Part shown: piece by piece, positions 1 through 64,000 of the stretch
Layout: every line of letters starts with the position of its first letter
Numbering within the stretch: the stretch's first letter is position 1
Assembly: GCF_030816195.1 (NCBI RefSeq)
Contig: NZ_JAUSXS010000001.1
Span: 62,001-126,000 of the forward strand
Source: Pseudomonas sp. W4I3
GTDB lineage: Bacteria; Pseudomonadota; Gammaproteobacteria; Pseudomonadales; Pseudomonadaceae
Length of the DNA: 64,000 bases
Reading direction: 5' to 3'
Program-made: the position numbers and the translations under genes
Notes under the pieces: model-generated
Seen by the model: only the letters and a program-made list of their open reading frames with translations
The model's database searches: none
Told to the model about the DNA's origin: nothing

Positions 1-1
1 C

Positions 2-1969
2 CACCTGACCGGTTACACCAGCGCCACATCGCTGGATCAGTCTGCCTTGGACCTCGGCATTTGGGTTGACCTCAATGAGCGCAAGCACATGCTGGAGTTG
101 ATGCAGCGCGACGGCTTTGTCCGCGATTTCACCTGCCATATACGCCGCGTCGATGGCCAGGTTCGCCTCTGCGAACTGTCCAGCCGCTCGCTGCCCATCG
201 GCGAAGAAGACTGCATGCTGACCATCGCCCGCGACATCACTGAACGCCAGCTGATGCAGGAAAAATTGCAGCAAGCCGCCACGGTGTTCGAAAGCACCGC
301 CGAAGGCGTATTGATCACCGACACTCGGCAGAACATCAGTGCCGTTAACCGCGCCTTCAGCGAAATCACCGGCTACAGTGAGGCCGAAGCGCTGGGCCAT
401 ACCCCGCGCCTGCTCGCCTCCGGCCTGCATGACAGCGCCTTCTATGCGGCGATGTGGCATCAGTTGACGACCCAGGGCCACTGGCAGGGCGAAATTTCCA
501 ACCGTCGAAAGGACGGCGAGCTGTACCCCAGCTGGCTGACCATCAGCGCTGTGCGCAATCGCGACCAGTTGGTCACCCACTTCGTGGCGGTATTCGCCGA
601 TATTTCCAGCCTCAAGCTCGCCCAGGCGCGCCTCGACTATCAGGCCCATCACGACCCGCTGACCGGCCTGCCCAATCGCACGTTGTTTGAAAGTCGACTG
701 CAGGCCGCCCTCAACGGCCAGCAGGAAAGCGGTAATCAAGGCGCTGTGTTGTTTCTCGACCTGGACCGTTTCAAACACATCAACGACAGCCTGGGCCACC
801 CGGTCGGCGACCTCCTGCTCAAAGACATTGCCGTGCGCCTTAAGGAACAACTGCGCGACATCGACACCGTCGCCCGCCTGGGCGGCGACGAATTCATCAT
901 TCTGCTGCCCGGTCTGCAACAGGCCAGCGACGCCCAGTACTTGGCAAATAAACTGCTCGACTGTTTCACTCCGCCCTTCCAGGCCGGCGAGCACGAGTTC
1001 TTTATCAGCGCGAGCATCGGCACCAGTCTGTACCCGCAGGACGGCACCGATGTCGCCACTCTGGTCAAAAATGCCGACGCCGCGATGTACCGCTCAAAAG
1101 CCAATGGCCGCAACCGTGTTGAAAGCTACACCCGCGACTTGACGGCCCAGGCCAATGAACGCGTGGCCTTGGAGCATGAGCTGCGCCGCGCCATCGAACG
1201 TGACGAGTTGAGCCTGTATTACCAACCCAAACGCAGCTTGATCACTCAGGAGCTGATCGGCGCCGAGGCCTTGATTCGCTGGCACCACCCAACCTTTGGC
1301 GATGTGCCACCCGAACACTTCATCGCCTTGGCCGAAGAAAACGGCACGATTCTGCAAATTGGCGATTGGGTACTGGAACAGGCCTGCCGACAGATGCAGG
1401 CCTGGAGAGGCACTTTCGATGATTTCGGCCCGCTGTCCGTCAACCTCGCCGGCGCGCAGCTGCGTCACCCCAACCTGCTGTCACGCATCGAACAACTGCT
1501 GCGCGATTACCGTCTGGAACCCGGCTGCCTGCAACTGGAGATCACCGAAAACTTCATCATGAGCCAGGCCGAAGAAGCGCTGGAGGTGCTGCACCAACTC
1601 AAAGGGCTGGGCGTACAACTGGCGATCGACGATTTCGGCACCGGTTATTCTTCCCTCAGCTACCTCAAGCGCCTGCCGCTGGACTTCCTCAAGATTGATC
1701 AGTCCTTTGTGCGCGGCCTGCCCGACGACCCCCACGACGCCGCCATCGTGCGCGCCATCATCGCCCTCGGCCACAGCATGCAATTCACCATCATCGCCGA
1801 AGGCGTGGAGAACCCCGCCCAGCAAGCCTTCCTCGCTGCAGAAGGCTGTGAACAGATGCAAGGCTACATCGTCAGCCTGCCCCTGCCACCGGAGCAATTT
1901 GCCGTGACCTTCCTTCGCACGAGACTGGAGGATTTTTCGGATGGCACAGTGAACAAACCATCGTTATAA
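2..1969 (+). CDS. PAS-PAS-GGDEF-EAL cyclic-di-GMP protein (5' end outside window)
   Basis: The frame is already open at base 2 and reads in mid-PAS (LTGYTSAT), so the gene starts before the window. A first PAS ends near base 270, a second (EGVLITD...ITGYSEAEAL) covers about 290-620, then come a GGDEF domain (about 640-1120) and an EAL domain (about 1180-1900). The cyclase signature LGGDEF is intact at 878-895, with an RxxD product-inhibition site (RDID) five residues upstream. The EAL signature (EALIRW, 1265-1282) and the DDFGTGYSS loop are also intact. Both making and breaking of c-di-GMP are therefore possible, though in such dual proteins one activity often dominates. The signal sensed by the PAS domains cannot be read from sequence. 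A tRNA gene follows 15 bases downstream. Confidence 0.9.
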   Translation, partial: HLTGYTSATSLDQSALDLGIWVDLNERKHMLELMQRDGFVRDFTCHIRRVDGQVRLCELSSRSLPIGEEDCMLTIARDITERQLMQEKLQQAATVFESTAEGVLITDTRQNISAVNRAFSEITGYSEAEALGHTPRLLASGLHDSAFYAAMWHQLTTQGHWQGEISNRRKDGELYPSWLTISAVRNRDQLVTHFVAVFADISSLKLAQARLDYQAHHDPLTGLPNRTLFESRLQAALNGQQESGNQGAVLFLDLDRFKHINDSLGHPVGDLLLKDIAVRLKEQLRDIDTVARLGGDEFIILLPGLQQASDAQYLANKLLDCFTPPFQAGEHEFFISASIGTSLYPQDGTDVATLVKNADAAMYRSKANGRNRVESYTRDLTAQANERVALEHELRRAIERDELSLYYQPKRSLITQELIGAEALIRWHHPTFGDVPPEHFIALAEENGTILQIGDWVLEQACRQMQAWRGTFDDFGPLSVNLAGAQLRHPNLLSRIEQLLRDYRLEPGCLQLEITENFIMSQAEEALEVLHQLKGLGVQLAIDDFGTGYSSLSYLKRLPLDFLKIDQSFVRGLPDDPHDAAIVRAIIALGHSMQFTIIAEGVENPAQQAFLAAEGCEQMQGYIVSLPLPPEQFAVTFLRTRLEDFSDGTVNKPSL

Positions 1970-1984
1970 TCCGCGACCTACTGA

Positions 1985-2061
1985 GGGCCTATAGCTCAGT
2001 TGGTCAGAGCAGAGGACTCATAATCCTTTGGTCCACGGTTCAAGTCCGTGTGGGCCCACCA
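1985..2061 (+). tRNA. tRNA with CAU anticodon, probably tRNA-Ile2 (alternatively elongator Met)
   Basis: A 77-base cloverleaf: a seven-pair acceptor stem (GGGCCTA with TGGGCCC, one T-G pair), D-arm AGCTCAGTTGG, anticodon loop CTCATAA giving CAU, T-arm GGTTCAAGTCC, and an encoded 3' CCA. CAU anticodons belong to initiator Met, elongator Met, or the minor Ile tRNA whose C34 is changed to lysidine by TilS. The initiator is excluded because position 1-72 is a proper G-C pair. C4-G69 and C5-G68, reported identity pairs for TilS in E. coli, are present, and the anticodon arm resembles E. coli tRNA-Ile2, so Ile2 is favoured. Confidence 0.9.
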
Positions 2062-2066
2062 ACTCC

Positions 2067-2089
2067 AAAGCCGCGCATTGCGCGGCTTT
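2067..2089 (+). terminator. Terminator after the tRNA
   Basis: AAAGCCGCGC pairs perfectly with GCGCGGCTTT across a three-base loop, five bases after the tRNA CCA end. The T-run is short (TTT, C, then GCGTTT). It could also serve the oppositely oriented exporter gene. Confidence 0.7.
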
Positions 2090-2131
2090 CGCGTTTCTGG
2101 AACCCTGAAAGAAATACGTATGGGCGCTGCC

Positions 2132-2758
2132 TCAAACTGATCGTTTGCTGAAGGCAAGCCGTGCCGCGAAAAGGACGAAAATCAAGCCAGTCGTGCGGTC
2201 CATCCAGGTGATGACTTTCTCGCTGCGCAATACTTTTGCCAGGGGCTGGGTCGCGGCAATCAGGATGATCGACCACAGAAACCCAATAACGACGTGAATA
2301 CTGACCAAGCCAAACGTCCAGGCGATCAATGGCTGCCCTTGCGGAATGAACTGGGGGAGAAAGGACACGTAGAAGACGCCGATCTTGGGGTTCAGCACGT
2401 TACCCATCAGGCCTTTGAAGAACCAGTTTGGCACTTTCTTTTGAGCGCCCTCGACAGATGACAATGACGTGCGAGGCCGCAACAGCATGTTTAGCCCCAG
2501 CCAGGCCAGGTAGGCCGCGCCGCAATATTTCAAAATATCGAACGCCAGCTCTGAGACAGCAATCAGGGCTCCAAGTCCAAAAGCGACGGCGGCGCCCCAC
2601 AGGAAGCAGCCTGCGTTGATGCCCAAAGCCGCGCGCAGTGCCTGTCGCTTACCTTCCACCGTGGCCGTGCGCAAAATCAGTGCAGTGTCGAGGCCAGGCG
2701 TCAGCGTGAGCAGGGTCGCGGCGAAGGCAAAGGCAATAAGGTTGTCAGAAAACGGCAT
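2132..2758 (-). CDS. LysE/RhtB family amino-acid exporter
   Basis: A 208-residue hydrophobic protein with about six membrane segments, the usual size for the LysE/RhtB family of inner-membrane amino-acid exporters. The N-terminal TLTPGLDTALIL matches the family's PGP region, and NPKIGVFYVSFLPQF near residues 123-137 matches its second hallmark. It is divergent from an AsnC/Lrp regulator gene about 190 bases away, a frequent arrangement in which the regulator controls the exporter. Since the next genes degrade lysine, export of lysine or a related basic or aromatic amino acid is a reasonable guess, but substrate cannot be assigned from sequence in this family. Confidence 0.85.
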   Translation of the reverse strand: MPFSDNLIAFAFAATLLTLTPGLDTALILRTATVEGKRQALRAALGINAGCFLWGAAVAFGLGALIAVSELAFDILKYCGAAYLAWLGLNMLLRPRTSLSSVEGAQKKVPNWFFKGLMGNVLNPKIGVFYVSFLPQFIPQGQPLIAWTFGLVSIHVVIGFLWSIILIAATQPLAKVLRSEKVITWMDRTTGLIFVLFAARLAFSKRSV

Positions 2759-2952
2759 AGGTGGGTCTCAGCCAGATGTAGCCGGCAGATTAACCTTTAA
2801 ATACGCGCTATCAAATCCCCACGGGCTACATGCCGATGTTCGCGCGGTGACGCCCTCGACGGTTCAAGCCAGTGTCTGGTGCAGCGGTTCTGTAAGCCCG
2901 ACCAAGCCTGTAACATACCTGCCCACCGCACCCTCGCACTGGAGCTTGACCC

Positions 2953-3399
2953 TTGCCCGCCCTTGACGACATTGACCGCCAACTGATCGCCGCCTTGCAG
3001 CTCAATGCTCGCGAAAGCGTGGCCATGCTTGCCCGGCAGTTGGGGATCGCGCGCACCACGGTCACTTCGCGCCTGGCGCGCCTTGAGAAAACCCAGGTGA
3101 TTACCGGTTATGGCGTGCGCCTGGGCCAGCGCGTGGCGGATGGTGGTTTGCAGGCGTATGTGGGCATTACCGTGCAGCCGCGATCGGGCAAAGAAGTGCT
3201 GCGCAGGTTGAGCGCGATGGCCCAGGTACAACAGCTGTGCGCGGTGAGCGGCGAATTTGATTACGTGGCGTGGCTGCGCACTGAGTCGCCGGAGCAGCTT
3301 GATCAGTTGCTGGATCAGATTGGCAGCGTCGATGGCGTGGAAAAAACCACCACATCCATCATCCTTAGTAACAAGTTGGACCGCGGGCAACCTATCTGA
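2953..3399 (+). CDS. AsnC/Lrp family transcriptional regulator
   Basis: A 148-residue protein with an N-terminal winged helix-turn-helix (residues about 5-50, AMLARQLGIARTTVTSRL) and a C-terminal ligand-binding RAM domain (about 68-140, including SGEFDYVAWL). The start is TTG at 2953, preceded by GGAG at 2941-2944; no in-frame ATG fits the domain start. It lies between the divergent LysE-type exporter and davB and in the same direction as davBA, so it is the likely local regulator of lysine use or export. An ATTGA/TCAAT inverted repeat at 3416-3436, upstream of davB, is a weak candidate operator. Confidence 0.85.
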   Translation: MPALDDIDRQLIAALQLNARESVAMLARQLGIARTTVTSRLARLEKTQVITGYGVRLGQRVADGGLQAYVGITVQPRSGKEVLRRLSAMAQVQQLCAVSGEFDYVAWLRTESPEQLDQLLDQIGSVDGVEKTTTSIILSNKLDRGQPI

Positions 3400-3545
3400 C
3401 CAAAAACATCGTCATATTGACTGAAACGAATTCAATCCGACGACACATTGCGTCTTATTAACGAGCGCAACGCTCTCTAAACTGGCTGCCATCTTTTTCT
3501 ATACTCAACGGGCCCTATCCCGCCGAGTCGTCAGTAAGGTCAGCC

Positions 3546-5249
3546 ATGAGCATTCCGTCCAGCACCATCAGCAAGACCAATCGACACCCCGCCGACGGTA
3601 AAAAACCCATCACCATCTTCGGCCCGGACTTCCCGTTTGCCTTTGATGACTGGATCGAACACCCCGCTGGCCTGGGCAGCATTCCTGCCGCCAACCACGG
3701 CGCCGAAGTGGCGATCGTGGGCGCTGGCATTGCCGGGCTGGTAGCTGCCTACGAACTGATGAAGCTGGGCTTGAAACCCGTGGTATACGAAGCCTCGAAG
3801 ATGGGCGGTCGCCTGCGTTCACAGGCTTTCGAAGGTGCCGAAGGCATCATCGCCGAGCTGGGCGGGATGCGCTTTCCGGTGTCGTCCACCGCTTTCTATC
3901 ACTACGTGGACAAACTGGGCCTGGAAACCAAACCCTTTCCCAACCCGCTGACGCCGGCTTCTGGCAGCACCGTTATTGATCTGGAAGGTCAGACGCACTA
4001 CGCGCAAAAGCTCTCCGACCTGCCGGTGCTGTTCCAGGAAGTCGCTGACGCCTGGGCCGACGCGCTGGAAGCCGGTTCGCAGTACGGCGATATTCAGCAA
4101 GCGATCCGCGACCGCGACGTGCCGCGTCTCAAGGAATTGTGGAACAAGCTGGTCCCCCTGTGGGACGACCGCACCTTCTACGACTTTGTCGCCACCTCCA
4201 AGTCCTTTGCCAAATTGTCGTTCCTGCACCGCGAAGTGTTCGGCCAGGTCGGTTTCGGCACGGGCGGTTGGGACTCGGACTTCCCCAATTCCATGCTGGA
4301 AATCTTCCGCGTGGTGATGACCAACTGCGACGACCATCAGCACCTGGTCGTCGGCGGCGTGGCCCAGGTGCCCATGGGAATCTGGCGTCACGTGCCGGAG
4401 CGCTGTGCCCATTGGCCCGCCGGCACCAGCCTGAGTTCACTGCACCGAGGCGCGCCACGGGCGGGCGTGAAGCGCATTGCCCACGCCGCCGACGGCCGCT
4501 TCGCCGTCACCGACAACTACGGCGACACCCGCGAATACGCCGCCGTGCTGACCACCTGCCAAAGCTGGCTGCTGACCACCCAGATCGAATGCGACGAAAC
4601 CCTGTTCTCGCAAAAGATGTGGATGGCCCTGGACCGCACGCGCTACATGCAGTCATCCAAGACCTTCGTCATGGTCGACCGCCCCTTCTGGAAAGACAAA
4701 GACCCGGAAACCGGCCGCGACCTGATGAGCATGACCCTCACTGATCGCCTGACGCGCGGCACCTACCTGTTCGACAACGGCGACGACAAGCCGGGGGTGA
4801 TCTGCCTGTCCTACTCTTGGATGAGCGACGCGTTGAAAATGCTGCCCCAGCCCATCGACAAGCGGGTCAAACTGGCCCTCGACGCACTGAGTAAAATCTA
4901 CCCGAAAGTCGACATCAAGGCGCGCATCATCGGCGACCCGATCACTATCTCCTGGGAAGCCGACCCGCATTTCCTCGGGGCCTTCAAAGGTGCGTTGCCC
5001 GGCCACTACCGGTATAACCAGCGCATGTATGCGCACTTCATGCAGAAGGACATGCCCGCCGAACAGCGTGGAATTTTCATCGCCGGCGACGACGTTTCGT
5101 GGACTCCGGCCTGGGTGGAGGGCGCGGTACAAACCTCGCTGAACGCGGTATGGGGCATCATGACCCACTTCGGCGGCAGCACCCACCCGGAAAACCCGGG
5201 TCCCGGCGATGTGTTCGACGAGATAGGGCCAATCGCCCTGCCCGAATAA
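3546..5249 (+). CDS. davB: Lysine 2-monooxygenase (FAD)
   Basis: This 567-residue flavoprotein oxidatively decarboxylates L-lysine to 5-aminovaleramide (EC 1.13.12.2). The sequence agrees almost throughout with P. putida DavB as I remember it, including NRHPADGKKPITIFGPDFPF near the start. The FAD Rossmann motif VAIVGAGIAGLVAAYEL lies at residues 55-71 with the GG motif MGGRLRSQAF following, and the C-terminal FAD-contacting segment FIAGDDVSWTPAWVEGA is present. The relatives tryptophan and phenylalanine 2-monooxygenases share this fold, but partnership with davA ten bases downstream fixes the assignment. It probably forms an operon with davA. Confidence 0.93.
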   Translation: MSIPSSTISKTNRHPADGKKPITIFGPDFPFAFDDWIEHPAGLGSIPAANHGAEVAIVGAGIAGLVAAYELMKLGLKPVVYEASKMGGRLRSQAFEGAEGIIAELGGMRFPVSSTAFYHYVDKLGLETKPFPNPLTPASGSTVIDLEGQTHYAQKLSDLPVLFQEVADAWADALEAGSQYGDIQQAIRDRDVPRLKELWNKLVPLWDDRTFYDFVATSKSFAKLSFLHREVFGQVGFGTGGWDSDFPNSMLEIFRVVMTNCDDHQHLVVGGVAQVPMGIWRHVPERCAHWPAGTSLSSLHRGAPRAGVKRIAHAADGRFAVTDNYGDTREYAAVLTTCQSWLLTTQIECDETLFSQKMWMALDRTRYMQSSKTFVMVDRPFWKDKDPETGRDLMSMTLTDRLTRGTYLFDNGDDKPGVICLSYSWMSDALKMLPQPIDKRVKLALDALSKIYPKVDIKARIIGDPITISWEADPHFLGAFKGALPGHYRYNQRMYAHFMQKDMPAEQRGIFIAGDDVSWTPAWVEGAVQTSLNAVWGIMTHFGGSTHPENPGPGDVFDEIGPIALPE

Positions 5250-5259
5250 GGAGCCAGAC

Positions 5260-6054
5260 ATGCGTGTTGCCCTGTACCAATGCCCGCCACTGCCGCTGGA
5301 TGTCGCCGGTAACCTCAAGCGTCTGCAGCAGCTGGCGCACGAAGCATCGGGTGCCGATGTGCTGGTGCTGCCGGAGATGTTCCTGACCGGCTACAACATC
5401 GGCGCCGAAGCCACTGGCGCCTTGGCCGAGGCTCGGGATGGCGAGTCGGCGCAAAGCATTGCCGGCATCGCGCAAAGTGCCGGGCTGGCGATTCTATACG
5501 GTTATCCGGAGCGCGCCGAGGACGGCCAGATCTACAACGCCGTGCAGTTGATCGACGCCCATGGCCAACGCCTGTGCAACTACCGCAAGACTCACCTGTT
5601 TGGCGATCTGGACCGCGCGATGTTCAGCGCCGGTGAAGACGATTTCCCGCTGGTGGAATTGAACGGCTGGAAGCTGGGTTTCCTGATTTGCTACGACCTG
5701 GAGTTCCCGGAAAACACCCGGCGCCTGGCCCTGGCCGGCGCCGAACTGATCCTGGTGCCCACCGCCAATATGGTGCCGTTCGACTTTGTCGCCGACGTCA
5801 CCGTGCGGGCACGGGCGTTCGAGAACCAATGCTTCGTGGCTTACGCCAACTATTGCGGGCACGAAGGCGATATTCACTACTGCGGCCAAAGCAGCATCGC
5901 CGCGCCCGATGGCCAGCGCATCGCCCAGGCGGGCCTGGATGAAGCGCTGATCGTCGGTACGCTGGATCGGCAATCGATCCTCGACGCCCGCGCCGCCAAT
6001 CATTACCTGCAAGACCGCCGCCCCGAGCTTTACGGCGCACTGCACAAGCCCTGA
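5260..6054 (+). CDS. davA: 5-aminovaleramidase (nitrilase superfamily)
   Basis: A 264-residue carbon-nitrogen hydrolase predicted to hydrolyse 5-aminovaleramide, the DavB product, to 5-aminovalerate and ammonia (EC 3.5.1.30). The catalytic triad is visible: Glu39 (VLVLPEMFLTG), Lys110 (YRKTHLFGD) and Cys144 (FLICYDLEFPE). It starts ten bases after davB behind an AGGAG sequence (5249-5253), so the two are translated from one message. The next steps, davT and davD, which take 5-aminovalerate to glutarate, are not in the window. Substrate assignment rests on linkage to davB; the amidase family alone would not define it. Confidence 0.92.
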   Translation: MRVALYQCPPLPLDVAGNLKRLQQLAHEASGADVLVLPEMFLTGYNIGAEATGALAEARDGESAQSIAGIAQSAGLAILYGYPERAEDGQIYNAVQLIDAHGQRLCNYRKTHLFGDLDRAMFSAGEDDFPLVELNGWKLGFLICYDLEFPENTRRLALAGAELILVPTANMVPFDFVADVTVRARAFENQCFVAYANYCGHEGDIHYCGQSSIAAPDGQRIAQAGLDEALIVGTLDRQSILDARAANHYLQDRRPELYGALHKP

Positions 6055-6102
6055 TCCACCGGGTTTGCTAGCATAGGCGCTTCCCCCGTTTCGGAAGTGC
6101 CC

Positions 6103-8478
6103 ATGCCTGCGCCGGTTCATCCTCGCCCCCTGCACCTGACTCTGGCCAATGGCCTGCACCTTTGCCTGCGTCATGCGCCGCGCTTGAAGCGCTGTGCGGC
6201 TGTCTTACGCGTGGCGGCGGGCAGTCATGACGCGCCATTGGCGTGGCCGGGGCTGGCGCACTTCCTTGAGCACCTGCTGTTTCTGGGGACCGAGCGCTTT
6301 CCCGCGGGCGAAGGGCTGATGGCCTACGTGCAGCGCCATGGCGGGCAAGTGAACGCCAGCACCCGCGAGCGCACCACGGAGTTCTTTTTTGAGCTGCCGG
6401 TTTCAACTTTCGCCGATGGGCTCGTGCGATTGGCCGACATGCTTACCCACCCTCGCCTGACCATTGACGATCAACTGCGCGAACGCGAAGTGCTGCATGC
6501 CGAATTTATTGCCTGGTCCCAGGATGCCAAGGCGCAGCAACAAGTGGCCTTGCTGCAGGGTTTGGCCGCCGACCATCCGCTGCGCGGTTTTCATGCGGGT
6601 AACCGCGACAGTCTGCCCGTGGAGCGTGAGGCGTTTCAGCAGGCGTTGCGGGAATTTCACCAGCGTTTCTATCAGAGCGGTCAGATGACGCTCAGCCTGG
6701 CCGGCCCACAGTCGCAGGAAGATCTGGAAGCGTTGGCACAGCAATTCAGTGCCCAATTGATCGGCGGGCCGCTGCATCCCCAGGCCGAACCACCGGCACT
6801 GATGGCCGGGCACGCCAGGGGCTATCAACAGGTTGCCGGCCAACATCTGCATCAGGTCATCACCGGTGACGCACCGCGCGAAGCGCTGGCGTTTCTCTGT
6901 ACCTGGCTCAACAGCTCAGCGCCGGGTGGCTTGCTCGCCGAACTCAAGGCGCGGCGCCTGGCGACTGCATTGCACGCCTCGGTGCTGTATCACTTTGCCG
7001 GGCAAGCCGTGCTGGATATCGACTTTACCCTTGACGCCCAAAGCGGCTCTGCGACAGAGATCGAGGCGTTGCTGCACGACTGGCTGAGTTTTTTCGCACA
7101 GAGCGACTGGACACCGCTACGCGAAGAATTCGCGTTGCTCAAGGCTCGCCAGCAACAGGTGCAAAGCGCCCTGGCGCTGGCACGCAACGACGAAGAAGAC
7201 TTATCGGAACAAGGCGTCGCAGCCCTCAAGGCCATGCTCGACGCACAGCATCTGCCGCCCGCCAAACACGCGTGGCAGCTTCCACCGAACAACCCCTTCC
7301 TTCGTCCAGCCGCCAAAGAAGAACGTGCCGGCCTGATTCGCGGCCAGACCAGCGCCCACCGTGGCTTGCGCACCTTCGCCCAGGACCGCTCACGAGGCCG
7401 ACGGGACATGTCGGCACTGACATTCAACCAGGCCTTGGCAAATGACAACGAAGAAGGCGCCCTTTACCTGCGCTGGCGCTTTGACTGCGCCGTGCCTGCT
7501 GGCCTGGACAGCGTGCTGCTGCCGTTGCGCGAAAGTGCCGGCCAGGCGGGCGTCGAATTGAGTGCCGAAACCATCGGCAATGACTGGCAAGTAAAAATGC
7601 TCGGTCTCCACGAGCCCATGCCCGCCGTACTCGAGGCGCTGACGCGCTGCTTGGGCACGGCCGATGAACACGTGGCACCAACGCCCGCACTGCCGATGAT
7701 TGCCGTCCGCGAATTGCTCAAGGCATTGCCCACTTGCTGTGCCGGTGTCCAGCCTATGCCCCAAGAGACGCCGGCCTCATGGGCCAGCGCCCGCTGGCAA
7801 GGGATGGGCTCAGGGTTACCGGCCGCCTGTGAAACGGCGATCAAGACCGCCGCTGCACGATTGCCTGGCCAGCCCGCACATTTCCAATGCCAGCCTCAAG
7901 CGTTCAACGAACAGCATCTCTGGCACGACGTAAGTACCGAGTCCAGCGAAGCGGCAGTGCTGTTGTTCTGCCCGACACCGACACAAACCCTGGCCGATGA
8001 AGCGGCCTGGCGCTTGCTCGGTCATCTGCTTCAGGGACCGTTCTACCAGCGCCTGCGCGTCGAGCTACAAATCGGCTACGCCGTGTTCAGCGGCATCCGA
8101 CAGGTCGATGGGCAAACCGGCCTGCTGTTCGGCGTGCAATCCCCCAGCGCGTCCCTGAGTGAGATCGTCGAGCAAGCGAAGGCCTTTCTGGCGCAACTGC
8201 CGTCGTTGATCGAGCGCAGCGCAGACATGGGCAACACGGCCCTGGCGCAGCAATTCGCGGCCCAGTCGCTGCCTATCGGCCAAGCCGCTGATCTTGTGTG
8301 GCACGTCCACTTGGCGGGCCACGCAGCGGATTACCTGGAGCAATTACAACACTTGATACAAATCTGCTCGCCTGCCGATATGCAGCGCGCCGCCCAGCAA
8401 CTGAACGACGCCACAGGCGGCTGGCATTGCATCGCCAACGGCCCATGCATCGGTGGGCACTGGCAGTCGGCGGGTTGA
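6103..8478 (+). CDS. pqqF: PQQ biosynthesis protease PqqF (M16 family)
   Basis: A 791-residue M16 zinc peptidase of insulinase/pitrilysin type. The inverted zinc motif HFLEH is at residues 53-57 (His53, Glu56, His57), and the third ligand is probably the Glu of REREVLHAEF. It carries the two-halves architecture of this family. In PQQ synthesis it is thought to release the crosslinked Glu-Tyr unit from PqqA. I chose ATG 6103 over the in-frame GTG at 6097 because GGAAG (6093-6097) is well spaced only for the ATG. It sits upstream of pqqA, the order seen in fluorescent pseudomonads but not in P. aeruginosa. Confidence 0.92.
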   Translation: MPAPVHPRPLHLTLANGLHLCLRHAPRLKRCAAVLRVAAGSHDAPLAWPGLAHFLEHLLFLGTERFPAGEGLMAYVQRHGGQVNASTRERTTEFFFELPVSTFADGLVRLADMLTHPRLTIDDQLREREVLHAEFIAWSQDAKAQQQVALLQGLAADHPLRGFHAGNRDSLPVEREAFQQALREFHQRFYQSGQMTLSLAGPQSQEDLEALAQQFSAQLIGGPLHPQAEPPALMAGHARGYQQVAGQHLHQVITGDAPREALAFLCTWLNSSAPGGLLAELKARRLATALHASVLYHFAGQAVLDIDFTLDAQSGSATEIEALLHDWLSFFAQSDWTPLREEFALLKARQQQVQSALALARNDEEDLSEQGVAALKAMLDAQHLPPAKHAWQLPPNNPFLRPAAKEERAGLIRGQTSAHRGLRTFAQDRSRGRRDMSALTFNQALANDNEEGALYLRWRFDCAVPAGLDSVLLPLRESAGQAGVELSAETIGNDWQVKMLGLHEPMPAVLEALTRCLGTADEHVAPTPALPMIAVRELLKALPTCCAGVQPMPQETPASWASARWQGMGSGLPAACETAIKTAAARLPGQPAHFQCQPQAFNEQHLWHDVSTESSEAAVLLFCPTPTQTLADEAAWRLLGHLLQGPFYQRLRVELQIGYAVFSGIRQVDGQTGLLFGVQSPSASLSEIVEQAKAFLAQLPSLIERSADMGNTALAQQFAAQSLPIGQAADLVWHVHLAGHAADYLEQLQHLIQICSPADMQRAAQQLNDATGGWHCIANGPCIGGHWQSAG

Positions 8479-8534
8479 TCGTTGCCAACCGTGCAACAGC
8501 CTTTTTCGTTCAAGACAGCGCTAACTCGAAAAGA

Positions 8535-8557
8535 ATTGCGTAATATTCACACGCAAT
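8535..8557 (+). promoter_or_regulatory. Inverted repeat upstream of pqqA (candidate operator)
   Basis: ATTGCGT (8535-8541) and ACGCAAT (8551-8557) are perfect 7-base arms around a 9-base AT-rich spacer. They lie in the 150-base gap between pqqF and pqqA, about 80 bases before pqqA. The position suits a regulator site or a leader hairpin. No known binding consensus was recognised. Confidence 0.4.
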
Positions 8558-8636
8558 ATCTGAACATCTCCCATGGGAGGTGGACTATATGTACTACTTG
8601 GTAGTGAACATCCCGTCCCTTGATAGGAGTATGAAT

Positions 8637-8711
8637 ATGACCTGGTCCAAACCTGCTTACACCGATCTGCGCATCGGTTTCGAAGTCACCATGTACTTCG
8701 CCAGCCGCTAA
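8637..8711 (+). CDS. pqqA: PQQ precursor peptide PqqA
   Basis: A 24-residue peptide, [20 protein letters not shown] followed by FASR, that supplies the Glu and Tyr carbon skeleton of PQQ. The conserved E-x-x-x-Y pair is Glu16 and Tyr20. PqqE joins these side chains and peptidases free them. ATG 8637 is the best start: GGAG at 8626-8629 is seven bases away, while ATG 8631 is only one base from it. The same frame is open upstream to another ATG at 8589 with its own strong ribosome site, which would give a 40-residue form. It is the first gene of the ABCDE block and is followed by a stem-loop. Confidence 0.95.
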
Positions 8712-8726
8712 TCCGCTGGGTAATAC

Positions 8727-8755
8727 AACGCCTCGGTTCGCCCGGGGCGTTTTTG
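8727..8755 (+). terminator. Stem-loop with T-run between pqqA and pqqB
   Basis: AACGCCTCGG pairs with the CCGGGGCGTT arm (one T-G pair) around a short loop containing TTCG, followed by TTTTGTTTT. It resembles an intrinsic terminator or attenuator placed inside the pqq operon. Partial readthrough would give more pqqA message than pqqBCDE message, as suits a substrate peptide needed in excess over its enzymes. Confidence 0.75.
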
Positions 8756-8781
8756 TTTTGAGCTTTGCTGATGGAGCGACC

Positions 8782-9693
8782 ATGTTTGTCCAGATTCTAG
8801 GTTCCGCCGCCGGCGGCGGCTTCCCGCAGTGGAACTGCAACTGCGTGAACTGCGCAGGTTTTCGTGATGGCAGCCTGCGGGCCCAGGCGCGCACCCAGTC
8901 GTCCATCGCGATTTCCGACGATGGCGTGAACTGGGTGCTGTGCAATGCCTCGCCGGACATCCGCGCGCAACTGCAGGGCTTCGCGCCAATGCAACCCGGC
9001 CGCGCCCTGCGGGACACCGGTATCAGCGCAATCATCCTGATGGACAGCCAGATCGACCACACCACTGGCCTGCTGAGCCTGCGCGAGGGCTGCCCGCACC
9101 AGGTCTGGTGCACCGACATGGTCCATGAAGACCTGAGCACCGGCTTTCCGCTGTTCACCATGCTCACCCATTGGAACGGTGGCCTGGCCTGGAACCGTAT
9201 CGAGCTGGACGCCAGCTTCACCGTCCCGGCCTGCCCCAACCTGCGTTTCACGCCACTGCCGCTGCGCAGCGCCGCACCGCCCTACTCGCCGCATCGCTTC
9301 GACCCGCATCCCGGCGACAACATCGGCCTGATTGTCGAAGACCTGCGCACCGGCGGCAAACTGTTCTATGCCCCGGGCCTGGGCAAGGTTGATGCGCCGT
9401 TGCTGGACATCATGGCCGGCAGCGACTGCCTGCTGGTGGACGGCACGATGTGGGACGACGACGAAATGCAGCGCCGGGGCGTCGGCACCCGCACCGGCCG
9501 TGAAATGGGTCACCTGGCGCAGAACGGCCCCGGCGGCATGCTCGAGGTGCTCGAGCAGTTGCCAAAGCAGCGCAAAGTGCTTATCCACATCAACAACACT
9601 AACCCGATCCTCGACGAAGACTCTCCAGAGCGAGCGGAACTGGTGCGGCGTAATGTCGAAGTAGCCTACGACGGCATGAGTATCGAATTGTAG
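8782..9693 (+). CDS. pqqB: PQQ biosynthesis protein PqqB
   Basis: A 303-residue metallo-beta-lactamase-fold protein, the family's usual length. It acts late in PQQ synthesis; oxidation of the Tyr-derived ring has been proposed. It opens with [20 protein letters not shown], typical of PqqB, and has the metal-site region [13 protein letters not shown]. The start is ATG 8782 with GGAG at 8773-8776; an upstream in-frame TTG overlaps the terminator stem region and is not supported. The gene ends 11 bases before pqqC. Confidence 0.95.
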
Positions 9694-9704
9694 GAGCAGG
9701 CGAA

Positions 9705-10457
9705 ATGACTGACACACCGTTGACCACCACCGAATTCGAAGCCGCCTTGCGCGCCAAAGGCGCCTTCTACCACATCCATCACCCGTACCACGTGGCGATG
9801 TACGAAGGCCGCGCCACCCGCGAGCAGATCCAGGGGTGGGTCGCCAACCGCTTCTACTATCAGGTGAACATTCCCCTCAAGGACGCCGCGATCCTGGCCA
9901 ACTGCCCGGACCGCGAGATCCGTCGCGAATGGATCCAGCGCCTGCTCGACCACGACGGTGCACCCGGCGAAGACGGCGGCATCGAAGCCTGGCTGCGGCT
10001 GGGCCAAGCCGTCGGCCTCGACCCGGACCAGCTGCGCTCCCAGGAACTGGTGCTGCCCGGCGTCCGCTTTGCGGTAGACGCCTACGTCAACTTCGCCCGC
10101 CGCGCCAGCTGGCAGGAAGCCGCCAGCAGCTCCCTGACCGAGCTGTTCGCGCCGCAGATCCACCAGTCGCGCCTCGACAGCTGGCCGCAGCATTACCCAT
10201 GGATCGACCCGGCCGGCTACGAGTACTTCCGCACCCGTCTGGGCCAGGCCCGGCGTGATGTGGAGCACGGGTTGGCGATCACCCTGCAGCACTACACCAC
10301 CCGCGAAGGCCAGGAGCGCATGCTGGAAATCCTGCAATTCAAACTGGATATCCTGTGGAGCATGCTCGACGCCATGAGCATGGCCTACGAACTGAAACGC
10401 CCGCCGTATCACAGCGTGACCGAGCAGCGGGTCTGGCATAAAGGGATCACCCTATGA
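9705..10457 (+). CDS. pqqC: Pyrroloquinoline-quinone synthase PqqC
   Basis: A 250-residue all-helical, cofactor-less oxidase that performs the last step: ring closure and eight-electron oxidation of AHQQ to PQQ (EC 1.3.3.11). The length and the conserved stretches ([37 protein letters not shown]) fit PqqC throughout. AGGAGCAGGCGA precedes the start. Its stop overlaps the pqqD start by four bases (ATGA), indicating translational coupling. Confidence 0.96.
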
Positions 10458-10729
10458 GCTTTGATCGCAGCAGAAAACCGACCTGGCGCCAGGGCTATCG
10501 CTACCAATACGAACCCGCGCAAAAAGGCCATGTGTTGCTCTACCCTGAAGGCATGATCAAGCTCAACGACAGCGCTGCGTTGATCGGTGGCTTGATCGAC
10601 GGCGAGCGTGACGTCGCCGCAATCATCGCCGAGCTGGACAAGCAATTTCCCGGCGTGCCGGAGCTGGGTGATGACATCGAGCAATTTATGGAGGTCGCCC
10701 GTGCTGAGCACTGGATTACCCTTGCCTGA
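10454..10729 (+). CDS. pqqD: PqqA-binding chaperone PqqD
   Basis: A 91-residue RiPP recognition protein that binds PqqA and presents it to PqqE. The sequence fits PqqD over its full length ([27 protein letters not shown]...). It overlaps pqqC by four bases and pqqE by 29 bases, so C, D and E are translationally coupled. Confidence 0.95.
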
Positions 10730-11852
10730 AAAGCCGCCAATTGGCCTGCCCTTGTGGCTATTGGCCGAGCTGACTTACCGCTGCCCGTTGCAGTGCCCGT
10801 ACTGCTCCAACCCGCTGGATTTTGCCGAGCAGGGCAAGGAGCTGAGCACCGAGCAATGGATCAAGGTATTTCGCGAAGCCCGCGAGATGGGTGCGGCGCA
10901 ACTCGGGTTTTCCGGCGGTGAACCGCTGGTGCGCCAGGACCTCGCCGAGCTGATCGGCGAGGCGCGCAAACTGGGCTTCTACACCAACCTGATCACCTCA
11001 GGCATTGGCCTGACCGAACAGAAGATCAGTGACTTCAAAAAAGCCGGCCTGGACCATATCCAGATCAGCTTCCAGGCCAGCGACGAACAGGTGAACAACC
11101 TGCTGGCCGGCTCGAAGAAAGCCTTCGCGCAAAAGCTGGAAATGGCCCGAGCGGTGAAAGCCCACGGTTACCCGATGGTGCTGAACTTCGTCACCCATCG
11201 GCATAACATCGACAAGATAGACCGCATTATCGAGCTGTGCATTGCGCTCGAGGCGGACTTTGTCGAGCTTGCCACCTGCCAGTTCTACGGCTGGGCACAG
11301 CTCAATCGTGTGGGGCTATTGCCGACCAAGGAACAACTGGTACGCGCCGAACGCATCACCAACGAGTACCGCGCCAAGCTCGAAGCCGAGGGCCACCCGT
11401 GCAAGTTGATTTTCGTGACGCCCGATTACTACGAAGAGCGTCCGAAAGCCTGCATGAATGGCTGGGGCAGTATTTTCCTGACAGTCACACCGGACGGTAC
11501 CGCCCTGCCCTGTCATGGTGCCCGGCAGATGCCGGTGCAGTTTCCCAATGTGCGCGATCACAGCATGCAGCACATCTGGTACGACTCGTTCGGTTTCAAC
11601 CGTTTTCGCGGCTACGACTGGATGCCCGAGCCGTGCCGTTCATGCGATGAGAAGGAAAAGGACTTCGGCGGCTGCCGTTGCCAGGCCTTCATGCTCACGG
11701 GAGACGCGAGCAATGCCGACCCGGTGTGCAGCAAGTCCGAGCAGCACGGCATCATCCTTCAAGCGCGGGAAGAAGCCGAACAGGCCACCCAGACCATCGA
11801 GCAACTAGCCTTTCGCAATGAGCGCAATTCACGCCTCATCGCCAAAGGCTGA
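10701..11852 (+). CDS. pqqE: Radical SAM PqqA peptide cyclase PqqE
   Basis: A 383-residue radical SAM enzyme that forms the carbon-carbon bond between Glu and Tyr of PqqA. The 4Fe-4S motif is Cys28-x3-Cys32-x2-Cys35 (CPLQCPYC), followed by the glycine-rich FSGGEPL. C-terminal SPASM cysteines (including PCHGARQM and [18 protein letters not shown]) bind auxiliary clusters. The start is GTG 10701, six bases after GGAGG (10690-10694), inside the end of pqqD; the frame is open further upstream but without a comparable ribosome site. Downstream there is no pqqM-type peptidase; a convergent small gene begins five bases after the stop. Confidence 0.95.
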
Positions 11853-11857
11853 CACCC

Positions 11858-12016
11858 TCAGCGCTTGGCGATGATGTACACGGCATGGATGATGCCGGGG
11901 AAGTAACCGCACAGGGTCAGCAGAATGTTCAGCCAGAACGCGCCGCCGAATCCTACTTGCAGGAACACACCCAGTGGCGGCAGCAGAATGGCGATGATGA
12001 TACGAATGATGTCCAT
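11858..12016 (-). CDS. Small YqaE/Pmp3 family membrane protein
   Basis: A 52-residue protein with two hydrophobic segments, MDIIRIIIAILLPPLGVFLQ and a second ending GYFPGIIHAVYIIAKR. ILLPPLGVFLQVG, FWLNILLTLCGYFPGIIHA and the length are diagnostic of the Pmp3/UPF0057 family, proteolipids linked to membrane potential and salt or cold stress in yeast and plants; the bacterial role is unclear. It ends five bases from the pqqE stop on the opposite strand and is probably a single-gene unit. Confidence 0.9.
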   Translation of the reverse strand: MDIIRIIIAILLPPLGVFLQVGFGGAFWLNILLTLCGYFPGIIHAVYIIAKR

Positions 12017-12109
12017 GGGTCAGCTCCAGAAAATCGGCTCGTGTGAGCCGTGTAGCTAATCGACATTGGCGCTTCGCTAGGGTTCAGTGGTTTCTGGCAT
12101 TGGGCCATC

Positions 12110-12430
12110 TCAGGCCAGAATCTGCAGGCCATGTTTTTGCACAATGCTCAATAACTTAAGCGCCATGCCGCTGGGTTGTTTTTCGCCGGATTCCCACTGT
12201 TTTACAGTCGAGGCACTCGTGTTCAGGTAGCGAGCGAACACAGGTTGGCTGACGTGGCTGCTTTCACGTAGGTATTTGATCTGTTCGGCTAGCATTCGAG
12301 CAGGAACCGCTGCCAGACACGCTTCGTCGAACTCACGAAGCGTGGTTTTGCTGATGGCGCCAATTGTATGAAGCGCTTCAGCAGATTGGTGAATGGACTC
12401 GAACGCCTCACTTTTATAATTTCTGGTCAT
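12110..12430 (-). CDS. NadS-like XRE-family antitoxin
   Basis: A 106-residue DNA-binding protein. A helix-turn-helix of XRE type covers residues about 48-90 (SSHVSQPVFARYLNTSASTV, then KQWESGEKQPSG). The N-terminal MTRNYKSEAFESIHQSAEAL resembles NadS-family antitoxins paired with RelE-type toxins. ATG 12430 is used, with GGAGA just upstream, rather than the longer GTG form. It overlaps the toxin gene by 17 bases and is second in the operon, as in HigBA-like modules. It presumably neutralises the toxin and represses the operon through the palindrome upstream of the toxin. Confidence 0.85.
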   Translation of the reverse strand: MTRNYKSEAFESIHQSAEALHTIGAISKTTLREFDEACLAAVPARMLAEQIKYLRESSHVSQPVFARYLNTSASTVKQWESGEKQPSGMALKLLSIVQKHGLQILA

Positions 12431-12779
12431 GATGTATCTCCACAAGCTCTGTTAAATCAAGCAATTGCTGAATCTGTGCATCGTTTAAATTTTCATAGAT
12501 CTTCGCCAGCGACCGAAACCCATCCAGTTCACTCTGACTGATATTGCTTTGACTCTGCTTGGAGAAAAGTAATTGATACACCCAGTAGTGACCTCCTTTA
12601 GCCAGGACAATCGAACGATGGCGATTGTGGTTCAGCCGTTTCTTCCATACGCCGCCTCCCAAATTGTCCGCCTGCCCATTAAGCAAATCGCTGAATGCTT
12701 CTTTTAACTCCACATCGCTTATCCACGCCTTGCTGGCAGCCTTCGCAAAAATCCGGGTTTTGAACAACCTAAGCTTCAT
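12414..12779 (-). CDS. RelE/ParE-type toxin (PF06296-like)
   Basis: A 121-residue protein whose beginning (MKLRLFKTRIFAKAASKAWI) and middle (GGGVWKKRLNHNRHRSIVLA) match RelE-like toxins of the type paired with NadS/XRE antitoxins. Toxins of this class are generally ribosome-dependent mRNA endonucleases; the basic stretch KKRLNHNRHRS is the probable RNA-contact region. ATG 12779 follows AAGGA at good spacing; the longer frame upstream lacks support. The gene and its flanks are visibly richer in A+T than their neighbours, suggesting acquisition by transfer. Confidence 0.82.
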   Translation of the reverse strand: MKLRLFKTRIFAKAASKAWISDVELKEAFSDLLNGQADNLGGGVWKKRLNHNRHRSIVLAKGGHYWVYQLLFSKQSQSNISQSELDGFRSLAKIYENLNDAQIQQLLDLTELVEIHHDQKL

Positions 12780-12800
12780 AGAGATCCTTTCCGATAAACA

Positions 12801-12815
12801 TACCACCCAGTGGTA
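12801..12815 (-). promoter_or_regulatory. Palindromic operator of the toxin-antitoxin operon
   Basis: TACCAC-CCA-GTGGTA has perfect 6-base arms around a 3-base centre and lies 22 bases before the toxin start. Its position and symmetry suit autorepression by the XRE antitoxin, the usual control of type II modules. Confidence 0.6.
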
Positions 12816-12928
12816 CAGCTTAGAAGAGGCGCACTAAGCACCCATCGACAATCCTTGCCGAGCTCGCTAAAAAGCCATCGTTTCCAATGACGCACAAGCA
12901 TCCTTTTCAGTCCAAAAATTACGCACGC

Positions 12929-12967
12929 AAAAAAACGCCCCCAGCCAAAAGAATCAGGCTGGAGGCG
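12929..12967 (-). terminator. Terminator of the class III aminotransferase gene
   Basis: Read on the minus strand, GCCTCCAGCC pairs with GGCTGGGGGC (one G-T pair) around a ten-base loop and is followed by seven Ts. It lies 35 bases past the aminotransferase stop. Confidence 0.85.
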
Positions 12968-13001
12968 CCGCGTACTCCGCGAGACGGTTCAGAAATTCGT
13001 A

Positions 13002-14264
13002 TCAGACCGCGATGCCCTTGCGGCATTGCAATTGGGCGGTACGCACCCGAGAGAAGGCGCGGGCGAGGCGCAGGAGCATTTCGTCGATGTGGTTTTTGCT
13101 GACGTTCAGGGCGGGCGTGAAGCGCAGGCAATCAGGCTGCGCGGCGGTAAGGATCAAGCCTTCGTGCAGCGAGGCTTTTACCACGGCAGCTGCGGAATCG
13201 TCCGACAGGGTCAAACCCCATATCAGTCCATTGCCGCGCAGTTGCCCGTGTTCGTAACGGTAAGCCAGGCGGGCGAGGCCTTCTGCCAGGTACAGGCCGG
13301 ATTCTCGTACCTGTTCGAGAAAGCCGTTTGCCAGCACGGCATCGAGTACCGCATTACCCGCGCACGCCATCAGCGCATTGCCGTGATGCGTACCGTCCAG
13401 CTCGCCCGCTTCGAAGCAACAGGCCGTGCCGCGCGCCAGCAACCCCGCCAAGGGCACGCCACCGCCCAGGCCTTTGCCGAGGGTAATGATGTCAGCGCGC
13501 ACGCCGTATTGCTGTTCGGCAAGCAAGCTGCCGCACCGGCCGATCCCGGTTTGCACTTCGTCAAGGATCAGCAGGATCCCCAGTTCACGGCACAGGCGTT
13601 CCACGCCTTTGAGGTAGTGTTCGGTCGCGGGGATCACACCCGCGGCGCTCTGGATGGGCTCCAGCATGATGGCCACGGTGTGTGCATCGACAGCGGCGTG
13701 CAGCGCCGGCAGGTCGTTGAATGGCACATGACTGAAGCCCGGCAATTGCGGTTCAAAACGGTTCTCGCAGGCAACGGCCGAAGCCGGCAACGTTGCCAGA
13801 CTACGGCCATGACAGCCGTTGCTCACCGTAATGATGTGATGGGCGCCGCCGCGATGCAGCTGGCCCCATTTGCGCGCCAGTCTGATGGCGGCTTCACAGG
13901 CCTCTGCCCCGCTGTTGAGCAGGTAGGCCTGGTCGCTGCCAGTGTGATGGCACAGGCGATCAACCAAATCGAGCTGAGCGCGATTGTGCAAGCCCATCCC
14001 AGGGTTGATCACGGTCTGCATCTGTTCGGCAATGGCGTCGCGCACGGCTTGTGGACTGTGGCCGAGGCTATTGGCGCCGCCGCCCTGGCTGAAATCCAGG
14101 TAGGCACGGTTGTCATTGTCTGAAAGCCAGGAGCCTTGGCCCTGCACGAAAACCTCAGCGGGCCGTGCGGCAGTGGGCATCAGGCTTTCGCTGGAAATAT
14201 CATGACGTGGGGCATCCAGCACAAGGTCATCAAGACTCGGCGCATGACGCCGGAACAGGTTCAC
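13002..14264 (-). CDS. Class III (ArgD/GABA-type) PLP aminotransferase
   Basis: A 420-residue class III aminotransferase. PLP-site elements are visible: SGAEACEAAIRLA (118-130), the phosphate/ring region NGCHGRS (149-155), Asp235 in LILDEVQTG, and the Schiff-base Lys264 in ITLGKGLGGGVPL. The overall pattern resembles acetylornithine-type enzymes, but the N-terminal extension and its context outside arg genes argue against housekeeping ArgD. The start is GTG 14264. It is divergent from a LysR regulator, which probably controls it. An omega-amino acid such as 5-aminovalerate or an ornithine derivative is possible given the nearby davBA, but this is only an inference. Confidence 0.85.
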   Translation of the reverse strand: MNLFRRHAPSLDDLVLDAPRHDISSESLMPTAARPAEVFVQGQGSWLSDNDNRAYLDFSQGGGANSLGHSPQAVRDAIAEQMQTVINPGMGLHNRAQLDLVDRLCHHTGSDQAYLLNSGAEACEAAIRLARKWGQLHRGGAHHIITVSNGCHGRSLATLPASAVACENRFEPQLPGFSHVPFNDLPALHAAVDAHTVAIMLEPIQSAAGVIPATEHYLKGVERLCRELGILLILDEVQTGIGRCGSLLAEQQYGVRADIITLGKGLGGGVPLAGLLARGTACCFEAGELDGTHHGNALMACAGNAVLDAVLANGFLEQVRESGLYLAEGLARLAYRYEHGQLRGNGLIWGLTLSDDSAAAVVKASLHEGLILTAAQPDCLRFTPALNVSKNHIDEMLLRLARAFSRVRTAQLQCRKGIAV

Positions 14265-14473
14265 AATTGGCCCCCGAGAGCAACCGGACCTTGGTCGACA
14301 ACGGGTACTGGTAGTGTGCTGAGGTTTTTTGCCTTGCCTATGTAAACGCCATTACCCAAAACGTTATTCATTGCCCGATCCGGCCCTGTAAGCCCTGCGA
14401 ATAGGCGCTAGACTAGGCGTCTCGGGGGCCAACGGCCATTTCGATTTTCCAGCTTTTTCGATAAGCCAAACTT

Positions 14474-15373
14474 ATGGATTTCAAGCAACTGCGTTATTTC
14501 GTCGCGGTGTATGAAGAAGGCCACGTCGGCCGTGCCGCGGAGCGTCTGTCAATCTCGCAGCCGGCCCTGTCGCAGCAGGTTCGCCAACTGGAGCAGAACC
14601 TGGACGTGAGCCTGTTCGAACGCAGCAGCAAGCGCCTGCTCCCCACGCTGGCCGCCCACACCCTATACAACCATGCCTTGCCCCTGATCGACGGCATGCA
14701 GCAAGCCGTGGAGGCGTTGCGCAATTTCAAGGGCCAGGCGATGCGCACGCTGGCCATCGGCGTGCTGCAAACCGTGCACACCAGCCTGGTGCCGCAGATG
14801 CTGGAACGGGTGCGCAAGGCCCAACCCCACTTGGTGGTGCAGATCTACGAATTGACCGGAATTGAAATCGAGCGGCGCCTGCTCAACGGTTCGCTGGACA
14901 TCGGTATCAGCTACCTGCCACCGCGCCAGCCGGGTCTGCATGGCGTGCTGTTGTATGAAGATGAGTTGAAGGTGGTCATCCCAGAGCAACACCCGTTGCG
15001 GGAATTCAAGAAGGTCTCGCTGAAACAGGCAGCCGAGTTGCCGATGTTGCTGCTGGGCGAGGAGTTTCAAGTGCGCCAGATCTGGCAGGGTCAGTTGGCC
15101 AACCTGGGGCGGCGTCCGCAGGTGCAGGCGGAGCTCAACACCATGGTGGGAATTCTCGACAGCCTGCCCCACACCCAGTTGGCCACGGTGTTGCCGGGGC
15201 GCTCCCAGGACGAGCACAACAGCCAGTCGCTGCTGTGGAAGCCCTTGAGCGAGCCCAGGGTGCCGTTGAAAGTGGGCTTGGTATGCCGTGACGTGCAGCG
15301 TCAGCAAGCGACGGTGGCGTTGCTGCGCACGTTGCTCGAAGACGTGATGAATGCCCCGCAGGCAGGCGCCTGA
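14474..15373 (+). CDS. LysR family transcriptional regulator
   Basis: A 299-residue LysR-type regulator: winged helix-turn-helix in residues 1-60 (MDFKQLRYFVAVYEEGHVGR, with SISQPALSQQVRQLE as recognition region) and a periplasmic-binding-like effector domain from about 90. CynR/GltC-like members share the opening DFKQLRYFVAV, but effector specificity cannot be read. The divergent arrangement with the aminotransferase, 209 bases apart, suggests that gene is its target. A strong hairpin follows the stop. Confidence 0.88.
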   Translation: MDFKQLRYFVAVYEEGHVGRAAERLSISQPALSQQVRQLEQNLDVSLFERSSKRLLPTLAAHTLYNHALPLIDGMQQAVEALRNFKGQAMRTLAIGVLQTVHTSLVPQMLERVRKAQPHLVVQIYELTGIEIERRLLNGSLDIGISYLPPRQPGLHGVLLYEDELKVVIPEQHPLREFKKVSLKQAAELPMLLLGEEFQVRQIWQGQLANLGRRPQVQAELNTMVGILDSLPHTQLATVLPGRSQDEHNSQSLLWKPLSEPRVPLKVGLVCRDVQRQQATVALLRTLLEDVMNAPQAGA

Positions 15374-15391
15374 CTTTTTCGCGGGCAAAAG

Positions 15392-15417
15392 AAAACCCCG
15401 CCGAAGCGGGGCTTTGC
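15392..15417 (+). terminator. Bidirectional terminator after the LysR gene
   Basis: CCCCGC-CGAA-GCGGGG flanked by AAAA and CTTT, 19 bases after the LysR stop. It can serve the plus-strand regulator and probably the converging acyl-CoA dehydrogenase. The remaining bases to 15600 show nothing recognisable. Confidence 0.75.
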
Positions 15418-15600
15418 AGACTGTTTCCCTGACATCCATTTCACTCCGCCGTCCTGGCAGAATCCTACGTGTCCGTGTTGTTGCTTTTGCGCTTCCTGCG
15501 CGACGTCCATGTGAAGTAGATTATCCGTGGATCCAATGTGGCGATAGAGGACGATTAGCAGCACGTCGTGTAAGAGAATGCTTACACGCACGCCACGCCC

Positions 15601-17379
15601 TTAGAACAATGCCTCATCCAGCAAAAACAGCGACTCGCTACCGGCTTTTACCGACGCGCTCAACGAATGAATACGCGGCAACAAGCGTGCAAAGTAGAAG
15701 CGCGCGGTGCCCAGTTTGCTGGCATAGAAATCATCTTCAGCCTCTTTGCCCCACGCGGCCTTGGCCATGCGCGCCCACATGTAGGCATACGCCATGTAAC
15801 CAAACGCATGCAGGTACTCCACCGAGGCCGCACCAATTTCATTCGGGTTGGTCTTGGCACGGTCCAGTACCCAGGCGGTCAATTCATCCAGGTTGTCCAC
15901 CGCTGCGGCGAGCGGACGGGTGAATTCGCCCAGTTCCGAACCTGCACTGGCGATGAACTGGCGGATCTCGTCGGCGAACAAGGTGTAGAACGCGCCGCCG
16001 CTGCCGACGATCTTGCGCCCCATCAGGTCCAGCGCCTGGATACCATTGGTGCCTTCGTAGATCTGGGTGATGCGCACATCACGCACCAATTGCTCCTGGC
16101 CCCACTCGCGAATGTAGCCGTGGCCACCAAACACTTGCTGACCGAGTACCGTGGTTTCCAGGCCCAGGTCGGTTAGGAATGCCTTGGCGACCGGCGTCAG
16201 CAGCGCCACCAGGTTATCGGCGCGCTCGCGGGCAGCCGCGTCTTCGCTGAACTTGGCGATGTCCAACTGCGTCGCCACGTAGGTGGAAAACGCTCGGCCA
16301 CCTTCGTTCGCCGCCTTCATGGTCAGCAGCATGCGGCGCACGTCCGGGTGCACGATGATGGGGTCAGCGACTTTGTCCTTGGCTTGAGCGCCCAATGGGG
16401 AGCGGCTCTGCAGGCGGTCCCGGGCGTATTCGATTGCGTTCTGATAGGAACGCTCGCCGGATGCCAGCCCCTGGATACCAACGCCCAGGCGCTCGTAGTT
16501 CATCATGGTAAACATCGCCGCCAAGCCACGGTTAGGCTCGCCCACCAGATAGCCCACGGCTTCGTCGAAGTTCATCACGCAGGTTGCGGAGGCCTGGATG
16601 CCCATCTTGTGTTCGATCGAGCCGCAGGTCACCGGGTTGCGAGCGCCGAGGCTACCGTCGGCGTTCACCATGAACTTCGGCACCAGGAACAGCGAGATGC
16701 CTTTGGGGCCCGCCGGTGCATCCGGCAGTTTGGCCAGCACCAGGTGGATGATGTTGGCGGTCAGGTCGTGTTCGCCGCCGGTAATGAAAATCTTGGTGCC
16801 GCTGACCTTGTAGGAACCGTCCGCCTGCGGCTCGGCCTTGGTGCGAATCATGCCCAGGTCGGTGCCCGCATGGGCTTCGGTCAGGCACATGGAACCGGCC
16901 CATTCGCCGGAATACATCTTCGGCAAGTAGGCGGCCTTGAGTTCCTCACTGGCGTGGGTGTTGATCGACACGCACGCGCCCGAGGTCAACATTGGGTACA
17001 GGCCGAACGCCAGGCTGGACGAGTTGATCATCTCTTCGACCTGCGCCGACACCGCCTTGGGCATGCCCATGCCGCCGTACACCGGGTCGCCACCGACACC
17101 CACCCAGCCCCCTTCGGCGTAGGTCGCATAGGCCTGTGGGAAACCGTCCGGCGTGCTGACGGCATTGTCCGCCCAGCGGCAGCCCTGCTCATCGCCGCCA
17201 CGGCTTAATGGCGCGATGGATTTGGCCGTGACCTTGCCGGCCTCTTCGAGGATCGCTTCAACGGTTTCGGCGTCAACCGTGTCTGCCAGGGCAGGCAGTT
17301 GGGCCCAAGTCGTGGCGACTTCAAAAACTTCGTTGAGGACGAAGCGCATATCACGCAACGGCGCTTTGTAATCAGCCAT
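15601..17379 (-). CDS. Acyl-CoA dehydrogenase, paralogue 1
   Basis: A 592-residue FAD enzyme of beta-oxidation, longer than classical 380-residue acyl-CoA dehydrogenases because of an added C-terminal domain. It begins [20 protein letters not shown], a start shared with the other two copies here. FAD/substrate segments MCLTEAHAGTDLG and KIFITGGEHDLT, and the motif YEGTNGIQALDLMGRK, are present. With the genes at 17519 and 21012 it corresponds to the P. aeruginosa PA0506-PA0508 group (remembered synteny), where chain-length preferences differ between members. A 139-base gap separates it from the next copy, so it may have its own promoter. Confidence 0.9.
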   Translation of the reverse strand: MADYKAPLRDMRFVLNEVFEVATTWAQLPALADTVDAETVEAILEEAGKVTAKSIAPLSRGGDEQGCRWADNAVSTPDGFPQAYATYAEGGWVGVGGDPVYGGMGMPKAVSAQVEEMINSSSLAFGLYPMLTSGACVSINTHASEELKAAYLPKMYSGEWAGSMCLTEAHAGTDLGMIRTKAEPQADGSYKVSGTKIFITGGEHDLTANIIHLVLAKLPDAPAGPKGISLFLVPKFMVNADGSLGARNPVTCGSIEHKMGIQASATCVMNFDEAVGYLVGEPNRGLAAMFTMMNYERLGVGIQGLASGERSYQNAIEYARDRLQSRSPLGAQAKDKVADPIIVHPDVRRMLLTMKAANEGGRAFSTYVATQLDIAKFSEDAAARERADNLVALLTPVAKAFLTDLGLETTVLGQQVFGGHGYIREWGQEQLVRDVRITQIYEGTNGIQALDLMGRKIVGSGGAFYTLFADEIRQFIASAGSELGEFTRPLAAAVDNLDELTAWVLDRAKTNPNEIGAASVEYLHAFGYMAYAYMWARMAKAAWGKEAEDDFYASKLGTARFYFARLLPRIHSLSASVKAGSESLFLLDEALF

Positions 17380-17518
17380 GGCAAACCTCGTGAGAACGTG
17401 AAAAGTGATTCGATAGGATCGGTTTTACAGGCTCCGAGTGTACCCGAACAACTTTTCAGACACATAGGGTCCGTTCGTGACTATTAAGTATTTATAAGTC
17501 ACGAAAGACCTGTTCCAC

Positions 17519-19288
17519 CTACAACGCAAACGCCTGCGCCGGCAAGCTCATCAGGCATTCGCTGCCCGCCTCCACCGCCGCCCGGTGCGTCGCGGTGCGC
17601 GGCAACAGGCGTTTGAAGTAGAAGTCGCACGTTGCCAGTTTGGCTTGGGCAAACCCTGGGTCGTCGTGCCCTTGCGCCGCAATCGCCATGCGCAGCCACA
17701 GGTAGGCAAGGATGATGTAACCGCTGTACATCAGGTAATCCATGGCTGCCGCCCCCACCTCGTCGGGGTTTTTCATCGCCGCCGTGCCGACCTTCAGCGT
17801 CAGCTCACCCCACTGCTGGTTCAACTGGTTGAGCTGATCTACATGGGCCTTGAGTTGTGCGTGTTCGGCATTGGCGGCGCAAAACTTATGCACAATTTTG
17901 GTAAAGCCGCGCAGCAGCTTGCCCTGGCTGCCCAGCACCTTGCGTCCCAGCAAGTCGAGGGCCTGGATACCGTTGGTGCCTTCATAGATCGGCGCAATCC
18001 GCGCGTCACGCGCCAACTGCTCCATGCCCCACTCGCGAATATAGCCATGGCCGCCGAACACCTGCATACCGTGGTTGGTCACCTCCAGCCCGGTTTCGGT
18101 CATGAAGGCTTTGCAGATCGGCGTGAGGAAGGCCAGCAGGTCTTCCGCCTCCTGGCGCTGGCCGGCATCGGCGCTCAGGTGCGCAGTGTCGAGCAACTGG
18201 GCGGTGAAATAGGTCAGCGCACGATTGCCTTCGTTGAAGGCTTTCATGGTCAACAGCATGCGGCGTACATCGGCGTGCACGATGATCGGGTCGGCGGCTT
18301 TCTCCGGGGCCTTGGCGCCGGTCAGCGAACGCATCTGCAGGCGGTCGTTGGCGTAGTTGACCGCACCCTGGAAGCTGGCCTCGCCATTGCACAAGCCCTG
18401 CATCCCCGTGCCCAGGCGCGCATGGTTCATCATGGTGAACATGCAGTTGAGGCCTTTGTTCGCCTCGCCAATCAGGAATCCCTTGGCGCCGTCGAAGTTC
18501 AGCACGCAGGTGGCCGAGGCCTTGATGCCCATCTTGTGTTCGATGGCGCCGCAGTGCACCGCGTTGCGCTCGCCGGAGTCGGCGTGAAACTTGGGCACGA
18601 TAAACAAAGAGATGCCTTTGGTGCCCGCCGGCGCATCCGGCAGTTTGGCCAGCACCAGGTGGATGATGTTTGCACTCATGTCGTGCTCGCCGGCCGAGAT
18701 GAAGATCTTGCTGCCGGTGACCGCATAACTGCCATCCACCTGGGGCACGGCGCGGGTTTTGATCAACCCCAGGTCAGTGCCGCAGTGGGCTTCGGTCAGG
18801 CACATGGTGCCGGTCCATTCGCCAGCGGTGAGCTTGTGCAGGTAAGTGGCTTTCTGTTCTTCGGTGCCGTGGGCGTGGATCGCCGACATTGCACCGTGGG
18901 TCAGGCCTGGGTACATGCCCCAGGACGTATTGCTTGACCCGATCATCTCGCTCAGCACCAGCCCCAGGGACTGCGGCAAGCCCTGGCCGCCGTAGGCCGG
19001 GTCCGCCGCCACGCCGTGCCAGCCGCCTTCCACGTACTGAGCAAAGGCTTGCTTGAAGCCCTTGGGCGTGGTCACTACCCCATTATCGAAATGGCAACCC
19101 TCTTCATCGCCGCTGCGATTGAGCGGCGCGAGCACGTGTTCGCAGAACTTGGCGCCCTCTTCGAGAATGGCACTGACCATGTCGGGGCTGGCGTCCGTCG
19201 CGCCCAGGGCAGCGTAGTGGCCATGGAAATCGAACACGTTGTCGATCAGAAAGCGCATGTCGCGCAGGGGAGCTTTGTATTCAGGCAT
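17519..19288 (-). CDS. Acyl-CoA dehydrogenase, paralogue 2
   Basis: A 589-residue paralogue of the flanking dehydrogenases, starting MPEYKAPLRDMRFLIDNVFD. I use ATG 19288 because it aligns with the other two starts; the frame is open 19 codons further upstream. Motifs [28 protein letters not shown] and [16 protein letters not shown] are intact, so it should be active in the alpha-beta desaturation of acyl-CoA. Substrate chain length cannot be told from the sequence. No PsrA-like operator is seen in its upstream gap. Confidence 0.9.
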   Translation of the reverse strand: MPEYKAPLRDMRFLIDNVFDFHGHYAALGATDASPDMVSAILEEGAKFCEHVLAPLNRSGDEEGCHFDNGVVTTPKGFKQAFAQYVEGGWHGVAADPAYGGQGLPQSLGLVLSEMIGSSNTSWGMYPGLTHGAMSAIHAHGTEEQKATYLHKLTAGEWTGTMCLTEAHCGTDLGLIKTRAVPQVDGSYAVTGSKIFISAGEHDMSANIIHLVLAKLPDAPAGTKGISLFIVPKFHADSGERNAVHCGAIEHKMGIKASATCVLNFDGAKGFLIGEANKGLNCMFTMMNHARLGTGMQGLCNGEASFQGAVNYANDRLQMRSLTGAKAPEKAADPIIVHADVRRMLLTMKAFNEGNRALTYFTAQLLDTAHLSADAGQRQEAEDLLAFLTPICKAFMTETGLEVTNHGMQVFGGHGYIREWGMEQLARDARIAPIYEGTNGIQALDLLGRKVLGSQGKLLRGFTKIVHKFCAANAEHAQLKAHVDQLNQLNQQWGELTLKVGTAAMKNPDEVGAAAMDYLMYSGYIILAYLWLRMAIAAQGHDDPGFAQAKLATCDFYFKRLLPRTATHRAAVEAGSECLMSLPAQAFAL

Positions 19289-19378
19289 GGCGATGTCTCC
19301 GGCAGCAGATGGTCTCAACCTACTGCCGGCCAAGGCCCCGGACAATCACTGTAGCGCTGCTGAATACAGCACCATTAC

Positions 19379-20668
19379 TCAACCGGCAGCGCTTTGCATG
19401 CGCACGGCACCGCGACGGTTCTGCCCGGATGCAATCACGCAGTTGCGCCCGGCGCCCTTGGCGGCGTACAGCGCCTGGTCGGCGGACTTGAGCACTTCTT
19501 CAGGGCTACGCTGCTCGGCCTGGCGCTCGGCCACGCCGATGCTGACGGTCACCGACACACTGGACGCGCCGCTGCCGGCCCGGCGCTGGCGGCCTTGATG
19601 GTCGTCATTGGGGCGGTCCGGGTTGCGCAACTTGATCGCATAGTTGGCGATGATCTCGCGGATTTCCTCCAGGTGCGGCATGCATTCATCCAGGGTCTTG
19701 CCGGCGAACACCACGGCAAACTCTTCACCACCGTAACGGTAGGCGCGCCCGCCGCCGCTGACCTTGGACAGTTTGCTCGCCACCAGGCGCAGCACCTGGT
19801 CGCCTACGTCATGGCCATGGGTATCGTTGAAACGTTTGAAATGGTCCACGTCGCCCATCGCCAACACGTAGTTGCGCCCCAGCCGCTGCATGCGCTCGTT
19901 AAGGGCGCGGCGACCCGGCAAGCCGGTCAGCTCATCGCGAAACGCCATTTGATAGGCCTCGTGCGCCACGCCGGCAGCGATCATCAGCATGACCTGGCTG
20001 CACATGATGTTGAGGGTGAACGGCAAAATGAAGGTTTGCGGCAGCATCCAGAACATCCCCAGCAGCCCCACTAACTGCGCGGCGTGCAGCGGGCGCGGCT
20101 GATACCAGTACTGGGCGGCCAGGGTGAGGAAGCCAATCAGAAACATCGGGTACGAAAGCTGGATCAGGCTCATCCAGGCGCCATGCAACGCCGGCCAGCG
20201 AATTTCGGCTAACCAGTTCAGCACACCCTGGGGATAACTTTGCTCCAGCGCCAGTGCCACGCTACCGATGGCCAGCAGCACTGCGCAGCGTGCGACAAAG
20301 TCGCGGAACAGGTGGGTCTTTTCCTGCCACAGCGCATACACACTGAACAGCAAGGGCAGCAGCAGGCAGACCAGGTGGAACACCACGGCGGCGTCTTCAC
20401 GCACGCGGCCATTGTCGCGATAGAAGTCGGTCTGGGTGTCCAGCAGGAAATACGCGACATACACCGTGATCATCAGGAACAGCTCGCGCTGGCGTCGATA
20501 CACCGCGCAGTAAGCACCGCCGAGCAACAGCACCAGGGTCGGCAGCACGTTGAACAGCGAGGTGAAGAAGACGTTGAGGTCCTTGAGATAGGCAGCCGAA
20601 AGCCCGGCCAGTAACAGCAGCAGCGAGGGCAGAAAATGACTGAACCGTACAGCGGACGCGCGTGACAA
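19379..20668 (-). CDS. Membrane-bound GGDEF diguanylate cyclase
   Basis: A roughly 429-residue protein: seven or so hydrophobic helices in the first 240 residues (an MHYT/7TM-like sensor region with no assigned ligand) and a C-terminal GGDEF domain whose active site reads RYGGEEF, competent for c-di-GMP synthesis. The RxxD inhibitory site is absent five residues upstream (RAYRY occupies that position). The start is uncertain: TTG 20668 has GGAG eight bases before it and begins just before the first helix; the frame extends to 20740. It lies between acyl-CoA dehydrogenase copies on the same strand, an insertion relative to the contiguous P. aeruginosa order as I recall it. Confidence 0.85.
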   Translation of the reverse strand: MSRASAVRFSHFLPSLLLLLAGLSAAYLKDLNVFFTSLFNVLPTLVLLLGGAYCAVYRRQRELFLMITVYVAYFLLDTQTDFYRDNGRVREDAAVVFHLVCLLLPLLFSVYALWQEKTHLFRDFVARCAVLLAIGSVALALEQSYPQGVLNWLAEIRWPALHGAWMSLIQLSYPMFLIGFLTLAAQYWYQPRPLHAAQLVGLLGMFWMLPQTFILPFTLNIMCSQVMLMIAAGVAHEAYQMAFRDELTGLPGRRALNERMQRLGRNYVLAMGDVDHFKRFNDTHGHDVGDQVLRLVASKLSKVSGGGRAYRYGGEEFAVVFAGKTLDECMPHLEEIREIIANYAIKLRNPDRPNDDHQGRQRRAGSGASSVSVTVSIGVAERQAEQRSPEEVLKSADQALYAAKGAGRNCVIASGQNRRGAVRMQSAAG

Positions 20669-20825
20669 GGGTAAAGCTCCGACCCGCAAAAAGTAATGGC
20701 ATAGTGCCTGTGCGTGACCAGTTAAACACAACCAGACCAACGTGCATCACATTGCCATCACTGTAACGGCACCGCCCATCAATCCCTTAACGCCAGAGTG
20801 CATTTTAATAATCGACACAGGCCGA

Positions 20826-20915
20826 ATGTGGGAGGGGGCTTGCTCCCGATAGCGGTTAGTCAGCTACAGAGAAGCTGACTGATGCACAGCTATCGGGGGC
20901 AAGCCCCTCCCACAT
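20826..20915. repeat. REPIN (inverted pair of REP elements)
   Basis: ATGTGGGAGGGGGCTTGCTC at 20826 and its inverted partner ending at 20915 bracket an inner hairpin (AGTCAGCT/AAGCTGACT). This is the classic two-REP doublet of the P. fluorescens group. It lies in the 343-base gap between the GGDEF gene and the next dehydrogenase, whose other content is a terminator. Confidence 0.92.
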
Positions 20916-20962
20916 GGACCGCATTGCCAATCTCGGGCCAGTGGCGCCAGACCTGCAAAAAA

Positions 20963-20993
20963 AAAACCGCCACCCTTGAGGGGTGGCGGTTTT
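20963..20993 (-). terminator. Strong terminator of acyl-CoA dehydrogenase paralogue 3
   Basis: AAAACCGCCACCC pairs with GGGTGGCGGTTTT around a five-base loop. On the minus strand it is followed by an unbroken run of Ts (20957-20966), 19 bases past the stop of the dehydrogenase. Confidence 0.92.
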
Positions 20994-21011
20994 AGATGAT
21001 TTCGGTGCGGC

Positions 21012-22817
21012 TTAGTAAGCCAGGCCGAAGTCCTCTTCTTTCATGTCCATCAGGTTGCTGGCGCCCGACAGCATGGTTGCTACGTGGGTGCGGGTACGCG
21101 GCAGGATGCGCTGGAAGTAGAAGCGCGCGGTCTGCAGCTTGGCGGTGTAGAACGCCTCTTCGGAGGTACCGGCAGCCAGTTTCTCAGCCGCCAGGCGCGC
21201 CATGTCGGCCCAGAAGTAAGCCAGGCACGCGTAACCGGAGTACATCAGGTAATCCACCGAGGCGGCACCGACTTCTTCACGGTCTTTCATCGCGGCCATG
21301 CCGACCTTCATGGTCAACTCGCCCCACTCTTTGTTCAGCGCCGCCAGCGGTGCAACGAACTCATTGACCGCGTCATTGCCTTCGTTGGCCTGGCAGAACT
21401 TGTGGACGATCTTGGTGAAGCCCTTGAGCGCTTCGCCTTGAGTCATCAGCACTTTACGGCCCAGCAGGTCGAGCGCCTGGATACCGGTGGTGCCTTCGTA
21501 CAGCATCGAAATACGGCTGTCGCGAACGTTCTGCTCCATGCCCCACTCGGCGATGAAACCGTGGCCGCCGTAGATCTGCACACCGTGGTTGGCTGCTTCA
21601 AAGCCGACTTCGGTCATGAATGCCTTGGCGATCGGAGTCATGAAGGCCAGCAGGCCATCGGCCTGTTTCTTGGCTTCGTCGTCGGTGCCGTACTTGACGA
21701 TGTCCACTTGCTTGGCGGTGAAGTACACCATCGCACGGTTGCCTTCGGCGAAGGCTTTCATGGTCAGCAGCATGCGGCGCACGTCTGGGTGCACGATGAT
21801 CGGGTCGGCGGCTTTGTCCGGCGCTTTCGGGCCAGTCAGGGAGCGCATTTGCAGGCGATCGCGAGCGTATTTCAGGCCACCCTGGAAACCGATCTCGGCG
21901 TGGGCCAGGCCTTGCAGCGCAGTACCCAGGCGAGCGGTGTTCATGAAGGTGAACATGCAGTTCAGGCCTTTGTTCGCCGGGCCGATCAGGTAACCGGTGG
22001 CCGCGTCGAAGTTCATCACGCAGGTAGCGTTGCCGTGGATGCCCATCTTGTGTTCCAGGGAGCCACAGGTTACCGCGTTGCGCTCACCGATCGAGCCATC
22101 GGCGTTCGGCAGGAACTTGGGCACGATAAACAGCGAGATGCCTTTGGTGCCGGCCGGTGCGTCGGGCAGGCGGGCCAGTACGATGTGGACGATGTTGTCG
22201 GCCATGTCGTGTTCACCGGCCGAGATGAAGATTTTGGTGCCGGAGACTTTGTAGGAACCGTCGGCCTGAGGTTCGGCCTTGGTGCGCAACATGCCCAGGT
22301 CGGTGCCGCAGTGCGGCTCGGTCAGGCACATGGTGCCGGTCCACTCGCCCGAGACCAGTTTGGTCAGGTAGGCCTCTTGCTGCTCAGGCGTACCGTGCTC
22401 GGAAATGGTGTTCATCGCACCGTGGGACAAGCCTGGGTACATGCCCCACGACCAGTTGGCTTCGCCAACCATTTCACTCACGGCAAGGCCCAGGGATTCC
22501 GGCAGGCCTTGGCCGCCGTGCTCAACGTCGTGGGCCAGGCTTGGCCAGCCGCCTTCGACGAACTGTTTGTAGGCTTCCTTGAAACCCGCAGGGGTTTTAA
22601 CGCCTGACTCGCTCCAGGTACACCCTTCGATGTCACCCACGCGGTTCAGCGGTGCCAGCACTTGCTCACAGAACTTGGCGCCTTCTTCGAGAATGGCGTC
22701 AACCATGTCCGGCGTAGCGTCCTGGCAAGCCGGCAGGCTTTGATAGTGCGCTTCATAGCCGAGCAGTTCGTCACGAACGAAGCGAATATCACGCAAGGGG
22801 GCCTTGTAGTCAGGCAT
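21012..22817 (-). CDS. Acyl-CoA dehydrogenase, paralogue 3 (PA0506/FadE1-like)
   Basis: A 601-residue acyl-CoA dehydrogenase starting [20 protein letters not shown], with [28 protein letters not shown] and [16 protein letters not shown] intact (Thr replaces the Asn of the other copies). ATG 22817 aligns with its paralogues. Its position beside the small hypothetical and bioD matches P. aeruginosa PA0506, reported as a long-chain fatty acyl-CoA dehydrogenase and a PsrA target. The overlapping PsrA-like boxes 60-90 bases upstream support fatty-acid control of this copy specifically. Confidence 0.92.
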
Positions 22818-22877
22818 AGCGATAAACCTCTGCTGATGTATCTGGGATGAACAACCGCGTGGATGCGTCAGGGCGGT

Positions 22878-22904
22878 CAAACAGGTGTTTGAAACATACG
22901 TTTA
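22878..22904 (-). promoter_or_regulatory. Two overlapping PsrA-type operators
   Basis: CAAAC-AGGT-GTTTG (22878-22891) and GAAAC-ATAC-GTTTA (22891-22904) share one base. The first fits exactly the published PsrA consensus (G/C)AAAC-N2-4-GTTT(G/C); the second misses only the last base. PsrA is the long-chain-fatty-acid-responsive TetR regulator of pseudomonads. The rest of the 336-base gap (22818-23153) holds a REPIN and nothing else recognised. Confidence 0.72.
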
Positions 22905-23037
22905 CGACCTGGGGTTGTCAAGCGTCGGCCCGATGCCGTTTGTCTTGATACGGGTCAATGGCGCGCACGGCAACGCCTGTGGCGTGATGCCACATGATTA
23001 AGAAGTACTAAGCGTTCAGCAGGAAGGCACAAAACAA

Positions 23038-23128
23038 ATGTGGGAGGGGGCTTGCTCCCGATGGCGGTAGGTCAGCTATGAATAAGCTGACTGATAAACC
23101 GCTCTCGGGGAGCAAGCCCCCTCCCACG
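23038..23128. repeat. REPIN
   Basis: ATGTGGGAGGGGGCTTGCTC at 23038 and the inverse copy ending CCCCCTCCCACG at 23128 flank the inner arms GTCAGCT and AAGCTGAC. It is close in sequence and spacing to the copy at 20826. Confidence 0.92.
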
Positions 23129-23153
23129 CTTTGAATTGCATAAGGCAGAAGGG

Positions 23154-23435
23154 TCAGGCGTAGGTGTCGATCAGCGTACCGAGCATTTCGTCCGAAGCCT
23201 TGGCGACTTTCGCGCCCAGCTCCACTTGAAACTTGCCCTGGGCCATCTCGACCATATTGCTCGCCGAGTTGGACGCCTGAGCGCGATCGTTGGCCTGCAG
23301 ACGGTCGCTTTGCGCGGCCGATGGCTGGTTCGTTGCGGCGCTGGCAATGTTGCCGGCGGCCTGGTCGACACGGTTCTGCCCGGCCTGAATCGTACTCAGG
23401 CCCGAATAAAACGCGCTGCTTCCAGAGATTTCCAT
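23154..23435 (-). CDS. Small protein resembling fused ends of flagellar rod/hook proteins
   Basis: A 93-residue protein, present as a conserved hypothetical beside bioD in P. aeruginosa (PA0505, from memory). Residues 8-33 (AFYSGLSTIQAGQNRVDQAA, then GNIASA) resemble the N-terminal helix of FlgB/C/E/F/G rod and hook proteins, which typically contains a GL-x(n)-NIAN signature. Residues 61-90, with AKVAKASDEMLGTLID, resemble their C-terminal helix. Between them is only a polar Ala/Gln/Ser-rich linker. No signal peptide or membrane segment is seen. Rod proteins reach the flagellar export gate through these ends, so an export substrate or axial-protein mimic is possible; function is otherwise unknown. 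Confidence 0.8.
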   Translation of the reverse strand: MEISGSSAFYSGLSTIQAGQNRVDQAAGNIASAATNQPSAAQSDRLQANDRAQASNSASNMVEMAQGKFQVELGAKVAKASDEMLGTLIDTYA

Positions 23436-23541
23436 GGCGTAAGCCTGCCTTTAGAGAATCGTGAAGGTGGATTGAAGCAGACATCCTGGCAAAAGGCCCG
23501 TCAAAAACGCTAATGGCATATTGCCTTAGCGATAGCCAAAA

Positions 23542-24222
23542 TCAGTCAAGCAGGTCCATTTCCAGGTATGCCGCCACAGCGCTTGCCCCGGCATGCTTGA
23601 GTTTCGGCACGCGGCCCAGGCAAGGCGCCGGCAAACGCTCGGCCAACGTGGCGAGGTTTTCTTCCAGACGAGAGGTCTTCGGGTCGATGATATTGGCCAC
23701 CCAACCGGCCAGCGGCAAACCATCTCGTGCGATCGCTTCGGCCGTGAGCAGTGCATGGCTGATACACCCCAAGCGCACGCCCACCACCAGAATCACCGGT
23801 AGCTTGAGCGCAATGGCCAGGTCCGACAGATTGGACTGGTCGGCCAAGGGCACGCGCCAACCGCCGGCGCCTTCGATCAAGGTGAAGTCGGCGTTATGCG
23901 CCAGGATCCGCTGCATCGGCTTGAGCAGCGATTGTACCGTCAGCGCGACACCCGCCTCACGGGCGGCCAGGTGCGGCGCAATCGCCGGCTCGAACGCCAC
24001 CGGGTTGACCTCGGCATACGTCAACGGCAATGAACATTCAGCGAGCAGCGCCAAGGCATCGGCATTGCGCAACCCCTTGGGCGTTATCTGGCAGCCCGAC
24101 GCTACGGGTTTTCCCGCCGCCGTGCTTTTGCCGGCTTGGCGCGCAGCATGCAGCAGGCCGGCGGCGACGGTGGTCTTGCCCACATCGGTGTCGGTACCGG
24201 TGATGAAATACGCAGCGCTCAT
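23542..24222 (-). CDS. bioD: Dethiobiotin synthase
   Basis: A 226-residue ATP-dependent enzyme closing the ureido ring of dethiobiotin from DAPA and CO2 (EC 6.3.3.3). The P-loop [10 protein letters not shown] is at residues 8-17, and [10 protein letters not shown], the conserved second motif, follows. It is the last gene of the bioBFHCD run and overlaps bioC by four bases. A 106-base gap separates it from the rod-like small gene. Confidence 0.95.
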
Positions 24223-25043
24223 CGCGGTTTCTCCAGTACGGCGTACACCACCTGATAGGTGGCGGGCAGGCCTTGGGCCTGGCGGAACTGCTCGTAAGCC
24301 TGCACCAGCGCCGCAACCCGTGCGCGGCCCGTCAACCCTCCCGGGCGACCCGGGTTGAGGTTATGCGCACCCAAGGCTTTCAACTCGTGCGTCAGGCTGC
24401 GCACGTCCGGGTAATGCAGCACATGGGCTTGCCGCTCCAGGCTCTTCACCCGAAAGCCACTGGACGCGCACAGCTGCTGATAAGCCTCGAAACCGCGGAA
24501 GCGGTTGACGTGAACCAGGCCATCCGCCGCACGCCAGCTGTCGCGTAATTCCTCCAGGGTCCCGACGCACAGGCTCGCGAAAGCCATCACTCCGCCCGGT
24601 TGCAGTACGCAAAAGGCTTCACGAAGGACCGCGTCAAAGTGCGCACACCACTGCACGGCAAGGCTGGAGAAGAGCAGTTCGAAGCTGCCCGTCTTCAGCG
24701 GCAAGCGTTCTGCATCGCCGGCGACAAAGTGCTGCGCGCCGCCTGAAGGCCGCGCATGCTTGAGCATCCCCTCGGCAATATCCAGCGCGGTGCCTTGGCT
24801 GGCGGGCAGCCGCTCACTCAGTACGCGACTGAAGTAACCCGTGCCACAGCCCAGGTCGAGCCAGCGTTGTGGCGCGAGGCCCGCCGGTAAACGACTCAGC
24901 AGTTCATGCCCGACCGCCCGCTGCAACTCGGCCACGCTGTCGTAACTGGCCGCAGCTCTGGAAAACGAGGCCGCCACCTGGCGTTTGTCGGGCAGAGCAC
25001 CAGGCAAGGGAGGATTGGAGAGATCAGTCATCAACGCACTCAT
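24219..25043 (-). CDS. bioC: Malonyl-ACP O-methyltransferase
   Basis: A 274-residue SAM-dependent methyltransferase that caps malonyl-ACP so that fatty acid synthesis can build pimeloyl-ACP methyl ester. Motif I is [15 protein letters not shown] near residues 63-77. Typical BioC features include the N-terminal [16 protein letters not shown]. The start at 25043 overlaps the end of bioH by 20 bases; ATG 25031 is an alternative. BioH next to it removes the methyl ester, completing the BioC-BioH route. Confidence 0.94.
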
Positions 25044-25755
25044 GCAAAAAAGCCTGGATGGCCCCCGCTACACCGTGGGGGTCCTCCAGAAGAAAAGCGT
25101 GACCGGCCTGTTCAATCAGGCCGATTTCCACATCGGGCAGCAGCGCCAGCAGGTCACTGGCGGCCTCGGCCGGCACCAGCCCGTCCTGCCCGGCAAACAG
25201 GTGCAACTGGGGTCCGCGAAACGCCTGCAAGGCAGCGCGGGTGTCCAATTGGGCGAGCAACTCAAGGCCAGGCATCAGCACGCTGGGCGAAGTGTTCGGC
25301 GCCCCGCTGACCAACAGACGCGACAGCCCGCGTGGGTCGACGGCGCCCTTGGCGCACAACAGGCCAAAGCGCTTGAGGGTGACTTGCGAGTCAGCATGGC
25401 AACCGGCGAGGAACGCGTCGAACGTTTCAGGGGGCATTGCGTGCGGCCAACCCTCATGGGCGACGAAACACGGGTTGCTCGCCAGGGTGAGCAGGCCGCA
25501 GCAACGCTCGCCACGGCGTGCCGCCAGCTCTGAAGCGAGCAGGCCGCCCAGGGACCAGCCGCCGAGCCAGACATTGTCCGGCAGCGTGGCATCCAGTTCG
25601 TCGAGCCATTCGGCCAGCTCGCTGGAATCCAGCGCCGGCAGCGGTTCGACCTGCACGCGCAGGTGTTCATTCAAGCCGTGCAACGCCGCGGCCAGCGGCT
25701 CCAGCGGTGATACCCCCAGGCCCCAGCCGGGCAGCAATACCAGTCGATCACGCAT
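25024..25755 (-). CDS. bioH: Pimeloyl-ACP methyl ester carboxylesterase
   Basis: A 243-residue alpha/beta hydrolase ending pimeloyl elongation by cleaving the methyl ester. The nucleophile is Ser68 in GGWSLGG; the acid and base are probably Asp in FAGQDGLVP and His in EQAGHAF. It lies inside the bio operon, overlapping bioF by eight bases and bioC by 20, unlike E. coli where bioH stands alone. Confidence 0.93.
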
Positions 25756-26929
25756 GCTCGGGCTCCGTAGCGTTTAACATCCGGAAACACGCCTCCAATG
25801 CGTTTAACAATAGCTGCACCTGCGCCGCGCTGTGGGCCGCCGTCAACGTCACGCGCAAACGAGCGCCGCCGGCGGGCACGGTGGGGGGGCGGATCGCGGT
25901 CACCATCAGCCCGCGCTCGCGCAGCATCTGCGACAGGCGCAGGGCACGTGCGCTGTCGCCAATCAGGATCGGCTGGATCGGCGTGAAACTGTCCATCAGC
26001 GCCAGGCCGATCTGCTCGGCGCCCTGGCGAAACTGGCGGATCAAAGCGTTGAGGTGCTCGCGTCGCCAATGCTCGGTGCGCAGCAGCTCCAGGCTTTTCA
26101 AGGTGGCGCAGGCCAATGCCGGCGGCTGGCTGGTGGTGTAGATGTACGGCCGGGCGAATTGGATCAGGCTTTCGATCAACTCTTCACTGCCCGCCACAAA
26201 GGCCCCGGCGGTGCCGAACGCTTTACCGAGGGTGCCGACCAGTACCGGCACGTCGTCCTGGCTCAAGCCGAAATGCTCGACGATCCCGCCGCCGTTGGCT
26301 CCCAGCGGGCCGAAGCCATGGGCGTCGTCCACCATCAACCAGGCGCCCTTGGCCTTGGTTTCACGGGCCAGCGCCGGCAGATCGGCCAGGTCGCCATCCA
26401 TGCTGAACACGCCGTCGGTGACCACCAGCGTATTACCGGTGGCTTTCTCCAGCCGCTTGGCCAGGCTGGCGGCGTCGTTATGCAGGTAACGGTTGAAACG
26501 CGCACCGGACAACAACCCGGCATCGAGCAACGAAGCATGGTTGAGACGGTCTTCCAGCACCGTATCGCCCTGCCCCACCAGCGCCGTGACCGCACCGAGG
26601 TTGGCCATGTAACCGGTGGTAAACAGCAAGGCCCGTGGGCGCCCGGTCAGGTCGGCCAGTGCTTCCTCCAGTTCATGGTGCGGCGTGGCATGGCCCACTA
26701 CCAAGTGCGACGCACCACCACCCACGCCCCAGCGCGACGCACCGGCGCGCCAGGCCTCGATCACTTGCGGATGGTTGGCCAGGCCGAGGTAGTCGTTATT
26801 GCAAAAGGCGAGCAGCGGCTTGCCGTCCACCACCACGTCCGGGCCTTGTGGGCTCTGGAGCAAGGGACGATGACGGTAGAGGTGTTCGGCACGGCGGGCA
26901 GCGAGGCGCGCGGCGAGATCGAAAGACAT
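25748..26929 (-). CDS. bioF: 8-amino-7-oxononanoate synthase
   Basis: A 393-residue alpha-oxoamine synthase joining pimeloyl-ACP with alanine (EC 2.3.1.47). PLP contacts are visible: [12 protein letters not shown] near residue 50, DDAHGFG, and the Schiff-base lysine in [12 protein letters not shown]. It follows bioB, from which it is separated by 79 bases holding a perfect 32-base palindrome of REP origin. Confidence 0.95.
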
Positions 26930-26961
26930 GCAGGCCTCGATTTAACAGGTTCAGCTCGGTC

Positions 26962-26993
26962 AATGTGGGAGGGGGCAAGCCCCCTCCCACATT
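26962..26993. repeat. Perfect palindrome made of two abutting REP halves, inside the bio operon
   Basis: Arms of 15 bases, AATGTGGGAGGGGGC and its exact complement, are separated only by AA. Both arms are the outer half of the REP element, so this looks like a REPIN that lost its centre. It lies between bioB and bioF and would form a very stable hairpin in the bio mRNA without a T-run. Confidence 0.9.
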
Positions 26994-27008
26994 GGGATTG
27001 GGGTTGAG

Positions 27009-28064
27009 TCAAACAGCGGCGTTGTAGAACTGCTCGCTGCTCTTCTGCTCCACCAGGGCCTGCTCAATCGCTGCCTGATGCACTTCGTCGGCATGCTCTT
27101 CACGCGCCTCCGGCAGAATCCCGAGGCGCGAGAACAGTTGCATGTCCTTGTCCGCCTGAGGGTTGGCGGTGGTCAGCAGCTTGTCGCCGTAGAAAATGGA
27201 GTTGGCGCCGGCGAAAAACGCCAGGGCCTGCATCTGCTCGTTCATCGCCTCACGGCCAGCCGACAGGCGCACATGGGACTGCGGCATCAGGATGCGCGCC
27301 ACCGCCAGCATGCGGATGAAGTCGAACGGGTCGATGTCCTCGGCGTTTTCCAGCGGCGTGCCGGCCACCTTGACCAGCATGTTGATCGGCACCGACTCTG
27401 GATGCTCCGGCAGGTTGGCCAACTGGATCAGCAGGTTGGCGCGGTCGTCGAGGGACTCGCCCATGCCAAGGATGCCGCCCGAGCAGATCTTCATCCCCGA
27501 CTCACGCACGTAAGCCAGGGTTTGCAGGCGCTCGCTGTAGGTGCGGGTGGTGATGATCGACCCGTAGAACTCCGGCGAGGTATCGAGGTTGTGGTTGTAG
27601 TAATCAAGGCCGGCCTGGGCCAACGCGGCGGTCTGGTCCTGATCGAGACGGCCAAGGGTCATGCAGGTTTCCAGGCCCATGGCTTTCACGCCTTGGACCA
27701 TCTGCAGCACGTAGGGCATGTCTTTGGCCGATGGATGTTTCCACGCGGCGCCCATGCAGAAACGCGTCGAGCCGATGGCCTTGGCGCGGGCGGCCTCTTC
27801 GAGGACCTTCTGCACTTCCATCAGTTTTTCTTTTTCCAGGCCGGTGTTGTAGTGACCGGACTGCGGACAATATTTGCAATCTTCCGGGCAGGCGCCGGTC
27901 TTGATCGACAGCAGAGTGGAGACTTGCACGCGGTTGGCGTCGAAATGCGCGCGGTGCACGGTCTGCGCCTGGAACAACAGGTCATTGAACGGCTGCACGA
28001 ACAGGGCTTTGACTTCGGCCAAAGACCAATCGTGACGCAGGGTGGCAGAGGTGCTGGCGCTCAT
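27009..28064 (-). CDS. bioB: Biotin synthase
   Basis: A 351-residue radical SAM enzyme that inserts sulphur into dethiobiotin (EC 2.8.1.6). The 4Fe-4S motif is Cys59-x3-Cys63-x2-Cys66 (CPEDCKYC), and the [13 protein letters not shown] motif is present. It is first in the minus-strand bio operon and divergent from comF with 92 bases between. No clear BirA operator was found upstream. Confidence 0.96.
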
Positions 28065-28156
28065 GGGCGATTCCTTGATTATGCTTTGGCTAACGCTGCG
28101 GGAAGGGCAATACCCACAGGCACGACACGGATGCTCGGCATATTTAAGGAAGATTC

Positions 28157-28894
28157 ATGCACTGTCAACCAAGCCACCAACACCAGGTTTACATCTGGTT
28201 AAAAAACGTACAAACCTGCTTGATCTGCGATGAGCGGCATGAAAGCCTCGATTGCGTGTGTAACGCCTGCGAAACCGAGCTGCCGTGGCTGACGGAGCAG
28301 TGTGAGATTTGCGCCTTGCCTTTACCCATGGACGGGCTGGCCTGCGGCCAATGCCAGAAACAACCGCCCGCTTATCAACACGTCATTACACCTTGGACTT
28401 ACAGCTTCCCGGTAGACAGCCTGATCAGTCGGTTCAAGCACCAGGCAAACTGGCCGCTGGGGCACCTGCTCGGACGCCTGCTGGGGCGATTCCTGCAACA
28501 TCGCTTTGAGAATACCGAGCTCACTCGCCCCGATTGCCTGCTGCCAGTACCGATGCCACCCAAACGCCTGCGCCAGCGTGGCTATAACCAAGCCGCGATG
28601 TTGGCGCGCTGGCTCAGTGTCGACCTGAATATCCCCTACGATGAACAGCTGTTGTTACGTCCCCATGAAACCATTGCGCAACAGGACCTCGACGCCAAGA
28701 CGCGCAAGCGCAACCTGCGCAATGCCTTTGCGCTGGCGCCCGGAGCCCGAGTGCAGGGGCGCCACCTGGCGCTGGTCGATGACGTGCTGACTACCGGCGC
28801 CACCGCCCACAGCCTGGCGCGGTTATTGGTCAAGGCCGGTGCACGCCGGGTCGATGTGTATTGCCTGGCCCGCACGCCAAAACCCGGCACCTGA
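28157..28894 (+). CDS. ComF family phosphoribosyltransferase-like protein
   Basis: A 245-residue protein with an N-terminal cysteine-rich zinc-binding region (CLICDE, CVCNAC, CEICALP, CGQC, residues about 20-75) and a C-terminal type I phosphoribosyltransferase fold with the PRPP loop ALVDDVLTTGATAHS (about 205-220). ComF homologues are involved in DNA uptake in naturally competent bacteria; in pseudomonads the role is unproven. AAGGA precedes ATG 28157. It sits divergent from bioB, as often seen in gammaproteobacteria. Confidence 0.88.
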   Translation: MHCQPSHQHQVYIWLKNVQTCLICDERHESLDCVCNACETELPWLTEQCEICALPLPMDGLACGQCQKQPPAYQHVITPWTYSFPVDSLISRFKHQANWPLGHLLGRLLGRFLQHRFENTELTRPDCLLPVPMPPKRLRQRGYNQAAMLARWLSVDLNIPYDEQLLLRPHETIAQQDLDAKTRKRNLRNAFALAPGARVQGRHLALVDDVLTTGATAHSLARLLVKAGARRVDVYCLARTPKPGT

Positions 28895-28951
28895 CTTGAC
28901 TCCCGTGCCGGCGGGCGGCAACGTCGGCTCACCCCAGCCAAGCGTATCCCC

Positions 28952-29716
28952 ATGTCCCTGACCTCGCCGCTCAGCCAGCACATCATCCGCCGCCCCCAGC
29001 GCATTGCCCTGCTGGGGCATATCGCTGAGCAGGGTTCCATCACCCGCGCCGCGAAAAGTGCCGGGTTGAGCTACAAGGCCGCCTGGGACGCCATCGATGA
29101 ACTGAACAACCTGGCGCAAAAACCGCTGGTGGAGCGCAGCGTCGGTGGCAAAGGCGGTGGCGGCGCCAGGCTGACCGCCGAAGGTGAGCGCGTGCTGCGC
29201 CTCTATCAACGCCTGCAAGTGCTGCAAGCCGAAGTACTCGCCACGCAAGAGGCGGCCAGCGACTTCAGCCTGCTGGGCCGCCTTATGTTGCGCACCAGCG
29301 CGCGTAACCAACTGCACGGCCGGGTCAGCACGATTGAGCGCCATGGGCGTAATGACCGGGTCCGCCTGGAATTGGCGGGGGGCTTGTACCTGGATGCACA
29401 GATCACCCATGACAGCACGCAACGGCTGGAGTTGGAGGCCGGCGTGGAAGTGGTTGCGTTGATCAAGGCCGGATGGCTGGAGTTACTGGCCGTCGGGCAA
29501 GCCGCAACACTTGGACACAATTGCATGAGCGGTGTGCTCGAGACGATTCTCGACGCTGAAGACGGCCCCAGCGAGGTGCGTATCGGCCTGCCCAACGGTC
29601 AGGTGCTGTGCGCCCTGGCGCCGCCCGCCGCGCTTGCCGCACTCAACGCCGCGCCAGGCCAGCCCATCCAGGTGCAGTTCGCCCCGGCCAATGTATTGCT
29701 CGGTACCCCGGTGTAG
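28952..29716 (+). CDS. modE: ModE-type molybdate-responsive regulator
   Basis: A 254-residue protein: a LysR-like winged helix-turn-helix (residues about 10-80, SITRAAKSAGLSYKAAWDAI) followed by two TOBE/Mop domains (about 125-190 and 197-254) that bind molybdate in ModE. The length is close to E. coli ModE (262). No molybdate transport genes are within the window, so its targets lie elsewhere. The stop is followed by 79 bases before the PhoX-like gene. Confidence 0.88.
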   Translation: MSLTSPLSQHIIRRPQRIALLGHIAEQGSITRAAKSAGLSYKAAWDAIDELNNLAQKPLVERSVGGKGGGGARLTAEGERVLRLYQRLQVLQAEVLATQEAASDFSLLGRLMLRTSARNQLHGRVSTIERHGRNDRVRLELAGGLYLDAQITHDSTQRLELEAGVEVVALIKAGWLELLAVGQAATLGHNCMSGVLETILDAEDGPSEVRIGLPNGQVLCALAPPAALAALNAAPGQPIQVQFAPANVLLGTPV

Positions 29717-29795
29717 CCGGCACGCGCCATCAAACTGCAACAATTTCGTCACGCCCGCTCCTTATGGTGTCTGCAAAAACCGTAGGGAGCCTGAG

Positions 29796-31694
29796 ATGAG
29801 CCTATTAGAAGAACACCAAGCCACCGACCTCGAACAGATGGTCGGCCTCACCCGTCGCCGCTTTATCGGCGCCGGTGCCCTGTGCGGCGCTGCGATGTTC
29901 CTGGGCGGCAACCTGCTCAGCCGCAGCGCGCTGGCCGTGAACGCCGCTTCCGCCAGCCCCTTGCTGGGGTTTGCCAGCATCGCCGCCGCCACCAGCGACA
30001 CTATTACCCTGCCGCCCGGCTACAGCGCCTCGGTGCTGATCAGTTGGGGCCAGCCCTTGAGCAAGCGTGCGCCGGCGTTCGACCCCTCGGGCAATGGCAC
30101 GGCCGCGGCCCAGGAGCAGCAGTTTGGCGACAACAATGACGGCATGAGCCTGTTTCCATTTCCAGGCGACGAGCGCCGCGCCCTGATGGCGATCAACAAC
30201 GAATACACCAACTACCGCTACCTCTACGCCCACGGCGGCGCGCCGCAATCGGCCGAAGACGTGCGCAAGGCGTTAGCCAGTGAAGGCGTTTCGGTTATCG
30301 AAATACTGCGCAAGGGTGATACCTGGCAGTTCGTCCAGGACTCACGCTACAACCGGCGCATCCACGGCAACACGCCAATCCGCCTGAGTGGCCCGGCCGC
30401 CGGCCACGACTGGTTGAAAACCAGCGCCGACAAAACCGGCAAGAAAGCCCTGGGCACCTTCCAGAACTGCGCCAACGGCAAGACACCATGGGGCACTTAC
30501 CTCACCTGCGAAGAGAACTTCACCGACTGCTTCGGCAGCAGCAACCCACAGCAAACCTTCGATGCCGGGCAAAAACGCTATGGCGTGGTCGCCGCCAGCA
30601 AGGACATCCACTGGCACACCCACGACCCGCGCTTCGACTTGGCTAAGAACCCCAACGAGCTCAACCGCCACGGCTGGGTCGTGGAAATCGACCCGTTCGA
30701 CCCGCAATCCACCCCGGTCAAGCGCACCGCCCTGGGCCGCTTCAAGCACGAAAACGCCGCCCTGGCAGAAACCCGCGACGGCCGCGCCGTGGTGTACATG
30801 GGCGATGACGAACGCGGCGAGTTCATCTACAAGTTCATCAGTCGCGATCCGATCAACCACAACAACCCGAAGGCCAACAAGGATCTGCTTGATCACGGCA
30901 CCTTGTACGTCGCGATCTTCGACGCGGGCGATGGCGATGCCGATCATCCCAAGGGCAAAGGCCAGTGGGTTGAGCTCACCCATGGCAAAAACGGCATCGA
31001 TGCCAGCAGCGGCTTTGCCAGCCAGGCCGAAGTGCTGATTCATGCGCGACTGGCCGCCAGCGTGGTGAAAGCCACGCGCATGGATCGCCCGGAATGGATC
31101 GTGGTCAGCCCCACCGACGGCCAGGTCTACTGCACCCTCACCAACAACGCCAAGCGCGGCGAAGACGGCCAGCCGGTGGGCGGGCCCAATCCACGCGAGA
31201 AGAACGTGTATGGCCAGATCCTGCGCTGGAAAGCCGACGCCGATAACCACGGTGCCACGGACTTCACCTGGGACCTGTTCGTTGTCGCCGGCAACCCCGG
31301 CGTACACGCGGGTTCGCCGAAGGGCGGCTCGTCCAACATCAACCCGCAGAATATGTTCAACAGCCCGGACGGCCTGGGCTTCGACAAGGCCGGCCGCCTG
31401 TGGATTCTCACCGACGGCGACTACAGCAACGCTGGCGATTTCGCCGGGATGGGCAATAACCAGATGCTCTGCGCCGACCCATCCACGGGAGAAATTCGCC
31501 GGTTCATGGTCGGGCCGGTGGCGTGCGAAGTGACCGGGATCAGCTTTTCGCCGGATCAGAAAACCCTGTTCGTGGGCATTCAGCATCCGGGTGAAACCGG
31601 AGGGTCGACGTGGCCGGAGCATCTGGCGAATGGCAAGCCGCGTTCGTCGGTGATGGCGATTCGGCGCGATGATGGCGGGATTGTCGGCGCCTGA
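29796..31694 (+). CDS. PhoX-type (DUF839) Tat-exported phosphatase
   Basis: A 632-residue protein with a twin-arginine signal (TRRRFIGAGALCGAAMFLGG at residues 19-38). It belongs to the DUF839/PhoX family of calcium- and iron-dependent alkaline phosphatases that release phosphate outside the cytoplasm. Family features include GNTPIRLSGPAAGHDW, CANGKTPWGTYLTCEENFTD, and the C-terminal SPDGLGFDKAGRLWI and TLFVGIQHPGE. ATG 29796 is chosen because the Tat signal starts just after it; the frame is open 88 codons upstream, inside modE. Whether it is phosphate-regulated cannot be seen: no clear Pho box was recognised in the 79-base gap. Confidence 0.88.
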   Translation: MSLLEEHQATDLEQMVGLTRRRFIGAGALCGAAMFLGGNLLSRSALAVNAASASPLLGFASIAAATSDTITLPPGYSASVLISWGQPLSKRAPAFDPSGNGTAAAQEQQFGDNNDGMSLFPFPGDERRALMAINNEYTNYRYLYAHGGAPQSAEDVRKALASEGVSVIEILRKGDTWQFVQDSRYNRRIHGNTPIRLSGPAAGHDWLKTSADKTGKKALGTFQNCANGKTPWGTYLTCEENFTDCFGSSNPQQTFDAGQKRYGVVAASKDIHWHTHDPRFDLAKNPNELNRHGWVVEIDPFDPQSTPVKRTALGRFKHENAALAETRDGRAVVYMGDDERGEFIYKFISRDPINHNNPKANKDLLDHGTLYVAIFDAGDGDADHPKGKGQWVELTHGKNGIDASSGFASQAEVLIHARLAASVVKATRMDRPEWIVVSPTDGQVYCTLTNNAKRGEDGQPVGGPNPREKNVYGQILRWKADADNHGATDFTWDLFVVAGNPGVHAGSPKGGSSNINPQNMFNSPDGLGFDKAGRLWILTDGDYSNAGDFAGMGNNQMLCADPSTGEIRRFMVGPVACEVTGISFSPDQKTLFVGIQHPGETGGSTWPEHLANGKPRSSVMAIRRDDGGIVGA

Positions 31695-31701
31695 TCGACC
31701 G

Positions 31702-31845
31702 CCATCGGGGGCAAGCCCCCTCCCACATTTTGGACTGCGAATACATTCAAGTGTGTGGAGGGCATGCCCCCTAGACTGTTCCCTGTTACCCACATTTGAT
31801 TTGTGAACACATTCAACGTGTGGGAGGGGGCTTGCCCCCGATAGC
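31702..31845. repeat. Cluster of three REP elements, the middle one degenerate
   Basis: A REP in inverse sense at 31702-31729, a worn copy around 31751-31773 (GTGTGTGGAGGGCATGCCCC) and an intact forward copy at 31818-31845. The spacer TTTGATTTGTGAACACATTC recalls that of the pair at 46182. The 235-base gap between the PhoX-like gene and srkA holds little else. Confidence 0.85.
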
Positions 31846-31929
31846 AATGGCACAGACGCCCCCTATCTCAAGCCCGGTGCGTTACCATACCCGGCCGGAC
31901 GCGGCGCCCTGCTGCGCGCAGGAGTTCGC

Positions 31930-32904
31930 ATGGCCCACCCGTTTGAAACACTCACCCCTGACCTGGTGCTCGACGCCGTCGAAAGCATCGGCTTTCTCAG
32001 CGACGCCCGCATATTGGCGCTCAACAGCTACGAAAACCGCGTGTATCAGGTGGGCATCGAAGATTCCGAACCGCTGATCGCCAAGTTCTACCGGCCGCAG
32101 CGCTGGACCAACGAGGCGATCCTGGAAGAACACCGCTTCACCTTCGAGCTGGCTGAATGCGAAGTGCCGGTGGTCGCGCCGCTGATCCACAACGGCGAAA
32201 GCCTGTTCGAACATCAGGGTTTCCGCTTCACCCTGTTTCCACGCCGTGGCGGCCGGGCGCCAGAGCCGGGCAACCTCGACCAGCTCTATCGCCTCGGGCA
32301 ATTGCTTGGCCGTTTGCACGCCGTGGGTTCCACCCGCCCGTTCGAACACCGCGAAGCGCTGGGCGTGAAGAATTTCGGCCACGACTCCCTGACCACCCTG
32401 CTCGAAGGCAACTTCATTCCCAAGAGCCTGTTGCCGGCCTACGAGTCCGTGGCCCGCGACCTGCTCAAGCGCGTGGAGGAGGTATACAAGGCCACCCCGC
32501 ACAAGAACATCCGCATGCACGGCGACTGCCACCCCGGCAACATGATGTGCCGCGACGAGATGTTCCACATTGTCGACCTGGACGACTGCCGCATGGGCCC
32601 GGCGGTGCAGGACCTGTGGATGATGCTGGCCGGCGATCGCCAGGAATGCCTGGGCCAACTGTCGGAGTTGATGGACGGTTACCAGGAGTTCCACGACTTC
32701 GATCCACGTGAACTGGCGCTGATCGAGCCTTTGCGCGCCCTGCGCCTGATGCACTACAGCGCCTGGCTGGCGCGGCGTTGGGATGACCCGGCATTTCCCC
32801 ACAGCTTCCCCTGGTTTGGCAGCGAGCGTTACTGGGGCGATCAGGTGCTGGCGTTGCGTGAGCAGTTGTCGGCACTCAATGAAGAACCGCTGAAACTGTT
32901 CTGA
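31930..32904 (+). CDS. srkA: Stress response kinase SrkA (YihE)
   Basis: A 324-residue aminoglycoside-phosphotransferase-fold Ser/Thr kinase. The catalytic loop HGDCHPGNM (about residues 197-205) and metal-binding DLDD (about 217-220) are intact, and the N-terminal SYENRVYQVGIED and LIAKFYRPQRW match YihE/SrkA. In E. coli SrkA counters stress-induced death and acts in the Cpx regulon. It stands alone between REP clusters. Confidence 0.9.
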   Translation: MAHPFETLTPDLVLDAVESIGFLSDARILALNSYENRVYQVGIEDSEPLIAKFYRPQRWTNEAILEEHRFTFELAECEVPVVAPLIHNGESLFEHQGFRFTLFPRRGGRAPEPGNLDQLYRLGQLLGRLHAVGSTRPFEHREALGVKNFGHDSLTTLLEGNFIPKSLLPAYESVARDLLKRVEEVYKATPHKNIRMHGDCHPGNMMCRDEMFHIVDLDDCRMGPAVQDLWMMLAGDRQECLGQLSELMDGYQEFHDFDPRELALIEPLRALRLMHYSAWLARRWDDPAFPHSFPWFGSERYWGDQVLALREQLSALNEEPLKLF

Positions 32905-32917
32905 CCGCTTTCGCTTT

Positions 32918-33008
32918 ATGTGGGAGGGGGCTTGCCCCCGATGACGGTCTACCTGTCAGCCTATCTTTAGCTGACACACTGCTATCGGGGGCAAGCCACC
33001 TCCCACAT
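32918..33008. repeat. REPIN between srkA and rarD
   Basis: ATGTGGGAGGGGGCTTGCCC at 32918 and the inverse REP ending TCCCACAT at 33008 (one base changed in its arm, CCACC), with an inner GTCAGC/GCTGAC hairpin. Confidence 0.92.
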
Positions 33009-33085
33009 AGAGCAAAGCAGGTCCCACTGCCTGGCAAATATCCTTACAATTGCCCTTTGTTAGCTGCCTAAGCAAGGACTCTGCA

Positions 33086-33970
33086 ATGCACGCCGCCAAC
33101 CCTCGCAAGGGGTACATCCTAGGCCTGAGTGCCTATGTCATCTGGGGTCTGTTCCCGCTCTATTTCAAAGCCATCGCCAGCGTGCCCGCCGCCGAGATCA
33201 TCGTGCATCGAGTGCTGTGGTCGGCGCTGTTCGGCGGTTTGCTGTTGATGGTATGGAAACACCCGGGCTGGTTTCGCGAGCTACGCGACAACCCCCAGCG
33301 CCTGGCGATCCTCGCCCTCAGTGGCTCGCTGATCGCCGCCAATTGGCTGACCTACGTGTGGTCGGTCAACACGGGGCGCATGCTTGAAGCGAGCCTGGGT
33401 TACTACATCAACCCGCTGGTGAATGTGTTGCTGGGCATGCTGCTGCTCGGCGAACGCCTGCGTCGTCTGCAATGGGTGGCCGTGGGTTTGGCGGCGGCCG
33501 GTGTGGCGCAACAAGTGTGGCAAGTCGGCAGCTTGCCGTGGGTGTCGCTGGCGTTGGCGCTGACGTTTGGCTTCTATGGTTTGATCCGCAAGCAGGCGCC
33601 GGTCAAGGCGCTGCCGGGGCTGGTGGTTGAAACCTGGATGCTGGTACCGATCGCCATCGCGTGGTTGTTGTTCAACCCCACAGCGCACAGTGCACAAATG
33701 GCCTTCTGGAGCACCTCCGAGGCGTGGTGGCTGGTGGCCGCAGGGCCCGTCACGCTGGTCCCGCTGGTGTGTTTCAACGCCGCCGCACGGCATTTGCCCT
33801 ACACTGCCTTGGGCTTTTTGCAGTACGTCGCGCCAACCCTGGTGCTGCTGGAAGCCGTGTTGCTGTTCGGCGAGCACCTGGCGCCCAGTACGTTGACCGC
33901 CTTCGCCTTCATCTGGGCCGGCCTGGTTATCTACAGCGTGGACGCCTGGCTGAGCGTGCGCAAACGCTGA
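33086..33970 (+). CDS. rarD: RarD (EamA/DMT family transporter)
   Basis: A 294-residue protein of ten predicted membrane helices in two EamA halves. The start LGLSAYVIWGLFPLYFKAI and the middle LGYYINPLVNVLLGMLLLGE are typical of RarD, named for chloramphenicol resistance in Pseudomonas; the natural substrate is unknown. ATG 33086 follows AAGGAC; the frame extends 12 codons upstream without a ribosome site. Confidence 0.9.
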   Translation: MHAANPRKGYILGLSAYVIWGLFPLYFKAIASVPAAEIIVHRVLWSALFGGLLLMVWKHPGWFRELRDNPQRLAILALSGSLIAANWLTYVWSVNTGRMLEASLGYYINPLVNVLLGMLLLGERLRRLQWVAVGLAAAGVAQQVWQVGSLPWVSLALALTFGFYGLIRKQAPVKALPGLVVETWMLVPIAIAWLLFNPTAHSAQMAFWSTSEAWWLVAAGPVTLVPLVCFNAAARHLPYTALGFLQYVAPTLVLLEAVLLFGEHLAPSTLTAFAFIWAGLVIYSVDAWLSVRKR

Positions 33971-33989
33971 TCAAATAACGTACAACCCT

Positions 33990-34018
33990 CTGCAAGCCAC
34001 AGCCGTCGTGGCTTGCAG
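33990..34018 (+). terminator. Perfect 11-base inverted repeat after rarD
   Basis: CTGCAAGCCAC and GTGGCTTGCAG around a seven-base loop, 19 bases after the rarD stop. No T-run follows, so it may act as an mRNA 3'-end hairpin rather than an efficient intrinsic terminator. Confidence 0.5.
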
Positions 34019-34033
34019 CGATTCACCCCAAGG

Positions 34034-34154
34034 TTATCCACAACCTGATCCCCGCCATTTGTGCACAAGCGATTGAAACTGCTCGTTTTTTGCTCAGCTG
34101 GCGAAGAAGCCCGGCCGACGTGGCCTGGCGTCGTGTCTCTACAGGTTATCCACA
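34034..34154 (+). promoter_or_regulatory. DnaA-box pair between rarD and the GcvR-like gene
   Basis: TTATCCACA occurs at 34034-34042 and again at 34146-34154, both exact matches to the TTATNCACA DnaA box and in the same direction. TTGTGCACA at 34059-34067 misses the consensus by one base. All three lie in 121 bases of noncoding sequence between convergent genes, so promoter control is an unlikely reason for them. Confidence 0.55.
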
Positions 34155-34192
34155 GGCCCATGCAAGATTTCCATGCATAACCCTGTGCGTGG

Positions 34193-34705
34193 CTATTCTT
34201 CGTTGTGCAGTTCCACCATCAGGTCGTCCGCCAGGGTTTCCAGGGAGGCCTGCAAGGTTTCCAGGGACAGCGTGGAAGGCACCTGCAATAAGGCCTCGGC
34301 GCTGAACAGCGGATCGCCGCTCATCGGGGCCGGGCGCACCTCGGTGCTCAGGCGCTCCAGGTTGACGCCCTGCTTGCTCAACAGCGCAGTAATCTCGCGC
34401 ACGATGCCCGAGCGGTCGTTGCCTACCAGGGTCATCACAATCGGCTTGGAAGCCGACGCCTGCCCGGAGCTGCCCTCCCCCACCAGCACGCGAATGCCGT
34501 GTGTGGATAAATCCTCCAGTGCTCCCACCAAAGCCTGACGACTCTGCGCCGGCACACTGACCCGCAGGATCCCGGCGAACTGCCCAGCCATATGCGCCAT
34601 GCGGCTTTCCAGCCAGTTGCCACCGTGGGCGGCGATGTTCTGCGCGATGCGTTCAACCAGGCCGGGTTTGTCGGCGGCAATAATTGTGAGTACAAGATGG
34701 TCCAT
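34193..34705 (-). CDS. GcvR-like double ACT-domain protein
   Basis: A 170-residue protein made of two ACT domains (residues about 3-75, LVLTIIAADKPGLVERIAQN, and about 90-165, IVMTLVGNDRSGIVREITAL). This is the composition of GcvR, the glycine cleavage repressor partner that binds GcvA in enterics. In pseudomonads such proteins sit next to glcB, as here; their ligand is unknown. It is divergent from glcB across 267 bases. Confidence 0.85.
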   Translation of the reverse strand: MDHLVLTIIAADKPGLVERIAQNIAAHGGNWLESRMAHMAGQFAGILRVSVPAQSRQALVGALEDLSTHGIRVLVGEGSSGQASASKPIVMTLVGNDRSGIVREITALLSKQGVNLERLSTEVRPAPMSGDPLFSAEALLQVPSTLSLETLQASLETLADDLMVELHNEE

Positions 34706-34897
34706 GGCGAAGCCCTCTGGAAGTCAATCTACAAGGTGGACCCGGGAGCCCTCGAAAACAAATCGTGTACCATTTTTATATTTATCTGGAACAATCCAAT
34801 AGTTTTTTGAGAACATCCGGTTCTCCGCTGTGACCGTACGACCAAAGTGGGTCGCTAAACGACGTATTTAGTCTAATTTTCACAACCGCAAGTCATC

Positions 34898-34925
34898 ATG
34901 TAGTATGCCCAACCGTGCACTACAT
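34898..34925 (+). promoter_or_regulatory. Inverted repeat in the glcB promoter region
   Basis: ATGTAGT (34898-34904) and ACTACAT (34919-34925) with a 14-base spacer, centred about 60 bases before glcB. Size and spacing suit a dimeric regulator. No consensus was recognised. Confidence 0.45.
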
Positions 34926-34972
34926 AATGAAAATCTGAAAAAGCGCATAAGCTCCGCAGAGTGAGGCAAGCA

Positions 34973-37150
34973 ATGACTGAACACGTTCAAGTCGGTGGCC
35001 TGCAGGTCGCCAAAGTCCTGTTCGACTTCGTGAACAACGAAGCCATTCCCGGTACCGGCATTACTGCCGACCAGTTCTGGGCCGGTGCCGACAAGGTCAT
35101 CCACGACCTGGCCCCGAAGAACAAAGCCCTACTCGCCAAACGCGACGATTTCCAGGCGCGGATCGATACCTGGCACCAGACCCATGCCGGCCAGGCCCAC
35201 GACCCGGTGGCCTACAAAGCCTTCCTTCAAGACATTGGATACCTGCTGCCAGAAGCCGCGGATTTCCAGGCCTCGACGCAAAACGTCGATGACGAGATCG
35301 CACGCATGGCCGGCCCCCAGCTGGTGGTGCCGGTGATGAATGCGCGCTTTGCCCTCAACGCTTCGAATGCGCGCTGGGGTTCGCTGTACGACGCGCTCTA
35401 TGGCACCGACGCCATCAGCGAAGCCAACGGCGCTGAGAAGGGCAAGGGCTATAACAAAGTGCGCGGCGACAAGGTCATCGCCTTCGCCCGTGCGTTCCTC
35501 GACGAAGCCGCGCCGCTGAGCGCGGGCAGCCACGCCGAGTCCACCGGCTACAAGATCGTCGACGGCACGCTGATCGTCAGCCTCAAGGGCGGCAGCAACA
35601 GCGGCCTGCGTGACGACGCGCAGTTGATCGGCTTCCAGGGCCCCGCCGCAGAGCCGATTGCGATCCTGCTCAAGCACAACGGCCTGCACTTCGAGATCCA
35701 GATCGACGCCAGCACCCCGGTCGGCCAGACCGACGCCGCCGGCGTCAAAGACGTGCTGATGGAAGCCGCACTCACCACCATCATGGACTGCGAAGACTCC
35801 GTGGCCGCCGTGGATGCCGACGACAAAGTGGTGATCTACCGCAACTGGCTCGGCCTGATGAAGGGCGACCTGGCCGAAGAAGTGGCCAAGGGCGGCAAGA
35901 CCTTCACCCGCACCATGAACCCTGACCGCGTCTACACCGGCGTGGACGGCAACGACGTCACCCTGCATGGCCGTTCGCTGCTGTTCGTGCGCAACGTTGG
36001 CCACTTGATGACCATCGACGCCATCCTCGACAAAGACGGCAACGAAGTGCCGGAAGGCATCCTCGACGGTTTGCTCACCAGCCTGGCGGCGATCCACAGC
36101 CTCAACGGCAACAGCACGCGCAAGAACAGCCGCACCGGTTCGGTGTACATCGTCAAACCGAAAATGCACGGCCCCGAAGAAGCAGCGTTCACCAACGAGC
36201 TGTTCGGCCGTATCGAAGACGTGCTTAACCTGCCGCGCAATACGCTGAAAGTCGGGATCATGGACGAGGAACGCCGTACCACGGTCAACCTCAAGGCCTG
36301 TATCAAGGCGGCCAGCGAGCGCGTGGTGTTTATCAACACCGGCTTCCTCGACCGCACCGGCGACGAAATCCACACCTCCATGGAAGCCGGCGCGATGGTG
36401 CGCAAGGCGGCCATGAAAGCCGAAAAATGGATCGGCGCCTATGAGAACTGGAACGTTGATATCGGCTTGAGCACCGGCCTGCAAGGGCGTGCGCAAATCG
36501 GTAAAGGCATGTGGGCGATGCCCGACCTGATGGCCGCGATGCTCGAACAGAAAATCGCCCACCCTCTGGCCGGCGCCAATACCGCCTGGGTACCTTCGCC
36601 CACGGCTGCCGCGCTGCACGCGTTGCATTACCACAAGGTCGATGTGTTCGCCCGCCAGGCCGAGTTGGCCAAGCGCGAACGCGCCTCGGTGGACGACATC
36701 CTCACCATTCCTCTGGCCAGCAACACCGATTGGTCCGAAGAAGAAATCCGCAACGAACTGGACAACAATGCCCAGGGCATCCTTGGCTATGTGGTGCGCT
36801 GGATCGACCAGGGCGTGGGTTGCTCGAAGGTGCCGGACATCAACGATGTGGGCCTGATGGAAGACCGCGCCACCCTGCGTATCTCCAGCCAGCACATCGC
36901 CAACTGGTTGCGCCATGGCATCGTCAACGAAGCCCAGGTGATGGAAAGCCTCAAGCGCATGGCGCCGGTGGTAGACCGTCAGAACGCAGGGGACGCGTTG
37001 TACCGTCCGCTGGCGCCGGACTTCGACAGCAACATCGCGTTCCAGGCGGCGGTGGAGTTGGTGATTGAAGGGACCCAGCAACCGAATGGGTATACCGAGC
37101 CGGTGTTGCATCGCAGGCGTCGGGAGTTCAAGGCTAAGAACGGCCTGTAA
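34973..37150 (+). CDS. glcB: Malate synthase G
   Basis: A 725-residue monomeric malate synthase (EC 2.3.3.9) joining glyoxylate and acetyl-CoA, for growth on two-carbon compounds, fatty acids and glycolate. The length is that of isoform G. The Mg-binding segment [20 protein letters not shown] and the C-terminal [12 protein letters not shown] are visible. ATG 34973 is spaced six bases from GAGG; the longer GTG start is not favoured. In this window it would use acetyl-CoA from the acyl-CoA dehydrogenases, though there is no direct linkage. Confidence 0.96.
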
Positions 37151-37153
37151 ATG

Positions 37154-37188
37154 AAAAAAGCCCTGATCGAGAGATCGGGGCTTTTTTT
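37154..37188 (+). terminator. Terminator after glcB
   Basis: AAAAAAGCCCTGATC pairs with GATCGGGGCTTTTTTT (one T-G pair) around GAGA. A T-run of seven follows. Confidence 0.93.
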
Positions 37189-37243
37189 GGTTTGTAGGGT
37201 GGCCGAACTTGCCCCCGATGAGGCCATCCCAACCACCCCAAAC

Positions 37244-37690
37244 TCAGGAAACCATCCCCAACTCCCGCTTCACCAACTTCGCCAGCTTCGCGCTATCGAT
37301 CGGCTTGAGCAAAAAGTCCACCACACTCAAATGCATCGCATCAATCACATCCAGGGCTTCGGCATCGCCGGACATGATGATGATCGGCAGCGCCGCACGG
37401 GTCGAATCGCGCACTTTTCGGATCAACTCCAAACCGTTGCTCGGCGCCATGCGCAGGTCGGTGATCAATAAACCGATGGAGCTAGTGGACGTCAACAAAT
37501 CCCACGCTGTCTCACCACTGTCAGCCGTCATGCAGCGAATGCCGTCCAGCCCCAGGATTTCCGCCAGCAGTTCACGCGCATCCTTGTCGTCGTCCACGAT
37601 CAACACACGTTGGGGCGGTAAATCAGGCTCCAGCATCACGGCGCTCAGCGCCTCGCGCTCGGCATCACTTAAAATATCGTGGTCGGACAT
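37244..37690 (-). CDS. Single-domain response regulator (CheY-like)
   Basis: A 148-residue protein whose residues about 25-145 are a receiver domain: acidic pocket VLIVDDDKDARELL, phospho-acceptor in LLITDLRMAP, and the lysine in FLLKPIDSAK. There is no output domain. ATG 37690 (MSDHDILSDAEREALSAVML) is the likely start; the frame runs 22 codons further up. No kinase is nearby, so the partner is unknown. It is divergent from the DUF294 gene with about 207 bases between. Confidence 0.85.
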   Translation of the reverse strand: MSDHDILSDAEREALSAVMLEPDLPPQRVLIVDDDKDARELLAEILGLDGIRCMTADSGETAWDLLTSTSSIGLLITDLRMAPSNGLELIRKVRDSTRAALPIIIMSGDAEALDVIDAMHLSVVDFLLKPIDSAKLAKLVKRELGMVS

Positions 37691-37897
37691 ACGTTTCTCA
37701 GCAGTTCTCATCAAGCTCCCAGCACACTCGTCAGACATCTGCGGGAGGGGGAACAATGTGCACTTCGTCGGAAAGTTTGCCTAGTGGGTGTTCTACGGGT
37801 TTTGGACGATAGTCATGTAAGGTTTTTCCCTAGTTTTGCCCAGGTCTCACCAACCTAGACTTACGTCCAATGGGCACCCGCGGTGCAGGAGTCGACC

Positions 37898-39859
37898 ATG
37901 CAGCACGATAACGACAAAAAAACTGCGGTCACTGTTATGAGTAAAGCTGATGCTTTCACGCAGGCGGGTAAAACCGCCGTGTTGCAGAATATCCACGGCA
38001 CCCTGCAATTCCTGCAACGCTTCCCGCCGTTCAACCAGATGGAAAACGCGCACCTGGCGTTTCTGGTGGAACAGTGCCAACTGCGCTTCTACGGCCCCGG
38101 CGAGAGCATCCTCAAACCGTCGGGCGGGCCGGTCGAGCATTTCTATATTGTCAAGCAGGGCCGCGTGGTCGGCAAGCGGCCGGACTCCACGGACACCACG
38201 TTCGAAATCACCACCGGCGAGTGCTTCCCCCTCGCCGCCTTGCTCGGTGAACGCGCCACCCGCACCGAGCATAAAGCTTGCGAAGACACCTTCTGCCTGC
38301 AACTGAACAAGATGGCGTTCATCAAGCTGTTCGCCCTTTCCAGCCCGTTTCGTGATTTCGCCTTGCGCGGTGTCAGCAGCCTGCTCGACCAGGTCAACCA
38401 GCAAGTGCAGCAAAAAGCCGTGGAAACCCTCGGCACCCAATACTCCTTGAACACGCGCCTGGGCGAACTGGCCATGCGCCACCCGGTCACCTGTAGCCCG
38501 GACACGGCGCTGCGCGAAGCGGTAACGCTGATGCATGAGCAGCAGGTCGGCAGCATTGTGATTGTCGATGAGCACAAGGCGCCGCTGGGCATCTTCACCT
38601 TGCGCGACCTGCGCCAAGTGGTGGCCGATGGCACCGGTGATTTCAGCCAGGGCATTGATCGCCACATGACCCAGGCGCCGTTCTTCCTGACCCCGGACCA
38701 CAGCGCGTTCGACGCGGCGATCGCGATGACCGAGCGACATATCGCCCACGTGTGCCTGGTCAAGGACCAGCGCCTGTGTGGGGTGGTCTCGGAGCGCGAT
38801 CTGTTTTCCCTGCAGCGTGTCGACCTGGTGCACCTGGCGCGTACCATCCGCAACGCGTCCAGAGTGGAGCAGTTGGTAGCGATCCGCGGCGAAATCGGCC
38901 AACTGGTCGAACGCATGCTGGCCCACGGTGCTTCGTCTACGCAGATCACCCACATTATTACCTTGCTGAACGATCACACCGTGTGCCGCGTAATCGAGCT
39001 GACCCTGGCGGAAAAAGGCGACCCCGGCGTGCCCTTCAGTTGGCTGTGCTTTGGCAGCGAAGGCCGCCGTGAACAGACGCTGTACACCGACCAGGACAAC
39101 GGCATCCTGTTCGAAGCCCGCGACGCGGTTGAAGCCGCCGAGATTCGCGAGCGCCTGCTGCCCCTGGCGCAACAGATCAACCAGAGCCTGGCGCTGTGCG
39201 GCTTCAGCCTGTGCAAGGGCAATATCATGGCTGGCAACCCGCAGCTGTGTCTGTCACGGGCCGAGTGGGCCCGGCGGTTTGCCGCCTTCATCCGCGAAGC
39301 CACGCCGGAGAACCTGCTGGGCTCGAGCATCTATTTCGATTTGCGGGTGGTGTGGGGCGACGAACAAGGTTGCGAGCAGTTGCGCCAAGGCATTCTCGAT
39401 CAGGTGGCGGACAACCGCTTGTTCCAGCGCATGCTGGCCGAGAATGCCCTGCGCCAGCGCCCGCCTGTAGGGCGTTTTCGCGAGTTCGTGCTGACGCGCA
39501 AAAGCGGTGAGAAGGCCACCCTGGACCTCAAGGTGCAAGGCCTCACGCCATTTGTGGACGGGGCGCGCCTGCTCGCCCTGGCCAACAACGTGCACGCCAA
39601 CAACACCCTGGAGCGGCTGCGTCAGTTGGTCGCCAAGGAAGTGATCGAGCCGCTGGACGGTGCCGCTTATGAAGAGGCCTATCACTTCATCCAGCAAACC
39701 CGCATGCAGCAGCACCAGGTGCAGACGCGGGAAAACCTGCCCTATTCCAACCGCGTCGATCCCGACAGCCTCAACCACCTGGACCGTCGCATCCTGCGCG
39801 AATCCCTGCGTCAGGCCCAGCGCCTGCAAAGCAACCTGACCTTGCGGTATCAGCTGTGA
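37898..39859 (+). CDS. cNMP-binding / CBS / DUF294 nucleotidyltransferase-like protein
   Basis: A 653-residue cytoplasmic protein. A cyclic-nucleotide-binding domain (residues about 28-145, YGPGESILKPSGGPVEHFYI), two CBS domains (about 175-295, MRHPVTCSPDTALREAVTLM and HMTQAPFFLTPDHSAFDAAI), a DUF294 nucleotidyltransferase fold (about 320-460) with GSEGRREQTLYTDQDNGIL carrying the metal-site Asp pair, and a DUF294 C-terminal domain. Members are predicted to transfer nucleotidyl groups in response to nucleotides; targets are unknown. ATG 37898 is six bases from AGGAG. Its stop overlaps the start of an exonuclease gene (GTGA), so the two are functionally linked. Confidence 0.88.
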   Translation: MQHDNDKKTAVTVMSKADAFTQAGKTAVLQNIHGTLQFLQRFPPFNQMENAHLAFLVEQCQLRFYGPGESILKPSGGPVEHFYIVKQGRVVGKRPDSTDTTFEITTGECFPLAALLGERATRTEHKACEDTFCLQLNKMAFIKLFALSSPFRDFALRGVSSLLDQVNQQVQQKAVETLGTQYSLNTRLGELAMRHPVTCSPDTALREAVTLMHEQQVGSIVIVDEHKAPLGIFTLRDLRQVVADGTGDFSQGIDRHMTQAPFFLTPDHSAFDAAIAMTERHIAHVCLVKDQRLCGVVSERDLFSLQRVDLVHLARTIRNASRVEQLVAIRGEIGQLVERMLAHGASSTQITHIITLLNDHTVCRVIELTLAEKGDPGVPFSWLCFGSEGRREQTLYTDQDNGILFEARDAVEAAEIRERLLPLAQQINQSLALCGFSLCKGNIMAGNPQLCLSRAEWARRFAAFIREATPENLLGSSIYFDLRVVWGDEQGCEQLRQGILDQVADNRLFQRMLAENALRQRPPVGRFREFVLTRKSGEKATLDLKVQGLTPFVDGARLLALANNVHANNTLERLRQLVAKEVIEPLDGAAYEEAYHFIQQTRMQQHQVQTRENLPYSNRVDPDSLNHLDRRILRESLRQAQRLQSNLTLRYQL

Positions 39860-40564
39860 GTCTGTTCGGTTGGCTGCACGCCAGAAAACCCAGGCTCGAC
39901 GCGGCGCAGCAGCAACGCCTGGCCCAACTGCGCGCGCCCGCAGCGCTGGGCAATATCCCGTTGCGCAGCCAGCGCTGGGTGGTGGTCGACCTGGAAACCC
40001 AGCGGCCTGCACCTCAACCGTGACCAGGTGCTGTCCATCGGCGCCGTGGTGATCGAAGACGGCGCGGTGGATTTCTCGCAGATGTTCGAACGCACCCTGC
40101 AGCGCACCGCCACCAAACTCAGCCCCAGCGTGTTGATCCACGGCCTCGGCCCGAGTGCAATCGCGGCGGGCAGCGACCCGGTGGATGCGCTGCTGGATTT
40201 CATGGAATTCGTGGGCGACAGCCCGTTGCTGGCCTTCCATGCACCGTTCGATCAACACATGCTGTGCCGGGCACTCAAGGACAGTCTGGGATATCGCCTG
40301 GCCCATGTGTTTCTGGATGTAGCCGATATCGCCCCGCTGCTCTGCCCCGAAGCGAACATCCGTGAGGCCGGGCTGGATGACTGGATCAACCATTTCAAGC
40401 TGCAGGTAGGCGAGCGCCACCACGCCAGCGCCGATGCGCTGGCGACGGCGGAACTGATGCTGATCCTGTTCAGCCGGGCGCGCCAGCAACACATCGACAC
40501 GCCCCAGGCGCTGCAAGAGCGCTTGAGCCAATGGCGGCGGCGTAAGCACACGCCGTCGTTCTAG
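39856..40564 (+). pseudogene. DnaQ-like 3'-5' exonuclease broken by a one-base insertion
   Basis: Translation from GTG 39856 reads SLFGWLHARKP...RWVVVDLET and then meets a stop at 40021-40023. Removing one C from the CCC at 39998-40000 restores VVVDLETSGLHLNRDQVLSI and a frame continuing to 40564, about 235 residues. The intact DEDDh exonuclease motifs would be DLET, HAPFDQHML and HHASADALATAEL. The first catalytic pair and the rest are thus in different frames. A separate shorter protein from 40028 would lack the DxE motif. It could be a true mutation, a sequencing error in a C-run, or (least likely) programmed frameshifting. Confidence 0.88.
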
Positions 40565-40613
40565 GGACGCGGAGCGTCCGGGGCTGCATTCCCACGCGGA
40601 GCGTGGGAACGAT
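40565..40613. repeat. Twin-hairpin Pseudomonas repeat
   Basis: GGACGC-GGA-GCGTCC (40565-40579) and CCCACGC-GGA-GCGTGGG (40591-40607), followed by AACGAT. This is a different family from the GTGGGAGG REPs and is widespread in Pseudomonas from memory. It follows the exonuclease stop directly and may cap its mRNA. Confidence 0.75.
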
Positions 40614-40672
40614 TGCGCGGCGATCGCCCGACAGACGCCAATTGCGCGTACATCACGCCTCTGACACAATCG

Positions 40673-40704
40673 CGAATAATTCTCGTTAGTTTAAACTTTA
40701 TTCG
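40673..40704 (+). promoter_or_regulatory. AT-rich inverted repeat, candidate Fur region before the ECF sigma gene
   Basis: CGAATAA (40673-40679) and TTATTCG (40698-40704) frame GAATAATTCTCGTTAG, which partly resembles Fur boxes. The site ends nine bases before the sigma gene start, as expected if iron represses it. The match to the Fur consensus is weak. Confidence 0.35.
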
Positions 40705-40712
40705 GTGATGCC

Positions 40713-41231
40713 TTGTCGTCGGTCCAGACCCCACACAGTGAGCTTGTTGGCGCGTTGTATCGCGACCATCGTGGCTGGCTGCTGGCCTGGCTGCGGCGCA
40801 ACGTAGCCTGCCCGAGCCGCGCCGAAGACTTGAGCCAGGACACCTTCATGCGCCTGCTGGGCCGTGACGGGCTGCGCGAACCCCGCGAGCCGCGTGCCTT
40901 TCTGGTGGCCGTCGCCAAGGGCTTGCTGTTCGACTACTTCCGCCGCGCCGCGCTGGAACAGGCCTACCTCACCGAATTGATGCTGATCCCGGAAAGCGAA
41001 CACCCCTCGCCCGAAGAACAGCAACTGATCCTTGAAGACCTCAAGGCCATCGACCGCCTGCTCGGCACCCTGTCGAGCAAAGCCCGCGCCGCGTTCCTCT
41101 ATAACCGCCTCGACGGCCTGGGCCATGCAGAAATTGCCCAGCGCCTGGGTGTGTCGGTGTCGCGCGTGCGCCAGTACCTGGCTCAGGGCATCCGCCAGTG
41201 CTACATCGCGCTGTATGGCGAGCCGTCGTGA
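40713..41231 (+). CDS. fiuI: FecI-like ECF sigma factor (FiuI-type)
   Basis: A 172-residue ECF sigma factor: region 2 (residues about 12-85, RAEDLSQDTFMRLLG) and region 4 (about 112-165, LGHAEIAQRLGVSVSRVRQY). It directs RNA polymerase to the downstream receptor gene when the siderophore signal arrives. The start is TTG 40713 since the nearby ATG 40708 is in another frame. It overlaps the FecR-type gene by four bases (GTGA). The name FiuI is inferred from position next to creBCD, as in the P. aeruginosa fiu locus. Confidence 0.82.
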   Translation: MSSVQTPHSELVGALYRDHRGWLLAWLRRNVACPSRAEDLSQDTFMRLLGRDGLREPREPRAFLVAVAKGLLFDYFRRAALEQAYLTELMLIPESEHPSPEEQQLILEDLKAIDRLLGTLSSKARAAFLYNRLDGLGHAEIAQRLGVSVSRVRQYLAQGIRQCYIALYGEPS

Positions 41232-42196
41232 GCGCGATCAGTTCCAAACCGGTGTCGGCCCGCGTGCTGGACGCCGCGATTGCCTGGCAACTGTCCCTCG
41301 ACGCCGGCGACCGCAGCGTGGTGGCACAGGAAGAGTTCGCCAAGTGGCTGGCCAGCGATGAAGAACACGCCCGCGCCTGGCGCCAGTTGGGCATGCTCGA
41401 CCAGCGTTTCAGTGTCGCCTCTGGCCCTGCGCGGGCGGCATTGCTGCAGTCGCGCAATAGCGTTCGCCAGCGTGTACGCAAGCTGGGCCGTGGCCTGGCG
41501 AGCATCGCGCTGGTGTGCGGCCTGGCGTTGTTTGCCGGTGAGCGGTATGTGCCGATCCACTATTGGCTGGCCGATCAGCGCACCGCCACCGGCGAGCAGC
41601 GCACGATCGAGCTGGCGGACGGCACCCGGATCAACCTCAATACCCACAGCGCCATCGACGTGCGCTTCGACGAGAAGCGTCGATTGATCGTGTTGCAGGA
41701 AGGCGAAATCCTCGTCGAAACCGGCCACAACGATGCGCGGCCGTTTTCTGTACAGACCCGCGACGGCAACCTGCGGGCGCTGGGTACGCGGTTTATCGTC
41801 AGGCGCGAAGACGACGCCACGCGCCTGAGCGTGCTGCAATCGGCCGTGGCCGCCCAGCCCCAGGCGCTGCATCAGGAGCAGATATTCAAGCAGGGCCAGC
41901 AAGTGCTGATGCGCAGCGACGGCCTGGGCCCGGTGCTTGCCGTGCCTGCGGCCAGCGACGCCTGGACGCGCGGCATGCTGGTCGTCGACAACGCCCGCCT
42001 GGGCGATGTGGTGGCGGAACTCGGCCGGTATCGCACCGGCCATCTGGGGGTGGACAGCAACGTGGCCGACCTGCGCATCACCGGCAGCTTTCCACTGCAA
42101 GACACCACCCTGGCGCTCAATGCATTGCTGCCGACACTGCCGGTGCAGATCGAGCAGCACACGCCGTGGTGGGTGACGGTCAAGGGTAAGCCTTAG
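41228..42196 (+). CDS. fiuR: FecR-type anti-sigma/signal relay protein (FiuR-type)
   Basis: A 322-residue inner-membrane regulator. The cytoplasmic sigma-binding domain (residues about 12-75, with FAKWLASDEEHARAWRQL) precedes one membrane helix (about 90-107, LASIALVCGLALFAG) and a periplasmic FecR domain (GEQRTIELADGTRINLNTHS) ending in a secretin/TonB short N-terminal-like region. It receives the signal from the receptor's STN domain and controls the sigma factor. GTG 41228 overlaps the sigma stop. Confidence 0.85.
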   Translation: MSAISSKPVSARVLDAAIAWQLSLDAGDRSVVAQEEFAKWLASDEEHARAWRQLGMLDQRFSVASGPARAALLQSRNSVRQRVRKLGRGLASIALVCGLALFAGERYVPIHYWLADQRTATGEQRTIELADGTRINLNTHSAIDVRFDEKRRLIVLQEGEILVETGHNDARPFSVQTRDGNLRALGTRFIVRREDDATRLSVLQSAVAAQPQALHQEQIFKQGQQVLMRSDGLGPVLAVPAASDAWTRGMLVVDNARLGDVVAELGRYRTGHLGVDSNVADLRITGSFPLQDTTLALNALLPTLPVQIEQHTPWWVTVKGKP

Positions 42197-42218
42197 GGTT
42201 TGAGGTGCCTGGTAGATC

Positions 42219-42294
42219 GCTATCGGGAGCAAGCCCCCTCCCACATTTAACAGCGTTCACAATTCAAAATGTGGGAGGGGGCTTGCTCCCGATG
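42219..42294. repeat. Pair of REP elements, outward orientation
   Basis: GCTATCGGGAGCAAGCCCCC at 42219 and AATGTGGGAGGGGGCTTGCT at 42268, back to back with a 20-base spacer. Order is the reverse of the REPINs at 20826 and 23038. It lies between fiuR and fiuA, so the receptor promoter must be in the remaining 107 bases. Confidence 0.9.
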
Positions 42295-42401
42295 AGGCCC
42301 TCAAGCCCGCCCCAATAAAATATTTACACCCCGCCCTATCACTTTTCGATTCTCGTCCGGCACCTAGGCAATTGAGAAATATTTCCATTCAGGAGCCACC
42401 C

Positions 42402-44831
42402 ATGTCCCGCACGCTAGATACTCTGTTGCGCCCCAGCCTGTTAGCCGTGGCGATTGCCCTCGGCGCTCCGCTGGTCAGCACCACGCTGATCGCCGCCGAA
42501 CAGGCCTCCAGCGTGCGCGCCTACAACCTGGCGCCAGCGCCACTGGCAAGCACCCTGAACCAGATCGCCAGCCAGGCCGGCCTCGCCCTGACCCTCAATC
42601 CATCACTCGCCTCGGGTAAAACCTCGTCACCGGTCAAAGGCCAGTTCGATGCACAAGGTGCGCTGCGTGAGGCATTGCGTGGAACGGGGTTGCAGTTGGA
42701 GCAGAGCAGCGCGGGGACGTTTACGCTGGTGGCGGTTCCGGAGGGGGTTGTGGCGTTGCCGGAGACCAGCATTATTGGTCAGGGTAGTTATGAGAGCGCT
42801 TGGGGGCCGGCAGAAGGTTATCTGGCCAAGCGCACCGCTGCCGGCACCAAGACCGACACGGCCCTGGTCGAAGCCCCGCGCTCCATCTCCGTGGCGACCC
42901 GCGAGCAAATGCAGGATCGCAACGTGCAGAACCTCGACGACGCCGTCAAATACATGCCAGGGATCGTGTCCGCCAGCTACGGCAGCGACACCCGCTACGA
43001 CTGGATGCGTGTACGCGGGTTCGAACCCACCCAGTTCCTCGACGGCCTGCCACTGCCACGCGGCGTGTACGCCAACCCAAAAGCCGAAACCTGGAACCTC
43101 GACCGCCTCGCCCTGCTGCGCGGCCCAGCCTCGTCGGTCTACGGCCAGACCCCGCCGGGCGGCTTGCTGGACATGGTCAGCCGCCGTCCCAGCGCGGAAT
43201 CGAGCAGCGCTATTCAGGTGCAATACGGCAGTGACAATTACCGCCAGATCAACTTCGCCAGCACCGGCAAGATCGATGACGAAGACCAGTTTCTCTATGG
43301 CCTCAGCGGCGTGGTGCGCGATGCCGGTACCCAGGTCGATCACATCGACAACAAGCGCTACAACATCGCGCCCAGCCTGACCTGGAATATCGATACCGAC
43401 ACCAAGCTGACCTTTCTCTCGCAGTTCACTCGCGACGATACCGGCGCTACCAGCCAGTTCCTGCCGATTCAGGGCACCAAGATCAAATCGCCATTGGGTG
43501 ATATACCCCACCATAAAAACCTGGGCGATCCGGATTACGAGTTCTACGACCGAACCTACTACGCGCTGGGTTATGCCTTCGAACACCGTTTCAATGACAC
43601 CTGGCAGTTCAAGCAGAACCTGCGCTACACCAAGTCGGAACTGGCTTTCCAGCAATTGACCGTGGGCTCGTTCGCCTACTCGCCAGCGGACGCGGCCGGC
43701 AACATCAGCCGCTCATCGACCAACGTGAACGAGGACATCAGCCAGTTCGCGGTGGATAACAATTTCCAGGCGGATTTCGCCACCGGCGATATCACCCACA
43801 CATTACTGCTGGGCCTGGATCACCAGCGCACCGATACCTCATACCTGTCGATTTTTGGTAGCGCCGGAACAATCAACATCTTCAACCCGATCAATACCCA
43901 GCCGGTCGTGCGACCAGCGCGCTCCACGGCGTTCTATGACTACAACCAGAAAACCGTGCAGACGGGGCTGTACGTCCAGGACCAGATGGCCCTCGACAAC
44001 TGGCGCCTGACCCTGGGCGGTCGTGAAGACTGGGTGCACCAAGGCACTACGTACTTCAACAAGAACGACGCGACCAACACCGACCGTAGCAAGAACTTCA
44101 GTGGCAACGCGGCGCTGAGCTATGTGTTCGACTCGGGCTTCGTACCCTATATCTCCTACGCCGAATCGTTCCAACCGGCGAGCAACGCCAGCGTCTCTCC
44201 TACAGAGTCGTATAAGCCTACCGAGGGCAAGCAGTGGGAGTTGGGGGTCAAGTACCAGCCGCCGGGCTCGAACACACTGCTGAGTGCCGCGGTGTATGAC
44301 CTCACCCAGAAGAACGTGCTGGTCACCAGCTTCCAGTCCGGTGGCGTGTCACTCACCGACCAGACCGGCGAAGTGAAGGTCAAGGGCCTGGAGCTGGAAG
44401 CCATCTCTGACGTGACCGAAAACCTCAAGGTAATCGCGGCGTATACCCTGGCCAAATCCGAAGTGCAAAAGGGTGACTTCAAAGGCAACCGCCTGCAATT
44501 GATGCCCAACCAGCAAGCCTCCCTGTGGACAGACTACACCTGGCACAGCGGGGCACTCGATGGCTTTGGCATCGGCTTTGGCGCCCGCTACACCGGCAAT
44601 ACCTATGGCGACCAGGCCAACACCTGGTCGGGCAAAGCCGACGCCTACACCGTCTTCGACGGCGCCGTGCACTACGACCTCGGCCGCCTGGACAACAGCC
44701 TCAAGGGCGCGTCGGTGAAAGTGAACGCGACCAACCTGTTCAACAAGGACTACATCTCCACCTGTGACGGTTCCTACTGCTACTTCGGCGACCAGCGCAG
44801 CGTCGTTGCCAGCGCCACCTACCAGTGGTAA
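42402..44831 (+). CDS. fiuA: TonB-dependent hydroxamate siderophore receptor with signalling domain (FiuA-type)
   Basis: An 809-residue outer-membrane receptor. A signal peptide (about 1-33, ending LIAAEQA) is followed by an STN signalling domain (about 38-110, YNLAPAPLASTLNQIASQAG), a plug (about 145-260, with GPASSVYGQTPPGGLLDMVS) and a 22-strand barrel ending in the terminal Trp (SATYQW). It is of the FhuA/FoxA group importing ferric hydroxamates; ferrichrome is the best guess from the fiu context. ATG 42402 follows AGGAGC. Bases 42680-42800 use unusual G- and T-ending codons relative to the rest. Confidence 0.88.
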   Translation: MSRTLDTLLRPSLLAVAIALGAPLVSTTLIAAEQASSVRAYNLAPAPLASTLNQIASQAGLALTLNPSLASGKTSSPVKGQFDAQGALREALRGTGLQLEQSSAGTFTLVAVPEGVVALPETSIIGQGSYESAWGPAEGYLAKRTAAGTKTDTALVEAPRSISVATREQMQDRNVQNLDDAVKYMPGIVSASYGSDTRYDWMRVRGFEPTQFLDGLPLPRGVYANPKAETWNLDRLALLRGPASSVYGQTPPGGLLDMVSRRPSAESSSAIQVQYGSDNYRQINFASTGKIDDEDQFLYGLSGVVRDAGTQVDHIDNKRYNIAPSLTWNIDTDTKLTFLSQFTRDDTGATSQFLPIQGTKIKSPLGDIPHHKNLGDPDYEFYDRTYYALGYAFEHRFNDTWQFKQNLRYTKSELAFQQLTVGSFAYSPADAAGNISRSSTNVNEDISQFAVDNNFQADFATGDITHTLLLGLDHQRTDTSYLSIFGSAGTINIFNPINTQPVVRPARSTAFYDYNQKTVQTGLYVQDQMALDNWRLTLGGREDWVHQGTTYFNKNDATNTDRSKNFSGNAALSYVFDSGFVPYISYAESFQPASNASVSPTESYKPTEGKQWELGVKYQPPGSNTLLSAAVYDLTQKNVLVTSFQSGGVSLTDQTGEVKVKGLELEAISDVTENLKVIAAYTLAKSEVQKGDFKGNRLQLMPNQQASLWTDYTWHSGALDGFGIGFGARYTGNTYGDQANTWSGKADAYTVFDGAVHYDLGRLDNSLKGASVKVNATNLFNKDYISTCDGSYCYFGDQRSVVASATYQW

Positions 44832-44851
44832 TCGGCTGAGTTAACAACCAG

Positions 44852-44873
44852 GCCGTCCTGAAAGGGCGGCTTT
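44852..44873 (+). terminator. Weak hairpin between fiuA and the PepSY gene
   Basis: GCCGTCC and GGGCGGC around TGAAA, then TTT. It could lower expression of the PepSY gene relative to the receptor. Confidence 0.4.
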
Positions 44874-44894
44874 GGTGTGTCTGAAGGCTAGAAA

Positions 44895-45998
44895 ATGAAA
44901 AGCAAAACCATCCGCCGCTGGTCCTTCATCCACATCTGGACCAGCCTGATCTGCACCGTATTCCTGCTGATGCTCGCCCTCACCGGCTTGCCGTTGGTGT
45001 TTCACCACGAGATCGACCATCTGCTGGGCAACGAACCCGAACTCAAGCAAATGCCCGCCGATACGCCGCAGCTCAACCTGGAGCAACTGGTGGCCAAGGC
45101 CCAGGCCCATCGCCCGGGCGAGGCCATGCAGTACCTGGCCTGGGATGAGGAAGACAAGAATGGCGTGATCGCGATCATGGCCGCCACGGCCGGCACCGAG
45201 CCGAATTCGTCGCATACCTTCATGCTCGATGCCCGCACCGGTGAAACGGTGGAGATGCCGTCGGCCAATGGCGGGCTGACCCTGTTCCTGCTGCGCCTGC
45301 ACGTGGACATGTTCGCCGGGCTGCCCGGCAAGCTGTTGCTCGCGTTCATGGGCCTGTTGTTCGTGCTGGCGATTGTTTCGGGCACGGTGCTGTACCTGCC
45401 GTTCATGCGCCGCTTGAAATTCGCCACCGTGCGCCAGGACAAATCCACGCGCCTGCGCTGGCTCGACCTGCACAACCTGATCGGCGTGGTCACCCTGACC
45501 TGGGCATTGGTGGTGGGCGTGACCGGAGTGATCAGCGCCTGTGCCGACCTGATCATCGCCGCCTGGCGCCAGGACGCCTTGAGCGCCATGATCGAACCCT
45601 ATAAAAACGCCCCGCCGCTGACCCAGCGCGCGCCGGCAACCGAGCTGCTGAGCATTGCCGCCCAGGCCGCGCCGGGCATGGAGCCAGATTTTATTGCGTT
45701 CCCCGGCACGCGCTTCTCCAGCGAACATCACTACGCCGTGTTCATGAAGGGCAGCACCCACCTCACCTCCCATCTGCTCACACCGGTATTGATCGACGCC
45801 CGCACCCTGGCCGTGACCGCCATCGCCGAACGGCCCTGGTACATGGACGCCATGGGCATGTCCCAGCCGCTGCACTTCGGTGATTACGGCGGCATGCCGA
45901 TGAAGATCCTCTGGGCGGTGCTGGATGTGCTGACCATCATCGTGCTGGTCAGCGGGATCTACCTGTGGATCGTGCGGCGCAAGGCGGGCAAGGCATGA
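44895..45998 (+). CDS. PepSY-associated membrane protein, probable siderophore-iron reductase
   Basis: A 367-residue inner-membrane protein of four helices (about residues 14-36, 140-165, 190-212, 335-357) with a periplasmic PepSY region. The beginning KTIRRWSFIHIWTSLICTVF and conserved membrane histidines (H13, FHHEIDH, LRLHVDMF, DLHNLIG) resemble FoxB/PepSY proteins next to siderophore receptors, some of which reduce iron from siderophores at the inner membrane. It is probably expressed with fiuA. Its stop overlaps the next gene by four bases. Confidence 0.82.
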   Translation: MKSKTIRRWSFIHIWTSLICTVFLLMLALTGLPLVFHHEIDHLLGNEPELKQMPADTPQLNLEQLVAKAQAHRPGEAMQYLAWDEEDKNGVIAIMAATAGTEPNSSHTFMLDARTGETVEMPSANGGLTLFLLRLHVDMFAGLPGKLLLAFMGLLFVLAIVSGTVLYLPFMRRLKFATVRQDKSTRLRWLDLHNLIGVVTLTWALVVGVTGVISACADLIIAAWRQDALSAMIEPYKNAPPLTQRAPATELLSIAAQAAPGMEPDFIAFPGTRFSSEHHYAVFMKGSTHLTSHLLTPVLIDARTLAVTAIAERPWYMDAMGMSQPLHFGDYGGMPMKILWAVLDVLTIIVLVSGIYLWIVRRKAGKA

Positions 45999-46177
45999 AG
46001 CCCAGGCAGTCGAGTTTCTGGAAGGTGTTTGGCATTCCGCTGGGGATCGGCCTGCTCAGCGCGGCCGGGTTGTTTGCGGCGTTGCTGGGGGACGGGTGGT
46101 GGGATTCGTTGAGCTGGGTCGGGTTGGGTATTCCGGCGGCGATTGGTGCTAGAGCATTAGTGAGGAGGCGCGGCTGA
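45995..46177 (+). CDS. Small two-helix membrane protein following the PepSY gene
   Basis: A 60-residue protein with hydrophobic segments at about 13-33 and 38-55, beginning MKPRQSSFWKVFGIPLGIGL. It overlaps the PepSY gene (ATGA) and is thus translationally coupled to it. Similar small proteins accompany PepSY/FoxB genes in pseudomonads; a subunit or assembly role in the same reductase is an inference. A REP pair follows directly. Confidence 0.75.
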   Translation: MKPRQSSFWKVFGIPLGIGLLSAAGLFAALLGDGWWDSLSWVGLGIPAAIGARALVRRRG

Positions 46178-46181
46178 GGGC

Positions 46182-46257
46182 GCTATCGGGGGCAAGCCCC
46201 CTCCCACATTTTGATTTGTGAATGCCTTCAACTGTGGGAGGGGGCTTGCCCCCGATG
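46182..46257. repeat. Pair of REP elements, outward orientation
   Basis: GCTATCGGGGGCAAGCCCCC at 46182 and CTGTGGGAGGGGGCTTGCCC at 46232, with a spacer like that at 31790-31818. Confidence 0.9.
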
Positions 46258-46341
46258 AGGCCTTCAAATCCTGCGAAAATCCCCCTCGCCAGCCACGGCA
46301 CAAGCCTCTAGTCTAGCCACAACCCATTTCGAGGAATGCCC

Positions 46342-46971
46342 ATGTCTGCGCCCAGCATGACCTTGTTCCACAATCCCGCTTCACCGTTCGTGCGCAAAGT
46401 CCGCGTGCTGCTGATCGAGACCGGTCAACAGGACCGTGTCGCCCTGCACGCCTGCATGCCCACCCCGGTCAACCCGGACGCGGACGTGGTGCAAGGTAAC
46501 CCGGTCGGCAAGATCCCCGCCCTGCGCCTGGCCGACGGCTCGGTGCTGCATGACAGCCGGGTGATCCTCGACTACTTCGACCACCAGCACGTCGGCAACC
46601 CGCTGATCCCCCGCGACGGCTCGGCGCGCTGGCGTCGCCTGACCCTGGCCTCGATGGCCGACGGGATCATGGATGCCGCCGTGCTGGTGCGCTACGAGAC
46701 CGCGATGCGTCCGGTGGAGAAACACTGGGACCAGTGGCTGGACGAGCAGCGCAACAAGATACGTCGCGCACTGGCTGAGCTGGAGGCCGAAGCGATTGCC
46801 GAATTGACCAGCCACTTCGACATCGCCGCGATCAGCGTGGCCTGTGCCCTGGGCTACCTCGACTTCCGCCACCCCGACCTGCAATGGCGCACGGATAACC
46901 CCAAGCTTGCCCAGTGGTACGCCGAGGTCAGCCAGCGGGCGTCGATGCAGCAGACCCAACCACCCGTTTAA
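46342..46971 (+). CDS. Glutathione S-transferase family protein
   Basis: A 209-residue GST: thioredoxin-like N-terminal domain (residues about 5-80, TLFHNPASPFVRKVRVLLIE, with the glutathione motif GKIPAL and DSRVI) and a helical C-terminal domain. ATG 46342 is preferred to 46336 because GAGG lies seven bases before it. Substrate unknown; such enzymes conjugate or reduce electrophiles. Confidence 0.88.
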   Translation: MSAPSMTLFHNPASPFVRKVRVLLIETGQQDRVALHACMPTPVNPDADVVQGNPVGKIPALRLADGSVLHDSRVILDYFDHQHVGNPLIPRDGSARWRRLTLASMADGIMDAAVLVRYETAMRPVEKHWDQWLDEQRNKIRRALAELEAEAIAELTSHFDIAAISVACALGYLDFRHPDLQWRTDNPKLAQWYAEVSQRASMQQTQPPV

Positions 46972-46980
46972 CGGCACCCC

Positions 46981-47080
46981 TGTAGGAGCGAGCTTGCTCG
47001 CGAAAATCGTCAACGATAACGCGGGGCACTTGGTTAAACGCGGCGTTCTTGCATTCTTCGCGAGCAAGCTCGCTCCTACA
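46981..47080. repeat. Second-family REPIN (TGTAGGAGCGAGCTTGCTCG type)
   Basis: TGTAGGAGCGAGCTTGCTCG at 46981 and its inverse ending CTCGCTCCTACA at 47080, around a GATAAC-containing middle. It is a distinct REP family from the GTGGGAGGGGG type; its only other copy here is at 57262. Confidence 0.9.
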
Positions 47081-47148
47081 GTGGACGGTGGCGTTGATGA
47101 GGAAGTTGACCATTCTGGCCTTCATTTGCTGATCTTCGCGCAATCCGA

Positions 47149-48498
47149 TCATTGCACCGCCTCCACCTTGCGCTTGCCCACGCCATACCAGTCCAGTTTG
47201 CGCGTCAGCACCATCACCGTACCCAGCAGGCCGAACAGCAGCAGCGAGCCCATCAGCAATGCGTAATCCTCGGCACTCAGCAGCCCGTACAACAAACCGT
47301 ACAACGCCGCCAACCCCACCGAAAACCCCAGGCCATGGGCCACGCTGCGCAGCACATGGCACACGTAGAAACCGATCAACACGACGCAGGCACTGGCCGA
47401 TATCAGGTAAGCCATGGCAAACCCCAGATGCTCGGACAGCGACAACAGCAACAGGTAGAAGAACGCCAGCGCAACGCCCACCAACGCATACTGGATGGGG
47501 TGCACCGCCAGGTTCTTGAGCACTTCGAACAGGAAGAAGCCGGCAAAGGTCAGGGCGATGAACAACAGCGCGTATTTGATCGCGCGGTCGCTTTTGAGGT
47601 ACTGGTCCACCGGGTCGATGAAGTTCACGCCGAAGCTGCGATTGTTGAAGTCGTCACAGCCTTGGCGGTCCAGGCAGGTTTGCAGGGCCTGTTCCAGGTT
47701 GGTGGAGAAAAACGAGGTCTGCCAGTGAGCGGTAAAGCCCTTGTCGGTGACGTCCCGCTGCGTCGGCAGGAAGTTGCCGATAAAGCTTGGGTGCGGCCAG
47801 TTGGAGGCGAGCGATACCTGGCTGGTCTTGCCCACCGGCACCACTTGCAGTTGTTCGGTGCCCTGCAGGCGTAGGTCGAAAGCGAAGTCCAGGGCGACGG
47901 GTTTCTTGCTGTCCTGATCGGGCAGCATCACGTGCACCCCTTCCCCCAGCCAGTCCACCTGGGAGCCAGGCGAAAACTCCAGGCGCTGCTCGCCCAGCTC
48001 CAGCTTCAACGCATTTTCGATGCCACGTATATCGCTGATGCCCACCGCCAGAAATGCCGGCTCGAAACGGTAGTCGGCGAAGTTCTCCGTGATGCCCAGT
48101 TGGGCAGGCAACTGGAAACGCCCGCTGATGCGGTTGTCGGCATGGAACAACCGCGCCTGGTAGATGCCCCGTGCGCGCAGCTCGGTCTGCACCTGGCCGT
48201 CGAGCGCGAAATGCTCCGGCAGGAAGTACAAGCGGCCACGCTCCTCACGGGTTTCTTCGTAGCGTTTGTTGAGTTTTTCATTGAGCTTCCACTCGCGCAC
48301 CGTCTTGCGATAAGGCACCACCATCACCGGCCCGGTGAGGCGTTGGGCAAAGCTTGAACTTCGGGCGATGTCCATCAATACGCCGTCGCGCAGTTGTTGG
48401 CGGTCGCTGATGATGCCGTTGATCATCAGCAACGGAATCAGCAACAGCAGAATCAGTAGCGCAATCGCGCCGAGTTTGAAAAGCAGGCTGCGGTTCAT
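47149..48498 (-). CDS. creD: Inner membrane protein CreD
   Basis: A 449-residue membrane protein, close to E. coli CreD (450). One N-terminal helix (LLFKLGAIALLILLLLIPLL), a large outer domain (DRQQLRDGVLMDIARSSSFA onward) and about five helices in the C-terminal third. CreD is the main target of the CreBC system and affects envelope integrity, beta-lactam response and biofilm. It lies 51 bases downstream of creC on the same strand. No exact TTCAC-N6-TTCAC cre tag was seen there. Confidence 0.92.
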   Translation of the reverse strand: MNRSLLFKLGAIALLILLLLIPLLMINGIISDRQQLRDGVLMDIARSSSFAQRLTGPVMVVPYRKTVREWKLNEKLNKRYEETREERGRLYFLPEHFALDGQVQTELRARGIYQARLFHADNRISGRFQLPAQLGITENFADYRFEPAFLAVGISDIRGIENALKLELGEQRLEFSPGSQVDWLGEGVHVMLPDQDSKKPVALDFAFDLRLQGTEQLQVVPVGKTSQVSLASNWPHPSFIGNFLPTQRDVTDKGFTAHWQTSFFSTNLEQALQTCLDRQGCDDFNNRSFGVNFIDPVDQYLKSDRAIKYALLFIALTFAGFFLFEVLKNLAVHPIQYALVGVALAFFYLLLLSLSEHLGFAMAYLISASACVVLIGFYVCHVLRSVAHGLGFSVGLAALYGLLYGLLSAEDYALLMGSLLLFGLLGTVMVLTRKLDWYGVGKRKVEAVQ

Positions 48499-48549
48499 GG
48501 GGCTCTCCCTGTTTTGATGAGGAGAGTCTGGGCAGCCTGTGTGGGGGAT

Positions 48550-49989
48550 TTATGTGGGCAATGTGGAGACTGTGTGGAGATGCAGCACCACCTGCACGCC
48601 GCCAGGCACGTTGCCGATCTGCAGCGCGCCGCCATGCAGCTTCATCACTTCCTCGACAAAATTGAGGCCCAGGCCCGTGCTTTTGCGCCCGCTGGCCGGG
48701 CGTGGCAGGGAATAGAACCGCTCGCTCAGGCGCGGCAAGGCGTAATCCGGGATCGGCGCGGCCTGGTTGAACAGGCTTACTTGAACGTCGTTGTGCTGCA
48801 CCTGCGCGCTGAACCGCAGCGCGCCGCCGGGCGGGGTGAAATCCAGGGCGTTGTCCAGCAGGTTGCCCAGGGCCTGGCGCAGCAGGAACGGTTCGCCAAA
48901 CACCTTCACCTCGGCGCCAATGCGTTGTTCGACGCGCAGGCCGGCGCTTTCGATCCGTGCGCACTGCGCCATCAACACTTCGTCGACCAAGCCCGCCAGC
49001 GCCATACTCGTTTGCTCTTCCAGCCCCTGGCGCTGCTCCACCTGCGCCAGGTTCAACAGCCGCTCGATCAGCTGCTGCAGACGCGCGCTTTCGCTGTCGA
49101 TATTGCCCACGAAGCGCTGCTGCTGTTCGCGGGTCATATCGCCCTGCAGCAACTCCGCCGCGCCGCGAATGGCCGCCAGCGGGCTTTTCAGTTCGTGGGT
49201 CAGGGTGTGCACGTAATGTTCGACATAGGCCTTGCCTTCTAACTGCGTGCGCATGTGCTCGACGGCGGTGGACAGTTGCTTGAGCTCGCCGCCCCGGTAA
49301 TGAGGCAACTCGGCTCGGCGCCCTTCGCTGACGGCCTGGGCGTAGGCGGTCAAGCGCTTGAGGGCGACGCTCAGCCACCACGACAACAATGCGCCCAGCA
49401 GCAGGCCCAGAATCACCAGCCCGGCGCCGTACCACAGCAGGCGTCGCTCGGTGCGGTCGACGTAGGGCTGCAACGAGCTGTTGGGCTTGGCCACGGTGAC
49501 CACGCCGATAATGCGGCCGTCGTCGCGAATCGGCGCGCCCACGTGCATCACCGATGAGTTCGGGTCATCCGCTTCGCTGCGGCTGGACCGCGCGCCATAT
49601 TCGCCGCGCAGGGTCAGGTACACGTCGTTCCACTTCGAATAGTCCTGGCCCACGGCCTCACCGGCGGAGTCGAGCAATACCGTGCCCTTGGCGTCGGTGA
49701 CATAGATGCGGTGGTTGACCTGATTCTTCGGCAGGCCCCAGATGACCGCCCCCGGCTGGCGATTGCCGTAGGCCTTGAGCAGCTCGGGCCAGCGGCTCTG
49801 GCCGAGGGTGCCGTTTTTCACATCATCGCGCAGGATTTCGGCGAGCAGGTTGGCGGTGTCCACCAGGGTTTCTTCGGTGGACTGGCGCACGCCCGGGCGG
49901 ATTTCCTTCATTACCGTGTTGAGCACGAAATAGCCGGTCAAACCGATGAACAACGCGTACACCAGGAAGATCCGCAGCCCCAGGCGCAT
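48550..49989 (-). CDS. creC: Sensor histidine kinase CreC
   Basis: A 479-residue kinase: N-terminal helix, periplasmic sensor (about 30-180), second helix (about 185-205), HAMP, H-box THELKSPLAAIRG (about 266-278), and an ATPase domain with GLGLNFVEEVMKLHGG. It phosphorylates CreB. Start and creB stop share a base (TGATG). Confidence 0.92.
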   Translation of the reverse strand: MRLGLRIFLVYALFIGLTGYFVLNTVMKEIRPGVRQSTEETLVDTANLLAEILRDDVKNGTLGQSRWPELLKAYGNRQPGAVIWGLPKNQVNHRIYVTDAKGTVLLDSAGEAVGQDYSKWNDVYLTLRGEYGARSSRSEADDPNSSVMHVGAPIRDDGRIIGVVTVAKPNSSLQPYVDRTERRLLWYGAGLVILGLLLGALLSWWLSVALKRLTAYAQAVSEGRRAELPHYRGGELKQLSTAVEHMRTQLEGKAYVEHYVHTLTHELKSPLAAIRGAAELLQGDMTREQQQRFVGNIDSESARLQQLIERLLNLAQVEQRQGLEEQTSMALAGLVDEVLMAQCARIESAGLRVEQRIGAEVKVFGEPFLLRQALGNLLDNALDFTPPGGALRFSAQVQHNDVQVSLFNQAAPIPDYALPRLSERFYSLPRPASGRKSTGLGLNFVEEVMKLHGGALQIGNVPGGVQVVLHLHTVSTLPT

Positions 49990-50657
49990 CAGCTATGGCT
50001 CGGGCTGTAGCTGTAACCCAGGCCGCGATGCGTCTGGATCGGTTCGGCATCGGCGGCCACGCTGCGCAGTTTGCCGCGCAGGCTTTTGATATGGGTGTCG
50101 ATATTGCGCTCGTAGCCGGCGTCGGCCGGTACGCCCACAGCGTCCAGCAGTTGCTCGCGGCTGAACACCCGCTCGGGTTGTTCCAGCAGGCTTTGCAGCA
50201 GGCGAAACTCATGACGCGTCAGGCTCAGTGGCTGGCTGCGATACAGGATCTGCATGCGTTCCAGGTCGACCTGAAACACCGCAGGCGCCACAGTCGGGCC
50301 GACACGCTTGAGGATCGCCCGCACCCTGGCCGCCACTTCGCGCGGGCTGAAGGGCTTGACCACATAATCGTCGGCGCCGATTTCCAGCCCTACCACCCGG
50401 TCGATCTCGCCATCGCGCGCGCTGAGGAACATCACCGGCACTTCGCTGAACCGGCGCAGTTGCTTGCAGGTTTCAAAACCGCTGATGTCGGGCAGGCCGA
50501 TGTCGAGGATGATCAGGTCGGCCGGGGTTTGGCGCTGATGCTCCAGCGCCGCCTGGCCGAGGCTCAGCCAGGTGGTGGTAAAGCCCTCGCCTTGCAGGGC
50601 AAAAATCAGCGTGTCGGCTATTGCCGCTTCGTCTTCGACAATCAGGATATGCGGCAT
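49989..50657 (-). CDS. creB: Response regulator CreB
   Basis: A 222-residue OmpR-family regulator: receiver (residues 1-120; phospho-acceptor in LIILDIGLPDISG) and winged-helix DNA-binding domain (about 128-220, SLTRHEFRLLQSLLEQPERV). It is probably transcribed with the upstream protease-like gene, nine bases away, and with creC and creD. Confidence 0.93.
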   Translation of the reverse strand: MPHILIVEDEAAIADTLIFALQGEGFTTTWLSLGQAALEHQRQTPADLIILDIGLPDISGFETCKQLRRFSEVPVMFLSARDGEIDRVVGLEIGADDYVVKPFSPREVAARVRAILKRVGPTVAPAVFQVDLERMQILYRSQPLSLTRHEFRLLQSLLEQPERVFSREQLLDAVGVPADAGYERNIDTHIKSLRGKLRSVAADAEPIQTHRGLGYSYSPSHS

Positions 50658-50666
50658 GGGGGTCCG

Positions 50667-51182
50667 TCAGCAGTCCGGTTTGTCGGCAGTGTAGCGACGC
50701 GCCGGGTTTACCGCTGCACCGAATTCACGCAAGGCCTTGGCGCCGATCAGCAGCGGGTAGTTGAAACTGCTGCGGTCGGTGAGGTTGACCTCGACGGTAC
50801 GCTTGACGTCACCCAGGCACATCTCCAGGTCGATCACCGGGCGCTTGGCCACGCTGGCTTCGTCCTTGTCGTCATCTTCGTCGGCGCGGCTCTTGATCTT
50901 GCTGATGCGCGAGACCTTGTGCTCGTAGACTTTGTTGTCGGCGTCCTTGCCGCCGAGACGGAAGCGCACCCAGTCATCACCATCACGGGTGAAGGTTTCG
51001 ATGTCGCGGGCCGACAGCGAGGCGGTCAGCGCGCCGGTGTCCATCTTGGCCTTGAAGGTCTGGCCGATTTCCGGCAACTGAATGTATTCGTAGCGACCGT
51101 AGAGGGTCGGTTCGGCAGCCATCACGGGCACGGCGGCCATCATCGGAAAAACTAGGGCGAACGCGGCAAGGGGCAATTTCAC
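50667..51182 (-). CDS. RimB-like/'ATP-dependent zinc protease' family, retropepsin-like protein with signal peptide
   Basis: A 171-residue exported protein: signal peptide VKLPLAAFALVFPMMAAVPV ending in MAA, then a retropepsin-like aspartic protease fold with the active-site-like KMDTGALTASLSA and C-terminal PLLIGAKALREFG. The family (PF05618) is widely labelled an ATP-dependent zinc protease, but the DTG motif points to aspartic-protease kinship. The cytosolic relative RimB acts with RimK, whereas this copy is secreted. GTG 51182 is chosen with GAGGAAA upstream. Nine bases precede creB. Confidence 0.82.
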   Translation of the reverse strand: MKLPLAAFALVFPMMAAVPVMAAEPTLYGRYEYIQLPEIGQTFKAKMDTGALTASLSARDIETFTRDGDDWVRFRLGGKDADNKVYEHKVSRISKIKSRADEDDDKDEASVAKRPVIDLEMCLGDVKRTVEVNLTDRSSFNYPLLIGAKALREFGAAVNPARRYTADKPDC

Positions 51183-51352
51183 GGCATGATTTCCTCGAAA
51201 GAAGTGACGGATTCTAGACCGCACGCACAGCACTTAGTTGGACGACCGAGCATAACCGGGCCATTGTGAAACATTCGTGCGGCCATTTGCGATTTGGCCT
51301 CTAGACTCACCTTGCTTATCATTGCCCGCCCACAGAATTCCAAGAGTTGCTT

Positions 51353-52240
51353 ATGCGCCGCCTGCTCACCGGCTGTTTGGTCACCCTGCTGCTGTTACTT
51401 AACACACTGATCCTGATCGGCCCCTTGATGGTCTTCGCCCTGCTCAAACTGGTGGCGCCGGGTCGCTCGCGTGACTATGCGTCATGGGCGGTGATGTGGA
51501 TCGCCGAGACCTGGGCCGAGATCGACAAGCTGATCTTCGCGGCGTGCATTCCCACCCAGTGGGATATTCGTGGCGGTGAGGCCCTACGCGGTGACACCTC
51601 GTACCTGGTCATCAGCAACCACCAGTCGTGGGTGGATATTCCGGCCCTGATCCAGGCGCTGAACCGGCGCACACCGTTCTTCAAGTTCTTCCTGAAAAAA
51701 GAGCTGATCTGGGTGCCCTTCCTCGGCCTGGCCTGGTGGGCGCTGGATTACCCGTTCATGAAACGCTACACCAAGGCGTTTCTGGCCAAGCACCCAGAGC
51801 TGGCCGGGCAGGACCTGAAGATCACCAAAGAGGCCTGCGAGCTGTTCAAGCGCCAACCGGTGACGGTGGTCAATTACCTTGAAGGGACGCGGTTCAGCGA
51901 GGCCAAACGCAAACAGCAGGACTCCCCTTTCAACCGGTTGCTCAAGCCGAAGGCCGGTGGCGTGGCGTTCGTATTGGCGGCGATGGGCGAGCAGTTGGAC
52001 GCCATCCTCGACGTGACTGTGGTGTACCCACAGCAAAAGATTCCAGGTTTCTGGGATTTGATCAGCGGCGCGGTGCCGAAAGTGATCGTGGATATCCGCA
52101 CCCGTGAACTGGATCCGGCGTTGTGGCAGGGGGATTACGAAAACGATCCGGCGTTTCGCCAGACCGTCCAGAACTGGGTCAACCAGCTCTGGAGGGAAAA
52201 AGACGCGCGCATCGAACAGCTGCGCGCGCAGCAGCCTTAG
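51353..52240 (+). CDS. Membrane acyltransferase (PlsC-like, YihG family)
   Basis: A 295-residue lysophospholipid acyltransferase-fold protein with an N-terminal hydrophobic helix (LLTGCLVTLLLLLNTLILIG). The catalytic motif NHQSWVD and the substrate motif EGTRFSE are intact. It resembles E. coli YihG, an accessory 1-acylglycerol-3-phosphate acyltransferase. ATG 51353 follows AAGAG. It is convergent with the DUF2780 gene, overlapping it by four bases. Confidence 0.87.
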   Translation: MRRLLTGCLVTLLLLLNTLILIGPLMVFALLKLVAPGRSRDYASWAVMWIAETWAEIDKLIFAACIPTQWDIRGGEALRGDTSYLVISNHQSWVDIPALIQALNRRTPFFKFFLKKELIWVPFLGLAWWALDYPFMKRYTKAFLAKHPELAGQDLKITKEACELFKRQPVTVVNYLEGTRFSEAKRKQQDSPFNRLLKPKAGGVAFVLAAMGEQLDAILDVTVVYPQQKIPGFWDLISGAVPKVIVDIRTRELDPALWQGDYENDPAFRQTVQNWVNQLWREKDARIEQLRAQQP

Positions 52241-52812
52241 CTGCCGGTGCCCCAGGCCTGGGCCAGCTTGCCCAGTACCGAATCGCTGGCGCCCTGGCCG
52301 CCCAGGTATTGCAGGATCACCGGGGCAAACTGGCCGATCATGCCGCTGTCCATGCCCAGGGCGCTGAACGCGGTATTCAAGTCGTTGGTGTTTTTCACGT
52401 TACCCAGCAGGCCGTCCAGGCCGCTGGTCTTGCTGCCACCGGTCTGGCCGAGCATCCCGCTCAAGGCACCGAGGCTGCCCAGCGCGTTGTCGCCGGACAA
52501 CTTGTCCAGCCCAGGCACGCTCTTGGCCAATTGCGAATAGTCATTGCCGCCCAACTGGTTCTTCGCCAGGCCCAGCATCGCGCCTGTGCCGCCGACGGCT
52601 TGCTCGGGGGTGATATTGAGTTGAGAGGTCAGGGCCGTCAGCAGGCCGGCGGTCTCCGATGTCGGTGCGGCCGCGGCGGCTTTGTTGTTGCCGCCCTGCA
52701 TGCCGGAGATGGCATTGGCTGCATCGCCAAGGCTGAAACCTGCGGCGAACACCGGAGCCGAGGCCACGGTCAACAAGCAGGACAGGGCAAAACCGCGTGA
52801 AATCTTCATCAA
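52237..52812 (-). CDS. DUF2780 secreted protein (VcgC/VcgE-like)
   Basis: A 191-residue protein with a signal peptide (MKISRGFALSCLLTVASAPV, cleaved after FAA) and a Gly/Ala/Ser-rich mature part. The SETAGLLTALTSQLNITPEQ segment and following GLxxLLG-type repeats fit DUF2780, a family of unknown function. Second Met (52809) may be the true start. Nothing in the context explains it; the sigma gene downstream on the other strand is divergent from it. Confidence 0.82.
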   Translation of the reverse strand: MMKISRGFALSCLLTVASAPVFAAGFSLGDAANAISGMQGGNNKAAAAAPTSETAGLLTALTSQLNITPEQAVGGTGAMLGLAKNQLGGNDYSQLAKSVPGLDKLSGDNALGSLGALSGMLGQTGGSKTSGLDGLLGNVKNTNDLNTAFSALGMDSGMIGQFAPVILQYLGGQGASDSVLGKLAQAWGTGS

Positions 52813-52960
52813 GACAACCTCTGAATGTAGGAGCTAAAAAGCAGGCGTTTGACTGGCGGTCTGGAAGGATGTTCCCACCCGTACGTTAGTTCAGAAAACA
52901 CTGCATCCAAATGTCCCGCCCCCACGTATATCCCACACGTGCGCCCCGGAGCTGGATGGA

Positions 52961-53587
52961 ATGAATGCCCAAGCTGGACTACCCTCTGCCTACCGTGCGC
53001 CGTCCCGCCGCCCTCGCTCGGGGGCTTGGAGAAAGCCTATTTCCACCCACGACACTGACCCGTTGCGGCCGTTACTGGCCCAATGCGCCCTGGGCAACCG
53101 CCAAGCGTTCGAAACCCTCTATCGCGGCGTTTCACCGCGCCTGCACGGCGTGGCCTACCGTTTCATGGGGCGTTCGGACTTGGCCGAAGAAGTCCTGCAG
53201 GAAGCCTTCGTACGCATCTGGTACAACGCTTCGCGCTACGAATCGCACCTGGCCTCGCCGATGACCTGGATGGTCAACATCACGCGTAACCTGGCCATCG
53301 ACCAGTTGCGCAAACACCGTGAACAACCCCTGGCCGACGGGCAGCAGGAGGCCCTGCTCGACGAGAGCCCCAGCGCCCACGACCAACTCGCCAGCGAACG
53401 CGAAGCCCACGCCTTGAAGCGCTGCCTGGACACGCTCGACGGCATGCAGCGCCAATCGATCAGCGTGGCTTACTTTCAGGGCCTGTCCTGCTCGGAGCTG
53501 GCCGACCAGTTGGCCGCGCCGCTGGGTTCGGTCAAGTCCTGGATCCGTCGTGGCATGGAACGCCTGCGCAGGTGCCTTGAATCATGA
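52961..53587 (+). CDS. ECF sigma factor (RskA-controlled type)
   Basis: A 208-residue sigma factor: region 2 (about residues 40-110, EEVLQEAFVRIWYNASRYES and MTWMVNITRNLAIDQLRKHR) and region 4 (about 148-200, AYFQGLSCSELADQLAAPLG). ATG 52961 has GGATGGA before it, but the first 30 residues are not typical, so the true start may be later. It overlaps the anti-sigma gene by four bases (ATGA). Conserved promoter targets are unknown. Confidence 0.87.
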   Translation: MNAQAGLPSAYRAPSRRPRSGAWRKPISTHDTDPLRPLLAQCALGNRQAFETLYRGVSPRLHGVAYRFMGRSDLAEEVLQEAFVRIWYNASRYESHLASPMTWMVNITRNLAIDQLRKHREQPLADGQQEALLDESPSAHDQLASEREAHALKRCLDTLDGMQRQSISVAYFQGLSCSELADQLAAPLGSVKSWIRRGMERLRRCLES

Positions 53588-54261
53588 ACTACCAGACCAC
53601 CGCCCTGCGCCGCGCCCTCGCCGCCGATTATGCGATCGGGCTGATGCCTGCCACCGCCCGTCGGCGTTTTGACGCACTGTTGTTGGAAGATGCCGCCCTG
53701 CGCGTCGAACTCGGCCATTGGCAGGATGCGCTCGCCAGCCTGACCGGCAGCGTGCCTGAGCGGCCGGTGCCGAAGCATATCTGGGCAGGCATCAAGGCAC
53801 GGATCGAACCGCAGGCGCTGCATATACCGGCGAAGAAACCGTTCTGGATGAACGTACGCCTATGGGCAGCGGTGTTCGGTATCGTTGTTGCGGTGTGGTT
53901 GGGTGTGCTGTACCAGCGCGACCCGGGTGCGCAATACAACGCCACGCTGATGGCGACCAACCAGCAACCGGCTCTGCAGATCAAAGCGTATGCCGATTAC
54001 CTGCAAGTCGAACCGCTCGCACTGGCGGCGGTGGCCTCTACGCAAACCCTGGAACTGTGGGCCGTTCCGGCCGATGGCAAACCTGTGTCGCTGGGGTTGG
54101 TGCCGGTCTCAGGCGAGGGTCGCATCCCCTTGAGCAAGGCGCAGCGGGCACTGCTTTCAGCCCCCCTGACACTTGCCGTGAGCCTGGAACCGCAAGGGGG
54201 TTCGCCGACCGGCCAACCTACTGGGCCGGTGCTGTATCAAGGCCAATTGGCATCACTCTGA
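53584..54261 (+). CDS. RskA-type membrane anti-sigma factor
   Basis: A 225-residue protein: cytoplasmic sigma-binding domain (residues about 1-85, ALRRALAADYAIGLMPATAR), one helix (about 93-112, LWAAVFGIVVAVWLGVLYQR) and an outer RskA domain (about 118-225) ending GPVLYQGQLASL. It should hold the sigma factor inactive until proteolysis. Zinc-binding HCC residues are absent. The next gene repeats the helix and outer domain. Confidence 0.86.
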   Translation: MNYQTTALRRALAADYAIGLMPATARRRFDALLLEDAALRVELGHWQDALASLTGSVPERPVPKHIWAGIKARIEPQALHIPAKKPFWMNVRLWAAVFGIVVAVWLGVLYQRDPGAQYNATLMATNQQPALQIKAYADYLQVEPLALAAVASTQTLELWAVPADGKPVSLGLVPVSGEGRIPLSKAQRALLSAPLTLAVSLEPQGGSPTGQPTGPVLYQGQLASL

Positions 54262-54346
54262 AGAAGATCGCCGATGATGGGCTCCGGAACCCATCGCGTC
54301 CAAGAGGGTCCATGAACTGACTACAAAATTTGTCAGGAAGAGACTG

Positions 54347-54805
54347 ATGACTGCGATCCAACCCCAAATGATTGAGCACAAGCCTGCATTCTGGAGCCGC
54401 CCTCGCCTGTTCATCGGCGCCTGTGTCGTGGTAGTTGCCGGTATCGGTGGCGCGCTGTACACCCAGGACACCGTCAAATCCGCGGCAACACTGGTGACGA
54501 CGACCCAACAGCCCGCCGCGCAAATCATGGCGCACAAGGATTACCTGGAAGTGCAGCCGATTGCCGCCACGGCTCCCGCGCCAGACCAGAGCCTGGAGCT
54601 ATGGGCGATTCCCAAAGATGGCACGCCAGTGTCCCTGGGACTACTGCCGGAAGACGGCAAAGGCATCATTGGCCTCAACCCGCGCCAGCAGGAAAGCATC
54701 AGCGAGCCGGTGGAATTGATGGTGAGTTCAGAGACCAAGGGTGGCTCGCTGAGCAAGCAGCCGACCGGCCCGACCGTCTACCAGGGTGCACTGGCTACAC
54801 GCTAA
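54347..54805 (+). CDS. Truncated anti-sigma paralogue (RskA outer domain only)
   Basis: A 152-residue protein: 20-residue cytoplasmic tail, one helix (about 21-41, LFIGACVVVVAGIGGALYTQ) and an outer domain clearly paralogous to that of the preceding anti-sigma (DYLEVQPIA, SLELWAIPKDGTPVSLGLLP, GPTVYQGALATR). The sigma-binding half is missing altogether, with no remnant in the 85-base gap. A good ribosome site (GGAAGAG) precedes it. It might compete for the sensor ligand or protease, or dimerise with the full anti-sigma; no function is known to me. Confidence 0.8.
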   Translation: MTAIQPQMIEHKPAFWSRPRLFIGACVVVVAGIGGALYTQDTVKSAATLVTTTQQPAAQIMAHKDYLEVQPIAATAPAPDQSLELWAIPKDGTPVSLGLLPEDGKGIIGLNPRQQESISEPVELMVSSETKGGSLSKQPTGPTVYQGALATR

Positions 54806-54827
54806 TCCCCCAAACACCACAAATCCC

Positions 54828-54918
54828 CTGTGGGAGGGGGCTTGCTCCCGATAGCGGTAAGTCAGTCACCGCAACACTGACTGAACCCCCGCCATCGGGG
54901 GCAAGCCCCCTCCCACAG
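54828..54918. repeat. REPIN
   Basis: CTGTGGGAGGGGGCTTGCTC at 54828 and the inverse REP ending CCTCCCACAG at 54918, with inner GTCAGT/ACTGAC arms. Confidence 0.92.
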
Positions 54919-54959
54919 TTAATATTCAGTGCCTAGGTGACTTGTTCCTAGGAAATGTA

Positions 54960-54987
54960 AAAAGGGCGACCTACGGGTCGCCCTTTT
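54960..54987. terminator. Bidirectional terminator between convergent operons
   Basis: AAAAGGGCGACC pairs with GGTCGCCCTTTT around TACG. It can end both the sigma operon and fdhA. Confidence 0.9.
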
Positions 54988-55003
54988 CATTTTGCCTAAG
55001 GTT

Positions 55004-56203
55004 TTACGCCGCACTGAACAACTTGTGCGGATCAATCACAAACTTCTTCGGCACGCCCGCATCGAACTCGCCATAACCACGTGGCGCGTCATCCAGGCTG
55101 ATGACTTGCACGCCGACGATCTCGGCAATGTTGATACGGTCCCACATGATGGCCTGCATCAGCTGGCGGTTGTACTTCATCACCGGCGTTTGCCCGGTGT
55201 GGAAGCTGTGGGATTTGGCCCAGCCCAGGCCGAAGCGAATGCTCAGGCTGCCCATCTTCGCGGCGGCATCGACGGCACCCGGATCTTCGGTAACGTAGAG
55301 GCCTGGGATACCGATCTTGCCGGCCACGCGCACCACACCCATCAGTGAGTTGAGCACGGTGGCCGGGGCTTCGGCCTTGACGCCGTCGTGGCCGTGGCCG
55401 CGTGCTTCAAAGCCCACGCAGTCGACCGCACAATCCACTTCCGGCTCGCCGAGCAGCGCGGCGATTTGTTCGTGCAGTGGGGTGTCGGTGGACAAGTCGA
55501 CGATCTCGAAACCCTGGGCCTTGGCGTGGGCCAGGCGGATCGAGTTGACGTCGCCGATGATCACCACCGCCGCGCCGAGCAAGCGTGCGGAAGCGGCCGC
55601 CGCCAGACCGACCGGGCCGGCACCGGCGATGTACACCGTGCTGCCTGGGCCAACGCCGGCCGTGACGGCGCCGTGGTAGCCGGTCGGAAGGATGTCGGAG
55701 AGGCAGGTCAGGTCGCGGATTTTCTCCATGGCCTTGTCGCGGTCCGGCAGTTTGAGCAGGTTGAAGTCGGCGTACGGCACCAGCACGTATTCGGCCTGGC
55801 CACCGGTCCAGTCGCCCATGTCGACGTAGCCGTAGGCGCCACCGGCACGGGCCGGGTTGACGGTCAGGCAGACGCCGGTGTGTTGTTCCTTGCACGAACG
55901 GCAGCGGCCGCAGGCCACGTTGAAAGGAACAGAGACCAGGTCGCCGATTTTCAGGTTCTCGACGTCGCTGCCCTTCTCGATCACTTCGCCGGTGATTTCA
56001 TGCCCCAGTACTAGGCCGGTCTGGGCGGTGGTACGGCCGCGCACCATGTGTTGGTCGGAGCCGCAGATGTTGGTGGAGACCACGCGCAGGATGACGCCGT
56101 GCTCGATCTTCCTGCCACGGGGGTCCTGCATTTTGGGATAGTCGATTTTCTGTACTTCGACCTTGCCGTTGCCGAGATACACGACACCACGATTACCAGA
56201 CAT
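55004..56203 (-). CDS. fdhA: Glutathione-independent formaldehyde dehydrogenase
   Basis: A 399-residue zinc-dependent MDR dehydrogenase oxidising formaldehyde to formate with bound NAD (EC 1.2.1.46). Catalytic zinc ligands are in NICGSDQHMVRG and GHEITGEV; the structural zinc motif is CGRCRSCKEQHTGVC; the nucleotide-binding motif is AGAGPVGLAAAASA. It is downstream of the sox genes on the same strand, and would remove formaldehyde released by sarcosine oxidation. Confidence 0.95.
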   Translation of the reverse strand: MSGNRGVVYLGNGKVEVQKIDYPKMQDPRGRKIEHGVILRVVSTNICGSDQHMVRGRTTAQTGLVLGHEITGEVIEKGSDVENLKIGDLVSVPFNVACGRCRSCKEQHTGVCLTVNPARAGGAYGYVDMGDWTGGQAEYVLVPYADFNLLKLPDRDKAMEKIRDLTCLSDILPTGYHGAVTAGVGPGSTVYIAGAGPVGLAAAASARLLGAAVVIIGDVNSIRLAHAKAQGFEIVDLSTDTPLHEQIAALLGEPEVDCAVDCVGFEARGHGHDGVKAEAPATVLNSLMGVVRVAGKIGIPGLYVTEDPGAVDAAAKMGSLSIRFGLGWAKSHSFHTGQTPVMKYNRQLMQAIMWDRINIAEIVGVQVISLDDAPRGYGEFDAGVPKKFVIDPHKLFSAA

Positions 56204-56309
56204 GCTTTCACCTCGCTGTTGTTGTTATGGAACTGCGTTGCCGCTTGGGTGGGCAGCGCGTTGAGTGCTCGGGTACAGATGCTGTTTCTTGTGTTGCTTG
56301 TAAGGGCCT

Positions 56310-56376
56310 CATCGGGGGCAAGCCCCCTCCCACATTGGAATGCGTTCCCCTGTGGGAGGGGGCTTGCTCCCGATGG
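56310..56376. repeat. Pair of REP elements between fdhA and purU
   Basis: CATCGGGGGCAAGCCCCCTC at 56310 and CTGTGGGAGGGGGCTTGCTC at 56350, back to back. It directly follows the purU stop and may separate purU and fdhA mRNA levels. Confidence 0.9.
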
Positions 56377-56382
56377 CGTCAG

Positions 56383-57240
56383 TCAGAGCACCACCGTCCG
56401 ATTGGCATTCAAAAACACCCGCCGCTCAATGTGATACCCCACCGCCCGCGCCAATGTCAGCCCTTCGATATCGCGCCCCTTGGCAATCAAATCCTCGGGG
56501 TAATGGCTGTGGTCCACCACCTCAACACCCTGGGCGATGATCGGCCCTTCATCCAGATCGTTGTTGATGTAATGCGCCGTGGCGCCGACCAGTTTCACGC
56601 CCTTGTTGTACGCCTGGTGATACGGCTTGGCGCCCTTGAACCCCGGCAGCAACGAGTGATGAATGTTGATCGCCTTGCCATCCAGCTTGCGGCACAGCTC
56701 GGGTGACAGCACCTGCATATAGCGCGCAAGAATCACCAGTTCGGCACCGGTGTCTTCCACCACTTGCCACACTTGGCGTTCCTGGGACGGTTTGTCGTTG
56801 GGGTCCAGCGGGAAATGGTAGTAGGGAATCTGGTGCCAGTCGGCCAGGGGTTTCAAATCGGGGTGGTTGGACACCACCGCGACCACGTCCATCGACAATT
56901 GACCGATACGCTGGCGATACAGCAAGTCATTCAGGCAGTGATCGGCCTTGGACACCATGATCACCACTTTGGGCCGGTAGTTCGGCGCCGTCAGCTCGAA
57001 GATCATGCCAAAGGCTTCGCCGCGCGTGGCCAGACCGTCGCGAAAGGCTTGTTCGTCAAAGCCGTCCGGCTGACGAAATTCCACGCGGATAAAAAACCGG
57101 CCCGAGAGACGGTCATCGAACGAGTGGTGCTCGGTGACGTAGCAACCCTGCTCGAACAGGTAGCGGGTGACCGCGTCCACCGTGCCGAGCACGCTGGGGC
57201 AGTCGGCGGTCAAAATCCATGTATCGGGTGCGCGGCTCAT
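56383..57240 (-). CDS. purU: Formyltetrahydrofolate deformylase
   Basis: A 285-residue enzyme releasing formate from 10-formyl-THF (EC 3.5.1.10). N-terminal ACT domain (residues about 8-85, WILTADCPSVLGTVDAVTRY) and C-terminal formyltransferase-fold domain with NIHHSLLPGFKGAKPYHQAY and DLDEGPI (catalytic Asn, His, Asp). With soxBDAG and glyA it recycles folate one-carbon units from sarcosine. Confidence 0.95.
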   Translation of the reverse strand: MSRAPDTWILTADCPSVLGTVDAVTRYLFEQGCYVTEHHSFDDRLSGRFFIRVEFRQPDGFDEQAFRDGLATRGEAFGMIFELTAPNYRPKVVIMVSKADHCLNDLLYRQRIGQLSMDVVAVVSNHPDLKPLADWHQIPYYHFPLDPNDKPSQERQVWQVVEDTGAELVILARYMQVLSPELCRKLDGKAINIHHSLLPGFKGAKPYHQAYNKGVKLVGATAHYINNDLDEGPIIAQGVEVVDHSHYPEDLIAKGRDIEGLTLARAVGYHIERRVFLNANRTVVL

Positions 57241-57261
57241 AGCGGGTGACTCCTCAAACTA

Positions 57262-57363
57262 CTGTAGGAGCGAGCTTGCTCGCGAAAAACGTTAACGATA
57301 ACGTGCCCATCCTGAATGAACGCGGCGCCCTTGAGTTCTTCGCGAGCAAGCTCGCGCCTACAG
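57262..57363. repeat. Second-family REPIN between purU and soxG
   Basis: CTGTAGGAGCGAGCTTGCTC at 57262 and its inverse ending CTCGCGCCTACAG at 57363 (one changed base). The centre again has GATAACG. It ends three bases before the soxG stop. Confidence 0.9.
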
Positions 57364-57366
57364 AGA

Positions 57367-57996
57367 TCATTGGACGCTCAGACCAAACTCGGCCGAGGCG
57401 TCCTGCAACCACAACCACCAGTAATCCGAGAAGCTGCGACGGATCAGCAGCTCCCAGGTGTCTTCTGCGGTGTGGCGGATCACCAACTGCGACTTGGCGA
57501 ACACCGTACCCACCGCCTTGCCCACCGGGAAGTTGTTGGGGTGCACGTCGTAGCTGGTGGACTTCATCAGCACATCGCGCACGTTCGGGCCGCTGAGTTC
57601 GAGAATCTGCTGGCCGCCGCTGACGTTGACGATCTGGATATGCAGGTCGCCCAGCGCCGCGCGCAGGTTTTGCTCGGCGGCGAACTCTTCGCCGCCTGGC
57701 ACGATCAACAGCCACTCGTCCGGGCCGAGCCATTGCAGGCTGGTTTCACCTTTGACGATCACGCTCAAGGCGCCAGGCAGTTCCATGCCCAGGGCCTTGT
57801 GCACGCCGGCGGCGAACGCGGCATCGTGGCCGTCACCCCGAATAGTCAGGTGGCCGAGGAGCTTCTTTTCACGCACGGTCACACCGGCATTCTTGCGGCC
57901 CTTGCCGACCAGGCTGGCGAGGTCGGCATGATGCAGCGACGACTCGGCCTTGGCGCCGGTGGTGGGGCGTTGTTGGTACACGTTGGCTGCTGTCAT
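57367..57996 (-). CDS. soxG: Sarcosine oxidase gamma subunit
   Basis: A 209-residue subunit of heterotetrameric sarcosine oxidase, of the usual length. Sequences such as LGPDEWLLIVPGGEE, LELSGPNVRDVLMKSTSYDV and LIRRSFSDYWWLWLQD are typical and the fold resembles the GcvT family. ATG 57996 (MTAANVYQQRPTTG) is used; the longer frame reaches into the REP sequence. It is the last sox gene, about 137 bases after soxA. Confidence 0.94.
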   Translation of the reverse strand: MTAANVYQQRPTTGAKAESSLHHADLASLVGKGRKNAGVTVREKKLLGHLTIRGDGHDAAFAAGVHKALGMELPGALSVIVKGETSLQWLGPDEWLLIVPGGEEFAAEQNLRAALGDLHIQIVNVSGGQQILELSGPNVRDVLMKSTSYDVHPNNFPVGKAVGTVFAKSQLVIRHTAEDTWELLIRRSFSDYWWLWLQDASAEFGLSVQ

Positions 57997-58035
57997 AAAG
58001 CACCTGTCTGAATTCTGTTGTGAGGCTGATGGCCT

Positions 58036-58117
58036 CATCGGGGGCAAGCCCCCTCCCACAGGGGAATGCATTTCAAATGTGGGAGGGGCGGTGCGACGAT
58101 TCGACTTGCCCCCGATG
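58036..58117. repeat. REP pair, one copy with a 16-base variant insert, between soxA and soxG
   Basis: An intact inverse REP at 58036-58061 and a forward copy at 58078-58117 in which GTGGGAGGGG is followed by CGGTGCGACGATTCGA before CTTGCCCCCGATG resumes. The insert either interrupts the REP or marks a distinct REP subtype. Confidence 0.85.
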
Positions 58118-58133
58118 CAGGCGACTCGGTCTA

Positions 58134-61100
58134 TCAGATGTTCTGGCGTTCACCTTTCGGGTCAAAGAACACCGAAGACACAATCTCCGCCTCGATCACG
58201 CTGCCATCGGCCTGCGGCGAAAACACCCGCTCGCCGATGCGCTTCAAGCCGCCCTTCACCACGCCCATGGCAAACGAATAGCCGAGGGAGTTGTGCGCAT
58301 AGCTGGAGGTGACGTGGCCGACCATCTTCATCGGGATCGTCTGTTTCGGATCAAACACCAACTGCGCGCCTTCCGGCAGCCATACCGTCGGATCGATCGG
58401 CTTGAGGCCCACCAGTTGCTTGCGCTCTTCACGCACGCAGTCTTCACGGTTCATCCCGCGCCAGCCGATCCACGAGAACGGTTTGGTACGGCCAACGCAC
58501 CAGCCCATGTTCAGGTCGTCCGGGGTCATCGAGCCGTCGGTGTCCTGGCCGACAATGATGAAGCCCTTCTCGGCACGCAGTACGTGCATGGTTTCGGTGC
58601 CGTACGGGGTCAGGTTGTACTGCTTGCCGGCCTCGACAATCTTTTCCAGCACACCCATGGCGTAGTCGGCCTGCACGTTGACTTCATACGACAGCTCGCC
58701 GGTAAACGAGATCCGGAACACCCGCGCCGGTACGCCGCCTACCAGGCCTTCCTTCCAGGTCATGAACGGGAAGCCGTCCTTGTCCAGGTCGATGTCGGTG
58801 ACTTCGCTCAGCAGCTTGCGGCTGTTGGGGCCAGACAACGTCATGGTCGCCCAGTGGTCGGTGACCGAGGTGAAGTACACCTTGAGGTCCGGCCATTCGG
58901 TCTGCTGGTAGATTTCCAGCCACTGCAGCACACGTGCCGCGCCGCCGGTGGTGGTGGTCATCAGGAAGTGGTTGTCGGCGAGACAGGCGGTGACGCCGTC
59001 GTCGAAGACCATGCCGTCTTCCTTGCACATCAGGCCGTAGCGCGCCTTGCCCACGTCGAGCTTGGTCCAGGCGTTGCTGTAGATGCGGTTGAGGAATTCA
59101 CGTGCATCCGGGCCCTGAATATCGATCTTGCCGAGGGTGGACGCATCCAGCAGACCGACGCTGTCGCGCACCGCCAGGCACTCGCGTTTTACCGCGGCGT
59201 GCAAGTCTTCACCGTTGCGCGGGAAATACCATGGGCGTTTCCACTGGCCGACGTCTTCGAATTCGGCGCCGTTCTTCACGTGCCAGGCTTGCAGCGCGGT
59301 GTAGCGCACCGGTTCGAAGATGTGCCCACAGTGACGGCCCGCTACCGCACCGAAGGTAACCGGCGTGTAGTTGGGACGGAACATGGTGGTGCCCATCTGC
59401 GGGATGGTCACGTTCAGCGAACGGGCGGCAATGGCCAGGCCGTTGACGTTACCCAGCTTGCCCTGATCGGTACCGAAGCCCAGCGCGGTGTAGCGCTTGA
59501 CGTGCTCCACCGACTCGAAACCTTCGCGGGTGGCCAGTTCGATGGCGGCGGCGGTGACGTCGTTTTGCAGGTCGACAAATTGCTTCGGCGCCCGTGCGGT
59601 GACTTTCTCGTGAGGCACCTGAAACAGCGCCAGCGTCGGTTCTTCCAGGCGGCTCAAGGCTTTTGGCAGCGTACCTTCCACCGGGGCGAAACCGGCTTCG
59701 CTGGCTGCGCGCACGCCGCCTTCGAAACCATCGGCCAGGGAATCACCCAGGCCGTAGACGCCGTTGATACCGCCCACACACACGCGTTTCTGCGGCGCTT
59801 CGCCCGGCACGAAACCGAGGATGTCTTCCCGCCAGGTCGGCTTGCCGCCCAGGTGCGAGGCCAAGTGCACCACCGGGCTGTAGCCGCCGGAGCTGGCGAC
59901 CAGGTCGCAATCGAGCCACTCGCCGGGGCTCACCACTTTGTGCGCTTTCACGTCGATGGCGGCGATGCGTGCAGCGGTCACATGCTTGCTGCCACGAGCC
60001 TCGATCACGGCGCTGCCGGTGAGGATGCGGATGCCTTTGGCGCGAGCTTCTTCCACCAGCGCGCCGCGCGGGTTGTGGCGCGCATCGGCCACGGCGATCA
60101 CTTGCAGGCCGGCGTCGAACCAGTCCAGGGCCACGCGATAGGCGTGGTCGTTGTTGGTCGACAGCACCAGCTTTTTACCCGGTGCCACGCCGTAGCGGCG
60201 TACGTAAGTCGACACCGCGCCGGCGAGCATGTTGCCCGGCACGTCGTTGTTGCCGTACACCAGCGGACGCTCGCACGCGCCGGTGGCCAACACCACGCGC
60301 TTGGCGCGCACACGGTGGATACGCTGACGCACCACGCCGATGGGGGCACGGTCGCCGAGGTGATCGGTGAGGCGCTCGTGAATGGTCAGGAAGTTATGGT
60401 CGTGGTAACCGTTGACGGTAGCGCGGGGCAGCAGCACCACGTCCGGCAGAGCTTTCAACTCGGCAATCACGCTGGCGACCCATTCGGTGGCCGGCTTGCC
60501 GTCGAGGCTTTCGCGCGAATCGAGCAGCGAACCGCCGAACTCTTCCTGCTCATCGGCGATGATCACACGGGCGCCGCTGCGCGCAGCCGCCAGTGCAGCA
60601 GCGAGGCCGGCCGGGCCTGCGCCGACTACCAGCACATCGCAGTGACGGTTGAAGTTGTCGTAGGTGTCCGGGTCATTCTCGGTGGGCGAACGGCCAAGGC
60701 CAGCCGCCTTGCGGATGTACTTCTCGTACGTCATCCAGAACGACTGCGGGTACATGAAGGTTTTGTAGTAGAAACCCGGCGGCATCAGCTTGCCGCCGAC
60801 CTTGCCGAGAATGCCCATCATGTCATTGTTGACGTTCGGCCAGCCGTTGGTGCTGGTGGCGACCAAACCCTGGTACAGCGCCTGTTGGGTGGCGCGCACG
60901 TTGGGGATCTGGGTGGCTTCGGTGGCGCCGATCTGCAGCACTGCGTTGGGTTCTTCAGCGCCGGCGGCAAAGATGCCGCGAGGCCGCGAATACTTGAAGC
61001 TGCGGCCAATGATGTCGACGCCGTTGGCCAGCAAGGCGGCGGCCAGGGTGTCGCCTTCGAAGCCTTTGTAGCTCTGGCCGTTGAAGCTGAAGGTCAGCAC

Positions 61101-61151
61101 TTTGTTACGGTCGATGCGGCCACCGTTGGACAGGCGATTGATCTGGCTCAT
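58134..61151 (-). CDS. soxA: Sarcosine oxidase alpha subunit
   Basis: A 1005-residue subunit (EC 1.5.3.1 complex). An N-terminal ferredoxin-like region, an NAD-binding Rossmann motif (VVGAGPAGLAAALAAARSGA, about 174-193) and a C-terminal GcvT-like folate-binding half (with LSGPNSRKLLSEV and GMNREDCVREERKQLVGLKP). It takes the methyl group of sarcosine onto folate as 5,10-methylene-THF. The four-base overlap with soxD shows coupling. The opposite strand is also open over the gene's full length, which is explained by codon bias. Confidence 0.96.
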   Translation of the reverse strand: MSQINRLSNGGRIDRNKVLTFSFNGQSYKGFEGDTLAAALLANGVDIIGRSFKYSRPRGIFAAGAEEPNAVLQIGATEATQIPNVRATQQALYQGLVATSTNGWPNVNNDMMGILGKVGGKLMPPGFYYKTFMYPQSFWMTYEKYIRKAAGLGRSPTENDPDTYDNFNRHCDVLVVGAGPAGLAAALAAARSGARVIIADEQEEFGGSLLDSRESLDGKPATEWVASVIAELKALPDVVLLPRATVNGYHDHNFLTIHERLTDHLGDRAPIGVVRQRIHRVRAKRVVLATGACERPLVYGNNDVPGNMLAGAVSTYVRRYGVAPGKKLVLSTNNDHAYRVALDWFDAGLQVIAVADARHNPRGALVEEARAKGIRILTGSAVIEARGSKHVTAARIAAIDVKAHKVVSPGEWLDCDLVASSGGYSPVVHLASHLGGKPTWREDILGFVPGEAPQKRVCVGGINGVYGLGDSLADGFEGGVRAASEAGFAPVEGTLPKALSRLEEPTLALFQVPHEKVTARAPKQFVDLQNDVTAAAIELATREGFESVEHVKRYTALGFGTDQGKLGNVNGLAIAARSLNVTIPQMGTTMFRPNYTPVTFGAVAGRHCGHIFEPVRYTALQAWHVKNGAEFEDVGQWKRPWYFPRNGEDLHAAVKRECLAVRDSVGLLDASTLGKIDIQGPDAREFLNRIYSNAWTKLDVGKARYGLMCKEDGMVFDDGVTACLADNHFLMTTTTGGAARVLQWLEIYQQTEWPDLKVYFTSVTDHWATMTLSGPNSRKLLSEVTDIDLDKDGFPFMTWKEGLVGGVPARVFRISFTGELSYEVNVQADYAMGVLEKIVEAGKQYNLTPYGTETMHVLRAEKGFIIVGQDTDGSMTPDDLNMGWCVGRTKPFSWIGWRGMNREDCVREERKQLVGLKPIDPTVWLPEGAQLVFDPKQTIPMKMVGHVTSSYAHNSLGYSFAMGVVKGGLKRIGERVFSPQADGSVIEAEIVSSVFFDPKGERQNI

Positions 61152-61450
61152 ACCTTCTCTCCAGAGGCCTTGGCGGTGAACTGAGGCTTCTCACCGATCT
61201 TGTAGGTTTCAAGAATTTCGTAGGTGACGGTGTCGCGGGTGGCGTTGAAGTACTGGCGGCAACCGGCAGCGTGAATCCACAGTTCGTGGTGCAGGCCACG
61301 GGGGTTATCGCGAAAGAACATGTAGTCGCCCCACTGTTCATCGGTGCAGGCATTCGGGTCCAGCGGGCGCGGGATGTGCGCTTGGCCGGAGGCGTGGAAT
61401 TCCTCTTCGGAGCGCAGTTCGCCACAGTGAGGACAGAAGATATGCAACAT
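61148..61450 (-). CDS. soxD: Sarcosine oxidase delta subunit
   Basis: A 100-residue zinc-binding subunit beginning MLHIFCPHCGELRSEEEFHA; the CPHC pair holds part of the zinc site. Typical for soxD in length and position between soxB (15 bases upstream) and soxA (overlap of four). Confidence 0.95.
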   Translation of the reverse strand: MLHIFCPHCGELRSEEEFHASGQAHIPRPLDPNACTDEQWGDYMFFRDNPRGLHHELWIHAAGCRQYFNATRDTVTYEILETYKIGEKPQFTAKASGEKV

Positions 61451-61465
61451 AGGGAATTTCTCCTG

Positions 61466-62716
61466 TTAGTGGGCGACGGCCGCAGCGCCGTGTTCGTCGA
61501 TCAGCGCACCGTTGTGGAAACGGTCGATGGAAAAAGGTGCGGCCAGCGGGTGCATTTCACCCTTGGCCAGGCTGGCGGCAAACACGTTGCCTGAGCCCGG
61601 CGTGGCCTTGAAGCCACCGGTGCCCCAACCGCAGTTGAAGAACATGTTCGGCACCGGGGTCTTGGAGATGATAGGGCAGGCGTCGGGGGTGGTGTCGACG
61701 ATGCCGCCCCACTGGCGGTTCATGCGCACGCGGGACAACACCGGGAACATCTCGACGATCGCCTGGATGGTGTGCTCGATCACCGGGTACGAGCCACGCT
61801 GGCCGTAGCCGTTGTAGCCGTCGATACCGGCGCCGATCACCAGGTCGCCCTTGTCGGACTGGCTGATGTAGCCGTGCACGGCGTTGGACATGATCACGCT
61901 GTCGATAATCGGCTTGATCGGCTCCGACACCAACGCTTGCAGCGGGTGGGATTCGATCGGCAGACGGAAACCGGCCAGCGAGGCCATGTGCCCGGAGTTA
62001 CCGGCCGTCACTACACCGACGCGCTTGGCGCCGATAAAGCCTTTGTTGGTTTCCACGCCGATGCACACGCCGTTTTCCTTACGGAAGCCGATCACCTCGG
62101 TCTGCTGGATCAAGTCCACGCCCAGTGCATCAGCCGCGCGAGCAAAGCCCCAGGCCACGGCATCGTGACGGGCCACGCCGCCGCGACGTTGCACGGTGGC
62201 GCCGAGTACCGGGTAGCGCGTGTTTTTCGAGCAGTCCAGGTAGGGAATTTCGTCGGCCACCTGCTTGGCGTTGAGCAGCTCGCCGTCCACGCCGTTGAGG
62301 CGGTTGGCGCTGACGCGGCGCTCGGAGTCGCGGATGTCCTGCAGGGTGTGGCACAGGTTGTACACGCCGCGCTGGGAGAACATCACGTTGTAGTTCAGGT
62401 CCTGGGACAGACCTTCCCAGAGTTTCATCGCGTGTTCGTACAGGTGCGCCGACTCGTCCCACAGGTAGTTGGAACGCACGATGGTGGTGTTGCGCGCCGT
62501 GTTACCGCCGCCCAGCCAGCCTTTCTCGACCACGGCCACGTTGGTGATGCCGTGCTCCTTGGCCAGGTAGTAGGCGGTCGCCAGACCATGCCCGCCGCCG
62601 CCGACGATCACCACGTCGTAGACCTTTTTCGGGGTCGGCGTGCGCCACATCTTCTGCCAGTTTTCGTGATGGCTGAGGGAGTGCTTGAAGAGGCCGAAGC
62701 CTGAGTAGCGTTGCAT
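61466..62716 (-). CDS. soxB: Sarcosine oxidase beta subunit
   Basis: A 416-residue flavoprotein with the sarcosine-oxidising site (covalent FMN and FAD in known enzymes). The FAD motif [20 protein letters not shown] lies near residues 34-53. ATG 62716 ([14 protein letters not shown]) has GGAG eight bases upstream; ATG 62722 is too near. It is 22 bases downstream of glyA. Confidence 0.95.
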
Positions 62717-62738
62717 AGTCATTACTCCAAAACCGCGC

Positions 62739-63992
<1,254 letters not shown>

Positions 63993-64000
63993 CGCGTCTC

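What the first reader, a model, noticed from the sequence alone, without database searches (positions are those of the whole stretch)
23154..23435. A 93-residue protein that looks like a flagellar rod/hook protein with the middle removed
The N-terminal segment (GLSTIQAGQNRVDQAAGNIA) and C-terminal segment (AKVAKASDEMLGTLID) match the paired terminal helices of axial rod/hook proteins, joined by a short polar linker. It is far from any flagellar gene and conserved beside bioD. It could be a type III-exported small axial protein, a rod plug, or a chaperone mimic. I know of no described function.
Basis: partly seen in the sequence, partly recalled or inferred. Interest (0 to 1): 0.7.

Follow-up and report, generated by a model that had tools for sequence, protein, structure and literature searches.

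The report
Ends-only hook protein with flagellar ties
A 93-residue Pseudomonas protein of unknown function looks like a flagellar hook protein reduced to its two end helices, and distant relatives often sit beside a protease gene whose Campylobacter member needs the flagellum to appear outside the cell, so it may belong to an unnoticed set of late flagellar exports.

Summary
The ORF is real: 93 aa, minus strand, 23154-23435, found in 173 of 198 Pseudomonadaceae genomes searched, with conserved ends and a variable linker. Its C-terminal helix is homologous to the FlgE/FlgG C-terminal helix (hhalign 95-96% for FlgE, 78-87% for FlgG). The N-terminal match is weak (10%, FlgE, in register). The model is two helices. 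"Hook protein without its middle" is therefore largely right; "a rod plug" is not supported.

Relatives add a stronger link. In other genomes of the class the same small gene lies beside a PF12118 zincin gene at 30 of 81 PF12118 loci. In two genomes of one genus a full-length FlgE-like paralogue takes that place. Sigma-28-like promoters are enriched upstream of these genes in distant relatives, but absent in Pseudomonadaceae. A Campylobacter PF12118 protein was in supernatants only with an intact flagellum (published). P. aeruginosa PA0505, the orthologue by gene order, was captured at the cell surface (published). The family follows flagella: 0 of 7 flagellum-less Pseudomonadaceae carry it.

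Best reading: a D0-only axial protein exported late by the flagellar type III apparatus, partner of an exported zincin elsewhere, alone in Pseudomonas. Export and role are untested.

The parts
23154..23435 (-). 93-aa ends-only axial-type protein (stop codon included)
   Evidence: ORF; family in 173 of 198 Pseudomonadaceae genomes; alignment A1
23331..23423 (-). N-terminal helix, residues 5-35 of the model; weakly matches the FlgE N-terminal helix
   Evidence: AlphaFold2 helix 5-35; hhalign columns 8-33 to FlgE 2-27, 10%
23319..23330 (-). break between the helices (residues 36-39); in the family the stretch around residues 33-55 varies most in length
23160..23318 (-). C-terminal helix, residues 40-92 of the model; residues 56-90 match Flg_bbr_C
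23471..23481 (-). conserved promoter-like element TCTGCTTCAAT, 36-46 bases before the ATG
   Evidence: pattern found in 47 of 60 Pseudomonadaceae loci and 0 of 48 other loci; upstream rows; the sigma-70 scan found nothing here
23503..23531 (-). hairpin and U-run after bioD, terminator-like; separates the small gene from the bio operon
   Evidence: fold -12 kcal/mol, z -2.41, 4 of 200 shuffles as good; not listed by the terminator scan
23542..24222 (-). bioD (neighbour, not part of the system)
   Evidence: synteny in 46 of 55 loci; name from family knowledge
21012..22880 (-). acyl-CoA dehydrogenase-type neighbour (not part of the system)
   Evidence: synteny in 55 of 55 loci; name from family knowledge

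Best explanation
It is a D0-only paralogue of the flagellar hook/rod proteins: the D1/D2 middle has been replaced by a short linker, leaving the two terminal helices that in FlgE and FlgG pair as the inner tube of the axial structure. Shown here: C-terminal homology to FlgE/FlgG, a two-helix model, tight association with flagella, and in distant relatives linkage to a PF12118 zincin gene, sigma-28-like promoters, and one case of a full-length FlgE-like paralogue in its place. Shown by others: a Campylobacter PF12118 protein depends on the flagellum for its presence outside the cell, and P. aeruginosa PA0505 can be captured at the surface of intact cells. Inferred: the protein is exported by the flagellar type III apparatus, after the hook-basal body is complete in the lineages with sigma-28 promoters. 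It then either docks by its two helices on the inner or distal face of the hook, or leaves the cell; where PF12118 is present it positions or escorts that zincin. In Pseudomonadaceae the zincin was not found in the two genomes searched for it, the promoter is different, and the small protein acts alone as a minor axial or surface protein.
For: C-terminal homology: Flg_bbr_C in 18 of 24 members at E <= 1, best 5.5e-5; profile against PDB sequences gives 6 hits at E <= 10, all FlgE, FlgG or FlgK, best 0.0021; hhalign FlgE 95-96%, FlgG 78-87%, above all of 60 column shuffles each; sixth-best Flg_bbr_C place of the genome. Two helices 5-35 and 40-92. Flagellar association: 68 of 74 class genomes with a small ORF have FlgG against 132 of the other 295, p 1.6e-14; 0 of 7 FlgG-less Pseudomonadaceae have it, 173 of 191 with FlgG do; the 10 Pseudomonadaceae genomes of genera g10 and g17 whose FlgG is only 57-58% identical to ours lack it, while 18 carriers sampled have FlgG 77-85% identical. 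PF12118 partner: 26 small genes within 2 kb of PF12118, 26 of 26 on the same strand, 23 first, plus 4 found later, all upstream on the same strand; FlgE-like paralogue in that place in L259 and L260. Sigma-28-like promoter score >= 10: small gene 11 of 35, other genes 1 of 49, shuffles 21 of 1050, p 1.9e-4; PF12118 genes without a small neighbour 7 of 33, shuffles 25 of 990; FlgE-like paralogues 2 of 2. Export: PMC5223770 (abstract and passages); PMC3511353 (passages).
Against: No export experiment on this protein exists here. The N-terminal match is weak (hhalign 10% FlgE, 0.1-0.5% FlgG, FlgF, FlgC, FlgB) and Pfam Flg_bb_rod is not hit. Foldseek of the model against PDB gave no match and pTM is 0.31. 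No Pseudomonadaceae locus of 56 has a sigma-28-like promoter by the same score. PF12118 is absent from this genome. Three class genomes carry the small gene without FlgG or FlhA (G278, G295, G560), although each has a FlgG-bearing congener in the sample. Eighteen FlgG-bearing Pseudomonadaceae lack it, 8 of them outside g10 and g17. The PMC5223770 authors show flagellum dependence, not passage through the flagellar channel.
Confidence: 0.5

Rival explanations
1. Cytosolic mimic: the protein uses its hook-like ends to bind a chaperone, the export gate or the substrate-switch machinery and so times export, without leaving the cell.
For: Same homology and flagellar association as the best explanation. 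Small size, no D1, and not confined to flagellar gene clusters.
Against: Surface capture of PA0505 (PMC3511353; that study also caught cytosolic proteins such as ribosomal proteins). Neighbour family PF12118 is flagellum-dependent in supernatants (PMC5223770). A FlgE-like paralogue with D1/D2-type domains can take its place, which suits an axial rather than a regulatory role.
Confidence: 0.2
2. Secreted adaptor or remnant of a flagellum-exported zincin system: its real job is to carry or regulate PF12118 proteases; in Pseudomonadaceae it is a leftover or has found another client.
For: 30 of 81 PF12118 loci in the class have the small gene within 2 kb on the same strand (15 of the 81 not inspected for missed copies); co-occurrence within FlgG-bearing genomes, p 5e-5.
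Against: The small gene occurs without PF12118 in 32 of 74 genomes and is strongly conserved in Pseudomonadaceae, where the two genomes searched lack PF12118. A leftover would not keep both ends and a promoter element.
Confidence: 0.2
3. Coincidental two-helix protein without common descent from axial proteins.
For: N-terminal match weak; short helical sequences give chance matches; best Pfam score below the curated cut-off.
Against: Only flagellar axial proteins were hit in PDB sequences; FlgE C-terminal score 54.7 against a shuffle maximum of 16.9; genomic association with flagella.
Confidence: 0.07

Closest known systems
FlgE (flagellar hook protein)
   Same: C-terminal helix homologous over about 40 residues; N-terminal helix aligned in register; two paired terminal helices form D0 in FlgE (PMC5288503, passages)
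   Different: No D1 or D2; 93 against 436 residues in this genome; lacks the asparagine-rich NNIAN signature in most members; own locus
FlgG (distal rod protein)
   Same: C-terminal helix match, hhalign 78-87%
   Different: No D1; N-terminal helix not matched
FliE (small proximal axial protein)
   Same: About 100 residues, helical, an axial flagellar protein exported by the type III apparatus (recalled; FliE paper seen in a listing only)
   Different: No FliE family match in the Pfam scan at E <= 10
PF12118 SprA-related zincins (C. jejuni CJM1_0395)
   Same: Neighbour gene in many relatives; sigma-28-like promoters; flagellum-dependent presence in supernatant (PMC5223770)
   Different: A different protein, with HExxH; a partner, not a homologue; absent from the window genome

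Membership tests
Rod/hook axial proteins (FlgE/F/G type) | C-terminal helix of the Flg_bbr_C type | tested here: met
   hhalign FlgE 95-96%, FlgG 78-87%; Pfam E 5.2e-4 but 19.9 bits, below the cut-off of 23
Rod/hook axial proteins (FlgE/F/G type) | N-terminal helix of the Flg_bb_rod type | tested here: inconclusive
   no Pfam match; FlgE 10% in register, 0 of 60 shuffles reach it; others 0.1-0.5%
Rod/hook axial proteins (FlgE/F/G type) | D1 domain (and D2 in FlgE) | tested here: not met
   no room and no match; so it is not filed as a FlgE or FlgG
Rod/hook axial proteins (FlgE/F/G type) | export by the flagellar type III apparatus and assembly in the axis | not testable with these tools
   no experiment; PA0505 surface capture is only suggestive
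FliE | FliE family profile | tested here: not met
   Pfam scan at E <= 10 lists only Flg_bbr_C
PF12118-linked small axial protein (family defined here) | conserved ends and variable linker | tested here: met
PF12118-linked small axial protein (family defined here) | PF12118 gene beside it | tested here: not met
   absent from the window genome; met in 30 other loci
PF12118-linked small axial protein (family defined here) | sigma-28-like promoter | tested here: not met
   0 of 56 Pseudomonadaceae loci; 11 of 35 distant loci

The most novel reading that the evidence does not exclude
Many flagellated Gammaproteobacteria carry an undescribed late flagellar export module: a D0-only hook paralogue made with the sigma-28 regulon and exported through the flagellum together with a PF12118 zincin, so that a protease is delivered or held by a miniature axial protein. 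Pseudomonadaceae kept only the miniature axial protein.
Probability: 0.35. Interest if true: 0.75.

Novelty: new variant of a known kind. Interest (0 to 1): 0.6.

Why it matters
Flagellar axial proteins are usually thought of as one fixed set. A widespread extra member stripped to the D0 helices would show what D0 alone can do, and would give a handle on non-flagellar export through the flagellum. The link to PF12118 makes a testable pair out of two orphan families, one of which is already known to depend on the flagellum in Campylobacter. For Pseudomonas it turns an unnamed gene beside bioD into a specific, checkable motility hypothesis.

Tried and rejected
Rod plug: rejected as first choice, because in distant relatives the promoters are of the late type, after rod assembly (established knowledge). 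FliE membership: no Pfam match. Mobile element or phage origin: no plasmid match at E 1e-5 and none in viral contigs (14 pattern matches, none confirmed). Part of the bio operon: a terminator-like hairpin separates it from bioD and 9 of 55 Pseudomonadaceae loci have the gene without bioD near. Sigma-28 control in Pseudomonas: 0 of 56. The Pseudomonas element TCTGCTTCAAT: a genome scan with TCTGSTTCAATNNNNG gave one other place, but that pattern asks for a G which our own site lacks, so it does not test a regulon. Foldseek against PDB: no matches. Literature on the orthologues by locus tag: PA0505 in one paper; PFLU0447 turned out to be a chemotaxis protein and is unrelated; the other tags gave nothing useful.

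Limits of the counts. The 74 small-ORF genomes are the rows that one search listed (its list stops near E 4e-5) with an open frame of at most 150 codons; G269 (frame 623) was dropped and four rows match only the C-terminal part. PF12118 loci: 81 rows in 80 genomes; 26 adjacent, 40 more fetched and inspected, 15 not inspected. L259 and L260 come from one genus (g115), so they are one observation rather than two. The promoter threshold of 10 was read off a table of thresholds after the scan (at 9: 19 of 35, 13 of 49, 216 of 1050; at 11: 4 of 35, 0 of 49, 3 of 1050), and the 49 control genes are uncurated ORFs of 200 aa or more. Four of the 7 FlgG-less Pseudomonadaceae are one genus (g13). PF12118 proteins starting MxI[STN] like the small protein: 14 of 37 against 6 of 112 ORFs, a soft result, since internal starts were allowed and two loci appear twice.

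Full report
What is there. The window holds a 93-aa ORF at 23154-23435 on the minus strand, ATG to TGA. Close relatives by name are Pseudomonas fluorescens-group strains, up to 98% identical (420 candidate relatives, the best 80 kept, all titled Pseudomonas). It is present in 173 of 198 Pseudomonadaceae genomes (168 by single sequence, minus G009, plus 6 by profile; G056 not retested). The plasmid and viral searches found none. Alignment of 24 diverse members shows a conserved start (MxISxSAFxxGLxxIQxGQxRVDQA), a linker of variable length, and a conserved end (ADEVLGTLIDTxA) with an invariant last alanine.

Is it a hook protein without its middle? For the C end, yes. Pfam Flg_bbr_C matches residues 56-90 with E 5.2e-4, below the curated cut-off; 18 of 24 members match at E <= 1. 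A profile of the family against PDB sequences gives six hits at E <= 10, three FlgE, two FlgG and one FlgK, and nothing else; best E 0.0021. Against alignments of orthologues that I assembled, hhalign gives FlgE 95.0% (full) and 96.4% (C half), FlgG 78.3% and 87.3%, FlgF 17-20%, FlgC 2-4%, FlgB 0.1%. Column shuffles reached none of the four C-half scores tested (0 of 60 each). In the whole genome the ORF is the sixth-best Flg_bbr_C place after the five rod/hook-type places. For the N end the case is weak: FlgE 10.3%, residues 8-33 on FlgE 2-27, 0 of 60 shuffles as good, and nothing from FlgG, FlgF or FlgC (17, 57 and 14 of 60 shuffles as good). AlphaFold2 gives helices 5-35 and 40-92, mean pLDDT 76, pTM 0.31, and Foldseek finds no PDB match. 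In FlgG and FlgE the terminal helices pair as a coiled coil in D0, the C-terminal one about 33-35 residues (PMC5288503, passages).

Surroundings. It lies after bioD and before an acyl-CoA dehydrogenase-type gene; of 55 other Pseudomonadaceae loci, 46 have bioD and 55 the dehydrogenase within reach. A terminator-like hairpin follows bioD, and an element TCTGCTTCAAT lies 36-46 bases before the ATG; its pattern is found in 47 of 60 Pseudomonadaceae loci and 0 of 48 others. It therefore looks like its own transcription unit. No sigma-28-like site was found in 56 Pseudomonadaceae loci.

Flagella. All seven Pseudomonadaceae genomes without FlgG also lack FlhA and none has the gene by profile, while 173 of 191 with FlgG do. 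Of the 18 FlgG-bearing genomes without it, 10 are genera g10 and g17, whose FlgG is only 57-58% identical to ours, the level seen in other families. Eighteen carriers sampled have FlgG 76.7-84.8% identical. So the gene may go with the native flagellum rather than with a replaced one. The other 8 lack it for no visible reason. Across 369 genomes of the class, 74 have a listed small ORF, 68 of them with FlgG (p 1.6e-14). Of the six without FlgG, three have FlhA; G278, G295 and G560 have neither, though each has a FlgG-bearing genus mate in the sample.

The partner. In distant relatives the same small gene stands beside a gene of PF12118, the SprA-related family of predicted zincins (Pfam E 1e-28 to 1e-44 for the six tested; zincin prediction in PMC3650047, passages). 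Of 81 PF12118 loci in 80 genomes, 26 have the small gene within 2 kb, all on the same strand, 23 with the small gene first. Four more were found among 40 further loci fetched, all upstream on the same strand. In two genomes of one genus the place is taken by a 396-aa protein with FlgE_D2, D1, Flg_bbr_C and Flg_bb_rod matches, besides the FlgE-like place near flgG. In L166 and L168 a BioH-like hydrolase is also near. The window genome has no PF12118.

Promoters. A simple score for TAAAG/TCAAG - 13 to 16 - GCCGATA, run on 120 bases upstream, reaches 10 or more for 11 of 35 distant small genes, 1 of 49 other genes in the same loci and 21 of 1050 shuffles (p 1.9e-4 against the control genes). It does so for 7 of 33 PF12118 genes without a small neighbour against 25 of 990 shuffles, and for both FlgE-like paralogues. 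This points to the late flagellar regulon in those lineages.

Published facts. CJM1_0395 of C. jejuni, a PF12118 protein, was absent from supernatants of flgG mutants in strains M1 and 81-176; the authors call it a good candidate for secretion by the flagellar apparatus and report that growth and motility of the mutants were like wild type (PMC5223770, abstract and passages). PA0505 of P. aeruginosa was among proteins captured from outside on intact cells and had no known localisation (PMC3511353, passages; the same study also caught ribosomal proteins). That PA0505 is the orthologue rests on gene order: PA0504 is bioD (PMC12407999, table passage); its sequence was not seen.

Mechanism, with what is shown and what is inferred. 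Shown: C-terminal homology, helical ends, flagellar association, the PF12118 link and promoters in relatives. Inferred: export through the flagellum, since both neighbours in the module are flagellar by descent or by published behaviour; timing after hook completion where sigma-28 promoters occur; docking on the hook by the D0 helices or release outside. I put about 0.5 on export as a D0-only axial protein, 0.2 each on a cytosolic mimic and on a zincin adaptor or its remnant, and the rest on other things. The genome also has further type III export-gate genes, so an injectisome route is not excluded.

Novelty. In the paper searches I ran I found no description of this protein family or of its link to PF12118; the library lacks most subscription journals. 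The protein is a new variant of a known kind, axial flagellar proteins; the pair with PF12118 would be new if confirmed.

Noticed in passing
23040-23059 and 23108-23127: Perfect 20-base inverted repeat with 48 bases between the arms, GC-rich, downstream of the gene; REP-like in look (name recalled); one arm is also listed as a terminator-like site.
   Followed up: partly
G000:C1:1458095-1459300 and 1459476-1460036 (outside the window): Two pieces of a FHIPEP (FlhA/SctV-type) gene, apparently split, besides two intact-looking copies elsewhere in the genome.
   Followed up: no
Genera g10 and g17 of the family (L205-L207, L211-L216, L256, L257): FlgG only 57-58% identical to that of the other Pseudomonadaceae, as if the flagellar system had been replaced.
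   Followed up: partly
L259:584-1774 and L260:632-1822: A second FlgE-like protein beside a PF12118 zincin gene, away from the main flagellar genes.
   Followed up: partly
PF12118 genes of L263, L270, L288, L289, L290, L297 and others: Many PF12118 proteins begin MxI[STN], as the small protein does; possibly a shared export signal.
   Followed up: partly
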